From assembly GCF_020510665.1 (NCBI RefSeq), contig NZ_CP075187.1, forward strand, positions 636,001 through 700,000: DNA of 64,000 nt. Direction: 5' to 3'. How positions within the stretch are numbered: the stretch's first letter is position 1; every line of letters starts with the position of its first letter. This document shows positions 1 through 64,000 of the stretch, piece after piece. Below the pieces are notes generated by a model, which saw nothing but the letters and a program-made list of their open reading frames with translations, ran no database searches and was not told the origin of the DNA. The position numbers and the translations under genes were made by a program. The DNA comes from Dechloromonas denitrificans (lineage in GTDB: Bacteria > Pseudomonadota > Gammaproteobacteria > Burkholderiales > Rhodocyclaceae).

Positions 1-93
1 AGTTGATGAGTGTGTGGGCTTTGTAAAATAGACAAAGGTTGTATTGCCGGATTGGGGCGAAGGCGCGAGAATCCGCCCAAATAAGGAGTCAAT

Positions 94-780
94 ATGCTAT
101 TCGCAGTCGTGGAAGACAGTCGCAGCCAGTCTGAAGTCATCAAGGCCCTGCTCAAAAGCGAGGGGTATCAGGTCGAAGTGTTTGCCGAAGGCCGCGCTTG
201 TATCGAGGCGCTGAAAACCCGTACCTTCGACTTTTTCATCATTGACTGGACTCTGCCGGACATCGGTGGCGACGAGGTGCTCCGGCACGTACGCGAAGTG
301 TGTGGCTGGGATGTTCCTGTCCTCTTCTGTACCGCTCGTGCCGAGGAAGAGAATGCCGCGGATATTCTGCGTCTGGGGGCCGATGACTTCATTCCCAAGC
401 CGATTCGCTACATGGAGTTCATGGCGCGCATCGAAGTTCTGCTGCGGCGGCGCCAGCATGTTCGCCCGCGAGCAATGCGTTTCGGCAACATCGAGGTCGA
501 TCTCGATGGGCGACGGATTCGTCTGGCTGGCCTCGATATCGATCTGACCCAGCGCGAGTTCGACCTCGCCGTGATCTTTCTGCGCAACGTCGGCCGGGTC
601 TTGCCGCGTGAAGAATTGCTGGCCAGCGTCTGGGTCAAGGAAACCGAAGTCGATACGCGAACGGTCGATACGCACGCCAGCCGCTTGCGCAAGAAGCTCG
701 GACTGGCGGGTGAAAGTGGCTTGATGCTGACCTCAGTGTACGGTCAGGGGTATCGCCTGGATACGGTTCAGCCGAACTGA
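94..780 (+). CDS. OmpR/PhoB-family response regulator
   Basis: This is a two-component response regulator of 228 aa. The receiver domain (about residues 1-115) has the acidic pair E7/D8, the probable phosphorylation site D51 in the IIDWTLPD strand, T80 and K102 (FIPKPI). A winged-helix DNA-binding domain of OmpR type fills about residues 127-225, with a recognisable RTVDTHASRLRKKLG recognition helix. An AAGGAG ribosome site at 81-86 supports the start. No histidine kinase lies to its right, so it is either an orphan or paired with a gene left of the window. The target genes are unknown. Confidence 0.9.
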   Translation: MLFAVVEDSRSQSEVIKALLKSEGYQVEVFAEGRACIEALKTRTFDFFIIDWTLPDIGGDEVLRHVREVCGWDVPVLFCTARAEEENAADILRLGADDFIPKPIRYMEFMARIEVLLRRRQHVRPRAMRFGNIEVDLDGRRIRLAGLDIDLTQREFDLAVIFLRNVGRVLPREELLASVWVKETEVDTRTVDTHASRLRKKLGLAGESGLMLTSVYGQGYRLDTVQPN

Positions 781-859
781 TTCCGCTTTTCCGGTTTGGG
801 GTATACTGTACAAAATTGCTCAGGTATTCCTGTGCAGCCCAACCCCAACCGGAGTATCC

Positions 860-1951
860 ATGAGTCTCTCAGAACAGCAGATCAAAACGGCCCTCACTGC
901 TGCGGTCGACCCCAATACAGGCAAGGATTTCGTCGCCGGCAAGGCGGTGAAGAACATCAAGTTCGATGGTGATGATGTTGCCTTCGATATCGAGCTTGCT
1001 TATCCGGCAAAAACCCAGATCGATGCTATCCGCAAGCAGGTGATTGCTGCCGTGCGTGCGGTGCCCGGGGTGGGCAATGTTTCGGCCAATGTTTATTCCA
1101 AGATTGTTGCTCATTCGGTGCAACTGGGCGTCAAGCTGCTGCCCGGCGTGAAGAACATCATCGCCGTGGCTTCCGGCAAGGGCGGCGTCGGCAAGAGCAC
1201 GACTGCGGTTAACCTGGCCCTGGCGCTGGCCCAGGAAGGCGCCTCGGTCGGCATTCTCGATGCCGATATCTACGGCCCGTCGCAGCCGCAAATGCTCGGT
1301 CTGGCCGGGCAGCAGCCCGAATCCAAGGATGGGCAGAGCATGGAGCCGCTCGAAGCTTATGGCGTACAGGCCATGTCGATCGGCTTCATGGTCGATGTCG
1401 AAACTCCGATGGTTTGGCGTGGTCCGATGGTCGCCCAGGCGCTCGACCAGTTGCTCGGCCAGACCAACTGGCGCGATGTCGATTATCTGATCGTCGATAT
1501 GCCGCCGGGTACTGGCGACATCCAGTTGTCGCTGTCGCAAAAAGTCCCGTTGACCGGCGCAGTCGTGGTGACCACACCGCAGGATATTGCCCTGATCGAT
1601 GCTCGCAAGGGGCTGAAAATGTTCGAGAAGGTCAATGTGCCGATCCTCGGTATCGTTGAAAACATGAGCATTCACATTTGTTCGAACTGCGGTCACGAAG
1701 AGCATATCTTCGGCACCGGCGGCGGCCAGAAGATGTGCCAGGATTACGACGTCGAGTTTCTCGGCAGCCTGCCGCTTGAGCTGGCCATTCGCGAGATGGC
1801 CGATAGCGGCAAGCCGACCGTGGTCGGGGCGCCCGATTCCCGCGCTGCCGAGATTTATCGCGGCATTGCCCGCCGTGTCGCGGTCAAGGTGGGCGAGAAG
1901 GCCAAGGACATGACCTCCAAGTTCCCGAACATCGTTGTGCAGAACACCTGA
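860..1951 (+). CDS. apbC: Mrp/ApbC-family Fe-S cluster carrier ATPase
   Basis: A 363-aa P-loop NTPase of the Mrp/NBP35 family, which binds and transfers Fe-S clusters to apoproteins in the cytosol. The N-terminal third is a MIP18/DUF59-like domain. A deviant Walker A motif GKGGVGKST follows at about residues 106-114. The family's CxxC pair that bridges the cluster between two subunits is C274/C277 (CSNCG). Length is normal for the family. It is transcribed alone, with a terminator directly behind it. Confidence 0.95.
899..910. repeat. Copy of an iterated 12-mer GCTGCGGTCGAC
   Basis: The exact 12-mer occurs at least seven times on either strand, starting at 899, 2009, 13340, 22800, 34920, 53063 and 54737. 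Its 9-base core GCGGTCGAC occurs at least eleven more times, starting at 3435, 6822, 26831, 29339, 31182, 32877, 33745, 38756, 41535, 50997 and 58309. Copies fall inside genes in different reading frames and also between genes, for example in the dcd leader and upstream of slmA. Counts were made by eye and are minimum values. The role is unknown; see the findings. Confidence 0.6.
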
Positions 1952-1978
1952 GCCCAAGTTTTTGCCAAAACCCCACAC

Positions 1979-2008
1979 AAAGGCGGGTAAAATCCCGCCT
2001 TTATTTTT
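1979..2008 (+). terminator. Rho-independent terminator after apbC
   Basis: A 9-bp GC-rich stem (AAAGGCGGG pairing with CCCGCCTTT) with a 6-base loop is followed by ATTTTT. It lies 28 bp behind the apbC stop and 20 bp ahead of dcd, so it separates the two genes. Confidence 0.85.
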
Positions 2009-2028
2009 GTCGACCGCAGCAGGGAAAA

Positions 2029-2595
2029 ATGGCTATCAAATCAGACAAGTGGATTCGCCGTATGGCGGCAGAGCACGGCATGATCGAGCCGTTCGAACCG
2101 GAACTGGTCCGCGAGGCGAATGGCGAGAAAATCGTCTCCTACGGGACTTCGAGCTACGGTTACGACATTCGCTGTGCACGCGAATTCAAGGTGTTTACCA
2201 ACATCAATTCGACGGTGGTGGATCCGAAAAATTTCGATCCGAAATCCTTTGTCGAAATCGAGTCCGACGTCTGCATCATTCCGCCCAATTCCTTTGCGCT
2301 GGCCCGCACCATGGAGTACTTCCGCATTCCGCGTTCAGTGTTGACCGTCTGTCTCGGCAAATCGACCTATGCCCGCTGCGGCATCATCGTCAATGTGACG
2401 CCGTTCGAGCCGGAATGGGAAGGTTACGTGACGCTGGAATTTTCCAATACCACCCCGTTGCCGGCCAAGATCTACGCTGGCGAAGGTTGCGCCCAGGTCC
2501 TGTTCTTCGAGTCCGACGAAGTTTGTGAAACGTCGTACAAGGATCGCGGTGGCAAATACCAGGGGCAGGTCGGCGTGACGCTCCCCAAGATCTGA
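2029..2595 (+). CDS. dcd: dCTP deaminase
   Basis: This 188-aa enzyme deaminates dCTP to dUTP, the first step towards dTMP made by thyA (also in this window). The length matches the trimeric Dcd family, and the conserved run [22 protein letters not shown] holds the catalytic glutamate and nucleotide-binding residues. An AGGGA ribosome site sits just before the ATG. A copy of the GCTGCGGTCGAC repeat (reverse orientation) lies in the leader at 2009-2020. Confidence 0.96.
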
Positions 2596-2666
2596 CGCAA
2601 GACTGAAACAAAACTGTCTTATTCTGTGACCCGCTGCGGCGGGTCGCCGCTTTTCAAGGATCCAAC

Positions 2667-4898
2667 ATGCGCTTCCACTTCCCCGTCATCATCATCGACG
2701 AAGATTTTCGCTCGGAGAACACCTCTGGCCTGGGTATCCGGGCGCTCGCCGAAGCCATCGAGAAAGAAGGCCTGGAAGTGCTGGGGGTCACCAGCTACGG
2801 CGACCTGACCTCGTTCGCCCAGCAGCAATCGCGGGCCAGTGCCTTTGTTTTGTCGATCGACGATGAAGAGCTGGCATTGGAGCCGGAAGAAACGATGGCC
2901 GAACTGCGTGCCTTTGTTTCTGAAATCCGCAACCGCAACGCCGAGATTCCGATCTTCCTGCATGGCGAGACGCGGACCTCGCGTCATATCCCGAACGACG
3001 TGTTGCGCGAATTGCATGGTTTCATCCACATGTTCGAGGACACGCCGGAATTCATCGCCCGCAACATCAAGCGCGAAGCCAAGGCCTATCTCGATTCCCT
3101 GCCGCCACCCTTCTTCCGTGCGCTGACCCACTATGCCGCAGACGGTTCGTATTCCTGGCACTGCCCCGGCCATTCGGGTGGCGTCGCCTTTTTGAAGAGC
3201 CCGGTCGGTCAGATGTTCCACCAGTTCTTCGGTGAAAACATGCTGCGTGCCGACGTCTGCAATGCCGTCGAAGAACTGGGTCAACTGCTCGATCACACCG
3301 GCCCGGTTGCCGCTTCCGAGCGCAACGCGGCACGCATTTTCAATGCCGATCATCTTTATTTCGTGACCAACGGTACGTCGACGTCGAACAAGATCGTCTG
3401 GCACTCGACGGTGGCGCCCGGTGATATCGTGGTGGTCGACCGCAACTGTCACAAGTCCATTCTGCACGCCATCATGATGACTGGCGCAATCCCGGTCTTC
3501 CTGATGCCGACGCGCAACAACTTCGGCATCATCGGGCCAATCCCGAAGAGCGAGTTTGCCTGGGAAAGCATCCAGAAGAAGATTGCCGCCAATCCCTTCA
3601 TTGCCGACAAGACGGCCAAGCCGCGCGTGTTGACGATTACGCAATCGACCTACGACGGCATTCTCTACAACGTCGAGGACATCAAGGAAGAGCTGGACGG
3701 CAAGATCGACACCCTGCATTTTGACGAAGCCTGGTTGCCGCACGCTGCTTTCCATGATTTCTATGGCGATTACCACGCCATCGGTGCCGATCGGCCGCGC
3801 TGCAAGGAGTCGATGGTCTTCTCGACGCAATCAACCCACAAGCTGCTGGCCGGCTTGTCGCAGGCCTCACAAATTCTTGTCCAGGATTGTGAGAACCGCA
3901 AGCTTGACCGCGATCTGTTCAACGAGGCTTACTTGATGCACACCTCGACCTCGCCGCAATACTCGATCATCGCGTCCTGCGATGTGGCTGCCGCGATGAT
4001 GGAAGCACCGGGCGGTACCGCGCTGGTCGAAGAGTCGATCACCGAGGCGCTCGATTTTCGCCGCGCGATGCGCAAGGTGGATGAAGAGTGGGGCGCCGAC
4101 TGGTGGTTCAAGGTCTGGGGGCCGGACGACCTGTCCGAAGAAGGTATCGAAGAGCGTGACGCCTGGATGCTCAAGCCGGGTGAACGCTGGCACGGTTTCA
4201 ACAACCTGGCCGACGGCTTCAACATGCTCGACCCGATCAAGGCGACGATCATCACCCCGGGCCTCGACGTCGATGGCGACTTCGCCGACGAATTCGGCAT
4301 TCCCGCCGCCATCGTTACCAAGTACCTGGCCGAGCACGGTGTGATCGTCGAGAAGTGCGGCCTGTACAGCTTCTTCATCATGTTTACCATCGGCATCACC
4401 AAGGGCCGCTGGAATTCGCTGGTTACCGCACTGCAGCAGTTCAAGGATGATTACGACAAGAATCAGCCACTGTGGCGCGCTCTGCCCGAGTTCGTGCAGA
4501 AAAATCCGCGTTATGAGCGTGTCGGTCTGCGCGAGTTGTGCACCCAGATTCACAGTGTCTACAAGCAAAACGACGTCGCCCGTCTAACGACCGAAATGTA
4601 TCTTTCGGACATGGTGCCGGCGATGCGTCCGGCCGATGCCTTTGCCAAGATGGCGCACCGGGAAATCGAGCGTGTCCCGGTCGACGAGCTTGAAGGCCGT
4701 GTAACGGCAGTCTTGCTGACGCCTTACCCGCCGGGTATTCCCTTGCTTATTCCGGGGGAACGGTTTAACAAGACAATCTGTAGCTATCTGAAGTTTGCCC
4801 GTGAATTCAATGCTGCCTTCCCCGGCTTCGAGACGGATGTCCATGGCTTGGTCAAGGGTGGCGATGGCCGTTACTACGTTGATTGTGTGAGGCAATAA
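2667..4898 (+). CDS. Orn/Lys/Arg decarboxylase, PLP-dependent (fold type I)
   Basis: A 743-aa biodegradative-type decarboxylase of the AdiA/LdcI/SpeF family. It has an N-terminal wing domain resembling a response regulator (about 1-125), the PLP core, and a C-terminal domain. The PLP lysine is K392 in STQSTHKLLAGLSQ. The length is nearer to arginine decarboxylase AdiA (about 756 aa) than to lysine decarboxylase (about 715 aa), but substrate cannot be fixed from sequence alone. No antiporter gene is adjacent, unlike in acid-resistance operons. The next gene starts only 3 bp after its stop. Confidence 0.9.
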   Translation: MRFHFPVIIIDEDFRSENTSGLGIRALAEAIEKEGLEVLGVTSYGDLTSFAQQQSRASAFVLSIDDEELALEPEETMAELRAFVSEIRNRNAEIPIFLHGETRTSRHIPNDVLRELHGFIHMFEDTPEFIARNIKREAKAYLDSLPPPFFRALTHYAADGSYSWHCPGHSGGVAFLKSPVGQMFHQFFGENMLRADVCNAVEELGQLLDHTGPVAASERNAARIFNADHLYFVTNGTSTSNKIVWHSTVAPGDIVVVDRNCHKSILHAIMMTGAIPVFLMPTRNNFGIIGPIPKSEFAWESIQKKIAANPFIADKTAKPRVLTITQSTYDGILYNVEDIKEELDGKIDTLHFDEAWLPHAAFHDFYGDYHAIGADRPRCKESMVFSTQSTHKLLAGLSQASQILVQDCENRKLDRDLFNEAYLMHTSTSPQYSIIASCDVAAAMMEAPGGTALVEESITEALDFRRAMRKVDEEWGADWWFKVWGPDDLSEEGIEERDAWMLKPGERWHGFNNLADGFNMLDPIKATIITPGLDVDGDFADEFGIPAAIVTKYLAEHGVIVEKCGLYSFFIMFTIGITKGRWNSLVTALQQFKDDYDKNQPLWRALPEFVQKNPRYERVGLRELCTQIHSVYKQNDVARLTTEMYLSDMVPAMRPADAFAKMAHREIERVPVDELEGRVTAVLLTPYPPGIPLLIPGERFNKTICSYLKFAREFNAAFPGFETDVHGLVKGGDGRYYVDCVRQ

Positions 4899-4901
4899 AC
4901 C

Positions 4902-5663
4902 ATGCCGGATATGGCGAAACGCTGGAGCTGTCTATGGGCGCTGCTGCTTTTGCTATGGCCGGCACTTGCCTTGGCTGAAATTGCTGCCAAGGTGGTTTTT
5001 GCCACCGGTTCGCCGGTAGTCGTCGCGGTAAACGGTGTTTCTCGGCCGTTGCTGCGCGGTGGCGACCTGTTCCCCGGCGACTCGATCAATACGGCGGATG
5101 GGCGGGTCCAGCTGCGCTTTTCGGATGGAGCGAGCATGTCGCTGCAGCCCGGTACCCAGTTCAGGATTGATGCATTTGACTTCGTCGACCGTGGCAACCG
5201 GGCCACCCCCGGTGATGGTGTGGTGATGACCCTGATCAAAGGGGCGTTGCGCACCGTAACCGGCTTGCTTGGCAAAGAGGATTACAACCAGTACAAGGTT
5301 GGTACGACGGTGGCGACCATCGGCGTGCGTGGGACCGAATATGGGGCAACTTTTGACGGTACAGGGTTGTCGGTTACCACCTATGCCGGACTGGTTGAAG
5401 TGTGTAGTGACATGGCTTGCCAGCAGATCGCTCCAGGCCAGACCGTCTGGGTTTACGATCGTGGCGAGCGTCCGCAGATGCAGCCGCGTTCGCTCGGTAT
5501 CCAGGGGGGAGAACTGCAGCCGGATTTGCCTCAGCCCCCCACAAATGTTGGCTTGCCCGTACAATTGCCAGCAGCGTCAACGCCGGCGTCGAATTTGCCA
5601 ACGAACACAGCCAGTCCGATGTCGGTGAACCAGGGGCCCAGTACGAGTCCGAGTGGCAGGTAA
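4902..5663 (+). CDS. FecR-domain periplasmic/secreted protein
   Basis: A 253-aa protein with an N-terminal signal peptide (hydrophobic run then ALALA, cleavage near residue 25). A FecR-type domain covers about residues 35-165, with the typical GDSINTADGRVQLRFSDGAS and VATIGVRGTEY segments. The last 60 residues are a Pro/Thr/Ser-rich tail without recognisable fold. No transmembrane helix is present, so it is not a classical FecR anti-sigma regulator. It begins 3 bp after the decarboxylase gene and 30 bp before a TPR-barrel gene; co-transcription with the latter is likely. Confidence 0.85.
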   Translation: MPDMAKRWSCLWALLLLLWPALALAEIAAKVVFATGSPVVVAVNGVSRPLLRGGDLFPGDSINTADGRVQLRFSDGASMSLQPGTQFRIDAFDFVDRGNRATPGDGVVMTLIKGALRTVTGLLGKEDYNQYKVGTTVATIGVRGTEYGATFDGTGLSVTTYAGLVEVCSDMACQQIAPGQTVWVYDRGERPQMQPRSLGIQGGELQPDLPQPPTNVGLPVQLPAASTPASNLPTNTASPMSVNQGPSTSPSGR

Positions 5664-5693
5664 AAAATCAAGGCTTGAGAGGGAAGGCCGCCC

Positions 5694-7010
5694 ATGCACT
5701 TCAAGAAAACCATCTGTCTTGCCAGTCTGCTGATGCTGGCGTTCCAGCCGGCCGCGCACGCCGATACATTGACCGATCAGGCCAGAGAGTTACTTGAACG
5801 CGGCAAATCGGCCCAGGCGTTTGCCTTGCTGGATACGCAGGAAAGCACGCGGGCGGGGGAGCCGCTGTTTGACTTCCTGCTCGGCCTGGCAGCACTTGAT
5901 GTTGGCCAGAATACGCGAGCGGTGTTTGCGCTGGAGCGTGTTTTGGCGATGGATCCGAATCACGTCAGAGCGCGTGCCGAGATTGCCCGTGCCTATCTGG
6001 CTTTGGGGGAGGCAGACACGGCTCGCAAGGAGTTCGAAACTGTCCAGAAGCAAGGCGTGCCGGCCGACGTTTCGCTGACGCTGGAGCGCTATATCGCGGC
6101 AGCCAGAAATGTTCAGGATCAATCGAAGGTATCGGCCAATGGCTATCTGGAACTGACCCTGGGTTACGACACCAATCTCAATCTCGGGCCAAACAAGAGC
6201 ACGGTAGTGATTCCGGGCATCAGTTCTGCCCCGGCAACGCTTTCCAAGGACAGCAAGGCCAACAAGGATAATTTTGGCCAGCTGGGCGCCGGGGCGAATG
6301 TACGCATTCCCGTTTCAAGGCAAGTGGCTGTTCTTGCCGGCGTCTCAGGTACCGAGCGGTTCAATGGTCACACCGATCAGTTCGATCTCGGCAACGCCGA
6401 CGCCAATCTGGGCGCAGTGCTGACCGATGGCAAGAGTGTCTATACGTTGATGGGGCAGTCCAGCCATCTTGTCGTCGACAAGGACCGCTATCGCATGGCG
6501 ACCGGCCTGACCGGCCAGTGGCAGTACAACCATGATTCGCGCAATCAGTTCAGCCTGTACACCCAGTACAGCGATTTGCATTATTTGACGCAGGATGTCC
6601 GGGATGCGGACCGCTGGGTCGGTGGCGCAGCCTATGCGCATCTCTGGCGCGACAATGCGGTCGGGTATGCCAGTGTTTATCTCGTTCGGGAAAGCCCGCA
6701 GACCGCGCACGTCGAGTTTCTCGGCTTCAATGGTCTGGGTGTGCGTTTCGGTGCACGGGCCAATGTCACTCAAAAGACCATTGCTTTCGGGAATTTTTCT
6801 TTTGAGCAGCGCCGCCATGTCGCGGTCGACCCTGCATTCCTGACCAAAAGGCGCGATGAGCAATATGCTTTGCTGCTTGGCGCCAGCTACGCTTTTGAAA
6901 AGGACTGGACAATCACGCCTCAGCTTTCGTTGAGCCTGAATGAGTCGAATACAGCCCTTAACGACTATCACCGTGAAATGGTCTCAGTGGCCATCCGCCG
7001 TGAATTCTGA
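5694..7010 (+). CDS. TPR plus outer-membrane beta-barrel protein (Slam-like)
   Basis: A 438-aa exported protein. Residues 1-23 form a signal peptide ending AAHA. Residues 25-150 contain TPR-like helices (RARAEIARAYLALGEADTARKEF). From about 155 to the end the sequence alternates polar and hydrophobic residues as in a beta-barrel and ends in phenylalanine, the usual outer-membrane insertion signal. This architecture, a periplasmic TPR followed by a barrel, is that of Slam (surface lipoprotein assembly modifier, type XI secretion). It sits between two FecR-domain genes, which are candidate clients. Assignment to Slam is inference from architecture. Confidence 0.75.
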   Translation: MHFKKTICLASLLMLAFQPAAHADTLTDQARELLERGKSAQAFALLDTQESTRAGEPLFDFLLGLAALDVGQNTRAVFALERVLAMDPNHVRARAEIARAYLALGEADTARKEFETVQKQGVPADVSLTLERYIAAARNVQDQSKVSANGYLELTLGYDTNLNLGPNKSTVVIPGISSAPATLSKDSKANKDNFGQLGAGANVRIPVSRQVAVLAGVSGTERFNGHTDQFDLGNADANLGAVLTDGKSVYTLMGQSSHLVVDKDRYRMATGLTGQWQYNHDSRNQFSLYTQYSDLHYLTQDVRDADRWVGGAAYAHLWRDNAVGYASVYLVRESPQTAHVEFLGFNGLGVRFGARANVTQKTIAFGNFSFEQRRHVAVDPAFLTKRRDEQYALLLGASYAFEKDWTITPQLSLSLNESNTALNDYHREMVSVAIRREF

Positions 7011-7027
7011 CCGCAGGAGCCCGCGTG

Positions 7028-8344
7028 ATGACCGTTTCCAATACTTTCAATAATTCATCAAAACTCCTGTTGTTGCTCGTTGCAGCCTTTCCTCTCACCG
7101 GACTGGCCGCTGCCAGTCTCGACTTCGTCATTGGTGATGTCCAGGCCGTCAGTGCGGCAGGCGGTACACGTTCGCTGGGTAAAGGCGGGCGAATCGTTGC
7201 CGGCGATACCGTGCGGGTCGGTGATGGTCGCGCCCAATTGCGTTTTGACGACGGTGCGATGGTTTCCCTGCAGCCGAATACGGATTTCCGGATTGACGAC
7301 TACCAGTTCAGCGGTCAGCAGGATGGCAAGGAGCGCGGCTTTTTCAGCCTGCTGAGGGGCGGGCTGCGCACGCTGACCGGGCTGGTTGGCAAGGTTAACA
7401 AGGGTAACTACAAAGTCACAACCTCGGTCGCAACCATAGGCATACGCGGGACCGAATATACCCTCACCTATCTTGATTCGGAGACCGTTGTCATCGCGAC
7501 AGGAGAGGGGGCTATTGAGGTCTGTAATGGCTCAGGTTGCACGGTATTGGTCAGTGGTGACTCAGCGGTCGTCGAAGGGCCAAAGGCCGCTCCGAAGCGC
7601 GTCGATTTCCGGCCTCAACTGCGGCCGGCGCAGCCTGGCGAGCAATTGCTGCCCCAGTTTTCGAGCAGTGAATTTCGCAACCAGGATGGTAGTCTGTTGC
7701 TGAATGGGAATCAACTGACTTCAGGGGCCGGTTATGCGCTTGCCTGGGCCCATGGGGTAAATGGAGGGTTGGCTCCAAATGCTTCTACGGTATTTGGCAG
7801 TTCGAGCCAGTTGATTGTGGCAAGCAATTCGAACGGCACGTTTTATGGTCAGACGCTAGGAGAGTCTGCTTCGGCGGATGGAGTGATTGGCTGGGGCCGC
7901 TGGGCTACGGGAACTTCTGTTGTAGTGCCGCCGGCTTCTGGCGGTGGACCATTGGCCAACTTCCATTATGTGGTTGGTCGCGAAACAGCGCTGAGTCAGC
8001 TGTCCGCTTTGAGCGGCATTACCGCAACTTATCAGCTGATCGGCTATACAACACCGACTGCCTCGACGGGCTCTTCGACTGGCCCGGTCACAGGGACGCT
8101 GACAGCCTCTTTTGGTGCTGCGACCATGAATGTTTCCATGGCTTTGCAAGTGCCTTACTCTAACGTTAACTATGCCATTAATGCTTCTACCGGCACGGTG
8201 CCGGTGTCGTCAACGTTCACGTGGGCCAGTGGTTCTACCGGCGCAGGGTTCTTCTCCGGTCCCAACGCCTCGCATGCGGGGGCTTCGTACAATAACTACG
8301 TTGGTGGCAACAACATATCGGGTACAGCAGCCTTCAAGCGCTGA
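7028..8344 (+). CDS. FecR-domain protein with C-terminal beta-rich domain
   Basis: A 438-aa protein. After a signal peptide (LLLLVAAFPLTGLAAAS, no lipobox cysteine) comes a FecR domain at about 30-160, parallel to the one at 4902-5663 (GDTVRVGDGRAQLRFDDGA; VATIGIRGTEYTL). Residues 220-438 are Gly/Ser/Thr-rich and beta-like, with GAGFFSGPNASHAGASYNN near the end and the terminus GTAAFKR. This resembles the eight-stranded barrels of Slam client proteins such as TbpB/hemophilin-type proteins. The ATG at 7028 has AGGAG nine bases upstream; a GTG three bases earlier is also possible. It closes the three-gene cluster. Confidence 0.8.
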   Translation: MTVSNTFNNSSKLLLLLVAAFPLTGLAAASLDFVIGDVQAVSAAGGTRSLGKGGRIVAGDTVRVGDGRAQLRFDDGAMVSLQPNTDFRIDDYQFSGQQDGKERGFFSLLRGGLRTLTGLVGKVNKGNYKVTTSVATIGIRGTEYTLTYLDSETVVIATGEGAIEVCNGSGCTVLVSGDSAVVEGPKAAPKRVDFRPQLRPAQPGEQLLPQFSSSEFRNQDGSLLLNGNQLTSGAGYALAWAHGVNGGLAPNASTVFGSSSQLIVASNSNGTFYGQTLGESASADGVIGWGRWATGTSVVVPPASGGGPLANFHYVVGRETALSQLSALSGITATYQLIGYTTPTASTGSSTGPVTGTLTASFGAATMNVSMALQVPYSNVNYAINASTGTVPVSSTFTWASGSTGAGFFSGPNASHAGASYNNYVGGNNISGTAAFKR

Positions 8345-8360
8345 GTAGCGCAAGCATCAG

Positions 8361-8397
8361 AAAAAATCCGCGGAGGTGCAGGCCCCGCGGATTTTTT
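8361..8397. terminator. Bidirectional terminator between FecR gene and folA
   Basis: A perfect 13-bp stem (AAAAAATCCGCGG with CCGCGGATTTTTT) with an 11-base loop provides a T-run on both strands. It ends the FecR cluster on the plus strand and folA on the minus strand; its right arm overlaps the folA stop codon. Confidence 0.85.
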
Positions 8398-8884
8398 AAT
8401 GCGAGTTACGGAGGTAGGTGACGAAACGTCCGGCGGCGTTGGTCATGGGGCGTTGTGCTGACTCCTGCCAGCCTTGCTGGGAAAATTCGGGAAACCATGC
8501 ATCTCCGGCGGGTTCCAGATCTACTTCGGTCAGTTCGAGGCGGTCTGCGAAACTCATGGCCTGGCGATAGATTTCTCCGCCGCCAATGACAAACGCTTTG
8601 CTGTCCGCTGCGCACAATGCCAGGCCTGCTTCCAGCGAACCTGCCAGTTCGGCACCAGTGGCTGGGTAGTCCGCCTGGCGACTGATGACAATATTCCTGC
8701 GGCTGGGCAGTGGTCTGAAACGCTCGGGCAGCGACTCCCAGGTTTTACGTCCCATGATGACCGTATGGCCGGCCGTCAATGCCTTGAAATGAGACATGTC
8801 TTCCGGGATGTGCCAGAGCAGCTGGTTGTCGCGGCCGATGACACGATTCTTGGCAACGGCCGCGATGATGATGATTTCTGACAT
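8396..8884 (-). CDS. folA: Dihydrofolate reductase
   Basis: A 162-aa enzyme that reduces dihydrofolate to tetrahydrofolate with NADPH. It shows the family motifs AAVAKNRVIGRDNQLLWHIPEDM (substrate side), MGRKTWESLP (NADPH) and VIGGGEIYRQAM. The start at 8884 gives MSEIIIIAAVAKN; an upstream in-frame extension would run into pgi. It lies behind thyA and pgi on the same strand; folA with thyA is a common pairing because ThyA produces dihydrofolate. Confidence 0.96.
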   Translation of the reverse strand: MSEIIIIAAVAKNRVIGRDNQLLWHIPEDMSHFKALTAGHTVIMGRKTWESLPERFRPLPSRRNIVISRQADYPATGAELAGSLEAGLALCAADSKAFVIGGGEIYRQAMSFADRLELTEVDLEPAGDAWFPEFSQQGWQESAQRPMTNAAGRFVTYLRNSH

Positions 8885-8889
8885 GGTTT

Positions 8890-10485
8890 TCAGTTTCTGA
8901 ACTGGCGTAGATGGTGGATCAGTCCGCGCGTCGAGCTGTCCAGTGCTTCGCTGCTGGCTTCGCCCTTGATGCACGGGGCAAGCCGGCCAGCCAGTTGCTT
9001 GCCGAGTTCAACGCCCCACTGGTCGAAGGAATTCAGGTTCCACAGGACACCGAGGCAGAAGACCTTGTGCTCATAGAGTGCAATCAGCTGGCCGAGGCTG
9101 AACGGGGTCAGTTCGGGCAGGATGATCGTCGTTGATGGCTGGTTGCCGGGGAAGCTGCGATAGGGCAGCAGGGCATCCGGAATGCCGGCGGAACGTGCTT
9201 CGGCTTCGGTCTGGCCGAAGGCCAGGGCCGACGATTGGGCCAGGCAGTTGGCGAGCAGGCCGCTGTGATGGCCGGGGAGTGCAAAGTCGGATTGCCCCAG
9301 CGCAATGAAGTCACTGGCAACCAGCGCACCGCCCTGATGCAGCAGCTGGAAAAAGGAGTGTTGTCCGTTGGTTCCGGCCGCGCCCCACAAAATCGGGTTG
9401 GTGGCGATGTCGACCGTGCGACCCTGACGATCGGCACGCTTGCCGTTGCTCTCCATCTCCAGTTGCTGCAAATGGGCGGGTAGCAGCGCCAGGGAGTGGC
9501 TATACGGGAAGACACCGTGGCTGTGCGCGTTCAGGAAGTTGGTGTTCCAGGCGGCGAGCAGGGCAAGGGTCAGTGGCAGGTTGCTCTCGGCCGGGGAGGT
9601 AAAGAAATGCGTGTCGATGTCGTGGGCGCCTGCCAGCAGACGTTCGAAATTACGATAACCGATCGCCAGTGCAATCGGGAGGCCGATTGCCGACCAGAGC
9701 GAGAAGCGGCCGCCGACCCAGTCGCGGAATTCGAAGACATTGGCCGGGGCAATACCGAATTCGCAGGTTGCGGTCAGGTTGCTCGATGCCGCGGCAAAAT
9801 GCTGCGCAACGGCTCGTTCATCATTGGCGGCGGCCAATAGCCAGTGGCGGGCCGTGCGTGCGTTGGTGATGGTTTCCAGCGTGGTAAATGTCTTGCTGGC
9901 AACAATAAACAAGGTGCTGCGTGGATTAAGGCGTGAGAGTGTCGTGGCCAGGTCTGCGCCATCCAGATTGGAGACGAAGTGCACATTCAGGTCGGGATGC
10001 TGGCTGCCAGCCAGTGCCTGGACCGCCATGCGCGGCCCGAGGTCGGACCCGCCGATGCCGATGTTGACGATATTGGTGATCCGCTCGCCGGAGTAGCCAC
10101 GCCATTGGCCGGTATGAATCTGTTCGCAGAATGCAGCCATCCGGGCGAGCACGTCTTTGACTTCGTCCGGCGCATCATTGCCGGCACGCAAGGCGGTGTG
10201 CAGGACTGCCCGGTTTTCGGTATGGTTGATTGCTTCGCCAGCCTGCATTCGCTTCATCCAGCCCTCGATGTCAGACTGCTCTGCCAGGTTACGCAGCAGT
10301 TGAAGGGTGGTGCCGGTGACGCGTTGCTTGGAAAAGTCGACCAGTAGCGAGCCGTGGCTTAGCGACAGGTCGTCAAAGCGTTGCGGGTTGGAGGCAAACA
10401 AATCCCGCAAGTGGCGATCCTTGATCGCCTCGGCATGGCGGGTCAGCGCTCGCCATGCCGTACTGTCGATCAGGCGCGTATCCAT
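8890..10485 (-). CDS. pgi: Glucose-6-phosphate isomerase
   Basis: This 531-aa enzyme interconverts glucose 6-phosphate and fructose 6-phosphate. The signature strings NIGIGGSDLGPRMA, FIVASKTFTTLETITNA (phosphate loop), VGGRFSLWSAIGLPIA and ESNGKR are present. The start at 10485 (MDTRLIDSTAWRAL) lies one base before the thyA stop; the open frame continues upstream but that part is thyA in another frame. It is placed between thyA and folA in one apparent transcription unit. Confidence 0.96.
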   Translation of the reverse strand: MDTRLIDSTAWRALTRHAEAIKDRHLRDLFASNPQRFDDLSLSHGSLLVDFSKQRVTGTTLQLLRNLAEQSDIEGWMKRMQAGEAINHTENRAVLHTALRAGNDAPDEVKDVLARMAAFCEQIHTGQWRGYSGERITNIVNIGIGGSDLGPRMAVQALAGSQHPDLNVHFVSNLDGADLATTLSRLNPRSTLFIVASKTFTTLETITNARTARHWLLAAANDERAVAQHFAAASSNLTATCEFGIAPANVFEFRDWVGGRFSLWSAIGLPIALAIGYRNFERLLAGAHDIDTHFFTSPAESNLPLTLALLAAWNTNFLNAHSHGVFPYSHSLALLPAHLQQLEMESNGKRADRQGRTVDIATNPILWGAAGTNGQHSFFQLLHQGGALVASDFIALGQSDFALPGHHSGLLANCLAQSSALAFGQTEAEARSAGIPDALLPYRSFPGNQPSTTIILPELTPFSLGQLIALYEHKVFCLGVLWNLNSFDQWGVELGKQLAGRLAPCIKGEASSEALDSSTRGLIHHLRQFRN

Positions 10486-10486
10486 A

Positions 10487-11281
10487 TCAGACGGCAACCG
10501 GCGCAGGAATGTGCGGATGCGGATCGTATCCGTCGAGGCGGAAATCCTCGAAACGGAAGGCGAACAGATCCTTGATCTCCGGATTGATCCACAGTTTTGG
10601 CAAGGGGCGGAGAGGGCGGGAAAGCTGCAATCTGGCTTGCTCGAAGTGGTTCGAGTAAATGTGGGCATCACCAAAGGTGTGAATGAACTCACCCGGCTGA
10701 TAACCGCAAACCTGGGCCAGCATCACGGTCAACAGTGCGTAAGAGGCAATATTGAACGGGACGCCAAGAAAGATATCGGCGCTGCGCTGATAAAGCTGGC
10801 ACGACAATTTTCCATCGGCGACGTAAAACTGGAACAGGCAATGGCAAGGCGGTAGCGCCATGTTGTCGACGTCGCCCGGATTCCAAGCGGAAACGATGTG
10901 GCGGCGTGAGTCGGGATTATTTTTCAAACTGTCGACCAATTGGCTGAGTTGGTCGATCAGCCGTCCGTCCGGGCATTCCCAGCGGCGCCACTGTTTGCCG
11001 TATACCGGCCCCAGATCGCCGTTTTCATCGGCCCATTCGTCCCAGATGCGGACGCCGTTTTCCTGCAGGTAGCGGATGTTGGTATCGCCCTGAATGAACC
11101 ACAGCAGTTCGTGGATGATCGACTTCAGGTGTAGTTTTTTGGTGGTAACCACCGGAAAACCATCGGCAAGGTTGAAGCGCATTTGCCAGCCAAAAACCGA
11201 GCGTGTGCCGGTGCCGGTCCGGTCGGATTTGTCATTGCCGTTTTCCAGCACGTGGCGCATCAGGTCAAGGTAAGGCTGCAT
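10487..11281 (-). CDS. thyA: Thymidylate synthase
   Basis: A 264-aa enzyme, the same length as E. coli ThyA, making dTMP from dUMP with methylene-tetrahydrofolate. The nucleophile is C146 in [24 protein letters not shown] and the dUMP-binding [11 protein letters not shown] are also recognisable. The start at 11281 gives [15 protein letters not shown]; an in-frame extension of 21 residues upstream has no family similarity. First gene of thyA-pgi-folA. Confidence 0.97.
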
Positions 11282-11407
11282 GGTATTTTGATCAGCTAAA
11301 AAATGAAATTGGTATTTTTTGATGTAGGATTTTACATCCCGCATCCATTATCGAACAGTTCGTTATTGCACTGTCGCTGCGATCGGCGGGTTATAGAGGA
11401 GAGGGGA

Positions 11408-12937
11408 ATGCTGGAGAAACTAGGGGTGCTGCGCGGTGTTTTTTCACCGAAGGACATCCATCCCTTGCTTGATGCACGCGAGTTACGCAAGACAATCAAC
11501 GAGTTGCCCAAGGATAACGCGTTTCGTGCGCTTGACGAGATTGTTGGCTGGCTTGAGTCCTTGCAGACGGTGCATGAGTTTTCTGCCGAGCGTCTGTTCG
11601 AGGCGGCACGACAGCTGGATGAGGCGGCGCAACCGCATCTCAAACGACTGACCCGAGAGTATTTGCACAATATTCGCCTGGCGCGGGCGGACGAGCGCCG
11701 TCTTTGGTCGATCAATCGCGCTTTCTGGGCCTTGTTAGCCGAAGCTTATGAGCGCTGCCTGGCGGCTGTGCAGGAAAAGGGGCGCGGTGCAGATGCGCTG
11801 AAAGGCGAGCTTGCCGAGCTGTGTGCTCGCAACATCGTTGCCTTGGGCGGTTTGTTGAAATGGGATGCGTTTCATTATGGGCCGCCCAGCCCCGGGCTCT
11901 GGCGACGCATCGGGCAGCCTTTGCTGCTCGCCGAGCAACAGGGCGTGGCCAATCAGGCTGTTTCCGGCTTGGGCACGCCACGGGCGGAGTATCTCCGGGT
12001 CATGGTTTTTCAGATTGCCTCGATGGATAGCCTTTTGCCGCTTGAGATTGATCTGGCCGAGCATCTGATTGCGTATTTCCTCTCGGGCTTCAGTTTTGCC
12101 GCCGAGGTCATGGAAGACAGTGTCTATTGGGTTGACCTGGCCCTGGATCATGCGCCGCAACGCCTGTTCTGGATGCCCGAGGAGGCCGTGCACTCCCAGC
12201 GTTTCTACAAGCCGGGAACAAGTCATGTGGCGCTTATCGATTTGCTGGAAGACCTGGAGCGTGGCGGGGATATTCCGGCGGCGCTCAATCTAGGCGGCCA
12301 GTACTACGCTCGTACCTTGCTTCCCGTCTTGCGTCACCTTTCCTTGCATCTGGCCCCTGTGCCGCCTCAGCGTCAACACGATCGGCATCAGGTCAAGCAC
12401 CGGATGGCGGTATTGAGTGGGCTGGCGAATGCTTTTGCGGTTTTTCCAGGCGAGTCTGCCGGGCGGACGACCGGGCTGCCGGTCGAAAGCTGGGTGGTCG
12501 AGAACGTGAGTCGGGGGGGCTTTGGTGCCGTGTTGAACAACATTCCCGGTGAGTGGATCAAGGTCGGGGCGTTACTCGCCATGCAGCCGCAAGGGGGTGA
12601 CAATTGGGTGCTGGGCGTGATTCGGCGTTACTTCCGGGAAGCCGAGCACGAAGCGCGCATCGGCATTCAGGTCTTGGCGCATCAGGCGGCGGCGGTCGAA
12701 CTGAAGCCGCGAATGGCATCGAGTTACGCTGCGTTGTCGGGCGAACCCGGTTTGCTGATCGAGGGAATCAATCTGGCCGGAGAGGTGCGGCTGGTGCGTG
12801 CCCCGGCATCGTTCGACATGAATGAGTCTCTCGAATACAGCCGGGGTGGCAAACGTATCAGGTTGATGCCGATTGCCCTGGTCGAGCAAACGGCAGACTA
12901 CGAACTGGCTCGCTATCGTATCAGCGAGGTCGGGTAA
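11408..12937 (+). CDS. Uncharacterised protein with C-terminal PilZ-like domain
   Basis: A 509-aa cytosolic-looking protein without signal peptide or membrane segment. The first about 350 residues are mostly helical and match no family I recognise. The C-terminal part (about 360-500) has an Arg-rich stretch (RQHDRHQVKHR) followed by VENVSRGGFGAVL, which fits the (D/N)xSxxG element of PilZ domains that bind cyclic di-GMP. The ATG at 11408 follows a GAGGAGAGGGG ribosome site; the longer open frame to 11303 is not supported. It stands alone, divergent from thyA and convergent with mog. Confidence 0.7.
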   Translation: MLEKLGVLRGVFSPKDIHPLLDARELRKTINELPKDNAFRALDEIVGWLESLQTVHEFSAERLFEAARQLDEAAQPHLKRLTREYLHNIRLARADERRLWSINRAFWALLAEAYERCLAAVQEKGRGADALKGELAELCARNIVALGGLLKWDAFHYGPPSPGLWRRIGQPLLLAEQQGVANQAVSGLGTPRAEYLRVMVFQIASMDSLLPLEIDLAEHLIAYFLSGFSFAAEVMEDSVYWVDLALDHAPQRLFWMPEEAVHSQRFYKPGTSHVALIDLLEDLERGGDIPAALNLGGQYYARTLLPVLRHLSLHLAPVPPQRQHDRHQVKHRMAVLSGLANAFAVFPGESAGRTTGLPVESWVVENVSRGGFGAVLNNIPGEWIKVGALLAMQPQGGDNWVLGVIRRYFREAEHEARIGIQVLAHQAAAVELKPRMASSYAALSGEPGLLIEGINLAGEVRLVRAPASFDMNESLEYSRGGKRIRLMPIALVEQTADYELARYRISEVG

Positions 12938-12952
12938 GCCTGCCGTACGGCT

Positions 12953-13540
12953 TTAGCGGGGGCGGATGGCGGATTTTGGCCGAAAGGCCTTGATCACAGC
13001 TTCGTTGGTTTCGGCGTAGGGGCCGCCAATCAGGTCGATGCAGTAGGGGACTGCCGCAAAAATGCCGAGGTGCGTGCATTCGCCTGCGCTATTGCGGACG
13101 CCTTCCAGTGTTTCCCTGATCGATTTCGGTTGGCCCGGCAAGTTGATGATCAAGGCTTGCTTGCGAATGACGGCAACCTGCCGCGACAGAATGGCCGTCG
13201 GGACGAAATTCAGGCTGATCCGGCGCATTTCCTCGCTAAAGCCGGGCATTTCCTTGTCGGCGACTGCCAGGGTGGCTTCTGGGGTGACATCGCGCAGAGC
13301 CGGGCCGGTCCCGCCGGTGGTCAGGATCAGGTGGCAGTTGCTGCGGTCGACCAGCTCGATCAGGGTGTTTTCGATGCTTGGCTGGTCGTCGGCAATCAGG
13401 CGGGTTTCCGCCCGCCACGGGGTCGTCAGGGCGCTGGCTAGCCACTCCTGCAAGGCTGGAATACCCTTGTCTTCATAAACGCCGGTCGATGCCCGGTCGC
13501 TGATCGAAACCAGGCCGATGACGAGTTCTTCACTCTTCAA
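12953..13540 (-). CDS. mog: Molybdopterin adenylyltransferase
   Basis: A 195-aa enzyme that adenylylates molybdopterin for molybdenum insertion. The MoCF/MogA motif TTGGTGPALRDVTPEAT is clear, followed by LPGQPKSI near the C-terminus. The best start is TTG at 13540, giving (M)KSEELVIGLVSISDRAS and the same length as E. coli Mog; it overlaps the end of the upstream darP gene by 11 bases, which suggests translational coupling. No in-frame ATG fits. Another cofactor-related gene, moeB, is 10 kb away. Confidence 0.9.
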   Translation of the reverse strand: MKSEELVIGLVSISDRASTGVYEDKGIPALQEWLASALTTPWRAETRLIADDQPSIENTLIELVDRSNCHLILTTGGTGPALRDVTPEATLAVADKEMPGFSEEMRRISLNFVPTAILSRQVAVIRKQALIINLPGQPKSIRETLEGVRNSAGECTHLGIFAAVPYCIDLIGGPYAETNEAVIKAFRPKSAIRPR

Positions 13541-14054
13541 TCTTCGGTGCTCCGTTTTTGTCGAGGTCCTGCAGGATCTGGAAAATAGCCCGGAAATTTT
13601 TCGGCGGCTTGTTCTGTTCCTGCTCCTTGAGCGCATTGCGACGCAGCTGGCGGAGTTGCTGAAGGTCGACGCCGGGCCAGGTTGTGGCGATCTCGTTAAG
13701 CACGGTTTCATCTTCGAGCAGGCGAACACGCATGCGTTCGAGGCGGTGCAGGCGGGCGTTTTCAGCCATCGACTCGCCACGCAGCAGAGCCAGTCCGGCA
13801 CGAATGGGTTCTTCGTCGGCGTTGCGCATCAGCTTGCCGAGGTATTGCATTTGCCGGCGACGTGCGCCGTGGGCCGTGATTTTCTGGCACTCGCGGACAG
13901 CGTCGTAAATGTTTTCTTCCAGCTTGATGCGCTTGAGCTGACCCACGGTCAGCTCGACCAGCTCTGCGCCAAGGTCCTGAAGCGCGTGCATCGCTTCCTT
14001 CTTCTTGGTTTTGGAAGGGCGGCCGGTACTCTCTGTAAAATCTTCGTCGTGCAT
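13530..14054 (-). CDS. darP: Ribosome biogenesis factor DarP/YjgA
   Basis: A 174-aa basic protein of the DUF615/YjgA family that associates with late 50S ribosomal precursors. The conserved segment GARRRQMQYLGKLMRNADEEPIRAGL is present. The start at 14054 (MHDEDFTESTG) leaves room for a divergent promoter region before pmbA; a longer start at 14117 would overlap the pmbA start codon. The pairing of yjgA with a divergent pmbA is widespread in proteobacteria. Confidence 0.92.
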   Translation of the reverse strand: MHDEDFTESTGRPSKTKKKEAMHALQDLGAELVELTVGQLKRIKLEENIYDAVRECQKITAHGARRRQMQYLGKLMRNADEEPIRAGLALLRGESMAENARLHRLERMRVRLLEDETVLNEIATTWPGVDLQQLRQLRRNALKEQEQNKPPKNFRAIFQILQDLDKNGAPKIEE

Positions 14055-14115
14055 GTCAAAAGCCGTTTGCTTGGGGCTGCTATGATAGCGGCTTTCCTCC
14101 CCGGACGCCGTTTTC

Positions 14116-15459
14116 ATGCCTGAAGTCGCACGCTTTTCTTATCCCTTTGCCACCTTGCAGCAACTGGCCGAGGATGTGCTCAAACATGCAGGTACAAAAG
14201 GGGCCACGGCCTGCGAGGTTGATGTTTCCGAGGGCTTCGGGCAGTCGGTCGGCGTGCGTTGCGACGAGGTTGAAACCATTGAGTTCAATCGCGACAAGGG
14301 CATCGGCATCACGGTTTATTCCGGCCAGCGCAAGGGATACGCCAGCACCTCCGATTTTTCGGCGCAGGCGTTGCGCGAAACGGTCGAGGCGGCGCTGAAC
14401 ATCGCCCGCTTTACGGCCGAAGATGACTGCGCCGGCCTGGCTGATGCGGCCTTGATGGCCAAGGATTCTCCTGATCTGGATTTGTATCATCCCTGGGCGT
14501 TGACCGTGGAAGACGCTATTGAGATGGCCCGCCGTTGTGAGCAGGCCGCCTTTGACAGCAGCCCGCAGGTCAGTAACTCCGAGGGCGCTTCGGTGTCTAC
14601 GCAGCAAGCTCATTTTGTATCCGCCAACAGCCTTGGTTTCATGGGCGGTTATCCCACCTCGCGGCATTACATTTCCTGTTCGGTGATCGCCGGGGAGCAG
14701 GATGCGATGCAGCGTGACGACTGGTATACCACTCGCCGCTGCGCCGATGAGCTGGAAGACCCCGCACTGGTGGGGCGCATGGCTGCCGAGCGTGCAGTGG
14801 CCCGACTGGGTGGGCGCAAGGTTAAAACCGGTGAGTTTCCTGTGTTGTTCGAGGCGCCTCTGGCCGCCGGCCTGCTGGGCAGCCTGGTTCATGCCGTGAG
14901 TGGGGGCGCCTTGTATCGCAAGGCTTCTTTCCTGCTGGATCATCTTGGCAAGCGTGTCATGCCGGAGTTTGTCCAGATCAGTGAGCGTCCGCACATCAAG
15001 CGTGGCCTGGGGTCTTCGGCCTTCGACAGTGACGGCGTGGCAACGCGTGATCGAGATGTGGTGACGGACGGTATTTTGCAGGCCTATTTCCTGAGTACCT
15101 ACACGGCGCGCAAGCTGGGGATGCAGACGACCGCCAATGCTGGCGGCAGCCACAACCTGATGATCAAGCCGGGCGATCTCGATTTTACCGCCCTGCTGGC
15201 CAAAATGGATCGGGGGCTGCTGGTGACGGAGCTGCTCGGTCACGGCGTGAACTATGTCACCGGGGATTATTCCCGCGGTGCGGCGGGCTATTGGGTGGAA
15301 AACGGGAAAATCGCCTATCCGGTCGAGGAGATCACGATTGCCGGAAATCTCAAGGCCATGCTGGCCGGTATCGTTGCGGTTGGGAACGATGTGCAGGTTC
15401 GTGGCTCAAAGCAGACGGGTTCAATTCTTCTGGACCGAATGATCGTGGCTGGCGAATGA
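14116..15459 (+). CDS. pmbA: Metalloprotease subunit PmbA/TldE
   Basis: A 447-aa TldD/PmbA-family protein, the partner of TldD in a heterodimeric protease that degrades unfolded peptides and matures microcin-like peptides. Recognisable segments are VGVRCDEVETIEFNRDKGIGITVYSG, RGLGSSAFDSDGV and ENGKIAYPVEEITIAGNLK. As expected for the PmbA/TldE branch, no HExxxH zinc motif is seen. tldD is not in the window. Start MPEVARFSYPF is typical. Confidence 0.93.
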   Translation: MPEVARFSYPFATLQQLAEDVLKHAGTKGATACEVDVSEGFGQSVGVRCDEVETIEFNRDKGIGITVYSGQRKGYASTSDFSAQALRETVEAALNIARFTAEDDCAGLADAALMAKDSPDLDLYHPWALTVEDAIEMARRCEQAAFDSSPQVSNSEGASVSTQQAHFVSANSLGFMGGYPTSRHYISCSVIAGEQDAMQRDDWYTTRRCADELEDPALVGRMAAERAVARLGGRKVKTGEFPVLFEAPLAAGLLGSLVHAVSGGALYRKASFLLDHLGKRVMPEFVQISERPHIKRGLGSSAFDSDGVATRDRDVVTDGILQAYFLSTYTARKLGMQTTANAGGSHNLMIKPGDLDFTALLAKMDRGLLVTELLGHGVNYVTGDYSRGAAGYWVENGKIAYPVEEITIAGNLKAMLAGIVAVGNDVQVRGSKQTGSILLDRMIVAGE

Positions 15460-15555
15460 TTTTCTAAGGGTTTTCCACCACTCGTCAAACCTATTCCTTT
15501 AGTTAGAATAAAGCTGTAACCCGCCTGACGTGCCCAACTACTTGGAGGAGACAAT

Positions 15556-16644
15556 ATGCAACGTCGTGATTTCCTGAAAAAAGCATCTATCGGTGCTGCT
15601 GCTGGTGCTGCCGCTACGGTTGCCGCCCCGGCGATCGCCCAATCCCTGCCGACCATCAAATGGCGTCTGACTTCCAGCTTCCCGAAGAGCCTGGATACCA
15701 TTTTCGGTGGCGCTGAAGTTCTGGCCAACCGCCTGCGCGCGATGACCGGCGGCAAGTTCGATATTCGTGTTTTCCCGGGGGGTGAAATCGTTCCCGGCTT
15801 GCAGGCGCTGGATGCCGTGCAGCAGGGTACCGTCGAGTGCTGCCACACCTGTTCTTACTACTACGTTGGCAAGGACAAGGCTTTCGGTTTCGGCACCTCG
15901 ATTCCGTTCGGCATGAATGCCCGCCAGATGAATGCCTGGGTCTACTACGGCGGCGGTGACAAGCTGCTGAATGATTTTTACGCCAATTACAACGTCGTTC
16001 ATTTCCCGGGTGGCAATACGGGTACCCAGATGGGTGGCTGGTTCCGCAAGGAGCTGAAGAGCCTTGAAGACGTCAAGGGCCTGAAGATGCGTATCGCCGG
16101 TCTGGGCGGTAACGTTTTTGCTGCGCTTGGCGCCGTGCCGCAACAGATCGCCGGTGGCGACATCTATCCGGCACTGGAAAAAGGCACGATCGATGCGGCA
16201 GAGTGGGTTGGTCCGTACGACGACGAAAAGCTCGGCTTCTACAAGGTTGCCAAGCATTACTACTATCCGGGTTGGTGGGAACCGGGCCCGATGATCAACT
16301 TCTTCGTGAACAAGAAGGAATGGGACAAGCTGCCGAAGGAATACCAGGAAGCTTTCCAGGCGGCCGCTTATGAAGCCAACGTGACGATGATGGCCGAATA
16401 CGACCACAAGAATCCGGCTGCGCTTTCCAAGCTGCTGCAAAACGGTGTCAAGCTTCAGGCTTACCCGAAGGACGTCATGGAAGCCGCCTACAAGGCTGCC
16501 CAGGAGCTCTATGCCGATGAAGCTGGCAAGAATCCTGCGTTCAAGAAGATTTACACCGAGTACGACAAGTATCGCAAAACGCAAAATGCCTGGTTCAGCG
16601 TTGCTGAAGCACGCATGGACTCGTTCCTGCAGTCGCACAAGTAA
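15556..16644 (+). CDS. TRAP transporter solute-binding protein (DctP/TakP-like)
   Basis: A 362-aa periplasmic binding protein. The N-terminus MQRRDFLKKASIG with AAPAIAQ is a twin-arginine signal. The mature protein has the DctP-family core, and AEWVGPYDDEKLGFYKVAKHYYYPGWWEPG resembles the TakP branch, which binds 2-oxo acids; substrate is therefore a guess. A GGAGGAG ribosome site precedes the ATG. The matching permease genes lie 800 bp away but on the opposite strand with a dps-like gene in between, an unusual arrangement. Confidence 0.88.
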   Translation: MQRRDFLKKASIGAAAGAAATVAAPAIAQSLPTIKWRLTSSFPKSLDTIFGGAEVLANRLRAMTGGKFDIRVFPGGEIVPGLQALDAVQQGTVECCHTCSYYYVGKDKAFGFGTSIPFGMNARQMNAWVYYGGGDKLLNDFYANYNVVHFPGGNTGTQMGGWFRKELKSLEDVKGLKMRIAGLGGNVFAALGAVPQQIAGGDIYPALEKGTIDAAEWVGPYDDEKLGFYKVAKHYYYPGWWEPGPMINFFVNKKEWDKLPKEYQEAFQAAAYEANVTMMAEYDHKNPAALSKLLQNGVKLQAYPKDVMEAAYKAAQELYADEAGKNPAFKKIYTEYDKYRKTQNAWFSVAEARMDSFLQSHK

Positions 16645-16693
16645 GTCGTTTGGTTGCGCAGTCCGGCTGCTTGCCGGTGCTGCGGTCAACAGT

Positions 16694-16723
16694 AAAAAAC
16701 CCGCGAATTTCGCGGGTTTTTTT
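16694..16723. terminator. Bidirectional terminator
   Basis: A strong hairpin (AACCCGCGAAATT-type arms, core CCCGCG/CGCGGG) flanked by A6 and T7 ends both the convergent solute-binding protein gene (plus) and the Dps-like gene (minus). Confidence 0.85.
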
Positions 16724-16743
16724 ATGGGCCGGATTTGTTCGGC

Positions 16744-17214
16744 TTAAACGTCAAGCATGCTACGCAGCATCCATGCATTTTTTTCGTGGACTTGCATGCG
16801 CTGAGTCAGCAAGTCGGCCGTTGGCTCATCGCTGGCCTTGTCCACAATTGGCAGAATGCTGCGTGCGGTCTTGGTTACGGCTTCCTGTCCGGCAAGGAGT
16901 TGCTTGAGCATTTCGGTCGCATTGGGCACGCCTTCGCTTTCCTTGATGACCGTCAGTTTGGAAAACTCGCGATAGGTGCCGGGAGCGGGGAAGCCAAGCG
17001 CCCGAATGCGCTCGGCGATCAGGTCGAGGGCGTTCCACAGTTCGGTGTACTGGTCCATGAACATCACGTGCAAGGTGTTGAACATCGGGCCTGTCACATT
17101 CCAGTGGAAGTTATGTGTTTTGAGGTACAGCGTGTAAGAGTCGGCAAGAAGGTGGGACAGTCCTTCGGCGATTTTTTCACGATCTTTTTTGCTGATGCCG
17201 ATATCCATGGTCAT
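16744..17214 (-). CDS. Dps-family ferritin-like protein
   Basis: A 156-aa member of the Dps/ferritin superfamily, which stores iron and protects DNA against peroxide. The inter-subunit ferroxidase residues are visible in [44 protein letters not shown] (His, His, Asp, Glu). The ATG at 17214 has GGGAG ten bases upstream. It is probably monocistronic: a terminator lies on each side. It interrupts an otherwise complete TRAP transporter locus. Confidence 0.92.
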
Positions 17215-17381
17215 GATGCATGCTCCCTGTGGTGTGGGTTTGAAAGGCTCATCGTGGTTGATGAAGCAAACGCTACAGGGTTTTATTTTGCAGTGAATGT
17301 CGGGGCAGTGCCAATGCATTCTGTGCATCGCTTCGATTAATCTTTTTGCTTTTTTCTTGCCTCGACTGAATTCAGGGCAAT

Positions 17382-17409
17382 AAAAAAGGCGGGGTCGAAA
17401 CCCCGCCTT
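17382..17409 (-). terminator. Terminator after the TRAP permease operon
   Basis: On the minus strand AAGGCGGGG pairs with CCCCGCCTT around a 6-base loop and is followed by TTTTTTA. It is 23 bp behind the dctM stop codon. Confidence 0.85.
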
Positions 17410-17432
17410 GGCCTTGTCGAAGAGGTGTTCGG

Positions 17433-18923
17433 TTATTTGTCGCTCTGCAGGTTATTGAGCAGGTTGGCGGCAGTGTTGTCTTCGCGTTCCTTGTCTTCTG
17501 CGTCGCTGCTGGCTTCATCCTGCTTCATCAGGCTGTCCAGATCGACGGCCGGCGGCGCGGTGCCGTCACGTTCCATCTGGGCTTGGGCCTTCTGGGCTTC
17601 GTCGCCATAGCTGACGATGTCCGGGAAGATGATGATGATTGCCACCATGATGATCTGGATGCAGACGAAGGGGATGGCGCCCCAGTAGATATCCGTCGTC
17701 TTGACCGAGGCCGGTGCCACCGAGCGCAGGTAGAACAGCGCGAAGCCGAACGGTGGGTGCATGAACGAGGTCTGCATGTTGACCGCGAGCAGGACGCCGA
17801 ACCAGACCAGATCGATGCCCAGCTTGTCAGCGACCGGTGCAAGCAGCGGTACGATGATGAAGGACAGTTCGAAGAAGTCGAGGAAGAAGGCGAGCACGAA
17901 GACCAGGATGTTGACCACGATCAGGAAGCCCAACTGACCGCCCGGCAAGCCGAGCAGCAGGTGTTCAACCCAGAGGTCGCCATTCACGGCGCGGAAGATC
18001 AGGCCGAATACCGTCGAGCCGACCAGGATGAAGACCACGAACGAGGACAGCTTGCCGGTGGTTTCCATGGCCTGCTTGAGCAGCTTGAAGGTGATCCGCT
18101 TGCGGCCAAGAGCCAGGATCAGTGCGCCGGCTGCACCCATGGCGCCACCTTCGGTCGGCGTTGCGATGCCGAGGAAGATTGTGCCAAGTACCAGGAAGAT
18201 CAGGACCAGCGGCGGAACCAGGGTGGTCAGCACGCGCAGCATCAGCTTGCCGCCGCGCAGGGTGCGTGCTTCCGGCGGCAGGGCCGGGCAGTGGCTGGGC
18301 TTGATGATGCTGAGCAGGGCCACATAGCCGACGTAGAGGCTGGTCAGGACAAGGCCTGGAACCATGGCGCCTTCGTACATGTCGCCAACCGACTTGCCGA
18401 GTTGGTCGGCCATGATGATCAGCACCAGTGATGGCGGGATGATCTGGGCCAATGTCCCGGAGGCAGCAATGACGCCTGCTGCCAGTCGCTTGTCGTAGCC
18501 GTAGCGCAGCATGATGGGCAGCGAGATCAGGCCCATCGAGATGACCGATGCGGCAACCACGCCGGTCGTTGCTGCGAGCAGTGCGCCGACGAAGATGACC
18601 GCGTAGGCCAGGCCGCCACGCATCGGGCCGAACAGCTGGCCGATGGTGTCGAGCAGGTCTTCGGCCATGCCGGAGCGTTCAAGAATCAGCCCCATGAAGG
18701 TGAAGAAGGGGATGGCGAGCAGCGTGTCGTTGGCCATGATGCCGAAGATGCGCTCGGGAAGTGCCTGGAAGATGGCCGGGGTGAGCAGGCCGACTTCCAT
18801 GCCGATCAAGCCGAAGACGATGCCGTTGGCAGCCAGGGCAAATGCCACCGGGTAGCCGAAGAGCAGGAAAAGGACCAGGGAGCCGAACATCAGCGGCGCC
18901 ATGTTGGCGATAATAAATTCCAT
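17433..18923 (-). CDS. dctM: TRAP transporter large permease (DctM family)
   Basis: A 496-aa membrane protein of the DctM/TRAP-T 12-helix family that carries the substrate with sodium ions. Motifs such as [47 protein letters not shown] and FDLFFELSF-like helices are typical. Residues after about 440 form a charged, probably cytosolic tail (many Asp/Glu) that is longer than usual for the family. The ATG shares one base with the TAA of dctQ, so the two permease genes are translationally coupled. Confidence 0.93.
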
Positions 18924-19516
18924 TATTTGGCCTCCTTGGCTTTGGCGGCAGCGATGGCGGCAGCCAGTTCTTCTTCGGGCGTCGGACCCTTTTCCTTGTT
19001 GTTCGGGTCTTCGATCAGGCCTGCCAGGAAGGCGATGCGCTTGATCAGTTCGGACACCCCTTGCAGGGCCAGCAGGGCAAAGCCGATCGGCAGAAGGATC
19101 TTGACCGGCCAGCGCAGCAGGCCACCGGCATTGGCCGACATTTCATTGATCTTCATCGAGTCGGCAACTAGCGGGATCGACAGCCAGAGCACCAGAACAA
19201 CCATCGGCAGCAGGAAGAAAATGGTGCCGATAATGTCGATTACAGCGAGACCGCGCGGCGAAAGTTTGCCCGAGAGTACGTCGATGCGAACGTGTTCGTT
19301 GCGTTGCAGGGTGTAGGGCGAGCAGAGCAGGAAGACAGCAGCAAACAGGTACCACTGGATTTCCAGCAAGCCGTTCGAACTGTAGTTGAAAGTGAAACGA
19401 ATCACGGCATTGCTGGCGCTGATGATGGTCATCACCAGCACCAGCCAGAATGCACCTTTGCCGACGCGCTCGATGAGTCTGTCGATAAGCTGCGATAGCT
19501 TGAGCAGAAGGGTCAC
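18923..19516 (-). CDS. dctQ: TRAP transporter small permease (DctQ family)
   Basis: A 197-aa four-helix membrane protein, the small TRAP subunit. Helices are visible near residues 20-40, 50-72, 95-118 and 140-160, and a charged C-terminal tail follows. The start is GTG at 19516 with AGGAGG nine bases upstream; a much longer open frame exists upstream but lacks any similarity. First gene of dctQ-dctM. Works with the binding protein at 15556-16644. Confidence 0.9.
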   Translation of the reverse strand: MTLLLKLSQLIDRLIERVGKGAFWLVLVMTIISASNAVIRFTFNYSSNGLLEIQWYLFAAVFLLCSPYTLQRNEHVRIDVLSGKLSPRGLAVIDIIGTIFFLLPMVVLVLWLSIPLVADSMKINEMSANAGGLLRWPVKILLPIGFALLALQGVSELIKRIAFLAGLIEDPNNKEKGPTPEEELAAAIAAAKAKEAK

Positions 19517-19618
19517 GAAAAGTCCTCCTCGGGTTGATAAAATGCCGGCTTCTGAAATGTCCGGGGTCAATGGAAAATCCCACTGACTGAAATTTACAAC
19601 GAAGGGAGTCGTTGATCC

Positions 19619-20275
19619 ATGGTGGAAATCCCTACAAATCAGCCTACCCGGATTTGTCTTGTCCGGCACGGCGAAACCGAGTGGAATGCCGAGCGACGGA
19701 TTCAGGGGCAAATCGATATCGGCTTGAATCAAACCGGCATGCGCCAGGCGGAGGCCGCAGGGCGGTGGCTAGGCTCGGCCGGTATCTCCGCGCTTTATAG
19801 CAGCGACCTCAAGCGTGCGCGTACGACAGCGGAGGCGATCGGCGCACATCTGGGGCTTGTCCCGACGCTGCTGCCGGAAATGCGTGAGCGACGCTACGGT
19901 GTGTTCGAAGGTTTGACCTATGCCGAGGCGCAGGCACGATTCCCGGATGGCTATGCCGCGTTCGAAGGGCGTAACGCCGATTACAACTTCGAAAACGGGG
20001 AGAGTCTGCGCGAGATGTATGCCCGCGTCACCGGCAAGCTGGTCGAGATTGCTGCGGCGCATGTCGGGCAAGAAGTCGTCATCGTGTTGCATGGCGGCGT
20101 ACTCGACATCATCAACCGATTTGTTCGGGGGCGAGGCTTGGACGTCCAGCGTGACTTTCTCATTCCGAACGCGGGTTTGAACTGGATTGCCACGGTCGAC
20201 GGCCATTGGCACATCGAAACCTGGGGCGAAACCGGGCATCTTGAAGCCGGTGCCCTTGATGAACTCCCGTCGTGA
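19619..20275 (+). CDS. Histidine phosphatase family protein (phosphoglycerate-mutase-like)
   Basis: A 218-aa enzyme of the branch-1 histidine phosphatase family. The catalytic RHGE motif is in CLVRHGETEWNAERRIQGQ, the second arginine in SDLKRARTTAEAIG, and the second histidine in VIVLHGGVLDII. This family includes GpmB, CobC and other phosphatases, and sequence alone does not separate them. GGGAG upstream supports the ATG. It precedes glyA by 39 bp on the same strand. Confidence 0.88.
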   Translation: MVEIPTNQPTRICLVRHGETEWNAERRIQGQIDIGLNQTGMRQAEAAGRWLGSAGISALYSSDLKRARTTAEAIGAHLGLVPTLLPEMRERRYGVFEGLTYAEAQARFPDGYAAFEGRNADYNFENGESLREMYARVTGKLVEIAAAHVGQEVVIVLHGGVLDIINRFVRGRGLDVQRDFLIPNAGLNWIATVDGHWHIETWGETGHLEAGALDELPS

Positions 20276-20314
20276 TAAAATTCCTGCCCTTTTCAATGGC
20301 TTGAGGCAATCCCC

Positions 20315-21565
20315 ATGTTTTCCGCGAAAGATACCCTCGCAAAAGTTGATTCCGAACTCTGGCAGGCCGTCCAGGCAGAAGTCCAGCGCCAGGAAGACCA
20401 CATCGAACTGATCGCGTCTGAAAACTACGTGAGCAAGGCCGTGATGGAAGCCCAAGGCTCCCAGCTGACCAACAAGTACGCCGAAGGCTATCCGGGTAAG
20501 CGCTACTACGGTGGCTGCGAGCACGTTGACGTCGCCGAGCAGATCGCCATCGATCGCATCAAGTCACTGTTCGGTGCCGATGCCGCCAATGTCCAGCCGA
20601 ACTCCGGTTCGCAGGCCAACCAGGCCGTGCTGATGGCTTTCTGCAAGCCGGGCGACACGATCATGGGCATGAGCCTGGCCGAAGGCGGTCACCTGACCCA
20701 CGGCATGCCGCTCAATATGTCCGGCAAGTGGTTCAACGTCGTTTCCTACGGCCTGAACGAAAAGGAAGAAATCGACTACGACAAGATGGAAGCGCTGGCC
20801 CGCGAGCACAAGCCGCGCCTGATCGTCGCTGGCGCCTCGGCTTACGCCCTGCGCATCGATTTCGAGCGTTTTGCCAAGATTGCCAAGGAAGTCGGCGCCA
20901 TTTTCTGGGTCGACATGGCCCACTATGCCGGCTTGATCGCTGCTGGCTTCTACCCGAACCCGGTGCCGTTCGCCGATGTCGTCACCACCACCACCCACAA
21001 GACCCTGCGTGGTCCGCGCGGCGGCGTGGTGCTGATGAAGGCCGAGCATGAGAAAGCGATCAATTCCGCCATCTTCCCGGGCCTGCAAGGTGGTCCGCTG
21101 ATGCACGTCATCGCAGCCAAGGCTGTTGCTTTCAAGGAAGCCGCTACGCCGGAGTTCAAGGATTACCAGGAACAGGTCATCAACAACGCCCGCGTCATGG
21201 CGCGTGTGTTGGGCGAAGAGCGCGGTCTGCGCATTGTTTCCGGTCGCACTGAAAGCCACGTTTTTCTGGTCGACCTGCGTTCCAAGAACATCACCGGCAA
21301 GGAAGCCGAAGCTGCGCTGGGTCGTGCCCACATCACGGTCAACAAGAACGGCATCCCGAACGATCCGCAGAAGCCGTTTGTTACCTCTGGTATCCGTATC
21401 GGTTCGCCGGCCATGACGACGCGTGGTTTCACCGAGATCGAAGCTGAGCAGATTGCTCACCTGATCGCCGACGTGCTCGATGCGCCGAACGATGAGGCGG
21501 TGGCAGCAACGGTTCGTGCCAAGGCGGCCGAGCTGTGCAAGCGCTTCCCGGTCTACGGGGCGTAA
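20315..21565 (+). CDS. glyA: Serine hydroxymethyltransferase
   Basis: A 416-aa PLP enzyme converting serine and tetrahydrofolate to glycine and methylene-tetrahydrofolate, the one-carbon donor for ThyA. The N-terminal [25 protein letters not shown] segment and the PLP-lysine motif [16 protein letters not shown] are exact family features. It leads glyA-nrdR-ribD, an arrangement common in proteobacteria. Confidence 0.98.
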
Positions 21566-21571
21566 GCAGCC

Positions 21572-22036
21572 GTGAAATGCCCTTTCTGCGGTGCTGATGA
21601 AACGGCGGTCGCTGATACCCGTCTCAATGACGAAGGCGATCTCGTTCGTCGCCGCAGGAAGTGCAATGTTTGCGACAAACGCTTTACAACCTACGAGCGG
21701 GCGGAAATCCGCTTGCCGCAGGTGGTCAAGAAGAATGGTTCGCGCACAGAGTTCAGTCGCGACAAGCTGCGCGCCAGCCTGGAGCTGGCGTTGCGCAAGC
21801 GTCCGGTGTCGACCGATTCGGTTGATGCGGCGATTGCTGAAATCGAAGAAAAACTGCTGACGGCCGGTGAGCGTGAAATTACCTCGCAACAGGTCGGTGA
21901 ATTGGTCATGCGCGAGCTGAAGAAGCTCGACAAGGTGGCTTATATTCGCTTTGCCTCGGTTTATCGCAACTTCGAAGACGTGGATGCCTTTTCCCGGGCT
22001 ATCCGCGAAGTTTCTCCCAACGAAAAGAAAAAATGA
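21572..22036 (+). CDS. nrdR: Transcriptional repressor NrdR
   Basis: A 154-aa repressor of ribonucleotide reductase genes. The zinc ribbon has MKCPFCG and [15 protein letters not shown]; an ATP-cone domain follows (about 49-139). Start is GTG at 21572, six bases after the glyA stop, because it gives the invariant MKCPFCG start. The stop overlaps the ribD ATG by four bases (ATGA). Confidence 0.97.
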
Positions 22037-23121
22037 GTTTTTCTGCCGTCGACCACGGCAACATGGCCCGTGCGCTCCAATTGGCCGAGCAGGGCTTGTG
22101 GACGACTTCGCCCAATCCGCGTGTTGGCTGCGTGCTGGTGCGCGATGGTCTGATTGTCGGTGAAGGCTGGCATCAAAAGGCCGGTGAGCCGCACGCCGAA
22201 GTGCATGCCTTGCGCGCCGCTGGCGACAAGGCGCGCGGTGCGACGGCCTATGTCACGCTTGAACCGTGCAGTCATTACGGGCGTACCCCGCCGTGCGCCG
22301 AGGCGCTGATCGCCGCGGGCGTGTCGCGCGTGGTGGCGGCGATGACCGATCCGAATCCGCTGGTTGCCGGCAAGGGCCTGGCCATGTTGCAGGCAGCAGG
22401 CATCGAAACGGCGAGCGGCCTGCTGGAAAACGAGGCGCGCGAACTCAATATCGGTTTTGTCTCGCGCATGACGCGTGGCCGGCCGTGGTTGCGCCTCAAG
22501 GCGGCGGCTAGTCTGGATGGCAAGACAGCGTTGAATAACGGCGTCAGCCAGTGGATTACCGGGCCGGAAGCGCGGCGTGACGGACATTGCTGGCGGGCCA
22601 GGGCATGTGCCATCCTGACGGGCATCGGTACGGTGCGCGATGACGATCCGCAACTCAATGTGCGAGAGGTGGCAACGACGCGTCAGCCCTTGCGGGTGAT
22701 TGTTGATAGTCGTCTGGAAATATCGCTTGCGGCGCGTATTCTGCAAGGCGGCGCGGTGCTTGTGGCTGGCGCGGTCGATAATCCGGAAAAAGCAGCTTTG
22801 CTGCGGTCGACCGGGGCAGAAGTCGTGATTTTGCCCAATCCGGCAGGCAAGGTTGAGCTGAAGGCCTTGCTTGAAGAGCTGGGGCGACGCGGCATCAACG
22901 AGGTGCACGCCGAGGCGGGCTTCAAACTCAACGGGTCCCTGGTGCGCGAAGGCTTGGTCGATGAGCTGCTGCTTTACCTGGCGCCCTGTCTGATTGGCGA
23001 TGCAGCCAGCGGCCTGTTCAACTTGCCGGAATTGACTAGCCTGAGCGGCAAACGCTTGCTGCAGGTGCGCGATCTGCGTCAGCTTGGCGAAGATATTCGC
23101 CTGATCGCACGTTTCCGCTAG
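22033..23121 (+). CDS. ribD: Bifunctional riboflavin deaminase/reductase RibD
   Basis: A 362-aa bifunctional enzyme for the second and third steps of riboflavin synthesis. The N-terminal deaminase has zinc ligands in PHAEVHAL and [13 protein letters not shown]. The reductase domain starts at about 150 ([24 protein letters not shown]). It ends DIRLIARFR. Its last 86 bases overlap the 3' end of the convergent moeB gene. No FMN riboswitch is visible upstream. Confidence 0.96.
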
Positions 23122-23863
23122 GGCCGCAAACAGCGCAGGCGGCATCCTGCTTGAACTTGATGGTGCGCCATTCCATATCCAGTGCGTCGAGCAGCAGCAA
23201 GCGACCGCCTAGCGTCTGGCCGATGCCGGCTGCCAGTTTGAGTGCTTCGGCAGCCTGCATGGTGCCGATGATCCCGGTGAGCGGCGCAAAGACTCCCATG
23301 ATGGCGCAGCGGGTTTCGTCAACATCTTCCCCTTCCGGGAAGAGGCAGTGATAACACGGTGCATCGTCACTTCTCAGGTCGTAGACGCTGATCTGCCCGT
23401 CAAAACGGATGGCAGCACCTGAAACAAGTGGTTTCCTGTGGTGTACGCAGGCGCGATTGATCGCGTGGCGTGTGGCGAAATTGTCGGTGCAGTCGAGCAC
23501 GATGTCAGCCTTGGCCACAAGGTTGTCCAGATCGCTGCCTGACAGACGCTGCTTGAGGGGAACGATCTCGATCTCGGGATTGATTGCCGTCAGCGCCTCT
23601 TGTCCAGAGCGTACTTTGTCGGTGCCGACACGGGCCTGGGTGTGCATGATCTGCCGTTGCAGGTTGGTGAAATCAACCGTGTCGTCATCAACCAGAGTGA
23701 TTTTTCCAATCCCGGCAGAGGCGAGATAAAGGGCGGCGGGTGAGCCTAAGCCGCCAGCGCCGATGATCAGGACGTGGCTGGCAAGAATACGGGCTTGTCC
23801 ATCTATGCCGATGGCATCAAGCAGGATGTGGCGGCTGTAGCGGAGAAGTTGGTTGTCGTTCAT
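23036..23863 (-). CDS. moeB: MoeB/ThiF-family adenylyltransferase (E1-like)
   Basis: A 275-aa enzyme that adenylylates the C-terminal glycine of MoaD (or ThiS) for sulfur transfer. It has the nucleotide loop IIGAGGLGSPAALYLASAGIG, the R-finger region DFTNLQRQI and zinc cysteines CYHC and CAVCG. The start at 23863 (MNDNQLLRYSRHILLD) fits the family. After the last zinc pair the protein continues about 27 residues that are antisense to the end of ribD and have no family similarity, so the tail probably arose when an earlier stop was lost. Confidence 0.93.
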   Translation of the reverse strand: MNDNQLLRYSRHILLDAIGIDGQARILASHVLIIGAGGLGSPAALYLASAGIGKITLVDDDTVDFTNLQRQIMHTQARVGTDKVRSGQEALTAINPEIEIVPLKQRLSGSDLDNLVAKADIVLDCTDNFATRHAINRACVHHRKPLVSGAAIRFDGQISVYDLRSDDAPCYHCLFPEGEDVDETRCAIMGVFAPLTGIIGTMQAAEALKLAAGIGQTLGGRLLLLDALDMEWRTIKFKQDAACAVCGPSGNVRSGEYLRQADADRAPAASVCRSG

Positions 23864-23923
23864 TCGTGCTTGCGTGAAGGGGCTTTCCACCTGCCGACTT
23901 GCGCCGACACGAGGCATCCCGTT

Positions 23924-24328
23924 CTATTTATATTCCCGCCACTCCGGCGGCGTGTCGTCGTGGTCGCCGTGCGGGTGATGCTCCCAAGCCTTGACGTAGG
24001 CTTCCTGCGAGGAGCGCTTGATGCGCCGCTCGGGGGCGCCAATGTTATGTAGCTGAGTATCTTCGACGTAGTGGATGAGCGCACGCGTCAGCTTGCTCAT
24101 CAAGGTGTTGTCGAGGTGGAAACCCTTGTCTTCCAGGTGGCCTTCAAGCTCTTCCAGCGTATGTTGGGTCAGCTCGTAGCTGACGCCGACCACCCGTTTT
24201 TCATGTTTTGGTTCGACGGCAACCTCATCGAGAGTCAGCAGGTCGTCAGCCGCTTCCGGCACTTGGCCGGGGGGGAATTTTGCAAACAGGATTTCGCGCT
24301 TTTTCTTGAGATCCGCGTTAGTCATCAT
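23924..24328 (-). CDS. Conserved-looking hypothetical protein
   Basis: A 134-aa hydrophilic protein with no signal peptide, no membrane segment and no motif I recognise. It has an N-terminal Lys-rich helix, an acidic centre and a His/Pro-rich end (HHPHGDHDDTPPEWREYK) that might bind metal. It lies 17 bp behind ctpA and 60 bp ahead of moeB on the same strand, and codon use matches its neighbours, so it is likely a real gene of the envC-ctpA-moeB unit. Confidence 0.7.
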   Translation of the reverse strand: MMTNADLKKKREILFAKFPPGQVPEAADDLLTLDEVAVEPKHEKRVVGVSYELTQHTLEELEGHLEDKGFHLDNTLMSKLTRALIHYVEDTQLHNIGAPERRIKRSSQEAYVKAWEHHPHGDHDDTPPEWREYK

Positions 24329-24345
24329 CCCTCCCGGTGGCTGAA

Positions 24346-25773
24346 TTACTGAGCCTTATTTTGCATGATCTGAAGCCCCTTGAGAAGATTCAGGGCTTGC
24401 TGGAACTGATAGTCGGTCTTCGAGGCATATTCCAGGCGGGGCGGCATGTCCTCGTCGCTCTCGTCCTTGCTGCTCTTGTCCTTGGTCGTCTTGGCCGGGG
24501 CTTTTTGCTGGAGCTTGGGTTCCGGCTTGGCCACTTCCTTGGGCGTCTCTTTTTCCTTGTCGTTGATCAGGTGACGGTCAAGGTCTGCTTCGCGGATACG
24601 CATGCCGCCGCCACTGCCGTTCGCGGTTTCTTCAACGAGGATGTCGGGAACAATGCCCTTGGCTTGGATCGAACGGCCATCCGGCGTGTAGTAACGCGCC
24701 GTGGTGAGCTTGATCGCCGTGTTGCCCGGCAGCGGCAGGACTGACTGGACCGAGCCCTTGCCGAAGGTCTGCGTGCCGAGGATGACTGCACGTTTGTGGT
24801 CCTGCAGTGCGCCGGCAACAATCTCAGAGGCCGAAGCCGAGCCGCTGTTGACCAGAACAACCATGGCTACTTTTTTGGCCTCGACCGGCATCACCTTGAG
24901 CGGGTCTTCCTTGCCGCCGCGCAGATAGTCCTGCGGACGGGCCCGGAACTCCTGCTTGGCGTCGGGAGTGCGGCCGTCTGTCGAGACGATTTTGACATCG
25001 GGTGGCAGGAAGGCTGCAGAGACGCCAATGGCGCTGTTCAGCAAACCACCCGGATCATTGCGCAAATCGAGGACCAGGCCTTGCAGCTTGTTGCCGTTTT
25101 CCTTGTACAGGCCGGCAACGTGACGGGCGATATCCGCCGTTGTGTTTTCCTGGAACTGGGTGATGCGTACCCAGCCATAGCCCGGCTCAACCAGTTTCGA
25201 CTTGACGCTCTGGACCTTGATGACTTCGCGGATCAGCGTGACTTCGATCGGCTTGGTTTCGCCTTTGCGCAAAATCGAAATTTTGAGCGGTGTTTTCGGC
25301 TTGCCACGCATTTTCTTTACGGCTTCGGCCAGGGTCAGGCCCTTGACCGGGGTGTCATCGAGTTTGAAGATCAGGTCGCCCGCTTTCAGGCCGGCCCGGT
25401 AAGCCGGTGTATCTTCGATGGGGGAAACCACCTTGACCAGGCCGTCTTCCATGCCGACTTCGATGCCCAGCCCCCCGAATTCGCCTTGAGTGCCGACCTG
25501 GAGATCCTTGAATGCGTCGGCATCAAGGTAGGTGGAGTGTGGGTCGAGGTTGGAAAGCATGCCGGAAATGGCATTGGTGATCATCTTCTTGTCTTCGACC
25601 GGCTCGACATAGCCTTGCTTGATTGCGCTGTACACCTCCGCAAAGGTGCGCAATTCGTCGATCGGCAAGCCTGCTTTACTCTCCTTGTCGGCGAAGGCCG
25701 GGAGATTCAGGCTGATGAGTGCGCCGGCGACAAAGGCGCCCGCAACCAAACTGATTGTTTTCGTTTTGCTCAT
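24346..25773 (-). CDS. ctpA: S41-family C-terminal processing protease
   Basis: A 475-aa periplasmic serine protease. Residues 1-29 form a signal peptide ending PAFA. A PDZ domain lies at about 85-165, then the S41 catalytic domain with the Ser in VNSGSASASEIVAGAL and the Lys in GTQTFGKGSVQ. The C-terminal 90 residues are charged (Lys/Glu/Pro). The ATG at 25773 overlaps the TGA of envC in an ATGA, so the pair is translationally coupled. CtpA and EnvC-type proteins often act together in cell-wall remodelling. Confidence 0.93.
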   Translation of the reverse strand: MSKTKTISLVAGAFVAGALISLNLPAFADKESKAGLPIDELRTFAEVYSAIKQGYVEPVEDKKMITNAISGMLSNLDPHSTYLDADAFKDLQVGTQGEFGGLGIEVGMEDGLVKVVSPIEDTPAYRAGLKAGDLIFKLDDTPVKGLTLAEAVKKMRGKPKTPLKISILRKGETKPIEVTLIREVIKVQSVKSKLVEPGYGWVRITQFQENTTADIARHVAGLYKENGNKLQGLVLDLRNDPGGLLNSAIGVSAAFLPPDVKIVSTDGRTPDAKQEFRARPQDYLRGGKEDPLKVMPVEAKKVAMVVLVNSGSASASEIVAGALQDHKRAVILGTQTFGKGSVQSVLPLPGNTAIKLTTARYYTPDGRSIQAKGIVPDILVEETANGSGGGMRIREADLDRHLINDKEKETPKEVAKPEPKLQQKAPAKTTKDKSSKDESDEDMPPRLEYASKTDYQFQQALNLLKGLQIMQNKAQ

Positions 25774-27203
25774 TTCAAACTGGCCCATTTCATCGGGTCG
25801 ATCGGTTGCCCTTGGTGGCGGAGTTCAAAGTATAAACCGGATTCCGGGTTGCCTCCGCTGTTGCCTGCGGTGGCGATGGTTTCTCCGCCCTTGATGTTCT
25901 GGCCGACCTGTTTGAGCAAGGACTCGTTGTTGCCATAGATCGAGAGGTAGGCATCGCCGTGGTCGACGATTAGGATATTGCCAAAACCGCGCATCCAGTC
26001 GGCAAAGACCACGCGGCCGCTGGCCACGGCCTTGACTTCGCTGCCGCCAGCGGCACGAATGAAGAGTCCGCGCCAGGTGCCGCCGCCATCGCGCGGCGAG
26101 CCGAAGCGGCCGCTGACCGTGCCGCGCACAGGCAGGCGGAGGCTGCCTTTCTGGCGGGCAAAATTACCGTTGCTGGCAACCGGTTCGTAGTTGTTTTCGG
26201 CTTCGACGGGTTTCTGGCGTGGCGCTTCGGCGGTTTCTTCTCTGCGGGGCGGGGTTTTCGATTCCGGCTCGGTACGCTGTTTTGCTTTTTGGCGCGCCGC
26301 CTCGGCTATTTTTGCTGCCTCCGCCGCGCGAGCCGCTTCTGCTGCCTTGGCGGCCTGTGCGGCGAGTATTTTCGACAGTCGGTCGATCAGGCTGGTCAGG
26401 CGTTTTTCATTCTGCTGAAGATTGCCGATTTCCTTGCGCTGGGCGGCTACCTTGTCCGATATCTGGGCGTGCAGACGTTTGCGCTCTTCGCGCTGCTTGT
26501 TGAGTTCGGCGACGCGAACCTGTTGCTGTGCTTCAACTTCTTTCAGTTCTGCCGCTTGTTCCTTGGCATCTGCTGCCAGGGCGCGCTTCTTGTCGAGTGT
26601 GGCGTTGATCTCGCCCATCAACTCGGCCCGGGTCAAGGCAATGGCCGAAAAATAATGGAGATCGCGCGCGACCTGGTTGGGGTCGTCGCCGTTGAGCAGT
26701 AGCTGGAGAGAGTCCGGGGTGCCGCGCAGGTATTGCTTGTAGAGCAGCTTTTCGAGCTGGCTTTGTTGCTGGTTGAGTGTGACTGCCAGTTCCTTTGACT
26801 GCTGCTCAAGGTTTTCGAGTCTCTTTTGCAGTCGACCGCGCTGGTCGGTCAGTTCGTGAAGCTCGCGTTGCAGCCGGGATATCTGGCGTTCGGATTCGCG
26901 CAGGCGATCAGCAGCGTCTGCCTTGTTTTCTTCACTGGTGTTGAGGTCCTTGCGCAGTCCCTCGATCCTGCCGCGCAGTTCGCCAAGGTCGGCCTGACGC
27001 TCGGCGATTTCAGGCGTGGCGGTCGGCGATGGCGCGGCTTTCTTGGCAGCATGGGCTGGCGTCAGGGTCAGTGCCGACAAGGCCAGAACGCATGTCGCTG
27101 CAGCACGCAGCGCCGGGGCGCAAATGGAGATTTTTTTCGGCAAATATTTCAACGGCCTTGGGTGGGTGTCTGGGGCGGGCGAAGCGAACGAATTTGCACG
27201 CAC
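25770..27203 (-). CDS. envC: Murein hydrolase activator EnvC-like protein (degenerate M23)
   Basis: A 477-aa exported protein. After a signal peptide (ending TPAHAA near residue 53) there is a long coiled coil (about 60-290) with Ala/Lys repeats, then a LytM/M23 domain. The first zinc histidine of active M23 enzymes is missing (GTWRGLFIRA where HxGxD is expected), as in EnvC, which activates amidases rather than cutting peptidoglycan itself. The start is GTG at 27203 with AGGGA eight bases upstream; this gives a longer than usual leader, so a later start is possible. Confidence 0.9.
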   Translation of the reverse strand: MRANSFASPAPDTHPRPLKYLPKKISICAPALRAAATCVLALSALTLTPAHAAKKAAPSPTATPEIAERQADLGELRGRIEGLRKDLNTSEENKADAADRLRESERQISRLQRELHELTDQRGRLQKRLENLEQQSKELAVTLNQQQSQLEKLLYKQYLRGTPDSLQLLLNGDDPNQVARDLHYFSAIALTRAELMGEINATLDKKRALAADAKEQAAELKEVEAQQQVRVAELNKQREERKRLHAQISDKVAAQRKEIGNLQQNEKRLTSLIDRLSKILAAQAAKAAEAARAAEAAKIAEAARQKAKQRTEPESKTPPRREETAEAPRQKPVEAENNYEPVASNGNFARQKGSLRLPVRGTVSGRFGSPRDGGGTWRGLFIRAAGGSEVKAVASGRVVFADWMRGFGNILIVDHGDAYLSIYGNNESLLKQVGQNIKGGETIATAGNSGGNPESGLYFELRHQGQPIDPMKWASLK

Positions 27204-27247
27204 GGATTTCCCTGATTGATGTTGATTAAGGTCGGCGAAACCGAAAC

Positions 27248-27262
27248 CATTATTTTATAATG
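27248..27262 (+). promoter_or_regulatory. Inverted repeat over a -10 box, likely ArsR operator
   Basis: CATTAT-TTT-ATAATG is a perfect inverted repeat with 6-base arms. It contains TATAAT (27256-27261), a consensus -10 box for the downstream arsR-type gene at 27291. ArsR-family repressors typically bind such AT-rich repeats on their own promoter, so autoregulation is inferred. Confidence 0.5.
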
Positions 27263-27290
27263 ATCCATTCACCGATAACGAGGTTTTATC

Positions 27291-27608
27291 TTGGAAGCTC
27301 CTTCCGTCAATCTGATCGACAAGCAGGAACACATCGAAATGGCTGCGCGTGCGCTCAAAGCCATCGCGCATCCGCTGCGTCTGAAAATTCTGTGTGTCCT
27401 GGGGGATCAGGAAGCCTGTGTGCAGGAGATCGTCGAAGCGGTCGGAACCTCGCAAAGCAATATTTCCCAGCATCTGGCGATTTTGCGTGAGAAGGGCGTT
27501 TTGTTGACGCGCAAGGATGCGAATCGTGTTTTTTATCGGGTAGGCGATCAGCGTACCCTGCAGCTCGTCGGTATGATGCGCGAAGTGTTTTGTGGTGTAG
27601 AGGAATAG
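27291..27608 (+). CDS. ArsR-family regulator, possible persulfide sensor
   Basis: A 105-aa winged-helix repressor (recognition helix TSQSNISQHLAILREKG). Three cysteines are present: C35 and C43 in LKILCVLGDQEACVQ, and C101 in MREVFCG. C35 and C101 are 66 residues apart and sit where the SqrR/BigR group has its sulfide/persulfide-sensing pair (recollected as C41 and C107). A rhodanese gene follows after 4 bp, which fits such a sensor. The start is TTG at 27291; an ATG at 27339 would truncate the first helix. Confidence 0.8.
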   Translation: MEAPSVNLIDKQEHIEMAARALKAIAHPLRLKILCVLGDQEACVQEIVEAVGTSQSNISQHLAILREKGVLLTRKDANRVFYRVGDQRTLQLVGMMREVFCGVEE

Positions 27609-27612
27609 TTGA

Positions 27613-28038
27613 ATGCCGATGGATTTTATTAATCAGAATATCCTGCTCATTTCGCTGGTGGCCATGAGCGCCTTTGGTTTGCTCATGCCCTTGCTCAAGG
27701 GGCGTCGCGCCAACGAGTTGAGTCCCGCCGAGGCGACCCAGCTGATCAATCGGGAAGATGCGCATATCGTCGATGTGCGCGAGGCTGATGAATTTGCTGC
27801 CGGCCACTTGCCGGAAGCCAGGCACATTCCGCTGGCCAAACTGGCTGAGCGGGCCGGCGAGCTCGAAAAATTCAAGGACAAGCCGCTCATCATTTGCTGT
27901 GCCGCCGGTATGCGTTCGGCCAAAGGGTGTGGCGAACTGGGCAAGCTTGGTTTTGCCAAGGTGTACAGCCTGGCAGGTGGGGTTGATGCCTGGGTGGGCG
28001 CCGGTTACCCGGTCAAGAAGGGTAACCGCAACAAATGA
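27613..28038 (+). CDS. Membrane-anchored rhodanese-like protein
   Basis: A 141-aa protein with one N-terminal membrane helix (about 8-28) and a single rhodanese domain. The active-site loop is CCAAGMRSAKGCG with the persulfide-carrying cysteine at the start of the CxxGxR loop. It resembles YibN. It overlaps grxC by four bases (ATGA) and shares an operon with an ArsR regulator, glutaredoxin, secB and gpsA. Confidence 0.92.
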   Translation: MPMDFINQNILLISLVAMSAFGLLMPLLKGRRANELSPAEATQLINREDAHIVDVREADEFAAGHLPEARHIPLAKLAERAGELEKFKDKPLIICCAAGMRSAKGCGELGKLGFAKVYSLAGGVDAWVGAGYPVKKGNRNK

Positions 28039-28295
28039 GTGCGCATGTCCTGATGTATACGACCGCTGTTTGTCCTTACTGCGTGCGAGCCAAGCAATTG
28101 CTGGCGGCACGGGGTGTGACGGGCATCGAAGAGGTTCGGGTTGATCTCGATCCGGCGCGTCGCGAGGAAATGATGCAGCGCACGCAGCGGCGTACCGTGC
28201 CGCAAATTTATATTGGCGAGACGCATGTCGGTGGTTGTGACGACCTGATTGCGCTCGATGCGGCAGGCAAGCTCAAACCCTTGCTTGGCGCCTGA
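28035..28295 (+). CDS. grxC: Glutaredoxin 3
   Basis: An 86-aa thiol oxidoreductase with the dithiol active site CPYC (TTAVCPYCVRAKQLL), the cis-proline in RTVPQIYI and the glutathione-binding GGCDDLIAL. Length and motifs are those of GrxC. It starts within the stop codon of the rhodanese gene. Confidence 0.95.
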   Translation: MSAHVLMYTTAVCPYCVRAKQLLAARGVTGIEEVRVDLDPARREEMMQRTQRRTVPQIYIGETHVGGCDDLIALDAAGKLKPLLGA

Positions 28296-28328
28296 ACCCG
28301 ATAACCATTAATTTACTGAAAGAAAATC

Positions 28329-28790
28329 ATGGAACAAAACGAACAGCCCGTCTTCGGTATTGAAAAGCTCTACGTCAAGGATCTCTCCATCGAAGTGCCG
28401 AATGCGCCGGAAATCTTCCTGGCGAGCGAAGCTCCGCAGGTTGAAATCAGCCTGAATACCGGTGGTCGTGGCGTTGGCGAAGGTGTTTTCGAAGTCGTGC
28501 TGACGGTGACGGTGACTGCCAAGCTGGGCGAAAAGACGGTTTTCCTGGTTGAAGTCGGTCAGGCCGGTGTTTTCCGCATCATGAATGTGCCGGATGAGCA
28601 AATCGAGCCGCTGATTGCCGTTGCTTGCCCGAACCTGCTGTTCCCGTATGCCCGCGAAGCCATTTCGACGGCGGTAACCCGCGCCGGTTTCTCGCCGATC
28701 GTGCTCCAGCCGGTGAATTTCGAATCGATGTACATGCAGCGTCTGCAAGAGCAGGCTGCTGCAGAGCAACCAGAAGCAACGCTGCAATAA
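28329..28790 (+). CDS. secB: Protein-export chaperone SecB
   Basis: A 153-aa cytosolic chaperone that keeps precursors unfolded and delivers them to SecA. The family strings FGIEKLYVKDLSIEVPNAP and CPNLLFPYAREAISTAVTRAGF are present. It lies between grxC and gpsA, the usual order in proteobacteria. Confidence 0.97.
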   Translation: MEQNEQPVFGIEKLYVKDLSIEVPNAPEIFLASEAPQVEISLNTGGRGVGEGVFEVVLTVTVTAKLGEKTVFLVEVGQAGVFRIMNVPDEQIEPLIAVACPNLLFPYAREAISTAVTRAGFSPIVLQPVNFESMYMQRLQEQAAAEQPEATLQ

Positions 28791-28793
28791 GCC

Positions 28794-29240
28794 ATGACCA
28801 TCTGGCGCCGGGCACTGCCCTTCATTGCATTGCTCGGTGCTGCAGGTGCAGCACCGGCTGTCGAATATCGTTCGGTCGATGTACCGGCAGCCGTGCTTTA
28901 CGATTCACCTTCGCAGAAGGGCAAGAAGCTCTATCTGATCAAGGCGCAGACGCCGGTCGAGGTGATTGTCCGCCTTGAGGGATGGTTCAAGATTCGCGAT
29001 GCCGAAGGCTCGCTGGCCTGGGTTGAGTCGCGCTATCTCGGTGATCGCCGGACGCTCGTCGTCACAGCGCTGAAGGCTGAAATCCGTCAATCGGACAAGG
29101 CTGACGCTCCTGTTTTGCTCGAACTCGACAAATGGGTGGCGGTTGAACTGGTCGAGCCGGCTTCGCCGGGATGGGCCAAGGTGCGCCATCGTGATGGCGT
29201 GACCGGCTATATTCGTTCGACGCAGGTCTGGGGTCTATGA
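28794..29240 (+). CDS. SH3-domain periplasmic protein
   Basis: A 148-aa protein with a signal peptide (cleavage near residue 22, APAVEY) and two bacterial SH3-like repeats (about 25-80 and 85-148), each with a Trp-Ala/Trp-x-Lys element ([27 protein letters not shown]). Such domains bind cell-wall peptides or proteins. It starts 3 bp after secB and overlaps gpsA by four bases (ATGA). Its partner is unknown. Confidence 0.88.
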
Positions 29241-30226
29241 AAATTACGTTGCTCGGCGCAGGCGCCTGGGGCACGGCATTGGCGATTGCCTTTGCCGGCA
29301 AGCATGATGTCACGTTGTGGTCGCGCGAAGAGGATGTCGCGGTCGACTTGCTGGATACCCGTGAAAACAAACGCTTCTTTCCGGGCTATCGCTTGCCCGA
29401 CTCGGTCGCTGTGTCGACCGATTTTTCTGCGGCAGTAGCCTCGGCCGAGTTGTTGGTCGTCTCGACGCCGATTGCCGGTTTGCGTCCGACGGCTGAGCGC
29501 CTCAAAACCCTGAATTGCACTCTGCCATTGCTGTGGGTGTGCAAAGGCTTTGAGGCAGGGACGGGCTTGTTGCCGCACCAAGTCGTCATTGATGTGCTGG
29601 GGCAGGAGGCCGTTTGTGGCGCACTGTCCGGCCCCAGCTTTGCCGAGGAAGTGGCTGCCGGTCAGCCAACCGCCGTGGCGCTGGCCACCAATCACCCCGA
29701 GTTTGCCCGCGAAGCAGCCCGTCAGCTGCATACCAGTCGTTTGCGCATTTATGCCAATGATGATCTGGTGGGCGTCGAAGTCGGCGGGGCGGTCAAGAAT
29801 GTGATGGCGATTGCGACAGGGACGTGCGATGGTTTGGGCCTGGGCCTGAATACCCGCGCTGCGCTGATGACGCGTGGCCTGGCTGAAATTGCCCGTCTTG
29901 GGTTGGCGCTGGGTGCCAGGCGCGAGACTTTCATGGGCTTGGCCGGCATGGGGGATCTGATTCTGACGTGCACCGGCGACCTGTCGCGCAACCGCCGCGT
30001 CGGGCTGGCCTTGGCGGAGGGCAAGTCCCTGCCGCAAATTCTTGAAGAACTCGGACATGTGGCCGAGGGGGTCTATACGGCACGCGAAGTCGATCGTCTG
30101 GCTCGCCAGTATTCGGTCGATATGCCGATCAGTGCCGCTGTGGCTGCCGTACTTGATGGCCGCCTGAATGCTGCGCAGGCGGTCGAGCAGTTGATGGCGC
30201 GCGACCCGAAGGAAGAGCTGGCTTAA
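29237..30226 (+). CDS. gpsA: Glycerol-3-phosphate dehydrogenase [NAD(P)+]
   Basis: A 329-aa enzyme making sn-glycerol 3-phosphate for phospholipid synthesis. The dinucleotide fold [11 protein letters not shown] opens the protein. [20 protein letters not shown] and [17 protein letters not shown] (with the catalytic lysine) follow. Its TAA overlaps the stop of the convergent trmL gene by four bases (TTAA). Confidence 0.96.
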
Positions 30227-30687
30227 GTCGCGCCCTTGAAGCCGCTCTGACGCCAGGCTTCAAACACGGTCACGGCAGCGGCATTCGATAAATTCAGGCT
30301 GCGCTGATCTGCCTGCATGGGCAGGCGGAGTCTGTTTTCCGGCAAGAATTCGGCCAGTATCTCGGGCGGCAAGCCGCTGGTTTCCCGTCCAAAAACAAAC
30401 ACGTCATTGTCATTCAGTGTGGTTGAGAACGGGCTGGCATGACCCTTGGTGGTCATTGCAAACATCCGGCGATGCCCCAGGGCCTGACGACAGGCTGCCC
30501 AGTCGGGGTGGCGAACGACGCGGGCGTATTCGTGATAGTCCAGTCCGGCCCGGCGCAAGCCCTTGTCGTCGATATTGAAGCCGAGCGGTTCAACAAGATG
30601 CAGTTCGGCGCCGGTATTGGCGCATAAACGAATGATGTTGCCGGTATTGGGCGGAATTTCGGGCTGGTAGAGGACGACGGCGACCAC
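30223..30687 (-). CDS. trmL: tRNA (cytidine(34)-2'-O)-methyltransferase TrmL
   Basis: A 154-aa SPOUT methyltransferase that modifies the wobble base of leucine tRNAs. [24 protein letters not shown] and [12 protein letters not shown] are signature segments, and the knot core [20 protein letters not shown] closes it. The GTG at 30687 gives the normal length (E. coli: 157 aa); its ribosome site is weak. It follows comF by 53 bp on the same strand. Confidence 0.93.
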
Positions 30688-30740
30688 GATGTAATTGGCT
30701 GGGTTCGGAGGGGGCGGATTAAAGCACGAATTGATTGCGC

Positions 30741-31460
30741 TTAGTGTTTCAGGGTGCGCGCGGCAACGGCGACACTGACTGTTTCCGCGCCATGTATTTT
30801 CAGAATGCGAGCGCATTCGTTCAGGGTTGAGCCGGTTGTCATCACGTCATCAACCAGCAGAATGCGCTGCCCGGTGTAGTCTTTGCGGCATTCGAACGCG
30901 CCGGCCACGTTTTTATGGCGCTCCTTGTGCGGCAAATCGGCTTGTGGCCGGGTGGAGCGCGTTCGTTGCAGATGGTGATATTCGACCGGTCGGTTGAGCG
31001 CCTTGCCCAGTGCGCGCGCTATTTCCATGGATTGATTGAAGCCGCGTTCGAGCAAGCGGGCCGGATGCAGTGGCAGAGGAATGATCAAGTCGTGGTCGCT
31101 TGCTGTCAGCTGCGTGGATAGCCGCTCGCCGAGCCATTCCGCGACAGATAACTGGTGGCCGTATTTCAGGCTGTGAATGATGCGGTCGACCGGGAAATCG
31201 TAGCGAAATCCGGCGACGACCTTGTCGAAGTGCGGTGCTTTGTGGAGGCAGGCGCCGCAACGTTCGCCGTAGCTGGTCTGCTCGGCGCAGGATGGGCAGC
31301 ATTGGGGTGGCATGCCGGGCAGTTCGGCAAGGCAGTCGGCGCAGATCACGCGGCTGCCGCTGTCTTCTGCGCAGAGCAGGCAACTGCCGGGAAGTGCATT
31401 CGAAAGTCCCTGCACAACATGCTTTAACGCTTGCCGCAGGGGCTGGGGTAAAATTGACAT
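30741..31460 (-). CDS. comF: ComF-family phosphoribosyltransferase
   Basis: A 239-aa protein with an N-terminal four-cysteine zinc region ([21 protein letters not shown]) and a C-terminal type I phosphoribosyltransferase fold with PRPP loop [14 protein letters not shown]. ComF homologues take part in DNA uptake during natural transformation; in many bacteria the gene (gntX/comF) lies next to bio genes, as here. Confidence 0.93.
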
Positions 31461-31540
31461 GATTCAGAGCGTCCTCGATAATCCATAATTACCGTTGTTT
31501 TCGTATCTGATTTTTATCGTTTATTTTCGCAAGGCCACTC

Positions 31541-32524
31541 ATGCAAGCAAGCACTCTCGCCGCCGTTTCTTCCACTCCGCAGTCTGCTCCTGCCCGTCGC
31601 TGGACGGCCGAGGAGGTGCTCGCCCTGTACGAGCTGCCGCTCATGGACCTGATCTGGCGCGCCCAAGGCGTGCATCGTGAAAATTTCGATCCAAATGCCA
31701 TTCAACGCTCGACGCTGCTTTCGGTCAAGACCGGTGGCTGTTCCGAGGATTGCAGCTACTGCTCGCAGTCGGCGCGCTATGAAACCGATACCCAGCGCGA
31801 ACGCCTGATGCCGCTCGACGAGGTCGTTGCTGCTGCCAAGGCCGCCAAGGACAAGGGCGCTTCCCGTTTCTGCATGGGCGCCGCCTGGAAGGGGCCGAAA
31901 GACAACGATCTCGACCGCGTGCTCGACATGGTGCGTGAGGTCAAGGCTCTCGGCATGCAGACGTGTGTCACGCTCGGTATGCTCAAGGACGGTCAGGCTG
32001 AGAGGCTGAAAGAAGCCGGCCTGGATTACTACAACCACAATCTCGATACGGACAAGGAGTTCTACGGTCAGGTGATCAAGAGCCATACGCACGACGATCG
32101 TCTCGATACGCTCGAGCAGGTGCGTGATGCCGGGATCAATGTTTGTTCCGGCGGGATTATCGGCATGGGCGAATCGCGCAAGAATCGCGCTGCACTGATC
32201 GTCCAGCTGGCCAATCTGCCGAAGCCGCCCGAGTCTGTGCCAATCAACAACCTGGTACCGATTCCGGGGACGCCGCTGGCCGCCAACGAGCGTCTTGATC
32301 CATTCGAGTTCGTCCGGACCATCGCCGCCGCCCGCATTGCCATGCCATCCTCCTGGGTGCGCCTCTCGGCCGGTCGTCAGGAAATGACCGACGAACTCCA
32401 GACGCTGTGCTTCCTGGCTGGCGCTAATTCAATGTTCTACGGTGACCGTCTGTTGACTACCGATAACCCGGAAGCCGACCGCGACGACGCATTGTTTGCC
32501 CGCTTGGGCGTCAAGGCGGTTTGA
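31541..32524 (+). CDS. bioB: Biotin synthase
   Basis: A 327-aa radical-SAM enzyme inserting sulfur into dethiobiotin. The SAM cluster motif is [23 protein letters not shown] and RLSAGRQEM (with the [2Fe-2S] ligand Arg) are also present. The upstream 80 bp to comF is AT-rich, but no BirA operator is evident. Its TGA overlaps the TTG start of bioC. Confidence 0.97.
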
Positions 32525-33399
32525 GCGCCACTTTCGTCGACCGGCAGCAAGTCGGTCGACGGTTTTCCCGCGTTGCGGCGAATTACGATCAGGCCGATTT
32601 TTTCGTCCGCGAGATCGATCGTCGGATGCAGGACCGGCTTGACTACGTCAAGCTTGCGCCCCGGCAAATCCTAGATCTCGGCTGCGGTCGCGGTGGCAGC
32701 TTCGCGGCTCTGGCGACGCGTTATCCGGACGCGCATTTGCTCGGGCTGGATCTTTCGCCGGCCATGCTGCAGGCCGCCCAACCGCGCCGCGTGAGCTGGC
32801 AGCGCTGGTTGGGGATGGGCGCATCGAATCAGCCAGCCCTTCTGGCGGCGGATGCAGCCCATTTGCCCATCAAGTCGCGGTCGACCGCGCTGATCTGGTC
32901 AAATCTGCTGCTCCACTGGCTAGATGATCCTTTGCCGGCGCTGGCTGAAGCGCACCGTGTGCTCGAAGTGGGCGGCTTGCTGATGTTTTCGACGCTGGGG
33001 CCTGATTCGCTCAAGGAGTTGCGTACGGCATTCGGTGATGGTTACGCACACACCCAGCGTTTCATCGACATGCATGATCTGGGTGACATGCTGGTTGGCT
33101 GCGGTTTTAGCGACCCGGTGATGGACATGGAAGTGATCACGCTGACTTATGACGATCTCGATGCCATGTTTGCCGAATTAAGGGCGGCTGGCTCCAGTTG
33201 TGCGATGAAAGCCCGGCGGCATGGCCTGACTGGCCGGGAAGTCTTGAGTAAGGCGCGTCAGGCGTACGAGACAATGCGCCGGGATGGCAAGCTGCCGGCG
33301 ACTTTCGAGGTGGTTTACGGCCACGCGTGGAAGCCGGAGCCCAAGCAGGCACCGGACGGCCGTGCGATCGTTCGCTTCGACCTGCCACGCACTAAATGA
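32521..33399 (+). CDS. bioC: Malonyl-ACP O-methyltransferase BioC
   Basis: A 292-aa SAM-dependent methyltransferase that starts pimelate synthesis for biotin. The SAM loop is [38 protein letters not shown] and [18 protein letters not shown] are typical of BioC. The start is TTG at 32521, overlapping the bioB stop (translational coupling). Its stop codon directly abuts that of the convergent msrQ gene with no bases between. Confidence 0.92.
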
Positions 33400-34089
33400 C
33401 TACTTGGGCCGCTGCCTGAAAAAATGTAGCGGCTTGCTGGTGATCGGCGTAGTCGCGGGTATGGCCTTGCGCTGTCGCTCCCTGATTCTCCAGCCAAGCA
33501 ATGCGATCAGCGTAGCACTGCCGGCGAGTGACCAGATCAGGGTGTCTGCCTTGCTTTGCCAGAGGTAATGGATGGCGGCCAGAATTCCGATCAGATAGAT
33601 GTTGCGGTGCAACTCCTGCCAGCGGCGACCGCCCAGTCGCCGTATGGCCAGCTGGTTTGAGGTGGCGGCCAGAGGAATCAGCAATGCGAAGGCAGCGAAG
33701 CCAATGGCGATGAATGGTCGCTTCAAAATATCCCCGGCGATCTCGTCGACCGCGAAAGCGTGCTGAAACCCGACGAATGAAAGAGCGTGCAGCACTGCGT
33801 AGAAAAAGACGAACAAGCCCAGCATGCGGCGCAAGCGAAGCAGCCAATGCCACTGTGTCATGCTGCGTAGTGGCGAGATGCTTAGCGTCAGCAGCAAGAA
33901 GCTGAAGGTCCAGAAACCGGTGCGACGTTGGATAAATTCGGCCGGCTGTGCGCCAAGGTCGCCAGCCCATGCTGCCTGGGCCAAGCATCCAAAAGGGATC
34001 AGGGCGAGGGAAAAAAGCAGGGCTTTGAGCCAGCTGAGTTGTTGGCTATCGGGGTGCCAGGCAATCGCCCGGTGTTCTCTTGCGGTCAT
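33400..34089 (-). CDS. msrQ: Heme-binding membrane subunit MsrQ (YedZ)
   Basis: A 229-aa membrane protein with about six helices and the ferric-reductase-like heme ligands in FVFFYAVLHALSFVGF and ELHRNIYLIGILAAIHYLWQSK. MsrQ passes electrons to the periplasmic methionine-sulfoxide reductase MsrP. No msrP gene is in the window, although the two are usually adjacent. It lies five bases behind the HDOD gene. Confidence 0.88.
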   Translation of the reverse strand: MTAREHRAIAWHPDSQQLSWLKALLFSLALIPFGCLAQAAWAGDLGAQPAEFIQRRTGFWTFSFLLLTLSISPLRSMTQWHWLLRLRRMLGLFVFFYAVLHALSFVGFQHAFAVDEIAGDILKRPFIAIGFAAFALLIPLAATSNQLAIRRLGGRRWQELHRNIYLIGILAAIHYLWQSKADTLIWSLAGSATLIALLGWRIRERQRKAIPATTPITSKPLHFFRQRPK

Positions 34090-34094
34090 CCGGT

Positions 34095-34937
34095 TCAGGC
34101 TGCAAGAGCCTGTTTTAGTTCCCTGATGTCTTCTTCTGCATCTTCGATCAAATCGGCAAAGCGTTCTCGGTCGATTTTACGGAGTGCCGATTCCTCCGGG
34201 GGGAGGCCGGCTTCGAGCCAGTCGTGGTCGCAGCCGGCAAGCAGGTTGGCAAAATATAAGACATCGCTGACGGTGCAGGGGTTTTCGACGTTCTGTAGTC
34301 GATCATGCTCGCGGATAGCGGTGGTGATGGTCTCTGGCAGGCCAAGAACGTGCAACAGGCTTTCGCCAATGCTGTCATGCCAGCCGATCAGCAATTCGAT
34401 CATGTGGCTTCTGTCGTTGCTGTATTCGGGAAATTCCGCAGCGCAGTACAGGAGATAAAAAATCCCGATATCGTGTACCAGCCCGGCCAGCATTGCCTGA
34501 TCCGGATTGATGCGACCAAGGCGGCGAGCCAGTACGCGGGCGATCGCTGCAACCTGCAGCGAGTGTTCCCAGGCATTTCGGGCGATGTCGGTAAAGCTGG
34601 CCAGGTTTCTCGAGCGCAGCATCTGGTCCAGTGCCACGGCCAGCGAGGTTGTGCGTACAACTTCAAAACCCAGGCGGCTGATGGCGCTGGCCAGGTCGCT
34701 GATTTGCCGGCCGCTGGTGTTGTAGCTTGCCGAATTTGCCAGCCGCAGAAGTTTGCTCGAAATCAGGGGCTCGACACTGACCACCTGAGCGACCCGTTCC
34801 GTGGTGGCATTCGGGTCGTTCAGTACATTGCGGACGAGTACCGCAGCGTCAAGGCAGGTTGGGAAATTGAGGTGCCCACAAAGGTTGCGGGCGATTTCGT
34901 CCAGGATCGAGAAATGCTTGCTGCGGTCGACGTCCAT
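34095..34937 (-). CDS. HDOD-domain signalling protein
   Basis: A 280-aa cytosolic protein dominated by an HDOD domain (about 15-215), with LANSASYNTSGRQISDLASAISRLG and AGLVHDIGIFYLLY, a helical fold related to HD phosphohydrolases but used mainly as a signalling scaffold. The start at 34937 (MDVDRSKHFSILDE) lies two bases beyond the stop of the CBS gene; an earlier in-frame start would lie inside that gene. The partner is unknown. Confidence 0.88.
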   Translation of the reverse strand: MDVDRSKHFSILDEIARNLCGHLNFPTCLDAAVLVRNVLNDPNATTERVAQVVSVEPLISSKLLRLANSASYNTSGRQISDLASAISRLGFEVVRTTSLAVALDQMLRSRNLASFTDIARNAWEHSLQVAAIARVLARRLGRINPDQAMLAGLVHDIGIFYLLYCAAEFPEYSNDRSHMIELLIGWHDSIGESLLHVLGLPETITTAIREHDRLQNVENPCTVSDVLYFANLLAGCDHDWLEAGLPPEESALRKIDRERFADLIEDAEEDIRELKQALAA

Positions 34938-34938
34938 T

Positions 34939-35370
34939 TCAGCCTGAAATATAGCGTTCCAGTTCGGCAATCAGAAATTGCTGGGAACTGATGGTTTCCT
35001 TGACCAGGTCACCAATCGAAATCATGCCGGCGACGCTGCTATCGTCATTCAGCACGGGCAGATGCCGAAAATGTTTCTCGGTCATCAAGGCCATACATTC
35101 ATCCAGGCTCGCCGCTGGTGTCACGTAAGCCACCTTGTCGCTCATGATTTCGCGTACTTGGGTGTCTTTCGATGTCTTGCCCTGGAGGATGATTTTTCGA
35201 GCGTAGTCGCGTTCCGAGAAGATGCCGACCAGTTGTTCGCCATCCAGAACGAGGAGGGCGCCTACATCGTGCTTGGCCATCACGCTGAGCGCGTGAAAAA
35301 CAGTATCGCTTGGTGCTACGACAGCCAGAGGGCGGTCTTTGTTGGCGAGCATTTGCTTGAGTGTTTTCAC
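34939..35370 (-). CDS. Tandem CBS-domain protein
   Basis: A 143-aa protein made of two CBS domains (about 8-65 and 73-130), ending at residue 143. Such stand-alone pairs bind adenosyl nucleotides and sense energy state. The first has VGIFSERDYARKIILQG and the second MALMTEKHFRHLPVLND. It precedes the HDOD gene with an overlap of start and stop regions, so CBS, HDOD and msrQ probably form one unit. Confidence 0.92.
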   Translation of the reverse strand: MKTLKQMLANKDRPLAVVAPSDTVFHALSVMAKHDVGALLVLDGEQLVGIFSERDYARKIILQGKTSKDTQVREIMSDKVAYVTPAASLDECMALMTEKHFRHLPVLNDDSSVAGMISIGDLVKETISSQQFLIAELERYISG

Positions 35371-35440
35371 GGGGTGTCTCCTCTGTCGGGTGAGCTTGTT
35401 TTTGCTTCTGCAGTCTATCCCGCTGTGTTCTGCCTGCCAA

Positions 35441-35474
35441 GGTCAAAAAAGAAAAGGCAGCCGAAGCTGCCTTT
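35441..35474 (-). terminator. Terminator after cytochrome c4
   Basis: On the minus strand AAAGGCAGC pairs with GCTGCCTTT around CGAA and is followed by a T-rich run (TTTTCTTTTTTG). It lies 22 bp behind the cytochrome stop and ahead of the CBS gene. Confidence 0.8.
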
Positions 35475-35496
35475 GCATTGGGTTTTCTGCCTTGGC

Positions 35497-36132
35497 TTAA
35501 CGCAGGCCGGCGGCGTATTCCGATACAGCCTTGATTTCAACGTCCGAAAGCTTGGCGGCGATCGTGCGCATCATCTTTTCCGGGTCATTGGCGCGTTCGT
35601 CAGCGCGGAATGCCTTCAGTTGGGCTTCGGTGTATTCCGGGAACTGGCCGGCCAGCTTTGGATATTGTGCCGGCAGACCTGCGCCAGCCGGGCCGTGACA
35701 GCCTGCACAGGCAGGAACGCCCTTCTTGTAGTCGCCTTGGCGCCACAGTTTCTGGCCCAGAGCAATCTTGGTTTCATCCTTGGCAGATGCCGGCTTGGCT
35801 TTCTGGCTGGCAAACCAGGCGGCGACATTTTTCATGTCTTCGTCAGAAAGCGGGGCGGCCATGCCACCCATGATCGGGTTGTTACGGGCAGCCGGCTTGC
35901 CATCGGCAGCCTTGAAATTCTTCAGTTGCTTGTAGATGTACTCTTCAACCTGGCCAGCCAGATGCGGATTGGCTGAAGCGGCGCTGTTGCCGTCGGCGCC
36001 GTGACAGGCGACACAAACGGTCTCGGCAATAACCTTGCCTTTGGCAGGGTCGGCTTTGGTTTTGGCTTCTTCGGAAGCGTTGGCGATGAAACTGGTGGCG
36101 AGAAGGACTGCCATTGCCGCTGTACGGATCAT
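35497..36132 (-). CDS. Diheme cytochrome c4
   Basis: A 211-aa periplasmic electron carrier. Signal peptide to about residue 20 (FIANA), then two class I cytochrome domains with heme sites CVACHG and CAGCHGP. NPIMGGMAAPLSD and AQLKAFRADERANDPEKMM carry the axial Met of each heme. The ATG at 36132 has AAGGAG eight bases upstream. Cytochrome c4 donates electrons to cbb3-type oxidases; no oxidase gene is in the window. Next to engB, as in many beta- and gammaproteobacteria. Confidence 0.95.
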   Translation of the reverse strand: MIRTAAMAVLLATSFIANASEEAKTKADPAKGKVIAETVCVACHGADGNSAASANPHLAGQVEEYIYKQLKNFKAADGKPAARNNPIMGGMAAPLSDEDMKNVAAWFASQKAKPASAKDETKIALGQKLWRQGDYKKGVPACAGCHGPAGAGLPAQYPKLAGQFPEYTEAQLKAFRADERANDPEKMMRTIAAKLSDVEIKAVSEYAAGLR

Positions 36133-36241
36133 TTTCGAACTCCTTGTGCGCATCTCGAGGCGCTTTTGACCGGGACTGAAGTTACAAACCTGCTATTCTA
36201 TAGCAGTTCTCCGCCGCGTTGGCGGGTCTTCCGAGTTTTTT

Positions 36242-36922
36242 ATGCCTCTGTTCCAAAAGGCGGTTTTCTTAACCACCGTTGCCAATCTCCGTGATTTACC
36301 CGCCGACTCTGTTCGGGAAGTAGCCTTCGCAGGCCGTTCCAATGCCGGTAAATCTTCTGCCATCAACACCCTGGCCGGTCGCGTGCGTCTGGCTTTCGTC
36401 AGCAAGACGCCGGGGCGAACCCAGCACCTGAATTATTTTACCTTGGCCGAGGGCAAGTATTTTGTCGACTTGCCTGGTTATGGCTATGCCAAGGCGCCTG
36501 AAGCGATTCGTTCGCAGTGGGAAGGGCTGATCGGGCCGTATCTCAGCGAGCGCGACCAACTGGCTGGCTTGGTGGTCATCATGGATATCCGTCGTCCGAT
36601 GACGGACCTCGACCTGAAGTTGATCGATTGGTTCCGGCCGACCGGTCGCCCGATTCATATTCTGCTTTCCAAGGCAGACAAGCTTAGTCGGCAGGAGCAA
36701 ACCAAGGTGCTGCGTTCGGTGAAGGCCGAAGTGGCGACCTGGGGCGATGCCGCCCTGTACTCCGTGCAGCTCTTTTCCAGTCTCAAGAAGACGGGGGTTG
36801 AGGATGCCGAGGAGGTGCTGGCTGGCTGGCTGGGGATGGAATACAAGCGCCCGGTCGTTGCGCCCAAACCGCAAAACAAAGTGCCCCCGGCTAAGGGGGG
36901 GCCGGGGGCAAAAATGCACTGA
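36242..36922 (+). CDS. engB: Ribosome biogenesis GTPase EngB/YsxC
   Basis: A 226-aa GTPase needed for 50S assembly. G1 is [15 protein letters not shown]3 is [12 protein letters not shown]4 is LSKADKL. The last roughly 24 residues (Pro/Lys/Gly-rich) extend beyond the usual family end and are largely encoded by a perfect GC hairpin (36883-36909). It is divergent from the cytochrome c4 gene. Confidence 0.95.
36883..36909. repeat. GC-rich palindrome within the end of engB
   Basis: GCCCCCGGC (36883-36891) and GCCGGGGGC (36901-36909) form a perfect 9-bp stem around a 9-base G-rich loop (TAAGGGGGG). It encodes part of the unusual engB tail. It lacks a T-run, so it is not a standard terminator. It may be a REP-like element that landed at the gene end. 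Confidence 0.5.
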
Positions 36923-37034
36923 CGTGGTCAAGGCACCCGCTCAGGGAGGTGAAGCGGGAGACAGCGCGTGCTATCTGCAGACTCTGACGTGGGTCAACGC
37001 TAAAAGTTCCGCGCTGTTAAAAAATATCTGCTGA

Positions 37035-38054
<1,020 letters not shown>

Positions 38055-38070
38055 GTGGTCGGCAGCATTT

Positions 38071-38098
38071 AAAAAGGGCGGCCTGGGCCGCCCTTTTT
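38071..38098. terminator. Bidirectional terminator between hemB and slmA
   Basis: A near-perfect hairpin AAAAAGGGCGGCC/GGCCGCCCTTTTT ends hemB on the plus strand and slmA on the minus strand (slmA stop 5 bp away). Confidence 0.9.
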
Positions 38099-38102
38099 GC
38101 GT

Positions 38103-38711
38103 TTACCCGCCAGGTGCGCCTGACTGCGACAGGCAGGCGAAATAAAGCATTGGCCACTGCTGTTGCCACTGGGCCAGCGGTTCGCGGGTGAAACCGCTGC
38201 GTGCGTATTGTTCCCAGCGGCCAACCGCGTAACAGCGCAGCAGGTTGGCCAATGAGGCGAAGTCGGCATCGGCTTTCAGGTTGTCCTGGGTGGCGGCAAT
38301 GCGCAGTGCCTGCTTGAGCGCTGCTTCCAGTTTGTCGAGCAGGGCATTGATCCGTTGTTGCAGGCGTTCGTTTTCATTGACCAATGCATCACCGATCAGG
38401 ACGCGGGTCATGCCGCGGTTTTTCTGGGCAAAGCGCAGCAGCAGGCTGAGAATCTGCTCCACCTGGTTGAAGCCCTGGCTTTCTTCGGCCGTAATCTGGT
38501 TGATGACGCCAAAAAGGCTTTGTTCAATGAACTCGATCAGGCCTTCATACATCTGAGCCTTGCTGGCGAAGTGGCGGTAAAGCGCCGCTTCCGAACAGTC
38601 AAGCCTGGCGGCCAGTGCTGCCGTGGTGATCTTTTCGCCTTTGGGGACTTCCAGCATCCCGGCGAGTGTTTGCAGAATTTGCAGGCGGCGTTCGCCCGGT
38701 TTGACGGCCAT
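38103..38711 (-). CDS. slmA: Nucleoid occlusion factor SlmA
   Basis: A 202-aa TetR-type DNA-binding protein that blocks FtsZ rings over the nucleoid. The N-terminal helix-turn-helix is ITTAALAARLDCSEAALYRHFASKAQMYEGLIEFIE, matching SlmA rather than other TetR proteins. RNRGMTRVLIGDALV-type sequence is present. GAGGGG precedes the ATG. It is next to argB, in keeping with its usual placement near pyrimidine/arginine genes. Confidence 0.92.
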   Translation of the reverse strand: MAVKPGERRLQILQTLAGMLEVPKGEKITTAALAARLDCSEAALYRHFASKAQMYEGLIEFIEQSLFGVINQITAEESQGFNQVEQILSLLLRFAQKNRGMTRVLIGDALVNENERLQQRINALLDKLEAALKQALRIAATQDNLKADADFASLANLLRCYAVGRWEQYARSGFTREPLAQWQQQWPMLYFACLSQSGAPGG

Positions 38712-38750
38712 CGATCATCCCCTCTCGATTCCTTGATTTTTGTCCGGAAA

Positions 38751-39392
38751 TTATAGTCGACCGCAACGTTGCGGCAACTGCAGGACGGAACGAATCTTGA
38801 CGTCAACAAAAGGTGAGTGACGTGAGCCAGCACTCACCCACACCGTCTTCATGCCCAGCTTTTTGGCGCTGACCAGATTGGCCAGGCTGTCTTCGACCAT
38901 GATGCAACGACGCGGATTCAGGTGCTCCTGGCGCAGCAGGGTGCGAAATCCCTGAAGCATCGGTTTGGGTTTGAATTTAAGGTTCTCAACCGTGTAGACC
39001 GCAGCAAAATACTTGTCCAGCCCGGTCAGGCGAAGGATTTGATGGGCGTATTGCCCGGGAGCATTGGAGAAGAGAATTTTCTTGCCAGGTAGTCGCTGCA
39101 GCATGTGCAAGGTGGCGCGCTGAAAGACAAGTTGGCGTTGAAGTTCGGGAAACTGGTGGGTTTCCGCCAGGAAGTGCTGCGGGTTGGTGCCATGGTGTCG
39201 CATCATGCCGAGCATGGTTGCGCCGTAGCGTGTCCAGTAGTCCTGGCGAATGCGGTTCGCTTCATCTTCATCGACGCTCAGATGGCGTTCAATGTATTGC
39301 CGCATCGACAGATTGATATGCGGGAAAATGTGCGCCGAGGCGTTGTGTAGCGTGTTGTCGAGGTCGAACAGCCAAACGGGGTTGTGCATCAT
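38751..39392 (-). CDS. HAD-family pyrimidine 5'-nucleotidase (Sdt1-like)
   Basis: A 213-aa haloacid-dehalogenase phosphatase with the first motif WLFDLDNTLHNA, motif II FSNAPGQ and motif IV CIMVEDSLANL. This form is close to yeast Sdt1/Phm8-type nucleotidases found in betaproteobacteria. The ATG at 39392 is chosen; a TTG at 39401 is possible. It sits between argB and slmA on the same strand. Confidence 0.85.
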   Translation of the reverse strand: MMHNPVWLFDLDNTLHNASAHIFPHINLSMRQYIERHLSVDEDEANRIRQDYWTRYGATMLGMMRHHGTNPQHFLAETHQFPELQRQLVFQRATLHMLQRLPGKKILFSNAPGQYAHQILRLTGLDKYFAAVYTVENLKFKPKPMLQGFRTLLRQEHLNPRRCIMVEDSLANLVSAKKLGMKTVWVSAGSRHSPFVDVKIRSVLQLPQRCGRL

Positions 39393-39400
39393 GGTAGGCA

Positions 39401-39425
39401 ATAAAAAAGCCCGCTGGGCGGGCTT
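39401..39425 (-). terminator. Terminator after argB
   Basis: On the minus strand AAGCCCGC pairs with GCGGGCTT around three bases and is followed by T6. It sits 6 bp behind the argB stop, immediately before the nucleotidase start. Confidence 0.85.
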
Positions 39426-39430
39426 GGGGG

Positions 39431-40832
<1,402 letters not shown>

Positions 40833-40836
<4 letters not shown>

Positions 40837-41261
40837 GCCTCGGGCAGGGGATTCAGGGCCGGGTTGGGGGTGTCGAGCAGAACCCGGAAGAGAATGCTGT
40901 CCGCACGCAACGTTTCGGCGGCCGATTGCAGTACTTCGAGTAGTGTCGCGAAAGCTTCCGGCTGGGCGGCGCTGAGTCGTTGCGTGCCGGATATCGAGAT
41001 GATCCGCCCACTTTCTGTCAGCCACTCGGCGTCGGTCAGGCAGTCGAACAATGCATCCAGATTGGCGCCGTACCAGGCAGGAAAATGCAGGGTGCTGCCG
41101 ATTTTCTTGAGTGCACTGGAAAGCGTTGCGTGGCGTGCCAGGTCAATGGTCTGGATGCTTTGCTGGTCGGCTTGGGCCTGAGCTTCGAAGGCGGGGCGAC
41201 GTTCGGCGGAGAGGTAATACACCCCGTTATGCTCGGCCCGCAGGGCGAGAGGCTGGGTCAT
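40833..41261 (-). CDS. Barstar-family ribonuclease inhibitor
   Basis: A 142-aa cytosolic protein with a barstar fold: IDLARHATLSSALKKIGSTLHFPAWYGANLDALFDCLTD contains the typical FPxWYGxNLDAxxDCLTD barnase-contact region. It is the likely inhibitor of the RNase encoded directly upstream, which ends three bases before it. It overlaps nudB by four bases. Confidence 0.92.
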
Positions 41262-41264
41262 CGC

Positions 41265-41621
41265 TTACTCCCGTATGCGCCGGAAGGACGCGTAGTGGTC
41301 CTCGGTGTAGTAGAACTCGTCGCTGTTTCCGGCAATGATCCGGCGTGCTCCGCGACTGCGGACGCCCGGTGTCTTGACCGTGTATTCACGGTAATAACCG
41401 CGTTTTTGCAGCGGCAGGCGTTTTTCGAAATTGCCGAAAACAATGCCGTCACGGGGAAAGGGGAAAGGCCCCCCATCCTTGATCAGACGCAGCGTTTGGC
41501 GAGCCTCGATAGGCAAATCGCCAACAGGAATACTGTCGACCGCAGTATTGCCCCAGGTGAAACCAAATGCGCTTCCAATGGCCAGCCAGGCAACCAGCAG
41601 GAAGCGCATCCAGATCATCAT
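41265..41621 (-). CDS. Secreted barnase-like guanyl-specific ribonuclease
   Basis: A 118-aa protein with a signal peptide (cleavage near residue 20, GSAFG). The mature part aligns with barnase by eye: VFGNFEKRLPLQKRGYYREY holds the catalytic Glu, GARRII the arginines, and YYTEDHYASFRRIR the catalytic His near the C-terminus. It should cleave RNA after G. It carries an internal inverted repeat (41527-41547) around a GTCGACCGC motif. Start may be the first, second or fifth codon (Met). Paired with barstar downstream. Confidence 0.88.
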   Translation of the reverse strand: MMIWMRFLLVAWLAIGSAFGFTWGNTAVDSIPVGDLPIEARQTLRLIKDGGPFPFPRDGIVFGNFEKRLPLQKRGYYREYTVKTPGVRSRGARRIIAGNSDEFYYTEDHYASFRRIRE

Positions 41622-41627
41622 GCTGCT

Positions 41628-43427
41628 TTAGGCCTTGGGGACGTCGACTTGCGTTTCCATCTTTTGACGCAGGCGGATGTGCAATTCGCGCAGTTGCTTC
41701 TCGTCGACCGGTGATGGTGCGTCGGTCAGCAGGCATTGGGCGCGCTGGGTTTTCGGGAAGGCGATCACGTCACGGATCGACTCGGCGCCGGTCATCATTG
41801 TGACGATGCGGTCCAAACCGAAAGCCAGGCCGCCGTGCGGTGGGGCGCCGTACTTGAGTGCGTCGAGCAGGAAGCCGAACTTGGCCTGCTGTTCTTCTGG
41901 ACCGATGTTGAGGGCCGAGAAAACCTTCTCCTGCACTTCGGAGCGGTGGATACGTACCGAGCCGCCACCCAGTTCCCAGCCGTTCAGCGCCAGGTCGTAG
42001 GCCTTGGCAAGGCACTTGCCCGGATCCGTTTCGAGGAACTGCAGGTGCTCGTCCTTCGGGCTGGTGAACGGGTGGTGACAGGCAGTCCAGCGCTTCGATT
42101 CGTCGTCGTATTCGAACATCGGGAAGTCGATGACCCACAGCGGAGCCCACTTAGCGCCGGTGACGAAGCCCTTTTCATGGCCGATCTTGATGCGCAGTGC
42201 GCCAAGAGCGTCGTTGACGATCTTGGCCTTGTCGGCGCCGAAGAAGATCAGGTCGCCGGATTGTGCGCCGGTGCGCTCGATGACGGCTTTGAGCGAGGCT
42301 TCGGAGAGATTCTTGACGATCGGCGACTGCAACCCGGTTTCGTTGATCTGGGTAACGTCATTGATCTTGATGTAGGCCAGGCCGCGAGCGCCGTAGATGC
42401 CGACGAACTGGGTGTAGGCATCGATTTCGCCGCGCGTCAGCGTGGCGCCACCGGGGATGCGCATGGCCGCGATACGGCCACCGGCGCTGTTGGCGACGCC
42501 GGCGAAGACCTTGAAGGCGACGTCCTTGAAGGCGTCGGTGACTTCGGTCAGCTCAAGTGTGACGCGCAGGTCCGGCTTGTCCGAACCGAAGCGGTGCATG
42601 GCTTCGGCGTAGGTCATGCGCGGGAATTCCGGCAGGTCGACGTCGATCGCTTCCTTGAATACGGTGCGGATCAGCTTTTCCATCAGGGCGGTGATTTCTG
42701 CCTCGCTCATGAACGAGGTTTCGATATCGACCTGGGTGAATTCGGGCTGGCGGTCGGCACGCAGATCTTCGTCGCGGAAGCACTTGACGATCTGGTAGTA
42801 GCGGTCGTAACCAGCGACCATCAGCAGCTGTTTGAAGAGTTGCGGAGACTGCGGCAGTGCGAAAAACTGGCCATCATGGACGCGCGACGGAACGAGATAG
42901 TCGCGGGCGCCTTCCGGGGTCGACTTGGTCAGCATCGGGGTTTCGATGTCGATGAAACCGTTGTCGTCAAGGAAGCGGCGGAAAGCCCGAGCCGTCTTGT
43001 AGCGCAGCATCAGGTTGTTCTGCATCTGCGGACGACGCAGATCGATGACGCGATGGGTCAGGCGAACGTTTTCCGACAGATTGTCTTCGTCGAGTTGGAA
43101 CGGTGGGGTGACCGAGGCGTTCAGAACTTCAATTTCCTGGCAGAGAATTTCGATTTCGCCGGATGCCAGGTTGGCGTTGGTCGTGCCGGCCGGGCGCGGA
43201 CGGACCTTGCCGGTAATTTTCAGGCAGAACTCGTTGCGCACCGATTCGGCAATGGCGAACATTTCGGGGCGATCCGGATCGCAAACAACCTGAGCCAGGC
43301 CTTCACGGTCGCGCAGGTCGATGAAGATGACGCCGCCGTGGTCGCGCCGACGGTGGGCCCAGCCGCACAGGGTGACGATTTGCCCGTCGAGGGCGGCATT
43401 GAGTTGTCCGCAGTAATGGGTACGCAT
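41628..43427 (-). CDS. aspS: Aspartyl-tRNA synthetase (probably non-discriminating)
   Basis: A 599-aa class II synthetase. An OB-fold anticodon domain (1-110) is followed by class II motifs, including [31 protein letters not shown] and [13 protein letters not shown]; a GAD insertion lies between (about 290-420). It charges tRNA-Asp; many proteobacteria lacking asparaginyl-tRNA synthetase also charge tRNA-Asn, which the sequence does not resolve. Confidence 0.97.
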
Positions 43428-43444
43428 GAAGCTTTCCGGTTGAT

Positions 43445-44083
43445 TCAGGTGTTGGTGATAACGCGCGGGTTTGGTGGCGGTGCCACGACCCCCATCGAGA
43501 TAATGTATTTCAGGGCTTCGTCGACCGTCATGTCGAGTTCCTGCACTTCGCTGGATGGCATCATCAGGAAGAAGCCGGAGGTCGGGTTGGGGGTCGTCGG
43601 GACATAAACGCTGACATAGTCGCCATCGAGGTGATTGACAACGTCACCGCCGGGCTGCCCCGTCAGAAAGGCAATGGTCCAGCTTCCCTGGTGCGGGTAG
43701 CGAACCAGGACTGCCTTGCGGAAAGCATTGCCATTAGGCGAGAAGAGCGTGTCTGAAACCTGCTTGACGCTGTTGTAGACCGAATTCACGACCGGGATGC
43801 GGGCCAGAAGCTTTTCCCACCAGACAACTAGTTTTTGGCCAATGAAATTGGCTGCCAGCAGTCCGGTCAGCAGGATCATGCCCAACGTCAACAGCGCGCC
43901 AGCACCAGGGATGGCGAAGCCGAAGAGGTGTTGTGGGTGAATTGACTCAGGCAGGAGGCGCAGTGACTGGTCGAGTGCGCTGACTATGGTCGACAGCACC
44001 CACCCGGTAATAACCAGGGGGACCCAGATGAGTAGCCCGGTAATGAAGTAACGTTTGATCAATTGGCCCCGCACGGAGTGCAT
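43445..44083 (-). CDS. DUF502-family membrane protein
   Basis: A 212-aa inner-membrane protein with two helices near the N-terminus (about 10-32 and 58-80) and the conserved core [19 protein letters not shown] plus [18 protein letters not shown]. Function unknown. It overlaps the 3' end of the FmdB gene by 25 bases and lies 17 bp before aspS, its usual position in betaproteobacteria. Confidence 0.9.
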
Positions 44084-44313
44084 GCTCCCGACCCGCCCTG
44101 GCAGGGTGGGGTGCTGTCAGCAGGCTTGCTGCCGCCCTTGAAGTCTGTGGCATACCAGCCGCTGCCCTTGAGCTGAAAGCCAGCGGCTGACAACAGCTTG
44201 CTGTAATTTTCCTTGCCGCAGGCCGGGCATGTGGTGAGCTGCGGATCGCTCATCTTTTGAAGATGTTCTTTCTGGGCGCCGCAGGAGTCGCAGCGATACT
44301 CGTAAATCGGCAT
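44059..44313 (-). CDS. FmdB-family zinc-ribbon protein
   Basis: An 84-aa protein with an N-terminal zinc ribbon (MPIYEYRCDSCGA and CPACGK) of the FmdB/CxxC_CXXC_SSSS type. The C-terminus is Gly/Cys-rich ([12 protein letters not shown]). The start at 44313 gives MPIYEYRC, invariant in the family. Role is not established; often near aspS and DUF502 genes. Confidence 0.92.
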   Translation of the reverse strand: MPIYEYRCDSCGAQKEHLQKMSDPQLTTCPACGKENYSKLLSAAGFQLKGSGWYATDFKGGSKPADSTPPCQGGSGACTPCGAN

Positions 44314-44383
44314 GTGATTCCTCCAAAACCTTGAATTATAACCGAGAGATGCTAGTGCCAATGTCAGGGCTGAGACTGATATT

Positions 44384-45232
44384 TCAATAGATCAGTTCAA
44401 GGTAACGGTGTGTCAACTCCGTTCCCCAAAACAGGGCGATGCCGCCAGCCGCGGCCAGGTAAGGGCCGAATGGGATGGGGACGTTACGTCCATGTCGTGC
44501 TGCAATGATCAAGGTAATGCCGACGCCGGCGCCAACCACGGAGGAGAGAAGAATGATGGTCGGCAGCATCTGCCAGCCAAGCCAAGCACCGAGGGCGGCG
44601 AGCAGTTTGAAGTCGCCATATCCCATTCCTTCTTTGCCGGTCGCCAGCTTGAATAGCCAGAAAACAGACCAGAGAGCCAGGTAGCCAGCCATGGCGCCAA
44701 TGACGGCAGATGGCAGATCAGTGAATGTGCCTGTGATATTCAGCGCCAGTCCGCACCAGAGCAGCGGAAGCGTCATTGAATCAGGAAGCAGTTGTGTATC
44801 AAAGTCGATCGCGGCCAGCCCGATCAGCATCCAGATCAGAAACAGAGCCCCCAGAGCCTGCAGGCTGGGGCCGAAGTGCCAAACCGCGAAGGCGGAAAGG
44901 GCTCCGGTGATGAATTCAATAACAGGATAGCGAATCGAGATTTTCGTGTGGCAGGACGCGCACTTTCCTTTGAGCAACAGATAGCTGATAACCGGAATGT
45001 TTTGACTGGCCGTAATGCAATGACCGCAGGCCGGGCAACGGGAGCCTGGTTTTGACAAACTGAGCGTTTTCCCGGTCGACACTGGTTTCCCCTGCAAATC
45101 GGCACACTGTGCGTGCCAATCGTGCTCCATCATCTTGGGGAGTCGGTGAATCACGACGTTAAGGAAGCTGCCGATACACAGACCCAATACGGCCGCCATA
45201 CCGACAAGAACAACAAGTGAGTCAGGAAGCAT
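44384..45232 (-). CDS. pilD: Prepilin peptidase
   Basis: A 282-aa membrane protease that cleaves and N-methylates type IV prepilins. The cytosolic zinc cysteines are CPACG and CASC. Catalytic aspartates lie in AIDFDTQLLPD and GYGDFKLLAALGAW. Its ATG shares one base with the pilC TGA (TGATG). It ends the pilB-pilC-pilD operon. Confidence 0.96.
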   Translation of the reverse strand: MLPDSLVVLVGMAAVLGLCIGSFLNVVIHRLPKMMEHDWHAQCADLQGKPVSTGKTLSLSKPGSRCPACGHCITASQNIPVISYLLLKGKCASCHTKISIRYPVIEFITGALSAFAVWHFGPSLQALGALFLIWMLIGLAAIDFDTQLLPDSMTLPLLWCGLALNITGTFTDLPSAVIGAMAGYLALWSVFWLFKLATGKEGMGYGDFKLLAALGAWLGWQMLPTIILLSSVVGAGVGITLIIAARHGRNVPIPFGPYLAAAGGIALFWGTELTHRYLELIY

Positions 45233-46458
45233 CAGACGACTGAGCCCATCTTGAAAATGGGCAGGTACATGGATACAACCATGCCGCCAATCAGCGTGCC
45301 GAGAACAACCATGATTATCGGCTCCATCAGGCTGGACATGGCCTCGACTGCATCATCGACTTCCTGTTCGAAGAAGTCGGCGACCTTGGAAAGCATCGAG
45401 TCAAGCGCACCAGATTCTTCGCCGATCGCAACCATCTGGGTCACCATGTTCGGGAAAATGTTCACGTTCTGCATCGCAGAAGTCAGGCTGGTGCCTGTCG
45501 AGACTTCACTTTGAATTTGTTTCGTTGCAATTTTATACACATGATTCCCGGCTGCTCCACCGACCGACTCGAGCGACTCAACCAAGGGAACGCCTGCAGC
45601 AAACATGGTTGCCAACGTTCTGGTCCACCGGGCAATGACCGATTTTCGGACAATTTCCCCGAAAACCGGTGCGCGTAAAAGCAGGCGGTCCATGACGATC
45701 TGGATTTTTTCGGAGCGGCGCCAGCTTTCCAGGAATCCATAAATTCCTCCACCCAGTATGCCGAATATTGCCCACCAATAAGCAACGAAAAAGTCGGAAA
45801 TGGAGATCACGACCAGCGTAGGGGCCGGCAAGTCTGCGCCGAAGCTTTTGAAAACGTCTTTAAATGCTGGAATGACGAAAATCATAATCACGGCAGTAAT
45901 AATGAATGCCACGACTATGACTGCGATCGGATAGAACAAGGCTGACTTGATCTTGCTCTTGATCGCGATAATTTTTTCCTGGTAGGTCGCCAAGCGGTCG
46001 AGAAGACTGTCAAGAATCCCAGCCTGTTCGCCCGCTGCAACTAGGTTGCAGTAGAGCGGATCGAATTGGAGTGGATACTTGCGAAAGGCTTGTGACAGTG
46101 AGCTGCCCGTTTCGACATCTGCTTTAATGTCGAGCAGCAATTTGCCAACCGCTGGATTGGTGTGCCCTCTTCCGACAATATCAAATGACTGAAGCAGGGG
46201 GACGCCTGACTTCATCATGGTCGCCAGTTGCCGAGTAAATAGCGCGATATCCTTGCCAGTAATCCGGCCGCCACTTTTGAAGCGGACTTTTTTGATCTTG
46301 GCATTCGTGATGCCTTGGCGTCTCAGCGTGGTCTGGACAACCGACTCGCTAGCTGCGCGCATTTCTCCGCGCACGGTTTTTCCGTCCCGGTTCTTGCCTT
46401 CCCATAAAAAAGGGGACTCCTTGACTGCCGAGGCTTTCGGTTTGGCGGCGGTAGCCAT
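45232..46458 (-). CDS. pilC: Type IV pilus inner-membrane platform protein PilC
   Basis: A 408-aa polytopic protein (GspF family) with two repeats, each of a cytosolic helical domain and membrane helix; FTRQLATMMKSGVPLLQSFDIVGRG and WTRTLATMFAAGVPLVESLESVGGA are the paired signatures. It anchors the PilB/PilT motors. It starts 15 bp behind pilB. Confidence 0.96.
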   Translation of the reverse strand: MATAAKPKASAVKESPFLWEGKNRDGKTVRGEMRAASESVVQTTLRRQGITNAKIKKVRFKSGGRITGKDIALFTRQLATMMKSGVPLLQSFDIVGRGHTNPAVGKLLLDIKADVETGSSLSQAFRKYPLQFDPLYCNLVAAGEQAGILDSLLDRLATYQEKIIAIKSKIKSALFYPIAVIVVAFIITAVIMIFVIPAFKDVFKSFGADLPAPTLVVISISDFFVAYWWAIFGILGGGIYGFLESWRRSEKIQIVMDRLLLRAPVFGEIVRKSVIARWTRTLATMFAAGVPLVESLESVGGAAGNHVYKIATKQIQSEVSTGTSLTSAMQNVNIFPNMVTQMVAIGEESGALDSMLSKVADFFEQEVDDAVEAMSSLMEPIIMVVLGTLIGGMVVSMYLPIFKMGSVV

Positions 46459-46473
46459 AATCCACTGTTCCTT

Positions 46474-48189
46474 TTATAAATTGGTCGTGGTCAATACTTC
46501 ATCAAGCGACGTAACTCCTTGCTTGACCTTGAGCAGTCCGGACTGACGCAAATCCTTGACCCCCTCATTTTTAGCCAGGAGGGCCAGATCCAGCGCCGTG
46601 GCACCGCTCATGATCAAGCGCTGCATGGCCTCCGAGACCGGCATGACCTGATAAATGCCGACCCGGCCTTTATAGCCGCTGCCTTTGCAGCGATCACAGC
46701 CACCCGGCCCATAAAGCGTCCATGAACCATCCAGTTCTTCTGGCTTAAAGCCTGCATCGAGCATTGCCTGCTCGGGGACGGTCATTGGTTTCTTGCAGGT
46801 GCAAAGCCTGCGTGCCAAGCGCTGTGCGGTAATCAACAAGATGCTCGACGCGATGTTGAATGTGGGAACACCCATATTCATCAGTCGCGTCAGTGTTTGT
46901 GGTGCATCGTTGGTGTGTAGCGTCGAGAGCACCATATGCCCTGTCTGAGCGGCCTTGATGGCGATTTCAGCGGTCTCGAGATCCCGAATTTCACCCACCA
47001 TGATGACGTCCGGATCCTGGCGGAGAAAGGCTTTCAGGGCGACAGGAAAGGTGAGTCCGGCTTTGTCGTCCACATTGACCTGATTGATACCCGCCAAATT
47101 GATTTCAGCTGGGTCCTCGGCCGTGGAAATGTTGACGCCATCCTTGTTGAGGATGTTTAGGCAGGTGTATAGCGAGACTGTCTTGCCGGAGCCGGTAGGA
47201 CCTGTGACCAAAACCATGCCGTATGGCCGGTTGACCGCATCAAGCAGAGCGGCTTTCTGCTCCGGCTCGTAACCCAGTGCTTCAATACCAAGCGTGGCAG
47301 ACGTTGGGTCGAGAATACGCAAGACGATTTTCTCGCCCTGAAGGGTGGGCAGCGTGCTGACCCGAAAGTCGATGGCCCGATTTTTTGACAGGACCAAGCG
47401 CATGCGACCGTCTTGCGGGACGCGCTTTTCTGCAATGTTCAAACGCGAAATGACCTTGATGCGTGAAGCGATCTTTTCCTTGATGGCCAACGGGGGGGTG
47501 GCGATTTCGCGGAGTATGCCGTCGACCCGGAAACGAATCCGGTAGTACTTTTCATAGGGCTCGAAATGAATATCCGACGCCCCCTCATTGATCGCATCAA
47601 GCAGCATTTTCTGGATGAATTTGACAACGGGGGCGTCGTCGATTTCTTGCCCTGCAGCCTCATCGGCTTTTGCGCTGGTGTCTTCGTCGAGGAAATCGAG
47701 GTTGATGTCGTCGCTGGCCAGATTTTTCAAGGTTTCTGACGCAGACTCCGAGTATTTCGTGACAAGCGGTGCAAGTTTGGGATGTTCGACAACAATGGGG
47801 TCGACGGCCAGGCCGGTCTGGAAGCGGATTTCGTCCAGCGCACGTAAATTGGTCGGGTCGGCAATGGCCACAGAAAGACGATTGCCGCGTTTGTTGAGCG
47901 GAATGACTTTGTGGGTCGCAATTAATTTGCGATCAATTGCTGTTTCCGGAATGTGTGCTTCGTCGAAGGCGGCAAGATCAAGTAGCGGGTAGCCGAATGT
48001 GTCAGCGACAAATCGTGCGATCTCAATGGCGGATGCCTTCTGGCTGGCAATGATTTGTTCGATCAGCGAATGTTTTTCAGTATTCGCCTGGGCCAGCAGT
48101 TGCTCTGCCTCCGCCTCCTTGAGTCGTCCGGCTTGTACCAGCGCGCGGGCCAGACCACTGAGGGGTTGTGTTTGAGGAGTTGCAGCCAT
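46474..48189 (-). CDS. pilB: Type IV pilus assembly ATPase PilB
   Basis: A 571-aa extension motor of type IV pili. N-terminal MshEN-type domain, Walker A VTGPTGSGKTVSLY, Walker B with VGEIRDLETAEI, and the zinc site CTCKK/CDRCKGSGYKGRVG. It heads pilBCD. Together with comF, it makes natural competence plausible, although pilQ, comEA and pilin genes are outside the window. Confidence 0.97.
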   Translation of the reverse strand: MAATPQTQPLSGLARALVQAGRLKEAEAEQLLAQANTEKHSLIEQIIASQKASAIEIARFVADTFGYPLLDLAAFDEAHIPETAIDRKLIATHKVIPLNKRGNRLSVAIADPTNLRALDEIRFQTGLAVDPIVVEHPKLAPLVTKYSESASETLKNLASDDINLDFLDEDTSAKADEAAGQEIDDAPVVKFIQKMLLDAINEGASDIHFEPYEKYYRIRFRVDGILREIATPPLAIKEKIASRIKVISRLNIAEKRVPQDGRMRLVLSKNRAIDFRVSTLPTLQGEKIVLRILDPTSATLGIEALGYEPEQKAALLDAVNRPYGMVLVTGPTGSGKTVSLYTCLNILNKDGVNISTAEDPAEINLAGINQVNVDDKAGLTFPVALKAFLRQDPDVIMVGEIRDLETAEIAIKAAQTGHMVLSTLHTNDAPQTLTRLMNMGVPTFNIASSILLITAQRLARRLCTCKKPMTVPEQAMLDAGFKPEELDGSWTLYGPGGCDRCKGSGYKGRVGIYQVMPVSEAMQRLIMSGATALDLALLAKNEGVKDLRQSGLLKVKQGVTSLDEVLTTTNL

Positions 48190-48267
48190 TGGATAGTGTC
48201 AAATGCCTTATAGATCGTCTGATAATGCTACGAGGAAGCGGGTTTTGTAAAGGCTGGAGCCTTCTCG

Positions 48268-49539
48268 TCAGTGCGTTTCCGGGCGGTATATCCGTGCAGT
48301 GACCACACTTCGGTCCTGGGTTTGAAGTATCTCGACAGGAATGCCGCCCAGTTTCAGACTCAAATCTGATTCAGGAATATCTTGCAAATAGTCGAGAATC
48401 AGGCCGTTCAAGGTTTTTGGGCCATCCAGCGGAAAGTCAAGTTCAAGCATCCGGTTGATTTCGCGCAACGAGCGTGAGCCTTCAACAATCGCAAAACCTT
48501 CTGGCGACCAGGTCAGGGAGGTTCCCAAGCCTGGCAGGGAGGTTGTGAAATCGCCGACAAATTCTTCAATGATGTCCTCGAGTGTCAGCAGGCCAAGAAT
48601 TTCACCGTATTCATCAACGACAAAACCGATGCGCTGCCGATTTTCCTGAAAAAAGGCAAGTTGCGAAAACACCGGGGTGCCGGAGGGGATGTAGTACGGG
48701 GACTGAAGCTGACTTAGCAAAGTGGCTTCGCCAAAGTCGGCAGATCCGATGTCGCCAATCAGGCGCCGAACCGGCAGCACGCCGACCAGTTGGTCGAGAG
48801 ACTCCCTGCAGACAGGCAGGCGGCTGTGATGGCTGGTTGCGAGCTGCGTCAGAACCTCTTCCCAATGCCGCTCAATATCGAGTATCTCGATGCTTCTGCG
48901 TGGCGTCATCACATCTTCAACCGTGATCTTGTTCAGCTCAAACAGGCTGGAGAGAATGGTCTGGTGCTTTTGCGGCATCAGCCGCGCAGATTCGAGGACC
49001 AGGCTGCGCAGTTCTTCGGGAGAAAGTTTGGCCGACTCATCTGTTTCTTGCGGCGTGAGTCGGAGCAGGCGCAGTAGTCCGCTGGCAAATAAATTGATGA
49101 ACCAGACGATCGGATAAAAAAGGCGCAGCAGCGGCGTCAATATATGGCCGAGTAAAAGGGCTAGCCGGTCAGCATGGTTTGCACCAATGATCTTCGGCGT
49201 GATTTCGGAAAAAACCAGAATGGCAAAGGTGACACCGAGCGTTCCTGCACCAAGCGCCCATTTTTCTTCGCCGAACAGCTCTATGGCAATCAGGCTGACC
49301 AGCGTGGCTGCTGCTGAGTTGATCAGATTGTTGCCGAGCAGGATCACGCCCAGCATTTTGTCGGTTCTGGCGAGCAGGTCGAGTGCTTTTCGGGCGCCAC
49401 GGTGGCCAGACTGAGCCAGGTGACGCAGACGGAAGCGGTTTGACGCCATCATCGCTGTTTCGCTCAGCGAGAAAAAGGCGGACAGGGCAAGCAGTACAAC
49501 CAGTGTTATCAGCATCGCTGACAAAGGGATGTCATTCAC
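48268..49539 (-). CDS. CNNM/CorC-type membrane protein (HlyC/CorC family)
   Basis: A 423-aa protein. The DUF21/CNNM membrane domain with four helices (about 1-180) is followed by a CBS pair (about 200-330) and a C-terminal CorC-HlyC domain (about 345-423). Members affect Mg2+/Co2+ transport. Start at 49539, directly after the cytochrome-assembly gene (3 bp). Confidence 0.92.
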   Translation of the reverse strand: MNDIPLSAMLITLVVLLALSAFFSLSETAMMASNRFRLRHLAQSGHRGARKALDLLARTDKMLGVILLGNNLINSAAATLVSLIAIELFGEEKWALGAGTLGVTFAILVFSEITPKIIGANHADRLALLLGHILTPLLRLFYPIVWFINLFASGLLRLLRLTPQETDESAKLSPEELRSLVLESARLMPQKHQTILSSLFELNKITVEDVMTPRRSIEILDIERHWEEVLTQLATSHHSRLPVCRESLDQLVGVLPVRRLIGDIGSADFGEATLLSQLQSPYYIPSGTPVFSQLAFFQENRQRIGFVVDEYGEILGLLTLEDIIEEFVGDFTTSLPGLGTSLTWSPEGFAIVEGSRSLREINRMLELDFPLDGPKTLNGLILDYLQDIPESDLSLKLGGIPVEILQTQDRSVVTARIYRPETH

Positions 49540-49542
49540 GAC

Positions 49543-50382
49543 TTAAACGCGTCCGAGGATGACTTCAGCCACAAAGCGGCTGCCAACATAAGCCAGAATC
49601 AGCAGGGAGAAACCGGCCAGGGTCCAGCGCAGGGCGCGTTTGCCTCGCCAGCCCCAGGCGTGGCGGCCAACCAGCAATGTCGCAAAAATGCCCCAGGAGG
49701 CAAATGCGAAGAGTGTTTTATGGTCAATGCTGAGCGGCTTGCCAAACAGGACTTCGGAGAACAGGACGCCGCTGCCGACGGTGAGTGTCAGAAGAATAAA
49801 TCCGAGAAGGAGCATGCGGAAAAGCAGCCGCTCCATCGTCATAAGTGGCGGCAGGCTGTTCAGGCTGCGCTTCAGTGAGCGTTTGTGCAGGGCGTTTTCG
49901 GTAAAGCCCATGAAAATTGCATGCAGTGCAGACAGTGTCAGCAGGCTGTAGGCCAGCATCGCAGCCAGGAAATGAAGTTTGAAGCCGGTTGCTGCGGCGT
50001 GAGCGACGAGGTGAACCTGGGGGAACAGCGTCGGCAGAATGGCGCAGGCTGCTGCCAGCGGCAGGACCATGGGTTGCATGCCTTCCATGCGGGCCATGAA
50101 ACTTTCCAGCCAGTAGATCAATACGGCCAGCCACATCATCAGCGAGAGCGCAAAACTGAAAGAGAAGCGCATGCCGGCTTCTGAGAAGAGGGCGCTGTAC
50201 AGCCCGCTTGCATGGATCAGCAGCGCGACGGCAATGGCCCCGCGTTCCCAGGCTTGCATCGGGCAGGCGACGCACTGATGCTCGCCCTCGCGCCAGCGGG
50301 TGTTCCAGAAATGAAATCCAAGCGCACCATATATCAGGGTGGCGAGAATGTGCGGCATAAGCTGAATTACAATGTCGACCAT
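49543..50382 (-). CDS. Cytochrome c assembly (CcsA/YpjD-like) membrane protein
   Basis: A 279-aa protein with about eight membrane helices and the family segments HFLAAMLAYSLLTLSALHAIF and SIDHKTLFAFASWGIFATLLVGRHAWGWRGKRALRW (heme-handling histidines). It is paired with ffh in divergent orientation, an arrangement conserved in beta- and gammaproteobacteria. The exact role is not established, although the fold is that of System II cytochrome c heme transporters. Confidence 0.85.
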   Translation of the reverse strand: MVDIVIQLMPHILATLIYGALGFHFWNTRWREGEHQCVACPMQAWERGAIAVALLIHASGLYSALFSEAGMRFSFSFALSLMMWLAVLIYWLESFMARMEGMQPMVLPLAAACAILPTLFPQVHLVAHAAATGFKLHFLAAMLAYSLLTLSALHAIFMGFTENALHKRSLKRSLNSLPPLMTMERLLFRMLLLGFILLTLTVGSGVLFSEVLFGKPLSIDHKTLFAFASWGIFATLLVGRHAWGWRGKRALRWTLAGFSLLILAYVGSRFVAEVILGRV

Positions 50383-50411
50383 TCGATGATTCTACTAGAA
50401 GCCTACATCAC

Positions 50412-51770
50412 ATGCTCGATAACCTGACCAATCGCCTTGCCCGCGTAATGAAGACGCTCAAGGGCGAAGCTCGCCTGACTGAATCAAATATTGCCGATGC
50501 GTTGCGTGAAGTGCGCATGGCCTTGCTTGAGGCCGATGTGGCTTTGCCCGTTGTCAAGGATTTTGTGGCGGCGGTGAAAGAAAAGGCCGTGGGCGAAGAA
50601 GTGATCGGCTCACTCAGCCCAGGGCAGGCGCTGGTTGGTGTGGTGCATGCCGAGTTGACCAAGATCATGGGTGATGCTCATGAGGGCATCAATTTCAACA
50701 CCCAGCCGCCGGCAATCGTACTGATGGCTGGTTTGCAGGGCGCCGGCAAGACGACGACGGTTGGCAAGCTGGGCAAGTTCCTGAAAGAGAATTTCAAGAA
50801 AAAAGTGCTGGTTGTGTCATGTGACGTTTATCGTCCAGCGGCAATCGAGCAGTTGAAGTCGGTGGCAGGGCAGGCCGGCGTTGATTTCTTCCCGTCTGCT
50901 GTTGGCGAGAAACCGGAGGCGATCGCCCTGGCGGCCCTAGACTGGGCCAAGCGTCATTACCATGATGTACTGCTGGTCGATACGGCCGGTCGTCTCGCGG
51001 TCGACGAGGCCATGATGGCCGAAATCAAGCAGTTGCATGCGGCAATCAATCCGATCGAAACCTTGTTCGTTGTCGATGCGATGCTGGGTCAGGATGCGGT
51101 CAATACGGCCAAGGCCTTCAACGAAGCCTTGCCGCTGACTGGCGTTGTGCTGACCAAGCTGGACGGTGATTCGCGCGGTGGTGCGGCCTTGTCGGTGCGT
51201 CATGTCACCGGCAAGCCGATCAAGTTCTCCGGTGTCGGCGAAAAGCTGACCGGGCTGGAAGCTTTCCACCCGGAGCGGATGGCTTCCCGCATTCTTGGCA
51301 TGGGCGACGTGCTGTCCTTGATCGAGGATGCGCGCAAGGGGCTGGACGAAGAAAAGGCGGTGGCATTTGCCAAGAAGCTGAAATCCGGCAAGGGCTTCGA
51401 TCTGAATGACTTCAAGGAGCAGATCGGCCAGATGCGTAACATGGGTGGCTTGTCGGCATTGATGGACAAGATGCCGGCCCAGATCGCCCAGATGGCGGGT
51501 CAGTTGCCGGCCGGTGCAGAAAACAAGATGGTTGGGCGGGTCGAGGGGATTATCAACTCGATGACGCCGCTCGAACGTTCGAAGCCGGAACTGATCAAGG
51601 CCAGCCGCAAGCGTCGTATCGCCATGGGGGCGGGGGTTCAGGTTCAGGAAGTGAATCGTCTGCTGACCCAGTTCGAGCAGTCGCAGAAAATGATGAAGAT
51701 GATGACCAAGGGCGGCATCGGCAAGTTGATGCGCGGCATGAAGGGGATGATTCCCGGTATGGGACGCTGA
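50412..51770 (+). CDS. ffh: Signal recognition particle protein Ffh
   Basis: A 452-aa SRP GTPase that targets membrane proteins. NG domain with G1 GLQGAGKTTTVGKLGKF, DTAGRL and TKLDGDSRGGAAL; methionine-rich M domain from about 320 ending in MKGMIPGMGR. The stop is inside an 18-bp perfect palindrome (51762-51779) shared with the convergent neighbouring gene. Confidence 0.97.
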   Translation: MLDNLTNRLARVMKTLKGEARLTESNIADALREVRMALLEADVALPVVKDFVAAVKEKAVGEEVIGSLSPGQALVGVVHAELTKIMGDAHEGINFNTQPPAIVLMAGLQGAGKTTTVGKLGKFLKENFKKKVLVVSCDVYRPAAIEQLKSVAGQAGVDFFPSAVGEKPEAIALAALDWAKRHYHDVLLVDTAGRLAVDEAMMAEIKQLHAAINPIETLFVVDAMLGQDAVNTAKAFNEALPLTGVVLTKLDGDSRGGAALSVRHVTGKPIKFSGVGEKLTGLEAFHPERMASRILGMGDVLSLIEDARKGLDEEKAVAFAKKLKSGKGFDLNDFKEQIGQMRNMGGLSALMDKMPAQIAQMAGQLPAGAENKMVGRVEGIINSMTPLERSKPELIKASRKRRIAMGAGVQVQEVNRLLTQFEQSQKMMKMMTKGGIGKLMRGMKGMIPGMGR

Positions 51771-51779
51771 TCAGCGTCC
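51762..51779. repeat. Palindrome over the stop codons of ffh and a convergent gene
   Basis: GGACGCTGATCAGCGTCC reads the same on both strands. The two stop codons TGA (ffh) and TGA (lytic transglycosylase, read as TCA) adjoin at its centre. It has no T-run, so termination there is uncertain. Confidence 0.7.
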
Positions 51780-52382
51780 TGTTTCGGTCGGCCGGGTGGG
51801 CTTGTCGTAAGCCCACTGGTTTTGCCAGGCAGCTCGGACCATGTTGGGGTATTCGGGCTTGCCGAGGCTGCCGTTATAGCGGCCAAGGGCGCGATACAGG
51901 TCGCCCTTCTCGATATCCAGGTAGTGGCGCAGAATGGTGCAGCCATAGCGCAGGTTGGTGCGCAGGTCGAACAGTGAGTCTTCCGGTCGACCGAGTAATT
52001 TCAGCCAAAATGGCATGACCTGCATGTAGCCGCGTGCGCCGGCTGATGACACGGCATATTTCCGGAATCCGGATTCAACCTGCATCAATCCTAAAACCAG
52101 CTGCGGATCGAGTCCGGCGCGCGTCGCTTCATAGTGCACGCTGCGCAGCAGGTCGATCCGATACTCCCTGCTCGGAATACGTTTTTCCAAGCGTCGGGAC
52201 ATTTCTCCCAGCCAGTCGGCGGCATCGATCGGGTTGCGAAAGGAGCTGCCGGGCGGCCGTGAGTCTGAAACCGCCTTGTGCAGCGCCGCCTGCGCGCTGG
52301 CAGCAAGCGGCTCGTATTTTTGCGCGCCGGCATAGGCGGCCGACGCGCAGAGCAAATACAGTGCAGCGATTAACCGGTGCAC
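51771..52382 (-). CDS. Lytic transglycosylase (SLT domain)
   Basis: A 203-aa exported enzyme that cuts peptidoglycan glycan strands. Signal peptide to about residue 20. The SLT domain has the catalytic Glu in [29 protein letters not shown], then [26 protein letters not shown] start at 52382, overlapping the proS 3' end by 13 bases. It lies downstream of proS on the same strand. Confidence 0.92.
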
Positions 52383-54100
52383 AGTTTCCCTTGAATGAAG
52401 CTGAGCGCCTCGCCTTGCGGCAGCATGCTGGCTTCGGCTTCCTGGCGGCCCTTGTACTCGATCTGGCCTTCCTTCAGGCCGCGCTCGCCAATGACCAGGC
52501 GGTGCGGGATGCCGATCAGTTCCATGTCGGCAAACATCACGCCGGGGCGTTCATTGCGATCGTCCAGCAGAACGTCGATACCGGCTGTCTTGAGGTCGGC
52601 GTACAACTGGTCGGCGGCCGCCTTGACGGCATCATTCTTGAAGTAGCCCATCGGCACCACGCAGACCTCGAAGGGGGCGATGGCCGGCGGCAGGATGATG
52701 CCTCGTTCATCGTTGCCCTGTTCGATCGCCGAGCCGACGATGCGCGACACGCCGATACCGTAGCAGCCCATTTCCATGATCTGGCTCTTGCCGTTTTCAT
52801 CGAGGTAGCTGCAGTTGAGCGCTTCGGCGTATTTCTGGCGCAGCTGGAAAATATGACCGACTTCGATGCCACGGCAAATGCCGAGTTGGCCTTGGCCATC
52901 AGGCGACGGGTCGCCGGCAACAACGTTGCGGATATCGAACACTTCGGGTTCCGGCAGGTCACGGCCGAAATTGACGCCGCTCAGGTGGTAGCCGGCTTCG
53001 TTGGCGCCGCAGATGAAGTCGCTCATGGCGGCTACGGTACGGTCGGCAAAAACCGCTACCTTGCTGCGGTCGACCGCGACAGGACCGATAAAACCTGGTT
53101 TGCAGTTCAGTTGGGCAATGACTTCTTCTTCCGTTGCAAAGCGGAAGGTGCTCAAGGCGGCAATCTTGCTCGCCTTGATTTCGTTGATTTCGTGGTCGGC
53201 GCGAACCAGCAGCAGGGCAAAGGTTTGCTTGCCATCTTCGCTGTCATTGACGACCGCAATCGTTTTGACGATTTTGTTGATGTCGGCCGCGAGAAACTTG
53301 GCGACATCGGCACAAGCCATCTTGCCCGGGGTGTGAATCTTTGCCAAGCTGGCCGAGGCTGCTGCGCGGGGCGTGCTCGGAGCCAGGGCTTCGGCCAGTT
53401 CAACGTTGGCGGCGTAATCCGAATTCGGGCAGAAGGCGATGTCGTCTTCACCGGAATCGGCCAAAACGTGGAATTCATGCGATCCGGTACCGCCAATCGA
53501 GCCTGTGTCGGCGGCGACGGCACGGAACTTCAGGCCGAGGCGGGTGAAAATTCGGCTGTAGGTCGCGTACATATTGCCGTATTCGCGCTTCAGGTCATCG
53601 AACGACGTATGGAAAGAGTAGCCGTCCTTCATCAGGAATTCGCGGCCACGCATCACGCCGAAGCGCGGACGGATCTCATCGCGGAATTTGGTTTGGACCT
53701 GATAAAGATGAATCGGCAACTGGCGATAGCTCTTTACGTCGCGGCGCACCACGTCGGTAATGACTTCTTCGTGTGTCGGGCCAATGACGAATTCGCGCTG
53801 GTGGCGATCCTTGAAGCGCAGCAGCTCCGGACCGTATTGCTCCCAGCGGCCGGATTCCTGCCACAGTTCGGCGGGCTGTACCGCCGGCATCAGCAATTCG
53901 AGCGCCCCGGCATTGTTCATTTCTTCGCGGACGATGTTTTCAACTTTGCGCAAAACGCGCAGGCCGAGCGGCATCCAGGTGTAAATGCCGGTTGCTGCGC
54001 GCTTGATATAGCCGGCGCGCAACATCATTTTCTGGCTAATGACTTCGGCGTCGGACGGGGCTTCTTTGAGAGTGGTGAAAAAGAACTGCGAAGTGCGCAT
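52370..54100 (-). CDS. proS: Prolyl-tRNA synthetase
   Basis: A 576-aa bacterial-type class II synthetase with editing insertion (INS) domain. Motifs include [50 protein letters not shown] and [18 protein letters not shown]. The start at 54100 ([15 protein letters not shown]) is chosen over an extension of eight codons. Contains a copy of the 12-mer repeat at 53063-53074. Confidence 0.97.
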
Positions 54101-54211
54101 GGGATGCTCTTGAATTCGTTGCAAAAGTCGGATTTTACACGCAGCGTGTTCTTTGCATGCGGGGCACCTTTGTGAAAGAATTGCGCCAACTTAAAATTTT
54201 GCAGGATTTCT

Positions 54212-54757
54212 ATGCTCGATCGTGAAGGCTATCGCCCGAACGTCGGCATCATCCTCTGTAACGCAAAGAACGAGGTTTTCTGGGGTAAGCGCATTCGGGA
54301 GCATTCCTGGCAGTTTCCGCAAGGTGGCATCAAGCGTGGCGAAACGCCCGAAGAGGCCATGTACCGTGAGCTGTATGAAGAGGTCGGGCTGCGTCCCGAG
54401 CATGTGCGTATCCTTGGGCGAACCAAAGGCTGGCTGCGTTATGAGGTGCCGACACACTGGATCAAGCGCGAATGGCGCGGGTCTTACAAGGGGCAGAAGC
54501 AGATATGGTTTTTGTTGCGCCTGGCTGGGCGTGACAGCGATATCAGTTTGCGTGCAACCAACAAGCCGGAGTTCGATGCCTGGCGCTGGAACGACTACTG
54601 GATTCCGCTTGATGCGGTCATCGAGTTCAAGCGCATGGTGTATGAGCAGGCTTTGAACGAGCTTGTGCGCTTTGTCGATCTTGATCGGCGAGTGCGACAT
54701 AAGCGTCCGGGTACGCTGGCGGACGAGGGTGAGTCCGCTGCGGTCGACGAGGAGTAA
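54212..54757 (+). CDS. rppH: RNA pyrophosphohydrolase
   Basis: A 181-aa Nudix enzyme that removes pyrophosphate from mRNA 5' ends to start decay. The Nudix box is [22 protein letters not shown]. It starts [17 protein letters not shown], as in RppH/NudH. The C-terminus is a charged tail encoded over a 12-mer repeat copy (54737-54748). It begins the rppH-CNP1-coq7 unit. Confidence 0.96.
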
Positions 54758-54759
54758 TC

Positions 54760-55278
54760 GTGGTTTTTCTGCTCAGAATGTTTGCTGTCGGGTGTGGGCT
54801 ACTTTTTGCCAGCGCAGCGGGGGCAAGCTTCGAGGAGGATTACGAGGCAAAGCCGTGGCAGGAAATAGAAGTGGCCCTGCCTGCGGCCCCTGCGCGTGAG
54901 TCCTTGTTGCCGTTTTATGTCAGTGCCGCAACCGAGAATCGGTTTTTTGTCGATGCAGCAACGTTGACCGTGGCAAGCGACGGTGTGGTGCGTTATGTCC
55001 TCAAGGTGGTTTCTTCAGAAGGGGCTGTAACGGTCAGTTTTGAAGGAATGCGCTGTGAAACCAGGGAGCGCCGAATCTATGCTTCCGGACGTAGCGACGG
55101 ATCGTGGTCGAAGTCGCGCAACAACCAGTGGTCATCAATTCGTGATGCGGCCAGCAATCGACAGTACGCAGCCTTGTTTGGCGATTATTTCTGTCCTGAC
55201 GGAGCGATTGTTCGCAACGCAGATGAGGCAGTAAGGGCGCTTCGGCGCGGCGGCCATACCGATATAAGAGGATATTGA
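54760..55278 (+). CDS. CNP1-like family exported protein
   Basis: A 172-aa protein with a signal peptide (cleavage near residue 21) and a single domain with the conserved [21 protein letters not shown] start. GTG start at 54760, two bases after the rppH stop. The domain is found in Neisseria and other betaproteobacteria next to nudH; function unknown. Confidence 0.85.
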
Positions 55279-55282
55279 AGAC

Positions 55283-55906
55283 ATGTTTCTGGATCAGGCA
55301 ATTGTTGAGTTTGATCGAGGATTAAAAACGGTCTTTGCATCGGCGCGAAGCGTCCGGGCTACCCCCGGTGCGACTTTGTCCGAGGCGCCTCTTGATGCTA
55401 GTGAGCGCAGCCACGCTGCGGGCCTCATGCGGATCAACCATTGTGGTGAAGTGTGTGCCCAGGCGCTCTATCAGGGGCAGTCGCTGACCTCGCGCGATCC
55501 ATTGATCCGTGAGTCCTTGCGCGAAGCGGCGCATGAGGAAACCGAGCACCTGGCCTGGACCGAGCAGCGATTGGCTGAGTTGGGGAGTACCAAGAGTGCC
55601 CTCAATCCCTTGTTGTATCTAGGCGCACTGTCTTTTGGTGTGTTGGCTGGAGTCCTGGGAGATGAGTGGAATCTTGGCTTCCTGGCTGAAACCGAGCGCC
55701 AGGTTGAGGCACATCTTGATGGTCACTTGCGTGAATTGCCGGCGCAGGATCAGCGGTCGCGAGCCATTGTTGCGCAAATGCGCCTCGACGAAATCCGGCA
55801 TGCCGAGGCGGCGGTCAATCTTGGTGCCGCAGAACTGCCTGCGCCGGTCAAAGGTGCGATGCGATTGGCAGCCAAAGTGATGACTACGGCTGCCTATCGA
55901 ATCTAA
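55283..55906 (+). CDS. coq7: Ubiquinone hydroxylase Coq7
   Basis: A 207-aa di-iron hydroxylase of ubiquinone synthesis. The diiron ligands are in [25 protein letters not shown] and [12 protein letters not shown]. Length and motifs are those of betaproteobacterial Coq7. Closes the rppH-CNP1-coq7 run. Confidence 0.95.
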
Positions 55907-55917
55907 GCCTGGCTGCC

Positions 55918-56346
55918 TCAGGCTTCTTCGATAATTTCAAAGTCGTGGGTGATCGTGGCGGTTTTGCCGACCATGATCGAGGCAGAACAATATTTGTCCT
56001 TGGATAGTTCAATCGCCCGTGCCACCGCATCGGGCTTGAGGTTTTTGCCTTTTACCCGGTAGTGAAAGTGAATGTGCGTAAACACTTTTGGGTCGGTGTC
56101 GGCGCGCTCGGCTTTCAGGCTGACATCGCACGCACTAACGGCTTGCCGTCCCTTTTTTAGAATCAAGACGACGTCAAACGCGCTGCACCCTCCGGTGCCG
56201 GCAAGAACCATTTCCATCGGGCGCAAACCCAGGTTCCGGCCCCCAGCCTCTGGCGCTCCATCCATCACGACGGCGTGTCCGCTCCCCGTTTCGGCAACGA
56301 ACGACATTCCCGCATCATTTCCCATCCACCTGACAGTGCACTCCAT
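55918..56346 (-). CDS. OsmC-family peroxide-reducing protein
   Basis: A 142-aa OsmC/Ohr-type protein. The cysteine in GTGGCSAFDVV and the later Cys at ELSKDKYCSASIMV match the redox pair, so it probably reduces peroxides. The ATG at 56346 is typical for the short OsmC-like branch (YhfA). It ends convergent with coq7. Confidence 0.9.
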   Translation of the reverse strand: MECTVRWMGNDAGMSFVAETGSGHAVVMDGAPEAGGRNLGLRPMEMVLAGTGGCSAFDVVLILKKGRQAVSACDVSLKAERADTDPKVFTHIHFHYRVKGKNLKPDAVARAIELSKDKYCSASIMVGKTATITHDFEIIEEA

Positions 56347-56585
56347 CCATGTCTCCCTTGAAAGAGCGTGAATTCTAACGGATATCCTTGTCCGGGTTTG
56401 AATTCCCGGTTTTTGTGCGCCGCACCATTTTTTACGGTGATTGGCGAGAATGGTTGTTGGTTAAATTAATTTATTACTGAGATATAAATGATCGTTAATT
56501 ATAATTTAAGTATTTAATTCAGTTGCTTTTCATTCATAAAAGTTGTTTATCAAATAATTGATTTAATTGTTGTGCGATGCACAAA

Positions 56586-56614
56586 TTGCACTTGTGGCAA
56601 AGCGGGTTTATAGG
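56586..56614 (+). promoter_or_regulatory. Candidate promoter of the small RNA
   Basis: TTGCAC (56586-56591) and TATAGG (56609-56614) are spaced by 17 bases. The expected transcript start is near 56621. Confidence 0.45.
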
Positions 56615-56620
56615 CACAAT

Positions 56621-56736
56621 GCGAAGCGTACGGACTTGGTTGCTTGGTTGGTTTTTGAGGCCTAGTTCAGATTTGTCTCCTCCACCCTCCTCCTTTGGTG
56701 TGGATTTAACGCGGCTCAGCGAGCCGCGTTTTTTTT
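56621..56736 (+). ncRNA. Candidate small RNA with anti-Shine-Dalgarno CU-rich stretch
   Basis: A stretch of about 115 bases with a sigma70-like promoter and a strong terminator. Bases 56676-56696 contain two CCTCC-rich blocks (CTCCTCCACCCTCCTCC), complementary to ribosome-binding sites. The terminator is a perfect 10-bp stem AACGCGGCTC/GAGCCGCGTT around AGC (56708-56730) with T8 (56729-56736). This combination is typical of trans-acting small RNAs. No expression evidence is available; the 5' end is inferred. Confidence 0.5.
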
Positions 56737-56766
56737 GGCAACTTCCGGTGTTTTTGTTCAATGGCA

Positions 56767-56796
56767 TTGACACCGGCCACTTGGGTCGACTAGAAT
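56767..56796 (+). promoter_or_regulatory. Promoter of rplM-rpsI
   Basis: TTGACA (56767-56772) is separated by 18 bases from TAGAAT (56791-56796). The rplM start lies 50 bp further on, leaving a leader of about 40 nt that could fold into a regulatory structure. Confidence 0.65.
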
Positions 56797-56845
56797 CCGC
56801 GCCTTTCTCCAATCTGCGCCCAATTTTTCAGGACAGCACACTTAT

Positions 56846-57274
56846 ATGAAAACGTTTTCCGCCAAGCCACATGAGGTGAAGCGCGAGTGGTTTGTGGTAG
56901 ACGCCACAGACAAGGTGCTCGGCCGCCTCGCTACCGAAATTGCTCGCCGCCTGCGTGGCAAGCACAAGGCTATCTACACGCCGCACGTTGATACCGGCGA
57001 TTTCATCGTCGTTACCAATGTCGACAAGATCACCGTTACCGGTAACAAAGCCGACGACAAGAAGTACTACCGTCACTCCGGTTATCCGGGCGGTATCTAC
57101 GAAACGAACTTCAAGAAGATGCAGCAGCGTTTCCCGGGCCGTGCCCTCGAAACCGCCGTCAAGGGCATGCTTCCGAAGGGCCCGCTGGGCTACGCGATGC
57201 TCAAGAAGCTTAAGTGCTACGCCGGCGACCAGCATCCTCATACCGCCCAGCAGCCTCAGGCTCTGGAAATCTAA
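56846..57274 (+). CDS. rplM: 50S ribosomal protein L13
   Basis: A 142-aa ribosomal protein, with the family strings [29 protein letters not shown] and [23 protein letters not shown]. Length as in E. coli. First gene of rplM-rpsI. Confidence 0.98.
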
Positions 57275-57283
57275 AGGATTATC

Positions 57284-57676
57284 ATGGCTGATAGCTATTT
57301 CTACGGTACGGGTCGTCGCAAGAGCGCCGTTGCACGTGTATTCATGAAGCGCGGTTCTGGTGCGATTGTTGTTAACGGCAAGCCGATCGATCAGTTCTTC
57401 TCGCGTGAAACCGGTCGCATGATTGCTCGCCAGCCGCTGGCTTTGGTTGAGCAACTGAATGGTTTTGACATCAAGGTTAATGTCATCGGTGGTGGTGAGT
57501 CTGGTCAGGCTGGCGCTGTTCGTCACGGCATTACTCGTGCTTTGATTGAATACGACGCAGCATTGAAGCCGGCGCTTTCCAAGGCTGGTTTTGTGACTCG
57601 CGATGCACGTGAAGTCGAGCGTAAGAAAGTCGGTTTCCACAAAGCTCGTCGCCGCAAGCAATTCTCGAAGCGCTAA
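57284..57676 (+). CDS. rpsI: 30S ribosomal protein S9
   Basis: A 130-aa ribosomal protein. [20 protein letters not shown] and the C-terminal [18 protein letters not shown], which reaches the P site, are invariant. It follows rplM by 9 bp. Confidence 0.98.
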
Positions 57677-57692
57677 TTTGCGCAACGAATTT

Positions 57693-57720
57693 AAAAAGCC
57701 GCCTTTGGGCGGCTTTTTTT
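57693..57720 (+). terminator. Terminator after rpsI
   Basis: AAAAAGCCGCC and GGCGGCTTTTTTT form a stem around TTTG with T7, 17 bp after the rpsI stop. Confidence 0.9.
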
Positions 57721-57797
57721 CGTTTTGAATTACTATTTCTGTCATGTCTTGGTCGTGTGATCGGGCTGCTTTCATGTCTAGTTGCTGAGGTGCGTGT

Positions 57798-58532
57798 ATG
57801 CCATCGCCTGCTGTGTCGTTGAGGCTGCGAAAATTTCGACGCCGTTTCGGTATTGCGGCACCTCGTCTTGTTGTTCGGCAGCATATTGCGTGGCCCTGGG
57901 TGGTTTTTCCCCTGGGGGCTTTGGTGCTCTGTTCTCTGGGTGGTTTTTTGTGGGTCTTGCAAAATAACCAGGCAGGTGTGTTGGAGCGAGAGTTGGCAGC
58001 TTTGCGTATCCAGGTTTTGCACCAGGCTGATGAGTTGATGGTGCTGCGTGCAACCGCCGGAACTGAAAAAAATGCAGTGCACATTGAGAGAACGGCACAG
58101 CAGGGGTTGCTTGCCAGGCTGAAAGGCGTGGAGGATGAAAATTCGCTGCTCAGAGAAGATGTGCGCTTGTTTGAGCGCTTGCTTTTGTCCTCCGATGAGG
58201 AGGCGGCTGTCCGGATTGAGGGGTTTCGTGTTGTTCCGGATGGAGCGGGGCGGTATCGGTATCGGTTGATTCTGTTTTTTAGGCCGGCAAAGCAGGTATC
58301 TGAATTTCGCGGTCGACTCCAGTTTTTGGTCACATTTGAACGAGAGGGCAAAATTCAGCGATTGTCTCTGTCTGAGAAAAAGGAATTGGCACCCACTTCT
58401 CTCGTTGAATTCAAAACGATGTTGCGTCGTGAGGGAGTGGTTGAGATTCCGGAGGGGGCTGTCTTGAGAGGGGTGGAAGTGCGGGTCTTGCAGGGTGATA
58501 CACTCAGAGCCAACAAGATTGCTCAATATTAG
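57798..58532 (+). CDS. DUF6776-type membrane protein
   Basis: A 244-aa protein with one membrane helix (about 34-56), a coiled coil (about 60-130) and a beta-rich C-terminal domain (about 140-244). It is usually linked to bactofilin and erpA, as here, suggesting a cell-envelope role. DUF number is recollected. The bactofilin gene starts 14 bases after its stop. Confidence 0.75.
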   Translation: MPSPAVSLRLRKFRRRFGIAAPRLVVRQHIAWPWVVFPLGALVLCSLGGFLWVLQNNQAGVLERELAALRIQVLHQADELMVLRATAGTEKNAVHIERTAQQGLLARLKGVEDENSLLREDVRLFERLLLSSDEEAAVRIEGFRVVPDGAGRYRYRLILFFRPAKQVSEFRGRLQFLVTFEREGKIQRLSLSEKKELAPTSLVEFKTMLRREGVVEIPEGAVLRGVEVRVLQGDTLRANKIAQY

Positions 58533-58546
58533 TAGTGGGGGGTGTC

Positions 58547-58948
58547 GTGTTTGGTAAAAAAACTGACAGCAAGCCGCAAGGTAGGATTGATAGCCTGATT
58601 GGTGCTGGAACTCTGATCGAGGGCAATATCCGATTTTCGGGAGGCTTGAGAATTGATGGGGAAGTGAGAGGTGCCGTTCTTGCTGCGGAGGGGGCTTCAT
58701 CGTCTACGCTGGTTTTAAGTGAGAGCGGGCGCATCGAGGGGGCGGTGTCGGTCGCGCACTTGGTGATTAATGGCTCGGTGGTCGGTCCGGTGAGTGCGTT
58801 CGAGTCGCTCGAGATGCAATCCCGCTCACGTATTATTGGCGATGTTGAGTACTTGATGGTTGAGATGCACCAGGGGGCGGTCATCGAAGGGCGCTTGGTT
58901 CATCTTGCGGCGCAGATGGAGGAACTAAAGTCCGCGCCAGTCGCCTAA
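58547..58948 (+). CDS. Bactofilin
   Basis: A 133-aa cytoskeletal protein forming beta-helical filaments. The DUF583 repeats appear in [49 protein letters not shown] and [18 protein letters not shown] at 58547 gives the usual MFGKK start and has a G-rich ribosome site; the frame also opens at 58535. Confidence 0.88.
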
Positions 58949-59009
58949 TGATATTGACCGGGTTTGTCTCCCCAATCATAATTTTGCAAAATTTTTCAGG
59001 AGTATTCGT

Positions 59010-59360
59010 ATGAGCGCAGTTGTAGAGAGTATTTCCCCGTTTGTTTTTACGGACAGTGCTGCTAACAAGGTCAAGGAGTTGATTGAAGAAGAGGGTAATC
59101 CTAGTCTCAAGCTGCGTGTCTTTGTTACCGGCGGTGGTTGCTCCGGGTTTCAGTACGGCTTCACGTTCGATGAGGAAGTGAATGAAGACGATACGACCAT
59201 GGAAAAGAATGGCGTGACCTTATTGATTGACCCGATGAGCTACCAATATCTTGTTGGTGCCGAAATTGATTACTCCGAAGGGCTTGAGGGGTCGCAGTTT
59301 GTAATCCGCAATCCGAATGCATCATCAACCTGCGGGTGTGGTTCTTCTTTTTCGGCCTAA
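59010..59360 (+). CDS. erpA: Iron-sulfur cluster insertion protein ErpA
   Basis: A 116-aa A-type Fe-S carrier that delivers clusters to apoproteins. The three cysteines are in [15 protein letters not shown] and STCGCGSSF. Length and motifs match ErpA. Its terminator hairpin lies at 59380-59401, where an insertion sequence begins. Confidence 0.96.
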
Positions 59361-59379
59361 GATTTTTCAGGAAAAAAAC

Positions 59380-59401
59380 AAAGGCGACTTAGGTCGCCTT
59401 T
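59380..59401 (+). terminator. Terminator hairpin of erpA (left copy of target duplication)
   Basis: AAAGGCGAC/GTCGCCTTT around TTAG. Its T-run has been cut by the insertion sequence to TTT. Bases 59382-59401 are identical to 61003-61022 on the other side of the element. Confidence 0.8.
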
Positions 59402-59414
59402 CAGACTGCTGACG

Positions 59415-59444
59415 AACCCCCGATTTTTCGGGGGTTTTGTTTTT
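59415..59444 (+). terminator. Terminator hairpin inside the left IS end
   Basis: AACCCCCGA pairs with TCGGGGGTT around TTTT and is followed by TTTTGTTTTT on the plus strand. It would stop transcripts leaving erpA whose native T-run has been separated by the insertion. Confidence 0.8.
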
Positions 59445-59473
59445 CTGGTTGGAAATCAGGGAGACTCCTGGCT

Positions 59474-60946
59474 TCAAGCCGAAGCGAGGCGGATTCTGAA
59501 ATTCAGGTTAGGAACCCCGATCTGCCAAAGATGGCGGGCGAATGGGGCGGCAAAACGGGTTCGTGCGAGGATTTTGGCCAATAAGGCTGCCGCCTTGCGG
59601 GCCAGCAACAGGGCCATCTTCTTCATGTTCTGACAGGCCGCCGAGAGCAGGCACTGCGCTTGCACCTTGGCCAAGCCACGGAAACGGGCGTAACGGTGGC
59701 CGTGCAACTCCTTGGCATCGGCAAAACTGCGCTCCACCGTTTCCTTGCGCCGGGCGTACAGCCGTTTGCCCAGGTCGCTCAGGCGATTGGCGTTGATCGC
59801 TTCCTTGAAACCTTCCCAGAGATGCCGGGTCACGAGCTTCTGATGGTTCCGGCTCTGCGTGCATTGCCCGCGCACGCCGCAATCGGCACACCGCGCCGGG
59901 TTCGAGGCGTATTCGCGATAACCCAGCCGGTTGGTCGTCCGGTACGGTAGAACCTCCCCGGCCGGGCAGCGGTAGCAGTCCTGGACCGCATCGTAGAGAT
60001 AGTCCCGTTTGTAGAAATAGCCATCGCGGTGTGTGGGTCGCTTGTAGCCCATCACCCCGAACAGTGCCCGCTCGAGAATGCCCTTGCAGACTTGCGGGGT
60101 GAAATACCCGGCATCCAGCCCGACGGCGCCCACGGCCAGATCAAAGCGCTCCATGACCCGATCCAGGCGGGCAAGGTAGGGCTGGCTGTCATGGACATTG
60201 CCCGGCGTGACATGGGTATCGACGATCAAAGCATGCACGCCATCGACAGTCCGGTGATCCAGATAGAAGAAGCCGGTCGGCTTGTTGTCGCGGGCCATGA
60301 AACCTGCGTCGGGATCGACCGTGCTGACCTTGACCTCCTTCATCGGCGGTGTCGAATCATCGTCATCACGCTTGAGCGACTTCTTGCCCGCGGCGGCTCG
60401 GTCCGTTTCGATGGCTGCATCCAGTTCGGCCAGGTAGGCCGCAGGGGTTTGCTCAACCTGATGCACTTCAAAGTGCCGCTTGTTCGCGTTCGCCTTCAGG
60501 TGGGTACTGTCGGTGTACAGCACCCGCCCGCCAATCAGCTTATGCTCAATGGCTTGCTCGACAATCCCGTCAAAGATGCGTTGCTCAATGTCCGTCCCGA
60601 CAAAGCGGCGACGGCGATTCTGCGACAGCGTCGAGGCATCTGGCACTTTGTCCGTCAGCCGAAAGCCGAGAAACCAGCGGTAAGCCACATTGACCTCGAT
60701 TTCCTTCACCAGCCGGCGCTCGGAGCGAATCCCGAACAAGTAGCCAATGAACAACATCTTGAACAACACCACCGGATCAATCGCTGGTCGGCCATTGTTC
60801 TCGCAATACAGGTGCTGGGTCGCTTCACGAATGAAATCAAACCGGATGTGCTGGTCGAGCAGCCGGAGCAAGTGGTCTTTCGGGACCAATTGCTCCAACG
60901 TCACCATCTCCAGTTCCGTTTGGGCGGGGTAGACAGGCTTGAGCAT
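59474..60946 (-). CDS. IS1182-family DDE transposase
   Basis: A 490-aa full-length transposase. Likely catalytic residues are D146 (RVLYTDSTHLKANANK), D278 (AVGLDAGYFTP) and E405 (KETVERSFADAKE). A zinc-ribbon-like cysteine cluster (CYRCPAGE, CADCGVRGQC) lies at 324-362. No frameshift or stop is present, so the element may be active. The residue assignment is by motif, not alignment. Confidence 0.92.
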   Translation of the reverse strand: MLKPVYPAQTELEMVTLEQLVPKDHLLRLLDQHIRFDFIREATQHLYCENNGRPAIDPVVLFKMLFIGYLFGIRSERRLVKEIEVNVAYRWFLGFRLTDKVPDASTLSQNRRRRFVGTDIEQRIFDGIVEQAIEHKLIGGRVLYTDSTHLKANANKRHFEVHQVEQTPAAYLAELDAAIETDRAAAGKKSLKRDDDDSTPPMKEVKVSTVDPDAGFMARDNKPTGFFYLDHRTVDGVHALIVDTHVTPGNVHDSQPYLARLDRVMERFDLAVGAVGLDAGYFTPQVCKGILERALFGVMGYKRPTHRDGYFYKRDYLYDAVQDCYRCPAGEVLPYRTTNRLGYREYASNPARCADCGVRGQCTQSRNHQKLVTRHLWEGFKEAINANRLSDLGKRLYARRKETVERSFADAKELHGHRYARFRGLAKVQAQCLLSAACQNMKKMALLLARKAAALLAKILARTRFAAPFARHLWQIGVPNLNFRIRLASA

Positions 60947-61002
60947 GCCTGCATTATAAAAAATAAAGCCCCCAATCGCTTGGAGGCTTTGTCAGCAGTC
61001 TG

Positions 61003-61022
61003 AGGCGACTTAGGTCGCCTTT
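61003..61022. repeat. Right target-site copy of the IS (20 bp)
   Basis: Identical to 59382-59401. It holds GGCGAC-TTAG-GTCGCC and is followed by the original T-run (TTTGTTTTTTT), so the complete old erpA terminator is now 1.6 kb away, 18 bp before the rrn -35 box. Confidence 0.85.
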
Positions 61023-61040
61023 GTTTTTTTCAAAAACTGC

Positions 61041-61068
61041 TTGACTGCGATTTTGGTGTGTATATAAT
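61041..61068 (+). promoter_or_regulatory. rrn promoter P1
   Basis: TTGACT (61041-61046) and TATAAT (61063-61068) separated by 16 bases, with an AT-rich tract upstream. Strong promoter ahead of the ribosomal operon. Confidence 0.75.
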
Positions 61069-61145
61069 TCGCCCTCTTCGCTGCTGCCGGGGTTTCCGGC
61101 GGAAGGGAAGGAGAAGTTGGTAGGAAAAAAGAAGTGAGAAAGTGC

Positions 61146-61174
61146 TTGACGAGATGTAGGAAGTGCTTCATAAT
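61146..61174 (+). promoter_or_regulatory. rrn promoter P2
   Basis: TTGACG (61146-61151) and CATAAT (61169-61174) spaced by 17 bases; transcription would begin about 190 bases before 16S rRNA. Confidence 0.7.
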
Positions 61175-61234
61175 CTCGCTTCTCTGCTGCAGACGAATCG
61201 AAAGAAACGGCGCGGTAGCGATCTTTAAAAATTT

Positions 61235-61258
61235 GAACAACCGATAGGTGTGGGTGCC
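61235..61258 (+). other. 5' arm of the 16S RNase III processing stem
   Basis: Complementary (24 of 25, one bulge) to 62928-62952 behind 16S rRNA, so precursor RNA forms the long stem cut by RNase III. Confidence 0.75.
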
Positions 61259-61373
61259 TTGATGCGAAGCGACGCAAGTCGCAAAAAGTATTAAGGCAAT
61301 CACACGGATGGAGAGATCCATCGAGGTAGGAGTAAAAATTCTACCGTCAGTGAATTGCGAGTGTTTTGGATTG

Positions 61374-62913
<1,540 letters not shown>

Positions 62914-62927
62914 GAGAAAGCATCTCT

Positions 62928-62952
62928 GGCACCCACAACCTATCGGTTGTTC
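62928..62952 (+). other. 3' arm of the 16S RNase III processing stem
   Basis: Pairs with 61235-61258 with one extra A in this arm. Lies between the 16S end and tRNA-Ile. Confidence 0.75.
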
Positions 62953-62970
62953 AGTAGTGGCAACAGACGA

Positions 62971-63047
62971 GGGTCTGTAGCTCAGTCGGTTAGAGCACCG
63001 TCTTGATAAGGCGGGGGTCGTTGGTTCGATTCCAACCAGACCCACCA
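62971..63047 (+). tRNA. tRNA-Ile (anticodon GAT)
   Basis: 77 nt including encoded CCA. The anticodon loop CTTGATAAG, T-loop GGTTCGATTCC and 7-bp acceptor GGGTCTG/CAGACCC are clear. Typical spacer tRNA of the rrn operon. Confidence 0.97.
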
Positions 63048-63059
63048 ACGTCTAAACAC

Positions 63060-63135
63060 GGGGGATTAGCTCAGCTGGGAGAGCACCTGCTTTGCAAGCA
63101 GGGGGTCAACGGTTCGATCCCGTTATCCTCCACCA
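63060..63135 (+). tRNA. tRNA-Ala (anticodon TGC)
   Basis: 76 nt including CCA, acceptor GGGGGAT pairing with ATCCTCC with one G-U. Anticodon in CTTTGCAAG. Follows tRNA-Ile by 12 bases. Confidence 0.96.
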
Positions 63136-63190
63136 AAACCTAAAGATAAGCATGGCTGTTTATCTTTGGCTTTTGGAAACGAAATGCCAC

Positions 63191-63250
63191 GCTCTTTAAC
63201 AAATTGGAAGAAGGTTGTATTGCTGATGCTGATGAGGCATTAGCAATACG
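63191..63250 (+). promoter_or_regulatory. BoxA antitermination site and hairpin in the spacer
   Basis: GCTCTTTAACA (63191-63201) matches the boxA site bound by NusB/S10. A stem GTATTGCTGATGC/GCATTAGCAATAC follows at 63217-63249. The remaining spacer to 23S contains no gene. Confidence 0.7.
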
Positions 63251-63342
63251 TTGTGATTGCATCGATCGTTATTTCTTAGTCGGGATAACGGTCGCACAAA
63301 GATTTGCCTGTAGCCGCTCTCGCGAGAGAGGACAAGGTTATA

Positions 63343-64000
63343 GGATCAAGCGACTAAGTGCATGTGGTGGATGCCTTGGCGATCACAGGCGATGAAGGAC
63401 GTGCAAGCCTGCGAAAAGCGGGGGGGAGCTGGCAATGAAGCTTTGATCCCCCGATATCCGAATGGGGAAACCCGGCCAGCAATGGTCATCTTTATCTGAA
63501 TACATAGGATATTGAAGCGAACCCGGTGAACTGAAACATCTAAGTAGCCGGAGGAAAAGAAATCAACCGAGATTCCCCTAGTAGTGGCGAGCGAACGGGG
63601 AAGAGCCTGCTAGTGATAGCGGAACTGTTAGAAGAACGGAATGGAAAGTCCGGCCGTAGTGGGTGATAGCCCCGTATTCGAAAACAGATCCGTGGTACTA
63701 AGTTAGCGAAAAGTAGGGCGGGGCACGTGAAACCTTGTCTGAACATGGGGGGACCATCCTCCAAGGCTAAATACTCGTGATCGACCGATAGTGAACCAGT
63801 ACCGTGAGGGAAAGGCGAAAAGAACCCCGGGAGGGGAGTGAAATAGAACCTGAAACCGCATGCATACAAACAGTGGGAGCCGACTTGTTCGGTGACTGCG
63901 TACCTTTTGTATAATGGGTCAGCGACTTACGTTGTGTTGCGAGCTTAACCGAATAGGGGAGGCGTAGCGAAAGCGAGTCTGATAAGGGCGTTTAGTAGCA
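63343..64000 (+). rRNA. 23S ribosomal RNA, 5' part
   Basis: Starts near GATCAAGCGACTAAGTGC, homologous to the E. coli GGTTAAGCGACTAAGC start, and continues GGTGGATGCC...GGCGATGAAGGACGTG. Cut by the window end; about 660 of roughly 2900 nt are present. Confidence 0.96.

What the first reader, a model, noticed from the sequence alone, without database searches (positions are those of the whole stretch)
56586..56736. Candidate small RNA with a double anti-Shine-Dalgarno stretch between osmC and rplM
Seen directly: a sigma70-like promoter (TTGCAC, 17 bases, TATAGG), about 90 bases without a credible gene, CU-rich blocks CTCCTCC and CCCTCCTCC at 56677-56693, and a perfect 10-bp terminator stem with T8 ending at 56736. 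Known: small RNAs of the alphaproteobacterial 'cuckoo' type and others use exposed CCUCC-rich loops to block ribosome-binding sites. Inference: this is a trans-acting regulator, possibly undescribed in Rhodocyclales. The flanking genes are an OsmC-type stress protein and a ribosomal operon.
Basis: partly seen in the sequence, partly recalled or inferred. Interest (0 to 1): 0.75.

Follow-up and report, generated by a model that had tools for sequence, protein, structure and literature searches.

The report
PhaR-linked ribosome-blocking small RNA, with sponge
This is a member of a known family of small bacterial RNAs that block ribosome-binding sites; comparing many genomes suggests that the sensor of stored carbon (PhaR) switches it, probably through a DNA loop, and that a second small RNA may soak it up.

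Summary
The small RNA is real, but its family is known. Window 56674-56737 matches Rfam RF02278 (Betaproteobacteria toxic sRNA) at 64.4 bits, cut-off 50. Published relatives are Burkholderia ncS27 and siblings, Herbaspirillum Hsnc59/63/86/107 and Bordetella S17, whose authors align a Rhodocyclales homologue.

Three things I found in no paper seen. (1) Its promoter carries a site fitting published PhaR operators; PhaR is the repressor titrated by polyhydroxybutyrate (PHB) granules. In 94 genomes of other genera a PhaR-like site lies upstream in 57 of 67 with phaR and 1 of 27 without (p=5e-14). (2) In the genus a second such site lies by osmC, 155-158 bp away in 36 of 37 loci, about 15 helical turns, though the DNA between is barely conserved: a likely repression loop. 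(3) In 18 of 76 genus genomes a terminator-ended RNA complementary to the sRNA lies convergent to another RF02278 copy: a candidate sponge. Perfect complements in this genome precede two TRAP solute-binding genes and an acyl-CoA ligase. All evidence is comparative; no transcript, binding or regulation was measured.

The parts
56627..56736 (+). primary sRNA transcript; start inferred from the conserved -10 box, end from the terminator
   Evidence: promoter pattern in 28 of 28 genus loci; terminator; no transcript data
56674..56737 (+). RF02278 core (double hairpin); probably the processed short form, as in S17 and ncS27
   Evidence: 64.4 bits, model 1-64; processing inferred from papers
56674..56686 (+). 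Site 1, TGTCTCCTCCACC: complement of target ribosome-binding sites and of the sponge
56685..56693 (+). Site 2, CU-rich loop of the first hairpin
   Evidence: fold
56708..56736 (+). intrinsic terminator, 10-bp stem and T-run
56592..56597 (+). -35 box TTGTGG
56615..56620 (+). -10 box CACAAT
56570..56584 (.). O1, PhaR-type operator TTGTGCGATGCACAA just upstream of the -35 box
   Evidence: motif
56413..56427 (.). O2, PhaR-type operator TTGTGCGCCGCACCA upstream of osmC, 157 bp from O1
55918..56346 (-). OsmC-like gene, divergent from the sRNA
   Evidence: PF02566
56846..57274 (+). rplM, downstream neighbour
   Evidence: PF00572
15544..16644 (+). predicted target: ribosome-binding site GGAGGAGACA (15544-15553) and DctP-type TRAP solute-binding gene (15556-16644)

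Best explanation
This is an RF02278 'double-hairpin' small RNA. Shown by sequence and comparison: the family, the conserved promoter, the PhaR-type site and its co-occurrence with phaR, the fixed spacing of two sites in the genus, and complements directly before start codons. Inferred: PhaR holds the RNA off, helped in this genus by a loop between O1 (sRNA) and O2 (osmC). When carbon is in excess and PHB accumulates, PhaR moves to the granules, the RNA is made and probably trimmed to about 63 nt, and its CU stretches cover the ribosome-binding sites of carbon-uptake genes (TRAP solute-binding proteins, an acyl-CoA ligase), so that import is curbed while the store fills. In about a quarter of the genus, this genome included, a convergent RNA beside a sibling copy carries the complement of Site 1 and would act as a sponge.
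For: Family. PhaR-like site within 200 nt upstream, one locus per genome, other genera: 44 of 50 phaR+ against 0 of 17 phaR- (p = 3.0e-11); with 27 more genomes fetched later 57 of 67 against 1 of 27 (p = 5.4e-14); by family, at least one site, 20 of 22 against 1 of 10 (p = 1.8e-5). Second copies in the genus: 20 of 21. The exact palindrome pattern occurs three times in this genome: here, before a Phasin_2 gene and before a CoA-ligase gene. phaR is present. Published PhaR motifs fit. Two sites 155-158 bp apart in 36 of 37 genus loci, sd 0.71. Complements before start codons. Sponge.
Against: No expression or binding data. 10 of 67 phaR+ genomes lack a site and 1 of 27 phaR- genomes has one, in a G+C-rich run. 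The motif is short: shuffled upstream regions hold it in 13-18% (phaR+) and 7-8% (phaR-) of cases, and the downstream control is itself uneven, 18 of 67 against 2 of 27, p = 0.05. Related genomes are not independent, and the family count is not a count of independent losses. GGAGGAGACA is not enriched in the genome (6 against 4 for the reversed pattern). mRNA sites reach 16 nt of complementarity, like most sponges, so length alone does not tell a sponge from a target.
Confidence: 0.65

Rival explanations
1. Ordinary RF02278 RNA; the palindromes bind a different regulator that merely shares the phyletic pattern of phaR.
For: TGC-N3-GCA palindromes are simple, and no binding was measured. S17 is reported to be under Bvg control.
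Against: The same pattern precedes a phasin gene here; three published PhaR motifs fit; the site is nearly always absent where phaR is absent, also inside families f10 and f43 with one exception each.
Confidence: 0.2
2. The two-site spacing reflects the layout of two divergent promoters, or another bound protein, not a PhaR loop.
For: Divergent promoters share the interval; other proteins could fix its length. No loop was observed.
Against: The interval is barely conserved in sequence (ungapped identity 0.38 against 0.30 for shuffled pairs) yet its length varies by sd 0.71 bp, while O1-to-core (79-104) and osmC-to-O2 (61-151) vary. 34 of 36 genus pairs are 157 or 158 bp; family f21 has 126 bp in 4 of 5 loci, two of these near-identical. 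Both are near whole helical turns.
Confidence: 0.4
3. The RNA is a cis-acting leader or attenuator of rplM.
For: It lies 110 bp upstream of rplM on the same strand; rplM is beside it in 30 of 30 close loci.
Against: A strong terminator, then a separate promoter-like site TTGACA-18-TAGAAT (56767-56796), precede rplM. At 30 of 67 loci of other genera no rplM is within about 1.5 kb. Second copies lie elsewhere.
Confidence: 0.03
4. The 'sponge' is not a sponge: a decoy for ribosomes, a silent remnant, or the antidote of an RNA-RNA toxin pair.
For: It contains a strong Shine-Dalgarno stretch; transcription is unproven; the family name comes from toxicity in E. coli.
Against: Complementarity to the rplM-linked copy reaches 11-18 nt, beyond the Shine-Dalgarno core, and is longer than to the adjacent copy (10-12) in 15 of 15 genomes scored. 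It keeps a terminator and stays convergent to an RF02278 copy in 18 of 18 although the flanks differ.
Confidence: 0.4

Closest known systems
RF02278 RNAs of Burkholderia cenocepacia: ncS27/bdhR1, ncS03, ncS05, ncS62 (PMC4603805, PMC5688073, PMC10987360; passages read)
   Same: Same Rfam family; CU-rich stretches over ribosome-binding sites; several copies per genome; ncS27 overexpression slows growth and affects carbon-source use; ncS27 can be processed to a short form.
   Different: No PhaR link or sponge in the passages seen. A 'common upstream motif' of three copies is mentioned (Fig. S3, not seen) and could be the same site.
Bordetella pertussis S17 (PMC11722255, preprint; passages read)
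   Same: Long form cut by RNase E to 67 nt, Hfq-dependent, two single-stranded CU sites; targets include solute binders and a fatty acid ligase; lies next to coq7.
   Different: Controlled by BvgA in that paper; no mention of PhaR, PHB or a sponge.
Sinorhizobium meliloti MmgR (alpha-r8) under PhaR/AniA (PMC12542648, PMC8401924; passages read)
   Same: Short Hfq-dependent RNA in the PHB circuit with a PhaR site in its promoter, bound by PhaR in gel shifts.
   Different: Other RNA family and class of bacteria; no two-operator arrangement described in the passages seen.
Caulobacter CrfA sponge of SisA-D (alpha-r8) (PMC12559287; outline and passages read)
   Same: A dedicated RNA sponges anti-Shine-Dalgarno sibling sRNAs by pairing with their CU core.
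   Different: Proven there, by experiment; in the present case only predicted, and here the sponge lies convergent to a sibling gene.
Ralstonia eutropha (Cupriavidus necator) PhaR at phaP1/phaP3 (PMC12849132; passages read)
   Same: Operator consensus YTKNTGCRNYGCANMAR fits O1 with one mismatch; its authors propose loop formation between PhaR sites.
   Different: Phasin genes, no small RNA; the loop there is also a proposal.
Neisseria NmsRA/NmsRB (PMC5362039; passages read)
   Same: Sibling RNAs with two anti-Shine-Dalgarno stretches that repress metabolic genes.
   Different: Window scores 29.5 bits against the NmsRb cut-off of 52; reported under RelA; neighbours dsbB and lrp.

Membership tests
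RF02278 Betaproteobacteria toxic sRNA | Covariance-model score over the curated cut-off | tested here: met
   64.4 bits, cut-off 50, full length
RF02278 Betaproteobacteria toxic sRNA | Two hairpins, the second a terminator, with CU-rich stretches | tested here: met
RF02278 Betaproteobacteria toxic sRNA | Growth inhibition when cloned in E. coli | not testable with these tools
   reported for Burkholderia members; S17 was not similarly toxic
NmsR (RF02877) | Covariance-model score over the curated cut-off | tested here: not met
   29.5 bits, cut-off 52
alphaproteobacterial 'cuckoo' RNAs | Neighbourhood with a DUF1127 gene (recalled, from no call) | tested here: not met
   neighbours are COQ7, OsmC, L13, S9
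PhaR regulon | PhaR-type palindrome in the promoter | tested here: met
   56570-56584
PhaR regulon | Site present where phaR is present and absent where it is absent | tested here: met
   57 of 67 against 1 of 27
PhaR regulon | Binding of PhaR and response to PHB | not testable with these tools
   needs gel shift, deletion, RNA measurement
RNA sponges (as CrfA) | Extended complementarity to the sRNA seed | tested here: met
   11-18 nt to the rplM-linked copy in 15 genomes; but mRNA sites reach 16
RNA sponges (as CrfA) | Stand-alone transcript without a start codon at the complement | tested here: inconclusive
   terminator and promoter-like boxes conserved, no start codon seen; transcription unknown
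RNA sponges (as CrfA) | Relieves target repression | not testable with these tools
   needs a deletion or reporter assay

The most novel reading that the evidence does not exclude
RF02278 RNAs are the riboregulatory arm of the PHB sensor PhaR across the Betaproteobacteria: PhaR, at an operator overlapping or flanking the promoter, silences an RNA that would shut carbon import. In this Dechloromonas-like genus the silencing uses a 15-turn DNA loop shared with osmC, and a dedicated sponge encoded convergent to a sibling copy resets the system. The same circuit parts (PhaR, anti-Shine-Dalgarno siblings, sponge) are known piecemeal in Alphaproteobacteria with another RNA family, so the circuit is either ancient or evolved twice.
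Probability: 0.4. Interest if true: 0.78.

Novelty: new variant of a known kind. Interest (0 to 1): 0.62.

Why it matters
PMC4603805 calls the function of these RNAs in B. cenocepacia unknown (ncS27 was later tied to carbon-source use), and PMC8401924 says riboregulation of PHB in the model producer Cupriavidus necator is undeciphered. PhaR control would join the two: a storage polymer is sensed and the answer is a block on translation of uptake genes. It makes one clear prediction, derepression in a phaR deletion, that a northern blot can test in many species, and it bears on bioplastic production. The two-operator spacing would be unusually clean evolutionary evidence for a repression loop.

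Tried and rejected
rplM leader: judged unlikely. Membership in NmsR, ncS16 or Bp1_781: below cut-off. The first PhaR test, by regular expression (39 of 45 against 0 of 17, 6 loci unscored), was replaced by a coordinate-based one in which those six were scored. Of the 98 order genomes with a match, 2 belong to the genus and were left out, 67 were scored and 27 more; G153 and G185 had no listed coordinates and were not scored. L141, a second copy of one genome, was dropped (no site within 200 nt or, 420 nt). The 27 added genomes were chosen by being left over, and alone give 13 of 17 against 1 of 10 (p = 0.0012). Random-window control: motif in 108 of 709 windows; in that of 56 loci had a site and 2 of 58 were not scored. 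Sponge candidates rejected: L188, L200 and L201 are antisense readings of their own sRNA; the weak model hits of G010, G088 and G070 showed no sponge core in my scan. A PhaR-like site at the sponge promoter: 0 of 18. L184-L186 were fetched and not analysed. Alignment A1 had wrong coordinates for four loci and was replaced by A2. I ran no structure prediction and no large protein search.

Literature: ten searches of the open-licence library, with capped listings. No listing or passage seen links RF02278 with PhaR or with a sponge. Most subscription papers are not held; Kimelman 2012 was not held; Sass 2019 and all supplementary files were not read.

Full report
WHAT IS THERE. The doubled CU block is expected 0.01 times per window by shuffling and occurs once. 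Rfam RF02278 matches 56674-56737 at 64.4 bits, cut-off 50, over the whole model. The genome has two copies above the cut-off: this one, and C1:575795-575853 on the other strand (57.2 bits), between a tsaD-like and a catalase-like gene (names by eye). RF02278 occurs in 74 of 76 genomes of the genus, own genome included (51 of 51 good ones), and in 98 of 200 genomes of the order at E up to 1e-5, 74 of them over the cut-off. Named records carrying the sponge found here include Dechloromonas denitrificans and D. hortensis; the D. denitrificans contig has the length of contig C21 of G065, so the genus is Dechloromonas or close to it (inference).

LOCUS. The gene order is coq7, osmC (reversed), sRNA, rplM, rpsI. 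rplM is beside the RNA in 30 of 30 loci of close relatives and osmC in 29 of 30, one contig being cut (two of the 30 are of other families). Among 67 loci from the order search, 37 have rplM within about 1.5 kb, 12 more have osmC or coq7, and 18 have none of the three. Bordetella S17 lies next to coq7 and Burkholderia ncS27 next to BCAL3348a, BCAL3348 being named among ribosomal-protein genes. So this copy is probably the orthologue of both (inference).

PROMOTER. The start near 56627 is inferred. S17 and ncS27 are trimmed to short forms; I infer the same here.

PhaR. Upstream lies the near-perfect palindrome TTGTGCGATGCACAA (56570-56584). Exact matches of TTGTGCRNYGCACAA occur at three places in the genome: here, before a Phasin_2 gene (PF09361, 2.9e-30) and before a CoA-ligase gene. 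It fits the PhaR motifs reported for S. meliloti (core NYGCRNYGCRN), Herbaspirillum PhbF (TG[N]TGC[N]3GCAA, footprinted) and Ralstonia (YTKNTGCRNYGCANMAR, one mismatch). The genome has phaR (PF07879). Test on other genera, one best locus per genome, 200 nt upstream, core YGCRNYGCR, phaR: first 67 genomes, 44 of 50 with phaR and 0 of 17 without (Fisher p = 3.0e-11); then 27 left-over genomes, 13 of 17 and 1 of 10 (p = 0.0012); together 57 of 67 and 1 of 27 (p = 5.4e-14). The one phaR- site is in a G+C-rich run. By family, at least one site: 20 of 22 against 1 of 10 (p = 1.8e-5). Controls: shuffled upstream regions 12.6% and 8.2%, 18.1% and 6.8%; downstream regions 18 of 67 and 2 of 27, p = 0.05, so composition favours phaR+ genomes about two- to fourfold but falls far short of 85% against 4%. 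The sample is not phylogenetically independent. In the genus, 20 of 21 second-copy loci have a site 33-36 nt upstream of the core. The S17 -35 box TTGCAT could be the left half of such a site; I did not test it.

LOOP. In the genus a second site lies near osmC (56413-56427 here). Of 37 loci, 36 have the pair at 155-158 bp (34 at 157 or 158), mean 157.3, sd 0.71, which is 15 turns of 10.5 bp. The DNA between is 72% A+T and 44% identical on average when aligned, or 38% ungapped against 30% for shuffled pairs. In the same loci the distance from O1 to the RNA core varies from 79 to 104 and that from the osmC start to O2 from 61 to 151. In family f21, 4 of 5 loci have two sites 126 bp apart (12 turns); two of the four are 98% identical, the other pairs 37-55%; the fifth shows one site. 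Length kept without sequence is what a protein-held loop predicts. The Ralstonia authors propose PhaR loops; PhbF concentrations were computed as a tetramer. That PhaR makes a loop here is inference. Other families show other spacings or one site, so the loop claim is for this genus and perhaps f21.

TARGETS. GGAGGAGACA, the complement of Site 1, occurs six times in the genome: antisense to the two sRNA copies, once in the sponge candidate, and three times directly before a start codon: two DctP solute-binding genes, one of them at window 15544, and an AMP-binding acyl-CoA ligase. Solute binders and a fatty acid ligase are S17 target classes. In several relatives a chalcone-isomerase-like gene and the acyl-CoA ligase behind it both carry this ribosome-binding site. 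The count of six is not itself enriched (reversed control 4).

SPONGE. Convergent to the second copy, its end 58 bp from that gene, is a -10-like TATGAT, then GGTGGGGGAGGAGACAACC and a terminator, with no start codon after the complement. A pattern found such elements in 16 of 76 genus genomes, out of 38 with any pattern match; the rest that I looked at are mostly ribosome-binding sites. A model built from 13 of them found 18 at E below 1e-13, adding G063 and G064. All 18 are convergent to an RF02278 copy (coordinates). The tsaD/catalase flanks occur in 2 of 18. Complementarity to the rplM-linked copy is 11-18 nt (15 genomes scored; G007 had no such copy found) but only 10-12 to the adjacent copy (16 scored), so the likely partner is the RNA in this window. 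In this genome it is 11 nt, the short end of the range. Rfam has no family for it in the 8 loci scanned. The model found nothing in the other 198 of 200 order genomes. Of the 11 named hits I inspected six: five are sponges and one (L188) is antisense of its own sRNA. Sponge promoters have no PhaR-like site (0 of 18). Transcription is not shown.

VERDICT. The RNA is a new member of a known family; the control circuit is the new part. The surest new statement is the phaR co-occurrence, then the fixed spacing, then the sponge.

Noticed in passing
window 36874-36961 (-): Rfam anti-hemB (RF02837, Burkholderia RNA 7) at 63.8 bits, cut-off 49.5.
   Followed up: no
L199 1501 (genome G203, family f51): GGTGGAGGAGACA followed at once by a strong hairpin and T6, behind the end of an acetyl-CoA-synthetase-like gene (named by eye): a possible independent 3'UTR sponge.
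   Followed up: partly
L095 (genome C1:1543666): PhaR-type palindrome upstream of a CoA-binding/CoA-ligase gene: a candidate further PhaR target.
   Followed up: partly
L065 1501-3039: Chalcone-isomerase-like gene and acyl-CoA ligase in a row, both with GGAGGAGACA as ribosome-binding site; seen in several relatives.
   Followed up: partly
window 59474-60946 (-): 490-aa ORF that looks by eye like a transposase, shortly before the rRNA operon (no family search made).
   Followed up: no
window 56767-56796: TTGACA-18-TAGAAT, 11 of 12 consensus letters, between the sRNA terminator and rplM: probable rplM promoter.
   Followed up: no
window 56641-56735: Sub-threshold similarity to Neisseria NmsRb (29.5 bits, cut-off 52), perhaps a distant common origin.
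   Followed up: partly
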